Positions 1 through 35,232 of a stretch of 35,232 nucleotides of DNA are shown piece after piece. The notes under the pieces are model-generated. The model saw only the letters and a list, made by a program, of their open reading frames with translations, was not told the DNA's origin and searched no databases. Numbering within the stretch: the first letter of the stretch is position 1; each line of letters begins with the position of its first letter. Source of the DNA: Candidatus Gottesmanbacteria bacterium RIFCSPHIGHO2_02_FULL_39_11 (GTDB lineage Bacteria; Patescibacteriota; Microgenomatia; 2-02-FULL-39-11); NCBI GenBank assembly GCA_001779195.1, contig MFJL01000044.1:19199-54430 (forward strand), in the 5' to 3' direction. Both the position numbers and the translations under genes were made by a program.

Positions 1-2447
1 ATCTCCTCATTCCTCTGATTCAAAAAGGAAGATAAATCGAGGTGAGAGAGGTCAGATCTGTTAAAGCCTAATTCTTCCCCGACTTCAGCCAATAACTCGA
101 GGGCCAAACTGATATTTTTAGTAAAAGTAAATTTATATAATTCCCGCGCTTCAATAGATCTTTTGATAAACTTTAAAAGTTTTTCCCCGTCTGAATTTAT
201 TTTATGGAAACTACACGCTTTGGATATTTTGGTTATAACATGAGCATCTAATTTTCTACTGATTTGATCGATTCTCCCTGTGTCCGCCTTTTTATCTGAA
301 ATATGAATCATATCGGAATTTGAAACAAGATAAGATGCGTTTTTGCTGTACGGTAATTTAGTAATGTCAAAAGTTCCCGGCCTTAGATGGCCGTATTTCT
401 CAAGAAAACTCCCTATTTTGATTTGTTTCTTTCTAAGCTTAATAAAATCCATATCTAAATCTGTTGCAACGGTGGATATCGAAGACATAAAGAAATCAAA
501 TTCAACAGGGGAAATTATACCAAGATGTTTAAGGCTTCTAAGGAGAGCATTCCCGAAAAAAGCCATCCTGGCAGCTTGCGAAAACTGAAAAGTTCCTAAT
601 TTCCGGCAATCGTCAATTAACCGGTCAATAAAATACAATTTATCCCTCCAATTTTTCGCCAGTCTCAACTGCTTTCTGATCACGGTGTATTTTTGCCCAA
701 GCTCTTTTATATCCTTATCGTCCGTATCAAAAAAGTCGTCAGAGTGTATTAATACGTAATTGGTAAGTCTAAGTAAGGATTTTTTTAATAAATCAATCTC
801 TTTAGAACTGAATTTATCCATAAGCTCTCTTATTCTTTCTTCAAAATCAAACGTATAGCAATTGTACGCGATTTCAAATTCAATTTTGTCATGCAGCTGG
901 GGATTTTTTTTAAGCTTCTCATTATAAAACACTAAAAGTTTCTTTTTTAAATAACCAGGAATATCTTCAGGCAGAAGACTCAAAAATGAATAGCATGTAT
1001 TTATATACGGCTTGTTTCCGATGTTTACCATCAATCCTTCCGTTACTTTGGTGTATCCCAGAGGTACCAAAGCGCTGTTCCAGTTGGATTTCAGTATCAA
1101 ATAGTTGAGAAGCGAGTAATCTAAATAATTAGGTCTGTCTCCAATCAGCTCAGCCGGATTCCAAAAAGCCATATCGCTAAGAATAAGCTCTTTGGTCAAC
1201 ATGTTTTTTCCGTTTTTAATATCGGTATAACTTTTTCGGCATTCCGCGATGCTTTTCCTCACCAAGTCATCATCGATTGACAGGAATCTGGAGTTGGCCG
1301 CAAGGGGTCGGACCTGGAAGATAACAATCTGATTGTTCTTTTTAATTGCGAACTCAATATCGAGTGCAACACCGGAAAAAAATAGTTCTATTTCTTTGAT
1401 GACGGATATAAACTCCTGCCACTCCCGGTTTATTTCATGAAGAGGCAGATCACGCGCTATTTCCACTTTCTTATTCGCCATTCCCCCGGTTACTGCGTCT
1501 GTCTTCTTTCCCATTTCATCATAATTTATGAGGTAATAGGGCGTATTGGTCCCAAGATTTCGGGTAAATACAACCCCGCTTACCTTTACATCTCCGGTCT
1601 GCTCCTGCACCAAAATCTGATCCCTGTCCGAGAACCCTTCATTTTTTTTGTAGCTCTCAATTACCTCGGTAATACCGTCAGTAACTGCACTTCTGTTTTT
1701 TGAATGAATATCCAAAATACTTTTATAATGCCCTGCGTTGGAATATGCGACTGAATCCTCATTCAGACTTGAGCTTCTAATAACAATTTTTTTGTCTTTA
1801 AATAAATCGCTTATTTTATCCAGAATTCTTTCTTTATCTTTTTTCCAATCTGCCAGAATAAATACAAATTCCTTTTCAATTACCGCTTTCTTGAGCTGTG
1901 TTTTCAATTTTTTTAGCGTGTTTGCTTTTGTAGAAAAGTGCTTCTGCAATAAATCCATATTTCCTATTTTGATAGAGTTGAAGGAATAATCAGAAAGCTT
2001 TCTTTCTTCTATAAAAGAATTAAAAAACTTCTTGGCAATATTTTCCCGTGATAAATTCGGGAAGTATTTGTGGGGGACAATCTCTCCGCTGATTTGCTTA
2101 ATGACATCTGAACCGAGTATATCTCCCCACAGCAAATGACTTTGGACCAAAAGAATTTTTGCATTAGGATACTTCTTGTGAATAATTTTAAGATTTTCTG
2201 TAGGATCCATCGAATCCTGAATCATCACCTGATCTACATATAAGATTTTTTGTAGTACTGCTTTTCTTTCCTCACATGAACTGAGAAGCGGAGAGGTCCA
2301 TTTCTTTGCAACGTCATCGCTTATCACACCGCATATATGGAAATCGGCACTCTTTCTTGCTGTTTCCAGCATTTTCAAATGTCCATAATGCAGAAGATCT
2401 CCGATTAAAAAACTGTAAGCGATTTTTTTATTTCCCTTCTTGATCAT
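1..2447 (-). CDS. Cytidylyltransferase-like domain fused to PEP synthase/PPDK-like ATP-grasp protein (3' end truncated by window edge)
   Basis: Minus-strand frame starting ATG at 2447 (MIKKGNKKIAYSFLIGDLLHYGHLKMLETARK...) stays open to position 1, about 815 codons; absent from the ORF track because no stop lies in the window. N-term has HxGH (HYGH) nucleotidyltransferase motif. Middle has PPDK_N-like motifs IVIRSSSLNEDSVAYSNAG, QILVQEQTGDVKVSGVVFTRN, ALDIEFAIKKNNQIVIFQVRPL; further on KYGHLRPGTFDITKLPY as in PPS/rifampin phosphotransferase-type proteins. ATGA overlap with upstream gene. Confidence 0.85.
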   Translation of the reverse strand, partial: MIKKGNKKIAYSFLIGDLLHYGHLKMLETARKSADFHICGVISDDVAKKWTSPLLSSCEERKAVLQKILYVDQVMIQDSMDPTENLKIIHKKYPNAKILLVQSHLLWGDILGSDVIKQISGEIVPHKYFPNLSRENIAKKFFNSFIEERKLSDYSFNSIKIGNMDLLQKHFSTKANTLKKLKTQLKKAVIEKEFVFILADWKKDKERILDKISDLFKDKKIVIRSSSLNEDSVAYSNAGHYKSILDIHSKNRSAVTDGITEVIESYKKNEGFSDRDQILVQEQTGDVKVSGVVFTRNLGTNTPYYLINYDEMGKKTDAVTGGMANKKVEIARDLPLHEINREWQEFISVIKEIELFFSGVALDIEFAIKKNNQIVIFQVRPLAANSRFLSIDDDLVRKSIAECRKSYTDIKNGKNMLTKELILSDMAFWNPAELIGDRPNYLDYSLLNYLILKSNWNSALVPLGYTKVTEGLMVNIGNKPYINTCYSFLSLLPEDIPGYLKKKLLVFYNEKLKKNPQLHDKIEFEIAYNCYTFDFEERIRELMDKFSSKEIDLLKKSLLRLTNYVLIHSDDFFDTDDKDIKELGQKYTVIRKQLRLAKNWRDKLYFIDRLIDDCRKLGTFQFSQAARMAFFGNALLRSLKHLGIISPVEFDFFMSSISTVATDLDMDFIKLRKKQIKIGSFLEKYGHLRPGTFDITKLPYSKNASYLVSNSDMIHISDKKADTGRIDQISRKLDAHVITKISKACSFHKINSDGEKLLKFIKRSIEARELYKFTFTKNISLALELLAEVGEELGFNRSDLSHLDLSSFLNQRNEE

Positions 2448-3193
2448 CTTTTATACTTTCTAAGAAACTTAAAGGTTGCGTACTTATTTTCTAGTTTTAA
2501 GTTGGAATAATAAAGAGAAAATATCAGATATAAAAATAGGAGCCGCAGCAAGATGAAAAAACCGAATATAATATAGGTGACGTGCAGTATATTAAAAAAT
2601 ATTCCTATAAGTAAATAATATTTGGCGGTAAAAAATACAGAATAAATAAGATTAGAGGGGATAAGCATATTTTTAAGAAAATTATCAGCGAACGATTTTC
2701 TGTATGTGAATAATTTATAAAGCTGCTCATTTCCTGCGGCAAAGTCTAGTCCAAATTCAGAGTTTAATTTCTGCCCCAGCATATTCGCCATCGACTGTCC
2801 CAATAATGGAAGCAAAGCCAAATACTTCCAGTTCTCACCGCTATACTGTATGAGGATATGAAGCGTAATGCTAAAAAGAATGATCATTTGAGTCAGGGGA
2901 TCAAAACCGTTTTCCATCCATTCACCTAACTTAGACTGCATATTTTTTTTCCTTGCTAATCCTCCGTCTAAAACATCAAAAAAAGTGTTGATTACGATAA
3001 TAAACAAGGCCAACATATTATTCCAAAATCCCCCAAGAAAAAATAAGTAAGCCAGAATCGGCGTAAAAATTATAAAATTCAAAAAAGTGATTTGATTTGG
3101 CGTGATAGTTGATTTTGACAGTACCGTAACGAATGGATCCGCTACTATCCTGAATACGGCTATCATAAAATCGTTTGTTCTTCGTTTTTTCAT
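2444..3193 (-). CDS. CDP-alcohol phosphatidyltransferase family membrane protein
   Basis: Motif DVLDGGLARKKNMQSKLGEWMENGFD matches CDP-alcohol phosphotransferase DxxDGxxARx8GxxxDxxxD with D3 replaced by E; multiple TM segments. Confidence 0.88.
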   Translation of the reverse strand: MKKRRTNDFMIAVFRIVADPFVTVLSKSTITPNQITFLNFIIFTPILAYLFFLGGFWNNMLALFIIVINTFFDVLDGGLARKKNMQSKLGEWMENGFDPLTQMIILFSITLHILIQYSGENWKYLALLPLLGQSMANMLGQKLNSEFGLDFAAGNEQLYKLFTYRKSFADNFLKNMLIPSNLIYSVFFTAKYYLLIGIFFNILHVTYIIFGFFILLRLLFLYLIFSLYYSNLKLENKYATFKFLRKYKR

Positions 3194-3197
3194 ATCG

Positions 3198-3932
3198 TTA
3201 TGATTTGTCCGCTTTTATCCAGATAAAAGCCGAGAAATTTTTTATTAGGGGAGTTTTGACCAATAATTTGTTCAGAGATATAATCGGAGGAATAATAGTA
3301 CCGACCCGGGATGGAATAACGGCATATCTTTCCAGGATAATATTTTTGAAGCCGCTAAGATGAAGTAAATTCTTCAGTTTTTTCGGAGTGCTGTTTAAAA
3401 ACTCCTTCTCCACTTCCCATCTGCCTGTATCTGTTCCGGTTATTTCCTTAAGTAAATACCAGGGATAGTATAAAAGACAAAAGGGGTTTGGCTCAATAAT
3501 TGCAATCTTACCTCCTCTTTTTAATGCAGAATGGATATTCTTCATAATCAAAAGCTTGGTATCAGGATTCAGATGATGAATTATATTGCAGCAAATTGCG
3601 ATATCAAATTTATTTCTGAATTCCGGTTTTTCCAAACTGGTTTTCTTCAGTGTCAAGTTTTTTATTAAATTTTCTTTTCTTGCTATATGTGCAATCTCCG
3701 TTATATTTTTTTCCGCTATCTCGGTACCCGTCACTTCGTACCCTTTTTTCAGTAGAGGGATGGTCAGCCTCCCTCCGCCGCATCCCACATCCAGTATTTT
3801 TGTTTTTCCGAGCAAATTAATAAAATTAAAAAAGTTTTCAAGCTCTATTATTGCTGGCACAGTCATTTTTGTACGGGCTATATCATATGCTTCCTTATTC
3901 CAATATTTTTCCTGCCTGGTATTATGATTCAT
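3198..3932 (-). CDS. Class I SAM-dependent methyltransferase
   Basis: KILDVGCGGGRLTIPLLKKGYEVTGTEIAEK motif I; NIIHHLNPD; GGKIAIIEPNPF. Confidence 0.88.
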   Translation of the reverse strand: MNHNTRQEKYWNKEAYDIARTKMTVPAIIELENFFNFINLLGKTKILDVGCGGGRLTIPLLKKGYEVTGTEIAEKNITEIAHIARKENLIKNLTLKKTSLEKPEFRNKFDIAICCNIIHHLNPDTKLLIMKNIHSALKRGGKIAIIEPNPFCLLYYPWYLLKEITGTDTGRWEVEKEFLNSTPKKLKNLLHLSGFKNIILERYAVIPSRVGTIIPPIISLNKLLVKTPLIKNFSAFIWIKADKS

Positions 3933-3977
3933 AAGAGAATTTTTTTAAAAATCCTTTCTTTAAAATTTATTAAAATT

Positions 3978-5117
3978 TCAGTAGCAATTTACAATAGCCG
4001 TTACATTTTTTTCGCTGAATTTTTTCAATGCATACAGTCTAGATGATTTTGTCATCTGATTGAGTAAAACTTTGTCATGATACAGCTTTTTAATTGCATT
4101 ACCAATTTCAACCGGTTCAGGATTAACCAAAAATCCAACAGATTTATCCATAAGGGAAGGAATCGCTCCCAAGTTTGAACCTATTACAGGAGTTCCGCAC
4201 GCAAAAGATTCTACAACAGTTCGTGCGGCATTTTCAGAATACCGGGACGGGATAACAAACACATCTGCCGCGGCATAATATTCCCGTAATTTTTCATACT
4301 CCATCCCTTCGATAAACAGTATATTCCTGCTATTTTTACTCTCGTTTCTTAAAACATCAACCATCGGCCCGTCCCTGGAAATAAAAACAAAAGTGATATC
4401 CATTTTTTGCAGCCTTTTTGATGCGTCTATCACTATATCGGCTCCTTTTATTTTTATAGCTCGTGCAACAAACAAAACGATAAAATTGGACGGAAGATTC
4501 AAATTCCTTTTTGCCAGCTTTTTATTTAACGGTTTAAACATATCCAGATCGACCCATTCTACAAAGGTAGTTATCTTATTTTCCGGAATGCCGATTCCCA
4601 CTAATTCTTTTTTAGACGCCTCACTTTCGGCGATTACGTGGTCTGCGCGGGAAAGTGTCCATGAAACCACTCTCGCAAAAAGGGAGCCGGGCTGAAAATC
4701 ATACAGAGACATAATACTTGCTACCGCACGCTTCCTGAATAAATATCTGAAGATAACGGCGATGAAAGAACTATTAAGCCCCTGTGCATCAATAACATCA
4801 ATTTTCTTATGATTCCACAGCATCCACCAGAAAGAACGGATGAATAAATAAGGAGTTATATAGGCAAACAGAAACAGAGGATATTTTTCAAGCTTGTGAA
4901 ACCAATTATCTCCTATCCACTGGAAACGCCGTATTTCCAGATTTTTTCCTTTTTCTAAGGATTCTCCTTTTTGATTGCCGGAAATGGGCTGGTAGGTCAA
5001 AACATAGACGAAATAGTTTCGCTTTCTGAGTGCCTCCGTCAGCTCATTGGCGTATGTTTCTGCGCCTCCTACATTCGGCCTGAAAACAAATGTTAGAATT
5101 AAAACTTTTTTAATCAC
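3978..5117 (-). CDS. Glycosyltransferase family 4 (GT-B)
   Basis: Likely GTG start at 5117 (VIKKVLILTFVFRPNVGGAETYANELTEAL) giving a GTGA overlap with the upstream stop; ESFACGTPVIGSNLGAIPSLM typical GT4 C-term. ORF track extends to 5216 but the extra N-term overlaps the upstream CDS. Confidence 0.88.
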   Translation of the reverse strand: MIKKVLILTFVFRPNVGGAETYANELTEALRKRNYFVYVLTYQPISGNQKGESLEKGKNLEIRRFQWIGDNWFHKLEKYPLFLFAYITPYLFIRSFWWMLWNHKKIDVIDAQGLNSSFIAVIFRYLFRKRAVASIMSLYDFQPGSLFARVVSWTLSRADHVIAESEASKKELVGIGIPENKITTFVEWVDLDMFKPLNKKLAKRNLNLPSNFIVLFVARAIKIKGADIVIDASKRLQKMDITFVFISRDGPMVDVLRNESKNSRNILFIEGMEYEKLREYYAAADVFVIPSRYSENAARTVVESFACGTPVIGSNLGAIPSLMDKSVGFLVNPEPVEIGNAIKKLYHDKVLLNQMTKSSRLYALKKFSEKNVTAIVNCY

Positions 5118-7681
5118 AGTAAGCGAGAAGATTTCAACTTTATAAGATAAACCGATGCAATAATCAGTGTAAGAATCGAAACGGCAGTGCCGCCATAGAC
5201 TAGCCGTTGAGGCCAATATTCTATGACTAATTCAATTTCATAACTCCCGTCTGAGTTTTTTAGACACAGATTTGATGTTTTTGGATTCTTTTTCTGTGAA
5301 CATAGATCATTAGGATCAATTATCCAGCTATTGGCAAAACCATTTACTTTCAGATGATTCTTCTCATCTAATAATTTTCTAAACCATGTTTCCAATAAGA
5401 ATCCGTCGGGTAAATTATTATTTTGTATTGTATACTGAAAATTCTTGGATATAAAGTCAATCCTATTTTTGCTGCCCTCTAAAGCAGATACCCATCCTTT
5501 GTCCAGAAAACCTTCCAGCTCATTCTTATTTGCCTGATCTTCAAGATTTCTTTCTTCAGGTTTATAATTTTCCAGATTTATTTTTGGATTTTGGATTTTG
5601 TCCGCCGGTTGGCGGATTGGATTTACTATGTATGCTTTCCATCCGTTATCATAAGACTCAGAAAAAATAAGAGGGAAAACACTCTTTGCCTGATGAACTC
5701 TTATTCTTAATTTGGTTGGGTTAACTGACTTATATTCTAATATCGGCTGTTCGGCAAACTCTTCCGGAAGGATTTCCTTTTTTTCTTTTCCTGAATTATC
5801 TTTGGAAAAATAAATAGCGGATGAAACTCCATAATCCAGCTGCGAAGCCACCTGGAGCAAATGATCAGACGTCTCTTCAGAAAAGAAAATTTTCTTCGGT
5901 GTATATATATAGGGAACAGAAAGAGAGGGATCAATTTTATAAAATTTAAGATAGCTTAATTCCTTCACACGTTTTATTTTATGATCATCCGTCTGCGTTT
6001 CAATTTTTTTAAGGCTGGAGTAGAGGAAAGAATTGCTGTCCCTGCTGCTATCGGTTACTATATAGCTGATGTTGAAAAGTGGAAAAACTTTTAACAATAC
6101 ATTGAGATCATCATACGTATAATCCGTTAAGCCGAAGGGAAGAGTTACCATGGTGGGATAGTTGAAAATCCTTGAAAGCATAAAATCAGTACCGTATCCC
6201 CAAAAATGACTTGTTCCCTTACTTCCGTCAGGAGTGAATGGAAAAAGAATTATTCTGCCTGATTTTTTTTCTTTCTGAAGCCAATCTCCGGCAATAAAGT
6301 AATCTTCAGGAATTTTTATATGCTTCGATTTTAAAATTCCCCTTTCGCCTTGTATTATGTCTCCTGTCCAAAATGGTAACGCATTGATTATAAAAAAGAT
6401 AATAAAGACTAAGAAAAGAAAAAATATGCTTACTATCTTCCCGCCTTTATTTTCAACCTTGATATACATATGGGAAATAGTCCACCCGAAAAGAATGGAA
6501 TATCCAAATACAAGAACGGTTCCGAATTTTTCGTACTGTGAGCGAAACATGCTAAATCCGGGAATGGAGAAAAAAAGCCATCTATTGAATTGTCCAAACG
6601 GCTCATGAACGCCTTTTACAAGAAAAAGTGCCATTAATGAAAGAAAAGAAAAAAAAAGCAGGAGACCTTTTATTTTTCTCTCTATTTTCTTCATAAAAAA
6701 AGAAATAAAGAGTATTAAGGGAACCGTCAGAGATATAAGTTCTAAAGGAACAGAAAGGTATTTCTGGAAAACCCCCGGGTAGTAAGGGTCTCCTTGCCAT
6801 TGGTCTTTCAGTGCCCAAAACCCCATGAGTCTAAAAATATTAAAAAAACTTGTATCCAGACTATTTACTTCTGTTGTTTCACCAAAGCTTTTAATACCGG
6901 AGGTGACTTTAAAAGTGTCTTTATACTCTCGGCTTATATCATGTATATAAGGGAATACAAGCCAAGCGTTTAAAAAAACAACAAGCAAAATGAATTGAAA
7001 AGTAAATAATAGGGAGTGTTTGAATTTATTTCTGTCCCAGTATAATAAATTATGAAAAATAAAATAGAAAAAAAGGACAATAAATATCAACAATGGATAG
7101 GTAGGAGTAGTAGATGAAGGAGCTACAAGGAAAAAAGTGATAGCTCCGGCAAAAGCATATAATAATCCCTTACGAGATTCCAAACCTTTCATATAGAACA
7201 ACAGACTAAGAGGCAGGAAAATATATGCAAACATAGACTGAAGCTGGTTTGGCCATTTGAAAAAGAGAGTATACGTATTAAACATGTAAAAAAGTGATGC
7301 AACAAAAGCAGCAAGATCATGCGTTTTGCTGCTACGAAAAGCATACCTAACCAGAAAAAACATGGTCAGTCCGGAAATGGACAGGATAAGGTAAAAAAAT
7401 ATTTTTTCCAGCGTAAAAAGAGATAAACCTACCATACTTCCAAATGCAACTAATAATTCATAGGGGAAAACCTCTGCTATACCTTTGGACGGTATTCCCA
7501 GTCCGTTTCCTACAAATCGGTCCCAGACGTATAAATCGTTTACCAATTCATTCACGGGGCGGAAAGGAGGTTTAAAATCTCCAGCATAAATCAGATGGTC
7601 TTTTTTAAACCATAAAAAAGTTACACAAGCCAATAATAAAATAGCAGATATAAAGAAAACCGGGATTAATTTTTTTCTCAT
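5114..7681 (-). CDS. Large polytopic membrane protein, GT-C-like / YfhO- or DUF3367 arabinofuranosyltransferase-like
   Basis: 855 aa, about a dozen hydrophobic TM segments then a large extracytoplasmic C-terminal region and a final TM; N-term GDFKPPFRPVNELVNDLYVWD resembles bacterial GT-C-like membrane proteins. Confidence 0.6.
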   Translation of the reverse strand: MRKKLIPVFFISAILLLACVTFLWFKKDHLIYAGDFKPPFRPVNELVNDLYVWDRFVGNGLGIPSKGIAEVFPYELLVAFGSMVGLSLFTLEKIFFYLILSISGLTMFFLVRYAFRSSKTHDLAAFVASLFYMFNTYTLFFKWPNQLQSMFAYIFLPLSLLFYMKGLESRKGLLYAFAGAITFFLVAPSSTTPTYPLLIFIVLFFYFIFHNLLYWDRNKFKHSLLFTFQFILLVVFLNAWLVFPYIHDISREYKDTFKVTSGIKSFGETTEVNSLDTSFFNIFRLMGFWALKDQWQGDPYYPGVFQKYLSVPLELISLTVPLILFISFFMKKIERKIKGLLLFFSFLSLMALFLVKGVHEPFGQFNRWLFFSIPGFSMFRSQYEKFGTVLVFGYSILFGWTISHMYIKVENKGGKIVSIFFLFLVFIIFFIINALPFWTGDIIQGERGILKSKHIKIPEDYFIAGDWLQKEKKSGRIILFPFTPDGSKGTSHFWGYGTDFMLSRIFNYPTMVTLPFGLTDYTYDDLNVLLKVFPLFNISYIVTDSSRDSNSFLYSSLKKIETQTDDHKIKRVKELSYLKFYKIDPSLSVPYIYTPKKIFFSEETSDHLLQVASQLDYGVSSAIYFSKDNSGKEKKEILPEEFAEQPILEYKSVNPTKLRIRVHQAKSVFPLIFSESYDNGWKAYIVNPIRQPADKIQNPKINLENYKPEERNLEDQANKNELEGFLDKGWVSALEGSKNRIDFISKNFQYTIQNNNLPDGFLLETWFRKLLDEKNHLKVNGFANSWIIDPNDLCSQKKNPKTSNLCLKNSDGSYEIELVIEYWPQRLVYGGTAVSILTLIIASVYLIKLKSSRLL

Positions 7682-8763
7682 AAAAGTTTTATTTCTTCAA
7701 GTTTATCCAGAATCGTTTTTCCCGCTAAGCCGTTCCCAAACGGGTGTTTCCAGGTCTTTTTCTTTTTCAGCATCTTATCTACCGAATCAAGAATACCATT
7801 CGGAGAGACGCCTGCTAATATATTGCCTCCTGCTTCTATCGTTTCCGGCCTTTCCGTATTATTCCTTAACGTAACACAGGGAATCTGGAGAATACAGCTT
7901 TCTTCTTGTATGCCTCCGGAATCAGTCAGAATAAGCTTGGCATTAACCTCCAAAGTCAGAAAATCCAAATATCCGACGGGATTAATCATTCGAATTGCTG
8001 AATCAACGGTCAATTTGAATTCCTGTATTTTTTTTCGTGTTCTTGGATGGATGGGACAAACAGCAGGAAAATTATACTTTTTAGCGACTAATTTCAAACC
8101 ACTCAATATACCTATTAGCCTTTTTTTATCATTTGCATTTTCCTCCCGATGGACTGTGACTAAAAAATATTTCGTTTTTGCTAATCCGTAATTTTCCAAT
8201 ATTTTTGATCTCTTTTTCGCCAGAATAAGATTCTGATAAACAGCATCAACCACAGTATTTCCTGTAACATAAATTTTGTTTTGTGGTATACCCTCATCTA
8301 ACAAGATACTTCTTGCTTTATCAGTAGGCGCAAATAAAAAATCGGAAATATGATCTGTAATAATTCTATTTATTTCTTCCGGCATTCGCCTAGAATAAGA
8401 ACGCAGTCCTGCTTCGATATGAGCGACTTTAATGTGAAGTTTTGAAGCAGCAAGAGCTCCTGCCAGAACAGTGTTGGTGTCGCCTTCAACAACAGCAACA
8501 TCCGGCGCTTCTCTTAAAAGTACTTCCTCTATTCCGATCAGGAGCTTTGCAGTCTGAATAGCATGTGTAGCGGAGCCTACTTTTAAATTGTATCGCGGTT
8601 GAGGGAGCTTCAGCTCTTCAAAAAAAACTTTATCAAGATTTGCAGAATAATGCTGGTTGGTATGTAAAATAAAAAAGTCGGTTTTACGCTTCTCACACTC
8701 CCGAATAAGGGAACTCATTTTTATAATCTCGGGTCTGGTACCAAGAATAATGCAGATTTTCAT
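7678..8763 (-). CDS. wecB: UDP-N-acetylglucosamine 2-epimerase (non-hydrolysing)
   Basis: MKICIILGTRPEIIKMSSLIRECE, VVEGDTNTVLAGALAASKLHIKVAHIEAGLRSYSRRMPEEINRIITDHISDFLFAPT, LTDSGGIQEESCILQIPCVTLRNNTERPETIEAGGN: full-length WecB family signature. Confidence 0.95.
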   Translation of the reverse strand: MKICIILGTRPEIIKMSSLIRECEKRKTDFFILHTNQHYSANLDKVFFEELKLPQPRYNLKVGSATHAIQTAKLLIGIEEVLLREAPDVAVVEGDTNTVLAGALAASKLHIKVAHIEAGLRSYSRRMPEEINRIITDHISDFLFAPTDKARSILLDEGIPQNKIYVTGNTVVDAVYQNLILAKKRSKILENYGLAKTKYFLVTVHREENANDKKRLIGILSGLKLVAKKYNFPAVCPIHPRTRKKIQEFKLTVDSAIRMINPVGYLDFLTLEVNAKLILTDSGGIQEESCILQIPCVTLRNNTERPETIEAGGNILAGVSPNGILDSVDKMLKKKKTWKHPFGNGLAGKTILDKLEEIKLL

Positions 8764-9920
8764 GAATTTTCAATAAATTTTATCTCTTGCAGAGCTATCT
8801 TTTTCCAATCAAATTGTTTTACGTATTTAAATCCCATTTTACCTTGAGAAATTGATAGATTTCTATTACTTAAATATTTAATTATTTCTCCAGCAAAAAA
8901 ATCTTTATCCCCAATAGGAATATGAACGAAGTTTTTCTTCCAAACCATAACCAGTTCCGGCAGATTGTAAGCTAAAACAGGCAAGCCACAGGCCATGGCT
9001 TCTCCTATTACAATAGCCCAATTCTCCTCGTAGCTTGGTAAAACAAAAAGTTTGCTTTTCTTTAACTCAGAAAACTTTTTTTTCTGATCTAATATTAGAC
9101 CTCTCAGAAAAATATTTTTTTCGAGTTTAAATTCTCTAATTTTCTTTTTCATCTCAGCCTCGAGAGGACCAGTACCTATTATGATTAGGCGGGCAGTTTT
9201 TATCTTATGAACAACCATTCTCCAAATATCTACCAGATCAAGCATTCCTTTGCCTTCCTCTAATCTTTTTATACAAACGGCTTCATATTGCTCTTGGTTA
9301 ATACTCTCGGTAAATTGCTGAATTTTATCGAAATTTACTCCGCATAATACCGTTTTATACCTGGCTTTTTGGATACCTACATCTTTGAGTTGATTAGCCG
9401 TGCTTTCTGAAACCGGCAATATTATATCCGCAAGCCTCTTTACTAAAAAGAATCCGCTTCTTTGCAAAAGTAAAAAGGCAAGCGCGAAAAAAAAATTGGA
9501 GCGTCTCTTCCACCAAACCAGTGGAGGCAGCCAGTGGACGACGCAAGCCCACTTAATCTTATCCTTATTTATTATTTTTAAAAAGGCAGCAGGAAAAACA
9601 TTGGTAAAACCCTCAGTCGGAGTATACACAATGCCTTTAAATTTCCATAATGACTTGGGAGGAAAAATGAGTCTTGATATCAAGAGAATATAGGTACTTT
9701 TATTCTGATTATCTACTTTGAGAGTGAAACTTTTGTGAAAAAAGTACTTGATTTTATACCCATCAAAAAGCTCTTTACCAGCCAAACCAGACCACAGATG
9801 TATCTGGTAACCTGATAAACTCCAATTCCTCACTATTTCTGCAAGACGAATTTCATTACCGGATACACCGCTTAATTTATTTCGGAAAGAAATGTTAAAA
9901 ATAATCAATATCTTCTTCAT
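8760..9920 (-). CDS. Glycosyltransferase family 4 (GT-B)
   Basis: Start at internal Met (MKKILIIFNISFRNKLSGVSGNEIRLAEIV) avoids overlap with the upstream CDS ending at 9928; GEAMACGLPVLAYNLPELV GT4 signature. Confidence 0.85.
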   Translation of the reverse strand: MKKILIIFNISFRNKLSGVSGNEIRLAEIVRNWSLSGYQIHLWSGLAGKELFDGYKIKYFFHKSFTLKVDNQNKSTYILLISRLIFPPKSLWKFKGIVYTPTEGFTNVFPAAFLKIINKDKIKWACVVHWLPPLVWWKRRSNFFFALAFLLLQRSGFFLVKRLADIILPVSESTANQLKDVGIQKARYKTVLCGVNFDKIQQFTESINQEQYEAVCIKRLEEGKGMLDLVDIWRMVVHKIKTARLIIIGTGPLEAEMKKKIREFKLEKNIFLRGLILDQKKKFSELKKSKLFVLPSYEENWAIVIGEAMACGLPVLAYNLPELVMVWKKNFVHIPIGDKDFFAGEIIKYLSNRNLSISQGKMGFKYVKQFDWKKIALQEIKFIENS

Positions 9921-9927
9921 ATCAGAT

Positions 9928-11610
9928 TTACTTTGTAAGAACTGCTTCAAAAAGTCTGTAAAACCCTGCAAAACGGTCAATTTTAGTGAATCTTAAGACA
10001 AGAAGCGAGATCTTAATAAGCTTATTGCGTTTGAGCGCTGAAGGCATATAGTCTTGAAAAATCTTATCAGAATAGCACAGGGTTTTTAAGGAAACTATAT
10101 TAAATTTTTGCTTTTTCATGAATTGAGTAAAACTTGCTAACGTAAAGAAATTCAACCAGTATTTGTATTCTTTTATTTTATGAAAAAAAAGTTTATAGAT
10201 GAAATTTTCCAATAATAAGTGACTATTTTCGTTGTCTCCTATAAAAAGATATCCGTCAGGCTTTAATATTCTTCTGACTTCCTTCATAAAAATATTTGGG
10301 TTTTTGATATCTACTAAAACAGCATCTATATTGATAACGTCAAAAAAATCATCGGGATATCCTGCACAGGTGAGCTCTCCGTGAAACATTTTCAAAGGAA
10401 AACCCTTTTCCCGTGCAATTCTACAGGCATTTTCTGAAACCTCTACTCCAAAAACACGGAAGCCTTCCTTTTGCGCTAATTGAAGAAGATCTCCTGTGGA
10501 ACAGCCGATATCCAAAAAAGTCTTATTTGAAGACTCCCGAAGGAACTTTTTGATCAGTCCGATTTTATATTTTTTCAATACCGCACGATTCTCTTCGCGC
10601 TCTTTTATATCTTTCAATTTATAGTGACCATAATCTTCATCTGAATAGACGTCTTTAACTTCTGATTCGACAAAATCAAGAGAGTTGTTGTAAAGCATAC
10701 CGCAGTTAGAACATCGAACTACTTCAGCATATTCATCTTTTAAAATTACTTCTATTTTTTCCACTCTCCCTTTCCTAGACGAACAAATGAAACAAACTCT
10801 CGTTTTTTTTGCTTGAGTACTAATAAATTTTCGTTTAATTTCAGTAAAGAAATATCTGATGCAGAGAATAGGAAAATCCCTTATTCTAGGTATACCGTAA
10901 TGTTTTCCAAAGCTTGAAAGTTTAATAATCTTAAATCCCGGTGAATTTATTTTTTCTATAGATTTGGAAAATGTAGGGATAAGAAGTTTACTTATTAATT
11001 TTGCAACTTCTTCGTAAGAATGACAATTTCTGATATCAGCACGTTCTTCATAAAACAAGCTGCCTTTATCCAGTCCCTCATTTAATTTTTGAACTGATAT
11101 ATTTATGTATTTTTCGTTGTGTAAATATGCTTCCAAAGTAGAAGAGAAACCGCGATATTTTCTTAAATCTCCTGTGTGGTAACTTAAAACACCTGCCGGG
11201 GTACATCTTAATATTTCACCCTGTAATATGCCAAAACCGCGCCGGAAGACAAGATCAATCTTCTTAGTTTTAATTTTCTTTATAGTTTCTTCGGGTAAAG
11301 CGGTACCGTGTTTTCCTGATTTGATAGCAGAACTGTAATAAATTTCACTTTTATTAAATAAACTCAAATTATTGATTGATATTCTTTCAGCTAATTCTAT
11401 CTGCCATCCGATAATGTCTCTTATCAGAGTAATTATTTTTTGTATAAATTTTTTTTGAAAAGATAAATCATAGTCTTTAACATGCACTTTTTTGATGATT
11501 ACTAGAGGGATAGAAATATTATTTTCCGATACGGCTTTTTGAAGCGCCAGAGCTACCCACTTCATTATTTTAGGTTCATCCAGTAATAAACATATTTTTT
11601 TAACTTTCAT
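9928..11610 (-). CDS. Fusion: formyltransferase-like N-terminal domain + zinc-ribbon class I SAM methyltransferase C-terminal domain
   Basis: N-term KKIDLVFRRGFGILQGEILRCTPAGVLSYHTGDLRKYRGFSSTLEAYLHNE...GLDKGSLFYEERADI resembles the formyltransferase fold (H and D catalytic positions retained). C-term CFIC...CSNCGMLYNN zinc ribbon then TFLDIGCSTGDLLQLAQKEGFRVFGVEVSENA. Confidence 0.8.
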   Translation of the reverse strand: MKVKKICLLLDEPKIMKWVALALQKAVSENNISIPLVIIKKVHVKDYDLSFQKKFIQKIITLIRDIIGWQIELAERISINNLSLFNKSEIYYSSAIKSGKHGTALPEETIKKIKTKKIDLVFRRGFGILQGEILRCTPAGVLSYHTGDLRKYRGFSSTLEAYLHNEKYINISVQKLNEGLDKGSLFYEERADIRNCHSYEEVAKLISKLLIPTFSKSIEKINSPGFKIIKLSSFGKHYGIPRIRDFPILCIRYFFTEIKRKFISTQAKKTRVCFICSSRKGRVEKIEVILKDEYAEVVRCSNCGMLYNNSLDFVESEVKDVYSDEDYGHYKLKDIKEREENRAVLKKYKIGLIKKFLRESSNKTFLDIGCSTGDLLQLAQKEGFRVFGVEVSENACRIAREKGFPLKMFHGELTCAGYPDDFFDVINIDAVLVDIKNPNIFMKEVRRILKPDGYLFIGDNENSHLLLENFIYKLFFHKIKEYKYWLNFFTLASFTQFMKKQKFNIVSLKTLCYSDKIFQDYMPSALKRNKLIKISLLVLRFTKIDRFAGFYRLFEAVLTK

Positions 11611-11617
11611 AGTTTTA

Positions 11618-12721
11618 CTACTTCGTAACAGCTTTTTTTATCAATGTGATTATTTTATCAACTATGCTAAGCGATAAAGTAGAATAAATCGGCAGACAAA
11701 GAATACTGTTGGCGATATCCTTTGCAACTCTTAGATCACCTGCAGCTTTTTTTGCAACAGAATTCTTGTAAATAAAGTCAAAATCCGAGGTCAGCGGATA
11801 AAAATACTTCCTTGCTTTAATATGATGATTGAGTAGATATTTAAAAACCCGATCCCGTGTTTTCTTACTACTAAAACAAACCGGCATATAGGAATAGTTA
11901 TATAAAGAAGCAGTCAATTTTTGAAATTTGAGTGAAGGAATATCTCCCAGTTCTTTCACATATCTATTATAAATTTTTTCTCGCAACGAGATATTTTTAT
12001 CTACTGCTTTTAAATTACACAGACCCATGACAGCCTGGAATTCGTTCATCTTAGCGTTTATACCCGGCAGAGTTATTCTTTCCTCTGAAAGAATGCCAAA
12101 ATCTTTTAACAATTCAAGCTTCTCTGATATTTTTTGATCCCTGGCAATAACAGCTCCTCCTTCTATCGTGTGAAATATTTTAGTCGCGTGAAAGCTTAGC
12201 GTGGAGATATCCCCGTATCTTAGAATTGGTTTCCCGTTATAGTGGACGCCAAACGCGTGGGCTGCGTCATATATGATTCTGATTTTATATTTCCTGCCTA
12301 TAGTTTCCAGTCTAACAACATCACAGGGATTGCCATATACATGCACTGCCAGAATAGCGGAAGTTTTTTTTGTAATTTTTTTCTCTGCATCTTCCGGACT
12401 TAAGTTAAACGTATGCGGATTTATATCGGCAAAAACGGGGACTGCACCCCCCCATAAAATTGCGTTTGTGGTTGCGGCAAAGGTAAACGGAGTTGTAATA
12501 ATCTCACCGTGAAGATCCAAAGCTTTTATGGATAACTGAAGAGCTAACGTACCATTGGCAACTAATGAAATGTTTTTTACACCCAAATATTTTGACAGCT
12601 GTGAGGTTAGTAATTGAACATGTTCTCCGTTGTTTGTCACCCAGCCGGACAGCCATATTTTTTTAAGATATTTGTTGTATATGCTTAGACTCGGTAAATC
12701 AGTTTTGGTGACGTTTATCAT
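11618..12721 (-). CDS. DegT/DnrJ/EryC1/StrS family sugar-nucleotide aminotransferase
   Basis: IWLSGWVTNNGEHVQLLTSQLSKYLGVKNISLVANGTLALQLSIKAL; IIYDAAHAFGVHYNGKPILRYGDISTLSFHATKIFHTIEGGAV with PLP lysine. Confidence 0.93.
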   Translation of the reverse strand: MINVTKTDLPSLSIYNKYLKKIWLSGWVTNNGEHVQLLTSQLSKYLGVKNISLVANGTLALQLSIKALDLHGEIITTPFTFAATTNAILWGGAVPVFADINPHTFNLSPEDAEKKITKKTSAILAVHVYGNPCDVVRLETIGRKYKIRIIYDAAHAFGVHYNGKPILRYGDISTLSFHATKIFHTIEGGAVIARDQKISEKLELLKDFGILSEERITLPGINAKMNEFQAVMGLCNLKAVDKNISLREKIYNRYVKELGDIPSLKFQKLTASLYNYSYMPVCFSSKKTRDRVFKYLLNHHIKARKYFYPLTSDFDFIYKNSVAKKAAGDLRVAKDIANSILCLPIYSTLSLSIVDKIITLIKKAVTK

Positions 12722-12728
12722 TTTCAGA

Positions 12729-13580
12729 TTATAACCTATGCTCCTCGTTTTTTAATCGTCCGGCAATCCGGATTAGGGAATAATTCGCTCCGACAAGAAA
12801 TTTAAGCACGAACACCGCAAACATAAAATGAGGGTATCGTATCCATTTTTTCCATTTTCCGTTTTCCGTAAAAACATCAAAATACCTGTACTTCAAACCC
12901 AGCTGTTTACGGATAATGGGATCATCCCTGCCCCATTTTTTAATATATTTTAAAATATCCTGCGCGTAATATGCCTTTTTCTTAAGGTATTTCTTAAAAC
13001 TAAAGTTTCTCTCGCTATGGAACAAGACGGACGCGGTGACTGTTGTTTTTCCTATCGCTGCTAATCTTCTATCCAGATCCCAATCTTCAGCGGCTATTAA
13101 AGACTCATCGAAACCTCCCAGTTCTTGCCATATTTTTTTAGGAAAAAATCTTACGCAATCGATAACCGTTCCGTTATAAAAACTTCTTTCAAAATTCCTG
13201 ACTTTCCCCCAAAAGGAATTGCCGGTCATAATCTCAGGAATGTAGAGACCGGCAAAAATGCCGTCGCTTATCCGTTCCACACAATCCTCTATCAGTTTCG
13301 GAGATAAGCTCATATCGGCATCAAGAAACATGACATAGTTTCCCTTTGCCTTTTTTATTCCGAAATTTCTTTGAGCTGAACGTTCCGGGCCTTTGTTAAA
13401 AACAGAATCCGTATATGTCTTTGCAATTTCCACTGTCTTATCTGTCGAATTATTATCGACAACAATAATTTCTATTTTCTGTTCCGGATACGTTTGGTTT
13501 TTTATTGATTCCAGGCATCTCCCGATGTTTTTCTCTTCGTTTTTGGTAGTAATTACGACAGAAACAGAATTTTTTATCAT
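12729..13580 (-). CDS. Glycosyltransferase family 2
   Basis: SVSVVITTKNEEKNIGRCLESIKNQTYPEQKIEIIVVDNNSTDKT; YVMFLDADMSLSP; FDESLIAAEDWDLDRRL. Confidence 0.92.
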   Translation of the reverse strand: MIKNSVSVVITTKNEEKNIGRCLESIKNQTYPEQKIEIIVVDNNSTDKTVEIAKTYTDSVFNKGPERSAQRNFGIKKAKGNYVMFLDADMSLSPKLIEDCVERISDGIFAGLYIPEIMTGNSFWGKVRNFERSFYNGTVIDCVRFFPKKIWQELGGFDESLIAAEDWDLDRRLAAIGKTTVTASVLFHSERNFSFKKYLKKKAYYAQDILKYIKKWGRDDPIIRKQLGLKYRYFDVFTENGKWKKWIRYPHFMFAVFVLKFLVGANYSLIRIAGRLKNEEHRL

Positions 13581-13598
13581 CTTAAATCTTTATATCTT

Positions 13599-14240
13599 CT
13601 ATAAATTCGTGAGAAACTGCATTCTATCTTCTTCGTAAAAATGATAGGGCATATCAGCAGGTATGATTCTTTTAAATTCCTCTTTGGAGTATTTATATGC
13701 ACCCGGACAGTTTTGTAGCTTCAGATAGATAAGATGAAAAAAGTTTATCAGGGATAATTTTTTTTCCGGAAAAGAGAAAAAGAATTTTTTGCCTTTCAGC
13801 TTTTTAAAAAGTAGTTTCAGTTCTTCCTCTGATAAATAATCAATAAAACCAAGTCCTACAGCATAATTGAAGTAGGGAAGATTGCTTTTGGCTATATCTT
13901 TTTGAATAAAAAACAAATTCTTCGATATACCTTGGGAAGCAGCTTTCCGTGAGGCTTCCTTCACTGCAACTGAGGATATGTCCATGCCGATTATTCTCTG
14001 AGGTTTACATCTTAAGATGCGGAAACAAAATTCCCCCGTCCCGCAGCCGAAATCGGCAAGTATTTTATCCTTAACTAAAGGACATAAAAATTTATACGCT
14101 ATAAGTAGTCTGCCGTTTATTGGACCTCTGAAAAAACCGGCTATATACTCAATCAGGTTAAATTGGCCATTCCTGCGGCGGTAGGAAGAATCGCTCCAAA
14201 TTTTAATTTTATTGTCCCAATATTTTTGCTGAGAACTCAT
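13599..14240 (-). CDS. Class I SAM-dependent methyltransferase
   Basis: ILADFGCGTGEFCFRILRCKPQRIIGMDISSVAVKEASRKA motif I and downstream acidic residue. Confidence 0.85.
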   Translation of the reverse strand: MSSQQKYWDNKIKIWSDSSYRRRNGQFNLIEYIAGFFRGPINGRLLIAYKFLCPLVKDKILADFGCGTGEFCFRILRCKPQRIIGMDISSVAVKEASRKAASQGISKNLFFIQKDIAKSNLPYFNYAVGLGFIDYLSEEELKLLFKKLKGKKFFFSFPEKKLSLINFFHLIYLKLQNCPGAYKYSKEEFKRIIPADMPYHFYEEDRMQFLTNL

Positions 14241-14242
14241 AA

Positions 14243-15061
14243 TCAGGATTTAAGAATATTTTGCATTTTTGATATTTCAAAATTAGAAAGAAGATATTCA
14301 AAGACACTCTGACAATTTTTCATATACGGAATATATAGGGGGTGCATCAGGATATATTTCGCATCAGGAAATAAGGCATGTGAAGGAGGAACTATCTGCC
14401 AATTATGTATAAAAGCTACAAACGGACTGCCCTGTTTATTGATTAAAGAATATATCTTTCCTATTGTCCTGCCGAAAGCAGCAATTAAGTAGCCGGATCC
14501 GACAGGAGGCTCCGTGAAAAGCAGTTTCGCACTTAAACTTCTTGGAAACATCATTTGCGGTTTACCGATTAACGGGTAGGTGGAAACGGGCACCTCCTGT
14601 ATCTGTCCATACGTCCTCTTGAAAGAGTAAGGACCATAGATAGATGAATCATAAGTGAAACCATGTTTTTTTAATATTTCAAGATATTCTTTTTGCATTA
14701 TTATTTCCGGTGCACGAAATCCGCACGGGTGAAACTTTTCAATAAATCTGTTCGATCCCCTTAATGAATCAGTTAAGACTTTTTGGCCGGTTAAGCTCTC
14801 ATGCCGGTGGGTATGATAGGCTAATTCATGACCTTCTTTTGCCATTGCATCAAATACATCCGGGTACCATTCGTATAATTCTCCTAGTATAAAAAAGGTT
14901 ATTTTTACTTTATATTTATCCAAAATCTTAAGAATTTTCTCCGCTGACTCCCTGACAAAGCCTTTATCCAAAATCTTCCGTTTTTCACTAGTCAGGGTTA
15001 TGAATTCCGGTAAATTAGGATATGCCCATGATTCAAAATCAATCGAGAGGTAATTAACCAT
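14243..15061 (-). CDS. Polysaccharide deacetylase (NodB-like) family protein
   Basis: LSIDFESWAYPNLPEF, KVKITFFILGELYEWYPDVFDAMAKEGHELAYHTHRHESL, GFRAPEIIMQKEYLEILKKHGFTYDSS. Confidence 0.9.
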   Translation of the reverse strand: MVNYLSIDFESWAYPNLPEFITLTSEKRKILDKGFVRESAEKILKILDKYKVKITFFILGELYEWYPDVFDAMAKEGHELAYHTHRHESLTGQKVLTDSLRGSNRFIEKFHPCGFRAPEIIMQKEYLEILKKHGFTYDSSIYGPYSFKRTYGQIQEVPVSTYPLIGKPQMMFPRSLSAKLLFTEPPVGSGYLIAAFGRTIGKIYSLINKQGSPFVAFIHNWQIVPPSHALFPDAKYILMHPLYIPYMKNCQSVFEYLLSNFEISKMQNILKS

Positions 15062-15162
15062 ATCTACTTATTTTACTCGGTATATGTATGAAGTGAAAGC
15101 TCAGTCTTTCCCTAGTCCCAAATGCCCATTTTAAAAACGGGCAATGTTTCGTAAAATAAGAT

Positions 15163-15813
15163 ATGAATATAATTCAGACGGCCAAAGTATTAAGCATCCG
15201 CATCCTGACTGAATCAACCTATATTCTCAGAATCGAACGCAACAAATTCAAATTTATCCCCGGTCAATGCGTGAATATCGGACTTGTCGGAAGTGCCGTA
15301 AATAGGGAATATTCCACCTATTCCGGTACTAAGGATACTTATCTCGAGTTTCTCATAAGAAAAATTAATGGAGGAGCTGTATCTGTTGGCCTGAGCCAGC
15401 TAACACCCGGAGAAGAGGTAACTTTAGACGGAGCTTACGGCACATTTACTATAAAAAAACCTGCTAAGATAGGAAAATATATTTTTGTAGCATCCGGAAC
15501 AGGAATTGCTCCATTTCATTCTTACGTAAAATCCTATCCTAAAATCGATTATCGGATTATCCATGGAATTCGTTTTGATTCGGAACAATATGATAAACAG
15601 GATTATGGAAAAGGCAGGTACGTCAGTTGCATATCACGGGGAAAAGGCGGCGACTTTTCCGGCCGGGTAACTGATTATTTAAAAAAAATACCTATTCCTC
15701 TTGATACCCTTTACTATCTATGCGGCAATAGGGCAATGATCAATGACGTCTATGATATATTAAGAATAAAAGGAGTAAACGGGAGTAATATCATTACAGA
15801 AGTTTTCTTTTAA
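15163..15813 (+). CDS. Ferredoxin/flavodoxin-NADP+ reductase-like FAD oxidoreductase
   Basis: FAD-binding REYSTYSG, NAD(P)-binding YIFVASGTGIAPFHSYVK, C-terminal YYLCGNRAMINDVYDIL. Confidence 0.88.
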   Translation: MNIIQTAKVLSIRILTESTYILRIERNKFKFIPGQCVNIGLVGSAVNREYSTYSGTKDTYLEFLIRKINGGAVSVGLSQLTPGEEVTLDGAYGTFTIKKPAKIGKYIFVASGTGIAPFHSYVKSYPKIDYRIIHGIRFDSEQYDKQDYGKGRYVSCISRGKGGDFSGRVTDYLKKIPIPLDTLYYLCGNRAMINDVYDILRIKGVNGSNIITEVFF

Positions 15814-15816
15814 CGT

Positions 15817-17322
15817 ATGAAGATCGCCATTTCCTATCCCCCAATTATCAACAAACGTGGACAAAAAGCCATGGTGTCCCAAAACCGCAACGTCCAGTTC
15901 TTCAAAACTCCCACTTATCTTTTGCCGATTATCCAGGCACAAGGGGCAACGTGGCTAAGAAACCTCGGATATGATCTGAGGTGGGATGACGGAAACGCCC
16001 AACTGAAAAGCTTAGAGAACTGGTTTGCCGAATTAGTTTCCTGGCAGCCTGATGTAGTTGTATTTGAAAGTACTACTCCCGTCATGAAATTTTACTGGGA
16101 AGTGACGAATAAACTTCGAAAAAAACTGCCCAAAACGATTTTTATTATGACCGGATACCATTCCATGAAACGGCCGGAGGAAACTCTGGAAAAATCAGCA
16201 ACTGATGTCGTAATAAAAAGCAATCACATAGATTTTGCCCTTATCAAACTCATTCCCTATATCGAGAAAAACCCGGATTGGAGGGTATCTTGCCAGATAG
16301 AGGGCCTCACTATCCGGGTAAACAAAACTAAAATACGCGATACCGGGGCATTCCGTCAGGTAGAGCCTCTTGAGAAATCACCCTTAGTAGATCGGGACCT
16401 TGTCGAGTGGAAAAATTATGCTTATGAGAATGGAAATTTTCTGCAGACTCCCGGCACCTACGCCACGAGTGTCATACGGGACTGTATGTTTGGTAAATGT
16501 ACATTCTGCCGGTATAACGGACCGGAATTTACCTTCTCCAAAATGTCCGTGCAAAAAAGCTTAGACGAATACGAAATTCTGATAAATAAATATCATGTCA
16601 AGGAAATTTTTGATGATTCGGGAGTCTGGTACCGGGGGTCTGATGCAAGGGAGTTTGCTCAGGGAATTATCGACCGGGGACTCCACAAGAAAGGATGTTA
16701 TTTTGGCTTTAATACCCGGTTTGAATACCTGGATGAAGAAACCATAAAACTTCTGGCAAAAGCCAATTTCCGCTTTGTACTTATCGGTCTTGAATCGGCA
16801 AGTGATGAGACATTAAGACGCCTAAATAAAGGATACCAAAATCAGTACATCATACCGTCTCTGAAATGGCTTACAAAATACGGACTCCACCCCCATCTGA
16901 CTATCATGGTAGGATATTATTGGGAAACCCAGGAAATGCTTGATAAAACGGTGAAGTTTGTAGAAAAACTGATGTTTGCAGGACTTGCCAGAACACTTCA
17001 AGTAACTATTTGTACGCCGCTTGATTTTACCCCGTATCATTTAGAATGCATCAGTCAAAAGGTTTTACTGACTAAAAATTATGACGATTTCGATATGAGT
17101 CGGGTAATTGTGAAAACTCCAATTCCCCACGAGCGGTATTATGAAGCTATTAAAAGAATGTATGGAATCGCTTTTCATCCGAGGTTTATTGTGAGACAAC
17201 TATTATTTCTGACTTCATTTCGAAAACGCGACTGGCAGTTTCTGTTTACTTATGGAGTTCGGGCAATTAGAAGAGTCCGCAACCACATGTTTAATCTCAC
17301 GGTTCACAGCAAAAATAATTAA
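15817..17322 (+). CDS. B12-binding-domain radical SAM protein
   Basis: N-terminal cobalamin-binding-like Rossmann region without DxHxxG; Fe-S motif RDCMFGKCTFCRYNG (CX4CX2C); FVLIGLESASDETLRRLNKGY typical radical SAM segment. Confidence 0.88.
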   Translation: MKIAISYPPIINKRGQKAMVSQNRNVQFFKTPTYLLPIIQAQGATWLRNLGYDLRWDDGNAQLKSLENWFAELVSWQPDVVVFESTTPVMKFYWEVTNKLRKKLPKTIFIMTGYHSMKRPEETLEKSATDVVIKSNHIDFALIKLIPYIEKNPDWRVSCQIEGLTIRVNKTKIRDTGAFRQVEPLEKSPLVDRDLVEWKNYAYENGNFLQTPGTYATSVIRDCMFGKCTFCRYNGPEFTFSKMSVQKSLDEYEILINKYHVKEIFDDSGVWYRGSDAREFAQGIIDRGLHKKGCYFGFNTRFEYLDEETIKLLAKANFRFVLIGLESASDETLRRLNKGYQNQYIIPSLKWLTKYGLHPHLTIMVGYYWETQEMLDKTVKFVEKLMFAGLARTLQVTICTPLDFTPYHLECISQKVLLTKNYDDFDMSRVIVKTPIPHERYYEAIKRMYGIAFHPRFIVRQLLFLTSFRKRDWQFLFTYGVRAIRRVRNHMFNLTVHSKNN

Positions 17323-18242
17323 CGTCTGAGGTGTCTTACAAACAAAAATCCCTGCATAAATCTGAGTCCGTACCAAAAGTGGGTTAGAAAGACAACCGGG
17401 ATAGAAATTGCGCCCTGAAATAAACTTCCGGATTTAGCAGTTATCCAAAGACTATTGATAATTAAAAGCAAACTATAAGATGGAATAACAACAAAGGGTA
17501 CAAAAAAGATTCCTAGTACCAGAAACGAAGGTAGAAAATAAACCAGACGAAAGGAAGTTTTTGGCAATGTCTTTGCAAAATAACCCCGGTGAAGACCATA
17601 ATTTCCGTTTTGCCGCAGGTGAGACATCCATACCTTTCGGCGGTGATGATAAACCAAAACTTTGGGATCATAGATAATTTTTTTACCTAATTTGTGGGTC
17701 AGATCCAGACATAGTTTAGTATCTTCTCCCGGCCAAAAGTTTGAGTCAAAACCGCCAACTTTGATAAAATCAGATTTTAAAACGGCGAGATTCATGGAAG
17801 GGTAATCATCTACAAAACGCTTTTTATACGGCAGGAACCGATACACATAAGGCCCGCCCCCTATAATAGAAGCTGAAAACCACCCTGACGCCTGTTCCCG
17901 CCATGAAACATCCGGGGGAGTTACGCCGGGACCTCCAACAGCTGCAACTTCCAAACCCTCAAAGTTACTCACCATATTCTTCAACCAGTTTTTATCAGGA
18001 TAAGCATCGTCGTCTATAAAAGCTAATATCTCCCCATTAGATTTTTTTGCCCCCATATCCCTTTTCTCAGCAGGACCGATCTTGCCGGTTGCAGCCACTT
18101 TAACTTTCTGATAATTAAAAACTTTTTTTTCATCCGGAAGTAAAATTACTTCGTAGTCTTTAAAGGTTTGTTTTTCCAAATAATTTAAGCACTTATAAAG
18201 ATATTCGGATGGTTCTTTAAAAGGAATGATAATGGAGATCAT
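17319..18242 (-). CDS. Glycosyltransferase family 2
   Basis: MISIIIPFKEPSEYLYKCLNYLEKQTFKDYEVILL; ILAFIDDDAYPDKNWL; GEDTKLCLDL. ATG at 18242 makes an ATGA overlap with the upstream gene. Confidence 0.9.
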   Translation of the reverse strand: MISIIIPFKEPSEYLYKCLNYLEKQTFKDYEVILLPDEKKVFNYQKVKVAATGKIGPAEKRDMGAKKSNGEILAFIDDDAYPDKNWLKNMVSNFEGLEVAAVGGPGVTPPDVSWREQASGWFSASIIGGGPYVYRFLPYKKRFVDDYPSMNLAVLKSDFIKVGGFDSNFWPGEDTKLCLDLTHKLGKKIIYDPKVLVYHHRRKVWMSHLRQNGNYGLHRGYFAKTLPKTSFRLVYFLPSFLVLGIFFVPFVVIPSYSLLLIINSLWITAKSGSLFQGAISIPVVFLTHFWYGLRFMQGFLFVRHLRR

Positions 18243-19006
18243 AGTTTCTTCCATCCTCCGTTATCATCGTAATAATGCAAAATATAGAGCCTATAAAAGA
18301 TAGCCATCGTGTCTAGTGAAATATTGAAAATCGCATGAATTGTTGAAGAATGAATCATATCTGAAAAATTATATTTAAGTTTTATAGGAGCTTCATAAAT
18401 TCTTCTAAATCCTTGTCTTTTGGCTACAGCCAATAACTCTAAATCAAAAGCATATTTTTTGACAAGAAGTCGGGGTAAGATCTTTTCTAAAACTTTTCTC
18501 CTGAAAATTTTAATCCCTGCCTGAGTATCCCGAACACTCAGATGAAATAATAACCGAACTATCATTTGATAGCCAAAACTCAAAATCCTACGGTCTCTAG
18601 GATAATTCACAATCGAAGCAGGATGACGCTTGGACCCAACAATCACATCAGCGTTATACCATTCCATGTGTTCTAAAATCATGGAAATACCATTGGGATC
18701 TATCTCCATACCGGAATCGATAAAAGCTACATAGTCGCCTGTGGCTTTCCCCATCCCCAATCTTACTGCGTGACCTTTTCCCTGATTTTTCATGTATACC
18801 ATCACTTTTACGTTTAAAGACTTCATTTGCTTTGCCGCTCTATAGGTGCCATCACCATATCCGTCTACCACAACGATAATTTCATAAGAATATCGAATTT
18901 GGCTGAGTACTTTTTCAATTCTTCTGACATCCTTTACTATAGTTTTGGATTGATGATAGGCAGGAACAATTACCGAGAGCTTACGATGAACCAATTGATC
19001 AGTCAT
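18239..19006 (-). CDS. Glycosyltransferase family 2, dolichyl/polyprenyl-phosphate sugar synthase-like
   Basis: KLSVIVPAYHQSKTIVKDVRRIEKVLSQIRYSYEIIVVVDGYGDGTY; GKGHAVRLGMGKATGDYVAFIDSGMEIDP; DTQAGIKIFRR. Confidence 0.9.
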   Translation of the reverse strand: MTDQLVHRKLSVIVPAYHQSKTIVKDVRRIEKVLSQIRYSYEIIVVVDGYGDGTYRAAKQMKSLNVKVMVYMKNQGKGHAVRLGMGKATGDYVAFIDSGMEIDPNGISMILEHMEWYNADVIVGSKRHPASIVNYPRDRRILSFGYQMIVRLLFHLSVRDTQAGIKIFRRKVLEKILPRLLVKKYAFDLELLAVAKRQGFRRIYEAPIKLKYNFSDMIHSSTIHAIFNISLDTMAIFYRLYILHYYDDNGGWKKL

Positions 19007-20304
19007 ATCATATTTCTATGAATATTTTTCAGAAGTATATGAGTCAAAACCTTCTTTTCTTTCTGCCAAACAAAAAAAGAAGCGGCAGTAAAATATAACA
19101 AACTGACGAAAATATTTATCCAAATTATCTCCCTGATGGAATTGTGAATAAAGAAGATAAATACACTTTGGAGAAGTGAAATTAAAAAAAGAAAATATAT
19201 AGGTTTACCGGAAGAGATAGAAAGAAGAAAATAGGTGAGAATTGAATTAACCGAGAGCAAAGTTATAAAAAAAGAAAATATACCCATATAAGGAATTGCA
19301 CCGGCATATCTTCCGCCGTAAAGAATCGACAGTATGAGTCCCGGAAACAGAAAATAGGTGAATATTAAGAGGGATGAAATTCCCAAAGCGAATACTAATG
19401 TGCCCAAAAGGGGCATGATATAGGGTGTACCGTTACCGGCTCTTCCGGATACCAAAGGAAACATTACGCTTATAATCGGGCCAATAAGATAGTATATAAT
19501 CTTGCCGACAGTAGACAAAGCAACATATTCGCCGGCAACATCCGGAGCAAAAAAATGCTTCACCAAAATAATATCAGAGGTAAAAAATAGGGTTATGGTA
19601 AGACTCGTCAACAGCACCGGCAACGCAGTCTTCCAATTTAGCCATTTCGGCGCCTTTACGTTCTCTTCTGATGCATATTTGCTGAATAAAATACGAAGCT
19701 CGAGAACAGTAAGCAGATACCCTCCTACAGCCCCTATCAAAGTACCCATCATGGCTCCGACCAGTCCAAAATTCAATATGACCAAAAGTATTGACACAAT
19801 CAGTTTGAGTATTACCTCTACAATACTGTTTGCCGAAAGGTATGAAAACGACAGGGTACCCTGAAGAGTGGCGCGATTAAGAGTTGCAGAAAAACTTAAC
19901 ACGAAGATTAAAGAAATAATGATAAGAGGAAGTGCATTTTCCAACTGGAGAAAAATACTCAGCTTTCCGGCAAATAATATAGTTATTGCTGTCAGAAAAA
20001 TACCCAAGAGAAAAAGTCTCGGGGTTAAATCATGCAGTAAGAGCTTTACGACACCGGTCTTTCTCCCCCCCCAATAGAAAGAGATCGTCTTGACCATCAG
20101 CAACTGAAAAACAGAAAGAGGTATGGAAAAAATAGCTAAAATGGAAAGCGTTGCCCCCAAGTCTCCAAATGCATGCGGAGTAAGCATTCTCCCCATAAAA
20201 AGACTATAGAGGAAATTACCAAAATTTGCCGTGTTGTTGGCTATAAATACAAATAGGCTTCCTCGCACCAACCTACTTTGCGACATGCGTCTGAATATTG
20301 ACAT
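19003..20304 (-). CDS. Polysaccharide biosynthesis flippase (Wzx/MOP-like)
   Basis: RLVRGSLFVFIANNTANFGNFLYSLFMGRMLTPHAFGDLGATLSILAIFSIP plus about 12-14 hydrophobic segments. Confidence 0.85.
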   Translation of the reverse strand: MSIFRRMSQSRLVRGSLFVFIANNTANFGNFLYSLFMGRMLTPHAFGDLGATLSILAIFSIPLSVFQLLMVKTISFYWGGRKTGVVKLLLHDLTPRLFLLGIFLTAITILFAGKLSIFLQLENALPLIIISLIFVLSFSATLNRATLQGTLSFSYLSANSIVEVILKLIVSILLVILNFGLVGAMMGTLIGAVGGYLLTVLELRILFSKYASEENVKAPKWLNWKTALPVLLTSLTITLFFTSDIILVKHFFAPDVAGEYVALSTVGKIIYYLIGPIISVMFPLVSGRAGNGTPYIMPLLGTLVFALGISSLLIFTYFLFPGLILSILYGGRYAGAIPYMGIFSFFITLLSVNSILTYFLLSISSGKPIYFLFLISLLQSVFIFFIHNSIREIIWINIFVSLLYFTAASFFVWQKEKKVLTHILLKNIHRNMI

Positions 20305-20364
20305 AACAGACTTTATTATAAAGGGCCAGGTGAAGTTTTGTTAAGTGAGGTTTTTACCTTTCTA

Positions 20365-21069
20365 TTACTTTTTGAAAAATATCGAAAGGATGTTTTGCCA
20401 CAGATTCGTTTTCTTAACCGGTTGTGTTACTGGTGATGGTATAGCCGTGGGTTGAATCTCCTGAGGAGGAGGCTCATATGCCACAGCAACTGTATTTTCC
20501 TGCTGATTGGCATCCCCCAACCGCGGTTCTATATCCACACCCATTACTTCGGCTTCTACAACCGGTTTTCTTACAGGTACTACGTTATACGAGAGACCCA
20601 AAACAGAATTATTGGCGCTATACCCTACACCTCCCGGTCTTCCCGACCATTCCTGAGATAATGCTCCTGCTGCACAACCCTTTAAGGCTTGAACTGCGAA
20701 ATAAAAGGTTTTATTAGGTAAATAGCCTACGGTAAAATTTCCTGTATCCCCGATATTTACAGCTGAATAGATATAGTTTTTAGGTGTTAGCCCATAGTAA
20801 ATATTATACCCCGTGGCTCCCGGAACTTTATGCCAGTATAAGACGACTTCACCGTTTTTAGCTTTTTTAGGCAAAACCGGATGATTTGGCTGCAGAAGAA
20901 TAGGCGCTTTATCCGGCTGTGAATCAGTGCACTTAGGCGGCCCCTGATTGGAAAAATCAACTTGCGGACTCCATCCGTATGATTCAGCTTTTACATCCCC
21001 GGCAAACATAGATACGACTGCAATAAACAATAAAACTACAATACTGAAATTCTTGGCTTTGTTTTTCAT
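20365..21069 (-). CDS. Secreted fibronectin type III domain protein
   Basis: Signal peptide-like N-term MKNKAKNFSIVVLLFIAVVSMFAGDVKA; FN3-like APILLQPNHP...GEVVLYWHKVPGATGYNIYYGLTPKNYIYSAVNIGDTGNFTVGYLPNKTFYFAVQALKGC. Confidence 0.75.
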   Translation of the reverse strand: MKNKAKNFSIVVLLFIAVVSMFAGDVKAESYGWSPQVDFSNQGPPKCTDSQPDKAPILLQPNHPVLPKKAKNGEVVLYWHKVPGATGYNIYYGLTPKNYIYSAVNIGDTGNFTVGYLPNKTFYFAVQALKGCAAGALSQEWSGRPGGVGYSANNSVLGLSYNVVPVRKPVVEAEVMGVDIEPRLGDANQQENTVAVAYEPPPQEIQPTAIPSPVTQPVKKTNLWQNILSIFFKK

Positions 21070-21078
21070 AAATTGTAT

Positions 21079-21143
21079 TCAATAATCTTTATTTATTTCA
21101 GAATAAAACGTATTGTCATGTCTTGTCAAGGGGCAGACAAGAC
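21079..21143 (-). promoter_or_regulatory. Sigma70-like promoter for the FN3 gene, overlapping an 8-bp perfect hairpin
   Basis: Minus strand TTGACA (21129-21124), 18-nt spacer, TATTCT (21105-21100). Hairpin arms GTCTTGTC (21120-21127) and GACAAGAC (21136-21143). Confidence 0.5.
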
Positions 21144-21155
21144 TAAAAATTAAGC

Positions 21156-21191
21156 TTGACGCAGGTTGTAGGAGCTGATATTCTTTTCTCT
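21156..21191 (+). promoter_or_regulatory. Extended sigma70-like promoter giving a near-leaderless riboflavin kinase transcript
   Basis: TTGACG (21156-21161), 17-nt spacer, TGaTATTCT (-10 at 21179-21184), ATG at 21195. Confidence 0.6.
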
Positions 21192-21194
21192 CGT

Positions 21195-21578
21195 ATGAAT
21201 AATTGGTATACATCAAAAGTAATAAAAGGAAACCAAAAAGGGAGAGAAATCGGGTTTCCTACAATAAATTTGGATAATCCTTCCCTGTTAAAAGGAGAGA
21301 AAGAAGGAGTATATCTCGCCCAGGTGCGGGTACGGGATAAAAATCACTGGGGAATGCTCTACTATGGTCCCCGGTTAGTAGTTGATGAAACTCAAACTAC
21401 TTTAGAAATACACTTATTTGAATTTAATGAAGAATTATACGGACAGCAAATTCAGTTTCGGATATATGATTACATCCGGGGAGTTTTGAAGTTTAATTCA
21501 TTTGATGAACTAAAAAACCAACTGGAAAAAGATCAGAGAGAAGCCATAAACTTCATAAAAATGGTAGTAAGCGCCTGA
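21195..21578 (+). CDS. Stand-alone riboflavin kinase domain protein (RibF C-terminal-like)
   Basis: KVIKGNQKGREIGFPTINLDNPSLLKGEKEGVYLAQVRV...TTLEIHLFEFNEELYGQQIQFRIYDYIRGVLKFNSFDELKNQLEKDQREA. ATG 21195 preferred since the track start at 21156 is the TTG of the -35 box. Confidence 0.85.
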   Translation: MNNWYTSKVIKGNQKGREIGFPTINLDNPSLLKGEKEGVYLAQVRVRDKNHWGMLYYGPRLVVDETQTTLEIHLFEFNEELYGQQIQFRIYDYIRGVLKFNSFDELKNQLEKDQREAINFIKMVVSA

Positions 21579-21631
21579 TACTTCCAATCCTTCTCATATA
21601 TAGCCATTCCTGATAAAATACCATAGCAAGC

Positions 21632-21707
21632 GCCGACGTAGCTCAGTTGGTAGAGCAACGCTTTCGTAAAGCGTGGGTCATCGGTCCGATTCCGATCGTC
21701 GGCTCCA
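21632..21707 (+). tRNA. tRNA-Thr (anticodon CGT), CCA encoded
   Basis: GCCGACG acceptor, GCTCAGTTGGTAGAGC D arm, ACGCT-TTCGTAA-AGCGT anticodon arm, ATCGGTCCGATTCCGAT T arm, CGTCGGC acceptor, T discriminator, CCA. Confidence 0.93.
21666..21705 (+). repeat. Direct repeat copy 1 (attL-like), tRNA-Thr anticodon loop to acceptor
   Basis: GGGTCATCGGTCCGATTCCGATCGTCGGCTC (21675-21705) is identical to 22808-22838; similarity extends upstream as GTAAAG(C/T)GT. Confidence 0.85.
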
Positions 21708-21832
21708 TATCGGAATTATTTTTCGAAAGAGAGAATTTGTCCCGACTTGTCGACCCTTTTTCAGGTCCGAGCCGACCTTTTTCCTCATTGAACCAACTTT
21801 TGAGAGTAAATGCAAGTGGTTTTGAAAGTGTT

Positions 21833-22669
21833 TTATTTCTTGTTTTCGTCACCTAAAAGCCCCAGATTTTTGGCATTCAGTTTGGAAACAACTTTCTTGC
21901 CTGTCCTTTTCTCAATTTTTCTCCTGGCTGATCCGGCAATGGCTCCGCCTTCTCTGGCTACTCTCTGATTTTCATTGAAATTTTTCGGTTCGTCTTTCTT
22001 GGAAATTTCCGTAGTGGTTGCTTCGGCCAACATATTAAGCACCAATTCCAAATTGGTCATGTTGTCCCGCAAATTTTCTTTCTTTAAACCTTTAAATTGC
22101 TTGTAGTCTTTTGTCCTCATTCCTGCCCAGGCGAAAGTGATGATGTCAGTCAAAATAGCAAACTTACTGTTACCCTTTACTCCGCGAGTTTCCCACTCGT
22201 CAGTCAGTTCTTTTCTGACTTCAATGCTTTTTAGTCTTTGGTTTACCCAATCTTTGGAGTACCCGCGTTTTAAGTAAAAATGCATGGCTCTTTGGATGAC
22301 TTTTTCCGGATCTTCTGCCTCTTCAATTCGTTCATAACCAACCCGGGCAAGCCAAAGTTTAAATGGTTCAGCTTGCGGAGACGGGATTGACTGAATGATA
22401 CGAAGCATTGTTTCGGTGTCTGCCATGTCAGTCAAACGCATTTTTCCATCCGCTGCCAGCATTTTCAAAGCGTTACATTTTGTAACGGTTTCATCTGCTC
22501 CTTCATCTAGCAGTCTTTTTTTAAGCACCCGCCAGTAAACCTGCGGATTTGTACTATCAGAAAGCACAGCAACTATATCAACTACTGAAAACCACCACTT
22601 TTCATTTTCTTGATCCCACTGTCGGCGGATTTTCTTGCCCTCAAAAATTGCGATTTTTGTATCTTTCAT
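21833..22669 (-). CDS. Bro-N domain / DinD-like (phage antirepressor family) protein
   Basis: IAIFEGKKIRRQWDQENEKWWFSVVDIVAVLSDSTNPQVYWRVLKKRL N-terminal Bro-N-like; C-term VAREGGAIAGSARRKIEKRTGKKVVSKLNAKNL as in DinD-type proteins. Confidence 0.82.
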   Translation of the reverse strand: MKDTKIAIFEGKKIRRQWDQENEKWWFSVVDIVAVLSDSTNPQVYWRVLKKRLLDEGADETVTKCNALKMLAADGKMRLTDMADTETMLRIIQSIPSPQAEPFKLWLARVGYERIEEAEDPEKVIQRAMHFYLKRGYSKDWVNQRLKSIEVRKELTDEWETRGVKGNSKFAILTDIITFAWAGMRTKDYKQFKGLKKENLRDNMTNLELVLNMLAEATTTEISKKDEPKNFNENQRVAREGGAIAGSARRKIEKRTGKKVVSKLNAKNLGLLGDENKK

Positions 22670-22797
22670 CCTTATACGTTTGTATCAATTTCAAGCGTAA
22701 AACACAATAGAAAAAGACGACTAAAATTTTTCCGGCAAAACAAAGCGAGGCGACAGCTTCGAGCAATTTGGTACAATGGCTCAAGCATTGTGGGCAG

Positions 22798-22838
22798 GTA
22801 AAGTGTCGGGTCATCGGTCCGATTCCGATCGTCGGCTC
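22798..22838 (+). repeat. Direct repeat copy 2 (attR-like), tRNA-Thr 3' fragment without a 5' half
   Basis: 31-bp exact repeat of 21675-21705 at 22808-22838, offset 1133 bp; preceding sequence does not fold into a canonical tRNA 5' half. Confidence 0.85.
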
Positions 22839-23044
22839 TATTTTTTGTCGGCTGCATAGTACTGGGATAAACCGCAGACATCGGTTCTCTGTCCGCAATC
22901 GCTTGTACGCTCAGACGCTTCCAAGCGGGGATTCCTAAAAGGGACTCAAGAGTAGCGTATCAAAAACGGCACCTGAGAATTTTAAAAGATTTATACAAGA
23001 GTAGGTGTGGACTCACTTCCACCCTCCAGGTGGAGGTTCTTATA

Positions 23045-23332
23045 ATGAGAAGAACAAAATATTACCGGGTACCGGATGTCGGGAAACCAAATGAGTTGGT
23101 TAAAGACGTCATATACCGGTACATCAGAAATCCCATGTACTTATCCCAAATGCTTTTTTGCGGAGTGCTCATAATTAATTCATTTTCAATATATCGGTTC
23201 GGAGTTTATTTTTTATTCGTAATAAATTTTATTTTTAAAATTCAATACGAAGAAGTATTATTAAATGCGCATTTTAAGGAATTTGCAGCGTACAGAAAGA
23301 CATCCTGGAGGCTGATTCCCTTTATATACTGA
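23045..23332 (+). CDS. Short ICMT/PEMT-like methyltransferase C-terminal fragment (possibly truncated)
   Basis: VIYRYIRNPMYLSQMLFCGVLIINS...KIQYEEVLLNAHFKEFAAYRKTSWRLIPFIY resembles the C-terminal half of isoprenylcysteine/phospholipid methyltransferase-like membrane proteins; N-terminal TM segments absent. GGAGG at 23032-23036. Confidence 0.6.
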   Translation: MRRTKYYRVPDVGKPNELVKDVIYRYIRNPMYLSQMLFCGVLIINSFSIYRFGVYFLFVINFIFKIQYEEVLLNAHFKEFAAYRKTSWRLIPFIY

Positions 23333-23377
23333 TTAATCCTGCACAAATCTGATCAGTGAAAAGAAATACAGCAAAAA

Positions 23378-24250
23378 CTAAAAAGCGTATTTCTGAAGAA
23401 AAGAGAGGACGTGCTGTTTAAATTCAGCCGGGTGGGCACTGAAAACATCATGCAGGCTGTCTGCTTCCCAATATTCCTTGGGTGAATTTGCCAGTTCATA
23501 CAAATTCTTCGCGTCTTTCCAGTTTAATTCCTCATCTTGTTTTGCTGAAATTAACAAAATGGGAGATTTGATATTTTTAATAACCGTAGAGGGGGAGAAT
23601 CGCTCATAATCTCTTCCCAGTTCTATAAATGCAGCTATTTTCATAAACGGATAAAAGATAGTCGGAGAAAGACCGGCCGCTTTGATCTGAAAATGGAAAA
23701 GGGAGGAAAAATTTGCATACGGAACGGAAGCGATGACAAAATCCCCTTTCCCTGTTTCCCCTGCCGTTGTAAGGGCAGTAGTCCCTCCCATGGAAATGCC
23801 TAAAAAACCTATTTTCTTGCCTTTATTTTCGGAAAGAGATTTTATGTGATCAAAAACAGCTTCAACATCTTTCCATTCCGCAACTCCTAATGTTATTTTG
23901 TTTCCCTTACTCTCTCCGTATGATCGTAAATCCAGTAGTACCGTTGAATACCCAGCGTTGCGGAGATACTCCGCGTGCCCCAGCATTTGAGCTTTACCCC
24001 CCGGATTACTGTATCCGTGAATCAAAATGACAATTGCTTTAGGACCTGTTACCGGAAAATACCAGTAGGCAATTTTTCCTCCGTCGCGGTTAGTGATAAA
24101 AAATGTATTAGCCGTCCAGCCGGCCGGTAACGGTCTTTTATCGCTTGCCGCATGGAGATGAAGTTTTACACGAAGCCGATACCAAATATAGAAAAATAAG
24201 CTGAATAAAAGTAATGAAATAATACTGGCAAGTAAAATCAGAACTTTCAT
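23378..24250 (-). CDS. Alpha/beta hydrolase family protein
   Basis: AIVILIHGYSNPGGKAQMLGHAEYLRNAGYSTVLLDLRSYGESKG; IGFLGISMGGTTALT nucleophile elbow; ILLISAKQDEELNW; LHDVFSAHP. ATG at 24250 with TATACT 14 nt upstream. Confidence 0.9.
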   Translation of the reverse strand: MKVLILLASIISLLLFSLFFYIWYRLRVKLHLHAASDKRPLPAGWTANTFFITNRDGGKIAYWYFPVTGPKAIVILIHGYSNPGGKAQMLGHAEYLRNAGYSTVLLDLRSYGESKGNKITLGVAEWKDVEAVFDHIKSLSENKGKKIGFLGISMGGTTALTTAGETGKGDFVIASVPYANFSSLFHFQIKAAGLSPTIFYPFMKIAAFIELGRDYERFSPSTVIKNIKSPILLISAKQDEELNWKDAKNLYELANSPKEYWEADSLHDVFSAHPAEFKQHVLSFLQKYAF

Positions 24251-24347
24251 TAACCTAAAGTATACCAAAATCCGGTAATTTAGATAGATTTCTACGCGTT
24301 AGACTGTTAAACCAGAGGACCCGTCCGAATTTTGAAAGAATAAGTAG

Positions 24348-24353
24348 TATAAT
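24348..24353 (+). promoter_or_regulatory. -10 box TATAAT 12 nt before ATG (leaderless configuration)
   Basis: TATAATAAAAACATG with ATG at 24360. Confidence 0.5.
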
Positions 24354-24359
24354 AAAAAC

Positions 24360-25079
24360 ATGCGGCCTACATCTTCTCACAGAATAAAAATTGAGGAAAG
24401 AAAACTGTATAAAAAAGCAGCACTTTTTATAGCTGCGATGATCGGGTTTGGAATTTTTATGATTTTTATCGGAGTTCCTGTATTTGCTCAGGCAATTTTA
24501 TTTATCTCAGGATTTAGAAAAGATAAGACTCCAGTTAATGTATCAGTTTCTGAAAATGCTCTTTTTCCTCCGTCTCTGGATCCCCTGTCTGAGGCAACCA
24601 ATACAGCAACCATCGCTCTTTCAGGATACGGAGAAAAAGACGCCTCCGTTGTTGTTTTCGTAAATGATAAAGAGACTAAAAAAGCACAGACAGACAGTAT
24701 TGGCAAGTTTTTTATTCTGAACCTACCTATTAAAGAAGGGAGTAACATCATAACTGCTAAAAGTATAAAAGATGATAAAGAAAGTTCTCCTTCCTCCTCT
24801 TTTACCGTTTCCTATCTTAATAAGCCTCCGAAGCTTGATATAGACAGTCCGCATGACGGAGATAAATTCTCATCAGAAAAAAAACAGGCTATAGTAAGCG
24901 GGATAACTGATCCGGATAACAGAATTACGGTAAATGACAGAATGGTAGTGGTAAACACCCAGGGTCAATTCAGATTTGCCTATCCCCTGTCAGAGGGAGA
25001 TAATGAGTTGACCATAAAAGCATATGATCCGGCGGGAAATTCAAGTGAAAAAAAGATTAAAGTCATCTATTATCCTTAA
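24360..25079 (+). CDS. Membrane-anchored protein with two tandem Ig-like (glucodextranase B-like) domains
   Basis: N-terminal TM (AALFIAAMIGFGIFMIFIGVPVFAQAILF) then two beta-rich repeats each with D..G.F...L.EG.N.I..KA (GKFFILNLPIKEGSNIITAKS; GQFRFAYPLSEGDNELTIKAYDPAGNSSEKKI). Confidence 0.75.
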   Translation: MRPTSSHRIKIEERKLYKKAALFIAAMIGFGIFMIFIGVPVFAQAILFISGFRKDKTPVNVSVSENALFPPSLDPLSEATNTATIALSGYGEKDASVVVFVNDKETKKAQTDSIGKFFILNLPIKEGSNIITAKSIKDDKESSPSSSFTVSYLNKPPKLDIDSPHDGDKFSSEKKQAIVSGITDPDNRITVNDRMVVVNTQGQFRFAYPLSEGDNELTIKAYDPAGNSSEKKIKVIYYP

Positions 25080-25086
25080 AAAGGGA

Positions 25087-25590
25087 TTAAACAGGTTTTG
25101 CAATTACAAATCTTCTCTTGCTGTCCAAAAACCCGTCGCATGTATATAGTGTAAGCCTGTCATCATCTACTTTTACCAAAGTAAGGTCTGTAGAGACTAC
25201 ATCCCTGATATCAACAATCCTGTATTTTCTTATCCCCTCTTCTCCGGCAACACTTACGATTTCACCTGTACTCACATTATACAGTTCTGCGAAAAGCCCC
25301 TTTCTGTTATGAGCCCACATTACTATATTTCCTTTATCGCAAAGATTACTACCGGAATTAATATGCCAGGAAACAGCATCATCGTATGTAGTCCAATCAT
25401 TTCCTTTTACCTCTCCTGCTTTAAGTTTTAAGACAACAGAAGTATTTGAAAATGAAATGGTTTGGGGGATATTCAGGTTACAAAGAGGCTCAACAGCCGG
25501 TTTATAGGAATAAATAGAAGTATTGATCCTTAAAAAAAGATAAAAAATAGAGAATAGGATAATAAAAAACGGCAGGATTTTTTTAACCAT
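25087..25590 (-). CDS. Sortase
   Basis: N-terminal TM MVKKILPFFIILFSIFYLFL; catalytic H in IVMWAHNRKGLFAELYNVSTGEIVSV, C in DRLTLYTCDG, R in DSKRRFVIAKPV. Confidence 0.88.
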   Translation of the reverse strand: MVKKILPFFIILFSIFYLFLRINTSIYSYKPAVEPLCNLNIPQTISFSNTSVVLKLKAGEVKGNDWTTYDDAVSWHINSGSNLCDKGNIVMWAHNRKGLFAELYNVSTGEIVSVAGEEGIRKYRIVDIRDVVSTDLTLVKVDDDRLTLYTCDGFLDSKRRFVIAKPV

Positions 25591-25602
25591 ATATATACTA
25601 AC

Positions 25603-25622
25603 CGGGACCATTACTGGTCCCG
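25603..25622. repeat. Perfect 8-bp hairpin just upstream of the sortase start
   Basis: CGGGACCA-TTAC-TGGTCCCG. Confidence 0.7.
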
Positions 25623-25639
25623 AGTAACAATGTTATTTT

Positions 25640-25734
25640 ACTTGTCACCCTGAACTTGTTTCAGGGTCTTCATTAAAAAAGTCAGATGCTGAAACCTGCC
25701 TTGTCGGCAGACAGGTAAATTCAGCATGACAAGT
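25640..25734. repeat. REP/MITE-like palindromic element, about 95 bp
   Basis: Terminal inverted repeat ACTTGTCA...TGACAAGT; internal hairpins CCCTGAA..TTCAGGG and GCTGAA...CCTGCC-TTGT-CGGCAGACAGG...TTCAGC. Confidence 0.75.
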
Positions 25735-25740
25735 GATGAT

Positions 25741-26832
25741 TTATATAAATCTTTTCTTCAAAAGATATCCGAGAGAGATGGCTGCCAATGTGCCAACAGA
25801 TACATCTGTAATAGTCGTCACACTATCTCCTGTATCTGCAAGAACAGTAGGTTCAGCTCCTCCGATTCCGTATCCGGTGATAGGTCCGGGATCAGATGAG
25901 AGTTCGCTTGTCGGATCAGAAGGCTGACAGTTATTCAGCGCGTAGACAATAAAGTAATATTTCACATTGGGTGCTAGATTTCCGACTTCATAATGAGTTA
26001 CATCCCCAGTTTGGGCCACTCCATAAATATAATTTCCGGTCTGCAAACCATATGAAATCATATAATTGTTTGCTCCCGGAACTTTTGTCCAGTCCAAAAC
26101 TGCAGTTGTTGAGTTTTTATATGAAACTGCAATTAAAGTTGGGGTTCCCGGCTTTAAATCCGGACAAATCGGTGCTCCCCTGTTTCCACCATCATTACTG
26201 GATGCTGAACTATCATCTGGTACATCAGTTGGCGTTGGGACTATTGTACCGGTTAGAGTAGGAGAAGGCGTTACACCTGAGCCTCCGCATGAAGTACCAT
26301 CCGTAGCCATTACTCCGTCTACATCATAACCATCCGCATCCGGGTCGGCAAAATTAGCCGGATGACTAATATCGGTAAGCCTTACATATCGTGCGCAGGA
26401 GACAGTCCGAGGCATTGCAACGTATCCGTCCTGAACTACTGTTCCTGCATAATGCCATATCAGGTTATCATCAGATAATTCTACTTGTACCCGTTCAAAG
26501 GGATATTCGGGATTAGTTGCTTCTACAAGCACCACACCATTACTTATAGGGTTATCAAACTGCAACACCATGGATCCGCCAAATCCTAAAGAATAAAAAT
26601 TACCTTCAGTCGTATCATTTTCAGCAACACCAAGTGCTGAGGAAGGATTGCTTCTTAACGGATAAAATGAAGATACGGGTTGCCCATTTAAAGTAAGTCC
26701 CTGATTGGTTGAAACCACACTATCTGCCCAGGGACCGGAACCATCAGGAGCAGCTGCTAAAACTGGCGGGGAGTTAACAAACATAAAAAAAGAGGTGAAT
26801 AATACAGCCAAACCAAAAATTATTTTTACCAT
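25741..26832 (-). CDS. Secreted cell-wall protein: discoidin-like region + FN3 + LAXTG sorting signal
   Basis: Signal peptide MVKIIFGLAVLFTSFFMFVNSPPVLAA; FN3-like VLDWTKVPGANNYMISYGLQTGNYIYGVAQTGD; C-term VLADTGDSVTTITDVSVGTLAAISLGYLLKKRFI (LADTG + hydrophobic + KKR). Confidence 0.82.
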   Translation of the reverse strand: MVKIIFGLAVLFTSFFMFVNSPPVLAAAPDGSGPWADSVVSTNQGLTLNGQPVSSFYPLRSNPSSALGVAENDTTEGNFYSLGFGGSMVLQFDNPISNGVVLVEATNPEYPFERVQVELSDDNLIWHYAGTVVQDGYVAMPRTVSCARYVRLTDISHPANFADPDADGYDVDGVMATDGTSCGGSGVTPSPTLTGTIVPTPTDVPDDSSASSNDGGNRGAPICPDLKPGTPTLIAVSYKNSTTAVLDWTKVPGANNYMISYGLQTGNYIYGVAQTGDVTHYEVGNLAPNVKYYFIVYALNNCQPSDPTSELSSDPGPITGYGIGGAEPTVLADTGDSVTTITDVSVGTLAAISLGYLLKKRFI

Positions 26833-26927
26833 AAAAAATTAAATTTAATACTATTTAATAATTAGGTTTTGCATTATAACATATTTATATAGGATTGCAA
26901 GTTCCGGGAAAGAATGCTAAAATATGA

Positions 26928-26933
26928 TATAAT
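26928..26933 (+). promoter_or_regulatory. -10 box TATAAT upstream of methyltransferase ATG 26948
   Basis: GATATAATTGGATACTCTGATTATGG. Confidence 0.4.
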
Positions 26934-26947
26934 TGGATACTCTGATT

Positions 26948-28201
26948 ATGGAAAAAAATATTCACTCCAATTTGCACTGCAGGCTGTGTGATTCTCCGAT
27001 TGATTCGATTGTTATCGATTTAGGCCTTTCTCCAATTGCCAACGATTTAATTGCCATTGAAGATGCATATAAAGGAGAGACTTTTTTTCCGTTAACTATG
27101 TATCTATGTAAAGATTGCCTTTTGGCACAGGTACCTACTTTTAAAAAAGAAGAGGAAATATTTACGGATCATTATCCCTACTTTTCATCTTTTTCTTCCT
27201 CGTGGCTTCTCCATGCCAAAACGTATGTTGAGATGATGATTAAAAGGTTCAATTTGAACAAAAATCACAAAATAATTGAAATAGCATCAAATGACGGATA
27301 TCTCCTCCAGTACTTCAAGGAGAAAAATTATGACATTCTGGGAATTGAGCCGACACGAAATACGGCAGAGGTTGCCGTAAAAAAAGGAATTCCTACCCGG
27401 ATAGAATTTTTTGGGAAAGATTTAGCATTAAAAATGAAAAAAGAAGGCATAACGGCAGATATAATGATTGCCAACAACGTAGCAGCACATGTACCCGATA
27501 TAAATGACTTCCTGTCCGGCTTTCCAATTCTTTTAAAAGAAGAAGGTATACTCACAATTGAAGTACAACACCTCTATGAGCTTTTGAAAAAAAATCAGTT
27601 TGATACTATTTATCATGAGCATTTTTATTACTGGTCACTTCACAGCATAAAAAAAGCGCTTGAAACTCACGGACTGAAAGTTTTTGATTTTGAATCTCTC
27701 ACGACACACGGAGGTTCCATGAGGATTTTTGCCTGTAAAAAAGATTCGCGTACTCATAAAGTATCTTCCAATGTAAATAGAATGCTTCAAATTGAAAAAG
27801 AATTCGGAATAACATCGGACAAAGGATATAGAAATATTTCTAAGTGTGCTCAAAAAATACGGGTAGATCTTTTAAATCTACTCTATAAGCTCAAAAAAGA
27901 AGGAAAAAGAATCGCGGCATATGGAGCGCCCGCAAAAGGAAATACCCTTCTAAACTTCTCCTCGATACGAAAAGATTTTATTGATTACACCGTTGATGCC
28001 AATCCCCACAAACAGAATCATCTTCTGCCGGGAACACGGATTCCTATTTTTAATCCTGATATAATTAAAAAAGATAAACCGAATTATGTTCTTATCCTTC
28101 CGTGGAATCTAAAAGATGAAATAACTGACGATCTTTCCTTTATAAGAGAATGGGGAGGCAGGTTTATTATTCCCGTTCCAAGTGTAGAAATTGTCTTATG
28201 A
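26948..28201 (+). CDS. Zinc-ribbon class I SAM methyltransferase, sugar C-methyltransferase-like (TylCIII/NovU type)
   Basis: CRLCDSPIDSIVIDLGLSPIANDLI...YLCKDCLLAQVP; IIEIASNDGYLLQYFKEKNYDILGIEPTRN; IANNVAAHVPDI; AAYGAPAKGNTLLNF. Confidence 0.88.
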   Translation: MEKNIHSNLHCRLCDSPIDSIVIDLGLSPIANDLIAIEDAYKGETFFPLTMYLCKDCLLAQVPTFKKEEEIFTDHYPYFSSFSSSWLLHAKTYVEMMIKRFNLNKNHKIIEIASNDGYLLQYFKEKNYDILGIEPTRNTAEVAVKKGIPTRIEFFGKDLALKMKKEGITADIMIANNVAAHVPDINDFLSGFPILLKEEGILTIEVQHLYELLKKNQFDTIYHEHFYYWSLHSIKKALETHGLKVFDFESLTTHGGSMRIFACKKDSRTHKVSSNVNRMLQIEKEFGITSDKGYRNISKCAQKIRVDLLNLLYKLKKEGKRIAAYGAPAKGNTLLNFSSIRKDFIDYTVDANPHKQNHLLPGTRIPIFNPDIIKKDKPNYVLILPWNLKDEITDDLSFIREWGGRFIIPVPSVEIVL

Positions 28202-28740
28202 AAATAATACCAACTAGTATTCGCGATGCATTTATTATAGAATCTGAACCCATTTCAGATGATAGAGGATTTTTTGCAAGCCTTTCAAACTCAAACGAAT
28301 TTAAAAAACAAAACCTCGAAACAGAGTATGATAGAATGGCAGTTTCTCAAAATAATAAGAAAGGTACATTAAGAGGCCTGCATTACCAGCTTCCTCCCAA
28401 GCAGGAAGTAAAGTTAATACGCTGCATTAAAGGAAAAATATATGACGTTATTGTTGATATAAGAAAGTCCTCTCCCTCATATAAAAAATATTTTGCGGTC
28501 GAGTTGACCCCTGAAAATTTGAAATCTCTTTATGCTCCGAAAGGAGTTGCTCATGCTTTTCTGACTCTTTCGGATAATACACAGGTACTCTATCAGATCA
28601 GTTCAGACTACCAACCGGATTTATACCGCGGAGTAAGATTTAATGATCCCGCGTTTGGAATTTTCTGGCCTATTGCACCCACCATTATCCATCCCAGAGA
28701 TGCCTCGTATCCTGACTTTACGGATAAAGACGCAGTGTAA
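28198..28740 (+). CDS. rfbC: dTDP-4-dehydrorhamnose 3,5-epimerase-like (RfbC family) protein
   Basis: DDRGFFASLSNSNEF, KKGTLRGLHYQLPPKQEVKLIRCIKGKIYDVIVDIRKSSPSYKKYFAVELT, LYAPKGVAHAFLTLSDNTQVLYQISSDYQPD. ATG 28198 overlaps the upstream stop (ATGA). Confidence 0.92.
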   Translation: MKIIPTSIRDAFIIESEPISDDRGFFASLSNSNEFKKQNLETEYDRMAVSQNNKKGTLRGLHYQLPPKQEVKLIRCIKGKIYDVIVDIRKSSPSYKKYFAVELTPENLKSLYAPKGVAHAFLTLSDNTQVLYQISSDYQPDLYRGVRFNDPAFGIFWPIAPTIIHPRDASYPDFTDKDAV

Positions 28741-28743
28741 TAT

Positions 28744-30012
28744 ATGATTTCAAAAAATATCGGCGCTTCGATATACGGTCTTATCTCTTCTCTATATCCA
28801 ATTAACCGGTCATTAACCGGACCGGGAGTTACCCAGACTCTTGAAATTCTTAAAAAACATATACCTATCTATATACATTCAATACCAACGGGTAACAAAG
28901 TTTTAGATTGGACTGTTCCTCAGGAGTGGACAATAACGGATGCGTGGATCAAAAATTCAAAAGGAGAAAAAGTTGTTGATTTCAAGGAAAATAATCTTCA
29001 TATCGTGGGATATTCAACTCCATTTAATGGAAAATTATCACTTACCCAGCTTAAAAAACGTCTGCATACCCTGCCTGAGAAACCGGATTGGATTCCTTAT
29101 AAAACTTCTTATTATAAGAAAACATGGGGATTTTGCTTAACTCAAAAAGTCTACGATAGGTTAACTGAAGATATATACGAAGTTTGCATTGATTCGACTC
29201 TCACAAAAGGATCGTTAAAATATGCAGAATTAATCATTCCAGGTGAAAGTGAAAAGGAAATTATCATCTCCTCTCATATCTGTCATCCCTCCCTTGCTAA
29301 TGATAATTTATCATCCGTTGCGGTATCTGTTTTTCTGGCTAAATATCTTTTGAAGAGGAAAAATAAATATACTTACCGGTTTATTTTTGCCCCGGGAACC
29401 ATAGGAGCAATCGTGTGGCTTAATAAAAATCAGAAAGAGATAAAAAACATTTTGGGAGGAATCGTGCTTGCCGGAATTGGAGATAAAGGAGCCCCTACGT
29501 ACAAAAAAACTCTCTCTGGCAACTCTGTTATTGATTATGCATTTGAAAAAGTTCTGAGTGAAAGAAATAAGAAACATTCCATTATTAATTATTTCCCCTA
29601 CGGGTATGATGAGAGACAGTACAATAGTCCCGGATTTAATTTGCCTGTCGGGTGTTTTATGAGAACACCCTGGGGAGAGTATCCGGAGTATCATACAAGC
29701 GCCGATAACCTGAAGTTTATATCACAAGCTAGTCTTGAAGATTCTTATGCTATAATCCTCGATGCCTTAGAGGAATTTGATACCCAGATCTTTTATAAAA
29801 ATATGCATCCTTTTGCCGAACCCCTGCTTTCCCGGCATGGATACTATGAATCCATTCCTTCATCTTTACATATGGCATGTCTCTGGACACTGGCCTTATC
29901 TGAGGGACGTACCCCTCTTTCTCTTGTCAGCTTGCGCTCGGGAATAGAAATAGAGAAGATTGAAAAATCAGCACAGCTTCTGGAAAAAATTTACTTGCTT
30001 AAAAAATGTTAA
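28744..30012 (+). CDS. DUF4910 (M28-like aminopeptidase fold) domain protein
   Basis: SSLYPINRSLTGPGVTQTLEIL, IPTGNKVLDWTVPQEWTITDAWI, IIISSHICHPSLANDNLSSVAVSVFLAKYL, YDERQYNSPGFNLPVGCFMRTPWGEYPEYHTSADNL. Confidence 0.85.
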   Translation: MISKNIGASIYGLISSLYPINRSLTGPGVTQTLEILKKHIPIYIHSIPTGNKVLDWTVPQEWTITDAWIKNSKGEKVVDFKENNLHIVGYSTPFNGKLSLTQLKKRLHTLPEKPDWIPYKTSYYKKTWGFCLTQKVYDRLTEDIYEVCIDSTLTKGSLKYAELIIPGESEKEIIISSHICHPSLANDNLSSVAVSVFLAKYLLKRKNKYTYRFIFAPGTIGAIVWLNKNQKEIKNILGGIVLAGIGDKGAPTYKKTLSGNSVIDYAFEKVLSERNKKHSIINYFPYGYDERQYNSPGFNLPVGCFMRTPWGEYPEYHTSADNLKFISQASLEDSYAIILDALEEFDTQIFYKNMHPFAEPLLSRHGYYESIPSSLHMACLWTLALSEGRTPLSLVSLRSGIEIEKIEKSAQLLEKIYLLKKC

Positions 30013-30740
30013 CCGAACAAATAATAGTCATCACAGGCGCGTATGGAGGAGTAGGAGAAGCAATCGCAAAAGATTTAGCTTCCCGGGGAGCAAATCTGTG
30101 TCTTACCGGAAAAGATGGGAACAAACTTGAGAGGTTGAAACTTAGCATATTACAAAAAAGAAAAAATACTTATCCTCATCAACATATTGAATGCTATCCA
30201 GCGGATTTGAAGGAACCACCCTGCATTGACGCGATGGCAAAAGAACTTACAGCCGTTCATCCGAAAATTCATGCTCTTATCCATACGGCAGGAATAATTT
30301 TCAGTGACGTTCAGATCGCTGCCTCTCCTCAACTGGAAAAGGAACAGCTTCAAATAAATACGGAAGCTCCTTCCCATTTAACCCAACTTTTGCTTCCTTC
30401 TTTGGCAGACTGTCAAAGTATTATTATTTTTATCAACTCATCTGCGGGCATACGCGAAAAAGAGGGTTTTGGGAAATACAGCAAGTCAAAATCACAATTG
30501 AAACAGGATGCGGACGATCTAAGAAAAACGATTAATCCCCGGGGAATCCGAGTAACAAGCGTATATTTAGGAAGAACCGCGACCCCCATGCAGAAAAGGC
30601 TACATAGAGAATCGAATCAGCCTTACCACCCGGAAAACCTCATTCAGCCTGATGATATAGCTCATCTTATTACCTTACTTCTTACACTTCCCAAAACGTC
30701 TGAGGTGACTGATATTCATGTCCGGCCGACCAAGAAATAA
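30006..30740 (+). CDS. SDR family NAD(P)-dependent oxidoreductase
   Basis: IIVITGAYGGVGEAIAKDLASRGANLCLTGKD; FINSSAGIREKEGFGKYSKSKSQLKQ (YxxxK). Confidence 0.9.
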   Translation: MLTEQIIVITGAYGGVGEAIAKDLASRGANLCLTGKDGNKLERLKLSILQKRKNTYPHQHIECYPADLKEPPCIDAMAKELTAVHPKIHALIHTAGIIFSDVQIAASPQLEKEQLQINTEAPSHLTQLLLPSLADCQSIIIFINSSAGIREKEGFGKYSKSKSQLKQDADDLRKTINPRGIRVTSVYLGRTATPMQKRLHRESNQPYHPENLIQPDDIAHLITLLLTLPKTSEVTDIHVRPTKK

Positions 30741-30851
30741 GTATAATTTAAGTTCACTTCTATTTCGTATTTTGAGTTCTACACTTTATGAGTTATAATA
30801 AGCCGTTATAGATAAGTTATAGGTTTATTACTATTACAAACATATAAACGG

Positions 30852-30857
30852 TATAAT
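30852..30857 (+). promoter_or_regulatory. -10 box TATAAT 12 nt before ATG 30864 (leaderless configuration)
   Basis: CGGTATAATTAATTTATGATC. Confidence 0.5.
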
Positions 30858-30863
30858 TAATTT

Positions 30864-31805
30864 ATGATCTTAAAAAAGAACGGTCGAAAACTAAATATAA
30901 TCGCGGGTATCCCTGCAATGAATAATATTTCTTTTACTATCGGGATTCCTACTCGAAATCCTGATAAATTTTTGGTACATGCTACTGAGTCTGTTTCCAA
31001 AAGTACTCATCTAGATAAAGCAAGAATACTGGTTGTTTCAGATACTAGAAGTCCTGTTAAGCCTCATATCTTGAACTCTCTTAAAAAAAATGGAGCTGAG
31101 GTTATTTTCATCCCGGGAAATCACACTCAGACTGAGAAAATGAATATTATTTTTAAAAAAATTAATTCTGAAGTATTAATTCTCACCCAAGATGATGTTC
31201 AGTTCTCACCTGACGCTCTTTTTAAGATTCTTAGTATATTTAAAAAATCTCCCGAGATAACTATGGTTGGCGCAGATATTCTTCCCTTTCCAAAAGTTTC
31301 TTTGTTAAATAAAATCCTTGAAGTAGGACTTAGAATTGTCAGATATGTCGGGACTGAATTTAACAATGGAGATAATTACCTGATGGCAAACGGAAGATGT
31401 ATTGCTTTAAGAAAGAATATTTTTAAAAAAATAGAATTTCCAAACAATCTTATTAATGGAGACGCATACCTCTATTTTCAAAACAAAAAATTAGGAGGTA
31501 AATTCAAATTTGCAAAAGACGCTGTAGTGTACAATCAAACCCCTCATGTGTTATCCAAACAAATTAGCCAGAGCGAAAGGTTTCTTTTTTCCAAAAAAGA
31601 GCTTTCCAATTATTTTGACGAAATTAGGTCAGAGTATAAAATCCCGTACCTCCTTTTTGTAAGAGCACTCGTATCAGAATTTATAAGAACCCCGGTATAC
31701 TGTATACTTTATCTTCTTTTTAGGTGTATAAGTTACATCAAATACCATTTTTTCCCCAATAATCTTACTCCTTTTTGGAACAATACTTACTCAGGTAGTA
31801 AATAA
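30864..31805 (+). CDS. Glycosyltransferase family 2-like protein
   Basis: ISFTIGIPTRNPDKFLVHATESVSKSTHLDKARILVVSDT; VLILTQDDVQFSPDALFKIL. Alternative start at ATG 30918, but the -10 position favours 30864. Confidence 0.8.
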   Translation: MILKKNGRKLNIIAGIPAMNNISFTIGIPTRNPDKFLVHATESVSKSTHLDKARILVVSDTRSPVKPHILNSLKKNGAEVIFIPGNHTQTEKMNIIFKKINSEVLILTQDDVQFSPDALFKILSIFKKSPEITMVGADILPFPKVSLLNKILEVGLRIVRYVGTEFNNGDNYLMANGRCIALRKNIFKKIEFPNNLINGDAYLYFQNKKLGGKFKFAKDAVVYNQTPHVLSKQISQSERFLFSKKELSNYFDEIRSEYKIPYLLFVRALVSEFIRTPVYCILYLLFRCISYIKYHFFPNNLTPFWNNTYSGSK

Positions 31806-31891
31806 AACACAATTTATCTTATGCAATTTTAAAAAATCACTGTATTTTTTATAACAATTACTATAAGCTTTATGATACAATTATATACCTT

Positions 31892-32668
31892 ATGAAAACA
31901 GTAATTCTGGCAGGGGGATTTGGGACACGGTTATCAGAAGAGACAGGCGTTCGTCCCAAACCCATGGTTGAGATAGGCGGGAGGCCAATTCTCTGGCATA
32001 TCATGAAAACTTATTCCCATTATGGAATTAATGATTTTATAGTATGTCTCGGATATAAGGGCCATATGATTACGGACTATTTTTCCCAATATTTTTTGCA
32101 GAATGCAGATGTGATGTTTGATCTAAGGAAAAACAGTGTAGAAATTCTTCAAAACAGATCAGAACCCTGGAAGATAACTCTGGTTGATACCGGAGAAGAT
32201 ACGATGACCGGAGGACGGTTAAAGAGAGTGTCAAGACATGTAGAGGGTGAACCGTTTTGCCTCACATATGGAGACGGACTGACGGATCTTAATATCAAAA
32301 CTCTCATTTCATTTCATAAATCACAAAAGACACTCGCAACTCTTACTGCTGTCCAGCCTCCCGGAAGATTCGGGGCATTTACTTTACCTGAAAAGAATTC
32401 AAAAGTTTCCCATTTTCAGGAAAAACCAAAAGGAGACGGTGCATGGATAAACGGAGGATATTTTGTTCTGGAGCCGGGAATTTTTGACTATATTGAGGGA
32501 GATAAAACTATTTGGGAACAGGATTCTCTCAAAAAACTTGCTCAGGATGGACAGTTGAGCGCCTATAAACACACGGGGTACTGGCAAAATATGGATACAC
32601 TTCGGGACAAGATTGTTTTGGATACATTGTGGAATGAAAAAAAAGCTCCGTGGAAGGTGTGGAAATAA
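31892..32668 (+). CDS. rfbF: Glucose-1-phosphate cytidylyltransferase
   Basis: MKTVILAGGFGTRLSEETGVRPKPMVEIGGRPILWHIMKTYSHYGINDFIVCLGYKG; LTYGDGLTDLNI; GAWINGGYFVLEPGIFDYI; YKHTGYWQNMDTLRDK. Confidence 0.96.
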   Translation: MKTVILAGGFGTRLSEETGVRPKPMVEIGGRPILWHIMKTYSHYGINDFIVCLGYKGHMITDYFSQYFLQNADVMFDLRKNSVEILQNRSEPWKITLVDTGEDTMTGGRLKRVSRHVEGEPFCLTYGDGLTDLNIKTLISFHKSQKTLATLTAVQPPGRFGAFTLPEKNSKVSHFQEKPKGDGAWINGGYFVLEPGIFDYIEGDKTIWEQDSLKKLAQDGQLSAYKHTGYWQNMDTLRDKIVLDTLWNEKKAPWKVWK

Positions 32669-32669
32669 C

Positions 32670-33692
32670 ATGAAAATTTTATTAACCGGAAATGAAGGAT
32701 ATATCGGAGCCATTCTTTCTGACGCGCTGTTAAACGAAGGGTTTGACGCGGTCGGTTACGACACAGGATTTTATAACCGGGGTTCCCTCTACACAGGACC
32801 TAAAAAGTTAAAAAGAACCATACGAAAAGACATAAGAGATATTGAAGAAAAAGACATGGAAGGAATTGATACGGTCATTCACCTGGCTGAACTTTCCAAT
32901 GATCCCTTAGGACAAAATAATCCTGAGTTAACTTATTTAATTAATCACGAAGGAACAAAAAAATTAATAGACGTCTGCAAAAAATCCGGAGTGAGCCGTT
33001 TTATATATTTTTCATCCTGCAGTGTATACGGGGCAAATGATGAGTATGTAGATGAAGACTCAGAAACACACCCGCTGACCATGTATGCTAAATGCAAAGT
33101 TCTAAATGAAAATTATTTACTCAAAAACTCAGACTCGCACTTTTCACCGATTATCTTCCGCAACGCAACCGTTTATGGTGCCAGTCCGAGGATGCGGTTT
33201 GATCTTGCCGTAAATAATTTGGCAGGAGTGGCATTCACGACACATGAAATAAAAATGGAGTCTGATGGGACTGCCTGGAGACCGTTTGTACATATACAGG
33301 ATGTTTCCCGGGCTGTAATTGCGGCTCTTAAAACTCCCAGTGAAATAACCCATAACCAAATAATTAATATAGGAAGCAAAAAGGGAAATTACCAGATCAA
33401 ATCAATCGCAGAAATAATCTCTGAGGTTTTTCCTAAGTGCCGCATCACCAAAAATTTAGCACAAGTTGATAAACGAAATTATAAAGTACATTTTGAAAAG
33501 GCGGAAAAGCTTCTTACAAGATTTTCATGTTCCTGGACCTTAGAAAAAGGCATTATTGAGCTTTTTGATAGGTTTAATACCATACATCTGACTAAAACAG
33601 ATTTTTATTCAAGTTCTTACACGCGTCTTGCAGAAATTTCACATCTGAAGAAAGAAGGAAAATTAGATAACACATTATTTTGGAGGAATTAA
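32670..33692 (+). CDS. NAD-dependent epimerase/dehydratase (extended SDR)
   Basis: MKILLTGNEGYIGAILSDALLNEGFDAVGYD; FIYFSSCSVYGANDEYVDEDSETHPLTMYAKCKVLNE (YxxxK). Start at 32670 avoids overlap with rfbF. Confidence 0.9.
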   Translation: MKILLTGNEGYIGAILSDALLNEGFDAVGYDTGFYNRGSLYTGPKKLKRTIRKDIRDIEEKDMEGIDTVIHLAELSNDPLGQNNPELTYLINHEGTKKLIDVCKKSGVSRFIYFSSCSVYGANDEYVDEDSETHPLTMYAKCKVLNENYLLKNSDSHFSPIIFRNATVYGASPRMRFDLAVNNLAGVAFTTHEIKMESDGTAWRPFVHIQDVSRAVIAALKTPSEITHNQIINIGSKKGNYQIKSIAEIISEVFPKCRITKNLAQVDKRNYKVHFEKAEKLLTRFSCSWTLEKGIIELFDRFNTIHLTKTDFYSSSYTRLAEISHLKKEGKLDNTLFWRN

Positions 33693-34501
33693 TGCCTACT
33701 AAACTTCAGCACTTTTTAATTAATGTCAGACACCTGTCTCAAATGATTCTTTCGGGATCTGTTTTTTCCACTATCATAAATTGGCCTGATTTTATACGTG
33801 AGTATTTTTATATGTCCCCCGGAAAAAAAGTTACCATAGTATTAAAAGACGGTACTAAATTTAAATTAAGAGCAAATTCGACAGACAAATGGTCCATACA
33901 TGAGATCATTCTCAGAGATGATTATAACATCACCAGACTTACCGAACAGAAACCTGTCATTTTAGACTTGGGCGCGGCCGAGGGTGTTTTTACGGTATAT
34001 GCTCTTAAGAAATATCCTAACGGACGAGTAATTGCGCTTGAGCCGACTAAAGAAAATTATAATCTTTTAAAAGAAAACGTCTCTCTTAACAGACTTGATG
34101 ATCGTGTCACAACATTACCGTATGCTTGTAGTTCTGAAAGCGGCTTTTCCCTTTTATATCTTAGTGTTGATAAAAGAGCACATTCTCTAATGGGATCCTT
34201 TTCCCAAGAAACAGTGACGATTCATACTATTTCTCTTCCTGATTTGTTTGCAAAATACCACCTGACATATTGCGACTTTATGAAAATCGATATCGAAGGA
34301 AGTGAATATGATATTTTTTATCACTTGCCATTTCCTTTTTTCAAAAAAATAAAACGAATCAGTATGGAATGCCACAATCTGGATAAGGACCAAAAAAATG
34401 GTGCTTTTCTTACACAATTCTTAAAAAAACAGGGATATTCCGTAGAGTATCATGAATCATTAGACGGATCCGTCGGGCAGCTCTTTGCACACCATTTCTG
34501 A
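33692..34501 (+). CDS. FkbM family methyltransferase
   Basis: VILDLGAAEGVFTVYALKKYPNGRVIALEPTKENYNLLKENVSLN; FMKIDIEGSEYDIFYHLP. TAATG overlap and TGGAGG SD. Confidence 0.93.
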   Translation: MPTKLQHFLINVRHLSQMILSGSVFSTIINWPDFIREYFYMSPGKKVTIVLKDGTKFKLRANSTDKWSIHEIILRDDYNITRLTEQKPVILDLGAAEGVFTVYALKKYPNGRVIALEPTKENYNLLKENVSLNRLDDRVTTLPYACSSESGFSLLYLSVDKRAHSLMGSFSQETVTIHTISLPDLFAKYHLTYCDFMKIDIEGSEYDIFYHLPFPFFKKIKRISMECHNLDKDQKNGAFLTQFLKKQGYSVEYHESLDGSVGQLFAHHF

Positions 34502-34502
34502 T

Positions 34503-35232
34503 ATATGAAAAAAATCAAAATACCACCTATTTTAGAAAAGGTAATCATCGGAGGTGTAATTATTCTTCTTTTCACAACACTTAAAGGAACACGCGGCAAT
34601 CCGTCACCTGAGTACATTTATGATCATCTTCGGTTCGCAGGACAGCCGTTTGAACTTTCTCCCGAGAGAAACCGATACTCTCAGCTTCTTTCTTTATGGA
34701 AATATCACTCATATACATTGCCTACGGAAGTCGCGCGAATTGTTGTTCCGGATTTGGGATACATAAATGGACATTATGTTTCGTTGTACCCTCCTGGGTT
34801 TCTCCTGCTTGCTACTCCCTTCTTTCTGATAGGAGACATGATTCAGGCTGCACAACTTTTTACTTCCTTATTGGTGCTCATATTTGGCTTTTTGTCATTT
34901 TTTCTTATTATCCGGATTTGTTCGGTATTGAAGATAAATAGACAAATAAGTTTCCTCTCTGCGTTTCTCTTTATTTTCGGGACAAATGCATGGGCATACA
35001 CCTCAAGCATATACCAACATCTTATTACAACAGTAATTCTACTTGGGATCATTCGTCTTCTCCTATGCAAATCTACTTTTATAAGAAATACAATTATCTG
35101 GTTTCTCTTCGGTCTTCTTATGATAACAGACTATCCGAACGCTATTATTGCCCTTCCTCTTGGAATGTTATTTTTTATGTCTAATGTCACCTATGAAAAA
35201 AAAGAAAGATCTGCTCGTGTGTCTCTTTTTTT
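34503..35232 (+). CDS. Polytopic membrane protein, GT-C/ArnT-like (truncated at window end)
   Basis: Open from ATG 34503 to the edge (MKKIKIPPILEKVIIGGVIILLFTTLKGTRGNPSPEYIYDHLRFAGQPFELS...NGHYVSLYPPGFLLLATPFFLIGD...); absent from the ORF track because no stop is in the window. Confidence 0.75.

Follow-up and report, generated by a model that had tools for sequence, protein, structure and literature searches.

At the edge of a 35,232-nucleotide stretch of DNA from Candidatus Gottesmanbacteria bacterium RIFCSPHIGHO2_02_FULL_39_11 (hereafter the window; C44:19199-54430 of a 1.55-Mb bacterial genome, G000), a single minus-strand frame joins an HxGH nucleotidyltransferase domain to a protein resembling PEP synthase and PPDK. 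The original prediction was of a bifunctional enzyme that phosphorylates an alcohol and then activates it as a CDP derivative, and the question is therefore which group the kinase part phosphorylates and which compound, if any, the HxGH domain activates. No statement on a fusion of an HxGH domain with a glutamine kinase was found in the open-licence literature.

The fusion gene and the scaffold gap

The frame runs from position 2447 to position 3 with an ATG start and is stop-free over 815 codons up to the window edge, as originally described. By Pfam, residues 17-100 are CTP_transf_like (PF01467; 44.7 bits, cutoff 21) and residues 140-327 are PPDK_N (54.9 bits, cutoff 27); the quoted motifs HYGH (20-23), RSS (224-226), EQ, SGVVFT, DIEF and FQVRP are all present. 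The frame leaves the window because base 1 adjoins a scaffold gap of 23 N rather than a natural gene end, which places the gap inside the fusion gene. Beyond it, a PEP-utiliser mobile domain of 121 residues is encoded on the minus strand and carries the catalytic-His motif GGAGSHMAIR. It is the C-terminal phospho-His domain that the original prediction had proposed to look for past the edge, of the swivelling type, and contains YGGAGSHMAIRCAEFGIPAAVG. These 121 residues match positions 669-786 of the PRK05849 model (171 bits), and residues 164-814 ahead of the gap match positions 4-639 of the same model; by these profile matches the gene is a single PRK05849 kinase with an N-terminal extension of ~160 residues, split by the gap. 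Comparison with relatives (L033-L035) indicates about 9 to 28 hidden codons, the 23-N count being a scaffolder's estimate only through which the frame does not run. Coordinates are collected in Table 1.

The gap at the window edge could suggest that two genes were fused by chance or by the assembly, the latter of which the original prediction had itself named as a way for it to fail; however, the gap lies at the gene's other end and not between the two domains, and the same fused frame recurs in 28 other loci from several bacterial and archaeal phyla, by which an assembly fusion is ruled out. At least 25 unrelated contigs carry an unbroken HxGH-through-kinase frame (that of L056 and L066 is disrupted, and L036 lies at a contig end), so the arrangement of the two domains in the order given reflects neither chance nor misassembly, and the probability left to such an origin is negligible.

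Table 1. Features of the fusion gene and its surroundings (window positions unless prefixed C44)
Feature	Position	Strand	Remarks
Fusion gene, first 815 codons	1..2447	-	continues past the gap into C44:18812-19174, outside the window
HxGH cytidylyltransferase-like domain	2030..2447	-	residues 1-139, HYGH at 20-23; Pfam, conserved residues, AlphaFold2, Foldseek
Inter-domain linker	1959..2029	-	residues 140-163; modelled with low confidence in relative L033
PRK05849 kinase part	1..1958	-	residues 164-815; ATP-grasp and family-specific helical middle domain; NF004508, PPDK_N, invariant columns
Scaffold gap	C44:19176-19198		23 N, abutting window base 1
Phospho-His domain of the fusion gene	C44:18812-19174	-	121 residues, outside the window
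Amidotransferase, Cj1417-like	C44:18110-18805		outside the window; best NCBIfam model gamma-glutamyl-CDP-amidate hydrolase
GT-A NTP transferase/cytidylyltransferase, Cj1416-like, intact	C44:17336-18106		outside the window; two genes downstream of the fusion
Formyltransferase-like protein	C44:15951-16745		outside the window; just beyond the three-gene set
CDP-alcohol phosphatidyltransferase family membrane protein	2444..3193	-	PF01066, 54.2 bits
SAM methyltransferase	3198..3932	-	next in the same gene run
Surface-glycan cluster, upstream	3978..13580	-	glycosyltransferases, UDP-GlcNAc 2-epimerase, DegT aminotransferase, GT2 and the two proteins below
855-aa protein without Pfam match	5114-7681		in the glycan cluster
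560-aa formyltransferase-then-methyltransferase fusion	9928-11610		relatives near the three-gene set in L039 and L066

The kinase part and the predicted phosphoramidate pathway

Few enzymes are known to form P–N bonds in biology; for the glutamine-kinase route, the steps were elucidated in Campylobacter. There, Cj1418, earlier annotated as PEP synthase/PPDK, acts as an L-glutamine kinase (PMC10971088; PMC6429109), and starting from Gln, ATP and CTP, Cj1415-Cj1418 together produce CDP-phosphoramidate 3'-phosphate (PMC11800397). From residue 164 onward, the fusion protein scores 571.4 bits against NF004508 (PRK05849; cutoff 501) despite its truncation at the gap, and the ATP-grasp motifs of the kinase (RSS..ED, DIEF, FQVRP) accompany the C-terminal phospho-His motif. 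A C-terminal PEP/pyruvate-binding barrel, as in PEP synthase and PPDK, is absent, the gene stopping after the mobile domain; PEP synthase models score far below cutoff on the fusion kinase, and the rifampin phosphotransferase model NF041857 reaches 27 bits against a cutoff of 999, matching through the mobile domain only. The model of the full-length relative L033 (pLDDT 86.2, with low confidence in the linker at 148-170) has rifampin phosphotransferase 5hv1 as its best whole-length fold match (E 7.6e-22), in line with the PEP-synthase/PPDK-like phosphotransferase first proposed. Rifampin phosphotransferase (5hv1/5fbs) shares with L033 the ATP-grasp, substrate and phospho-His domains, but its substrate domain is another one and it has no HxGH domain; the modelled match thus supports the earlier mechanistic analogy at about 13% identity.

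PRK05849 proteins on plasmids usually occur in a set of three genes, these being the kinase, a class-I amidotransferase and a GT-A 'phosphocholine cytidylyltransferase'; in an Azospirillum record the latter two lie 4 kb off on the other strand, and a Cupriavidus record is without both. The set recurs in the scanned genomes as well as on plasmids, and γ-glutamyl-CDP-amidate hydrolase is always the best NCBIfam model for the amidotransferases scanned, at 75-127 bits and below the equivalog cutoff of 250. That of the host likewise scores 80.6 bits against NF045546, below the cutoff of 250, yet this is its best model. Kinase and amidotransferase form one protein in one human-gut contig and 23 further loci, and a Pacearchaeota locus has the amidotransferase fused to the GT-A enzyme; these fusions tie the three functions together. 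Because of the PRK05849 membership and a three-gene set matching cj1418-cj1417-cj1416, the phosphorylated group is most likely the amide nitrogen of glutamine and not an alcohol, so that this element of the original prediction gives way to glutamine.

The locus is alike to Cj1418/Cj1417/Cj1416 of C. jejuni, which serve an O-methyl phosphoramidate capsule, in its PEP-synthase-like kinase, amidotransferase and cytidylyltransferase within a glycan cluster, a likeness drawn from the PRK05849 profile, the gene set and published descriptions of Cj1418. It differs in its host, in the extra N-terminal HxGH domain and in the CDP-alcohol transferase gene overlapping the fusion gene; a Cj1415-like kinase was not found in the host genome by a weak search. 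There is a good likelihood that the gene encodes a Cj1418-type L-glutamine kinase and that its operon supplies a surface glycan with a CDP-activated phosphoramidate, an estimate which takes in the kinase and the pathway and excludes the substrate of the HxGH domain. The fusion kinase would phosphorylate the amide nitrogen of L-glutamine, presumably through a histidine relay as in the PEP-synthase family; a cytidylyltransferase, likely the separate GT-A protein, would couple the product to CMP to give CDP-glutamine; and the adjacent class-I amidotransferase would hydrolyse this to CDP-NH2 and glutamate. These three steps are established for the Campylobacter homologues, and by analogy are predicted for the host operon. 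CDP activation, as originally proposed, is thus retained for the pathway, but its assignment to the HxGH domain is not, as the Campylobacter step belongs to a separate GT-A enzyme whose homologue lies two genes downstream of the fusion; in the accessible part of the published account, the CTP step is assigned to the GT-A-type Cj1416 and not to an HxGH domain.

In a final step, a glycan hydroxyl would receive the phosphoramidate; the CDP-alcohol phosphatidyltransferase family protein encoded by the overlapping gene may catalyse this transfer. The start codon of the fusion gene overlaps the stop of this gene (ATGA), and the motif DVLDGGLAR...GEWMENGFD of its product carries Glu at the third Asp position; it is a candidate phosphoramidate transferase by parallel with the reaction of its family. 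The glycan genes surrounding the fusion gene are consistent with a surface-glycan setting. A comparable setting is described, in the accessible part of the source, for the glycoconjugate region of the cobalt Borg, an archaeal element with O-methyl-phosphoramidate-type genes among glycan genes, but the fusion described there joins PEP mutase to a cytidylyltransferase and not an HxGH domain to a glutamine kinase (PMC12660748).

Just beyond the three-gene set lies a formyltransferase-like protein, seen in the host and in L033, L042, L043, L097, L109 and L112 across several phyla. In its catalytic region, HVHPGLLP or HIHPG, a His takes the place of the Asn usual in formyltransferases. In L033 and the host genome, the next three genes follow in the same order (a ~200 aa protein, the formyltransferase-like protein and a 335-aa-type protein).

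The HxGH domain and its possible substrates

The AlphaFold2 model of the HxGH domain (pLDDT 86.4, pTM 0.79) has a Rossmann-like fold, and Foldseek assigns a probability of 1.00 to many members of the HxGH cytidylyltransferase superfamily, with the phosphonate cytidylyltransferase of Fom1 top-ranked, ahead of HldC and the glycerol-3-P and choline-P cytidylyltransferases; the fold check proposed at the outset therefore favors the original assignment. Fom1 (5x3d) is also the best single-domain match of the HxGH family profile, at 78.0 bits over positions 5-138, compared with 58.5 bits for the better half of the ethanolamine-P enzyme and 64 bits or less for any single phospho-alcohol domain. The pattern ADLxHxGH...Q...D...NL...HGDDW is shared by the HxGH domain, Fom1 and PepM-linked cytidylyltransferases, the latter including those near two loci. 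Fom1 differs in that its cytidylyltransferase is fused to PEP mutase, whereas that of the host is fused to a glutamine-kinase-type protein; identity is about 23%, and the RTxGIST-type end differs. On this modelling the HxGH domain has a genuine cytidylyltransferase fold, and its nearest counterparts activate phosphorus compounds that are not esters.

Across the HxGH set, residues of catalytic type are retained (D17, H20, G22, H23, D44, E60, R61, D72, Q77, N85 and S133); for H20, H23, E60, R61 and S133 this holds in at least 28 of the 29 sequences. Of the RTxGIST motif found in classic phospho-alcohol cytidylyltransferases, the domain conserves only the Ser (S133), which makes its choice of NTP uncertain. 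Known specificities score poorly, with 36 bits for glycerol-3-phosphate cytidylyltransferase (TIGR01518, cutoff 165.4) and 41 bits for the HldE-type heptose-1-P adenylyltransferase (TIGR02199, cutoff 181.5). Judged by its conserved residues, the domain is probably active as a nucleotidyltransferase, most likely dependent on CTP and acting on a second phosphorus-containing substrate.

Substitution of the HxGH domain for the GT-A cytidylyltransferase can be ruled out, as an amidotransferase and a separate GT-A enzyme are found wherever the contig is long enough (27/28 HxGH tree rows, these being 27 loci and the window, whose own pair lies just outside it; the exception is L036). The 29 invariant residues that the GT-A enzymes share are preserved in the HxGH-fusion operons, and the HxGH domain is therefore an addition to the known pathway. 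The architecture is new and the pathway known, with one added, conserved and predicted catalytic domain.

What this domain adds is a matter of weighing several readings. A tentative one, held at somewhat under an even chance, is that it activates a P–N compound, either N-phosphoglutamine or free phosphoramidate, and so provides a second, HxGH-type route to CDP-phosphoramidate; if true, a P–N-activating HxGH cytidylyltransferase would be a new specificity, and would reside in the same polypeptide as the kinase forming the P–N bond. It is almost as likely that the domain instead serves a separate phospho-alcohol branch such as CDP-glycerol and is fused to the glutamine kinase for co-regulation only. 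The HS:1 capsule locus of Campylobacter does have a glycerol-3-P cytidylyltransferase gene beside its phosphoramidate genes (PMC11924219), and the close fold matches include glycerol-3-P enzymes, but the better fit of the profile to Fom1 and the shortfall against TIGR01518 (cutoff 165) speak against such a branch.

The domain could also be non-catalytic, scaffolding or regulating the kinase in the manner of an eroded GT-A-like domain found in another branch of the family, where the LAAGxGxRM...PK signature has been lost; the incomplete RTxGIST motif and the intact GT-A enzyme always nearby where the contig allows agree with this, but the near-invariance of His20, His23, Glu60, Arg61 and Ser133 is unexpected for a dead enzyme, making this reading unlikely. 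Poorly compatible with the gene neighborhood is the scheme in which the kinase phosphorylates an alcohol, the HxGH domain converts that phospho-alcohol to a CDP-alcohol and the adjacent CDP-alcohol transferase uses it. The overlap of the two genes, the inclusion of glycerol-3-P, choline-P and ethanolamine-P enzymes in the HxGH fold and the fold shared by the kinase and rifampin phosphotransferase would all fit, but PRK05849 kinases neighbor a gamma-Glu-CDP-amidate-hydrolase-like amidotransferase and a GT-A enzyme with or without the HxGH domain, and besides the host genome a CDP-alcohol transferase gene lies directly at the kinase in L102 only; the scheme is accordingly given very little probability. 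On an Agrobacterium plasmid, such a gene lies about 2 kb downstream.

Distribution and other architectures

Scanning one genome per species gave 80 loci, and the HxGH domain accompanies the kinase in 28 of them, not counting the host locus. These fall in Bacteroidota, Desulfuromonadales, Halanaerobium, Synergistota, Lachnospiraceae, Gastranaerophilales, one alphaproteobacterium, one gammaproteobacterium and several archaeal lineages; Halanaerobium polyolivorans is among the carriers. As the HxGH label needs five changes on the kinase tree compared to about 24 with shuffled labels, the tree indicates an old HxGH-kinase architecture that was for the most part passed on whole, apart from losses or transfers. 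No other such gene was detected in 59 relatives of the host (PRK05849 model) or in 380 genomes of its phylum (whole protein) at the thresholds used, and the gene of the host therefore looks horizontally acquired. In the host genome neither the bacterial nor the archaeal SSU rRNA model finds a match; a tmRNA scoring above cutoff identifies the host as bacterial. The three-gene core itself occurs in Woesearchaeota and other archaea, Nitrosopumilus, Omnitrophota, Gastranaerophilales, Synergistota and Bacteroidota, and on plasmids of Vibrio and Agrobacterium; because it spans so many bacterial and archaeal lineages as well as plasmids, surfaces decorated with phosphoramidate may occur much more widely than the structures on record indicate.

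In the separate branch mentioned above, a GT-A-like domain with an eroded signature (ILGAG in place of LAAGxGxRM) is N-terminal to the kinase (L028, L029, L097, L098, L103-L105, L107-L110 and L112), and an intact separate GT-A enzyme is nearby in 10/12 loci. The kinase-amidotransferase fusions, in which the amidotransferase is C-terminal, comprise 24 loci, mainly of Lachnospiraceae (L026, L060, L062-L065, L067-L075, L080-L087 and L096, not every number in these ranges being included). The GT-A enzyme is absent from the fetched stretch in 24/24 of these, and a search of 12 whole genomes gave no close GT-A enzyme, the best partial matches reaching at most 50 bits compared with 397 and 592 bits in two HxGH-carrying Lachnospiraceae genomes. 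Several have housekeeping neighbors (recA, RNase Y, proC, DAHP synthase). Phosphoglutamine may be cleaved by these proteins to free phosphoramidate, or activated in some other way; together, the HxGH fusions and the kinase-amidotransferase fusions without a cytidylyltransferase found yield assayable predictions on the fate of phosphoglutamine.

Several further observations concern individual loci. L026 (MT837632.1) is labelled 'Bacteriophage sp.'; by eye, its ORFs include housekeeping types (thioredoxin-reductase-, phosphoribosyl-pyrophosphate-synthetase- and MurC-like), and the record resembles a piece of a bacterial chromosome of faecal-metagenome origin. In L078 (12000-14003), a GT-A NTP transferase is fused to a serine hydroxymethyltransferase domain. 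On the Agrobacterium vitis plasmid pRvVAT039a (L032, 7824-12913), a LysE exporter and a CDP-alcohol phosphatidyltransferase come after the three genes, with an aminoacyl-tRNA-ligase-related protein and a dioxygenase nearby; this locus looks like a small-molecule phosphoramidate cluster. A protein of ~426 aa without Pfam match lies near the three-gene set in 12 loci, of which 8 have the HxGH fusion (L034, L038-L041, L047, L050, L058, L066, L079, L097 and L103; for example L041:16369-17646), and is a further candidate phosphoramidate transferase. Residue 167 of the GT-A enzyme is Arg in 27/27 HxGH-fusion operons and Gln in 19/22 others, which may mark a specificity residue or ancestry only.
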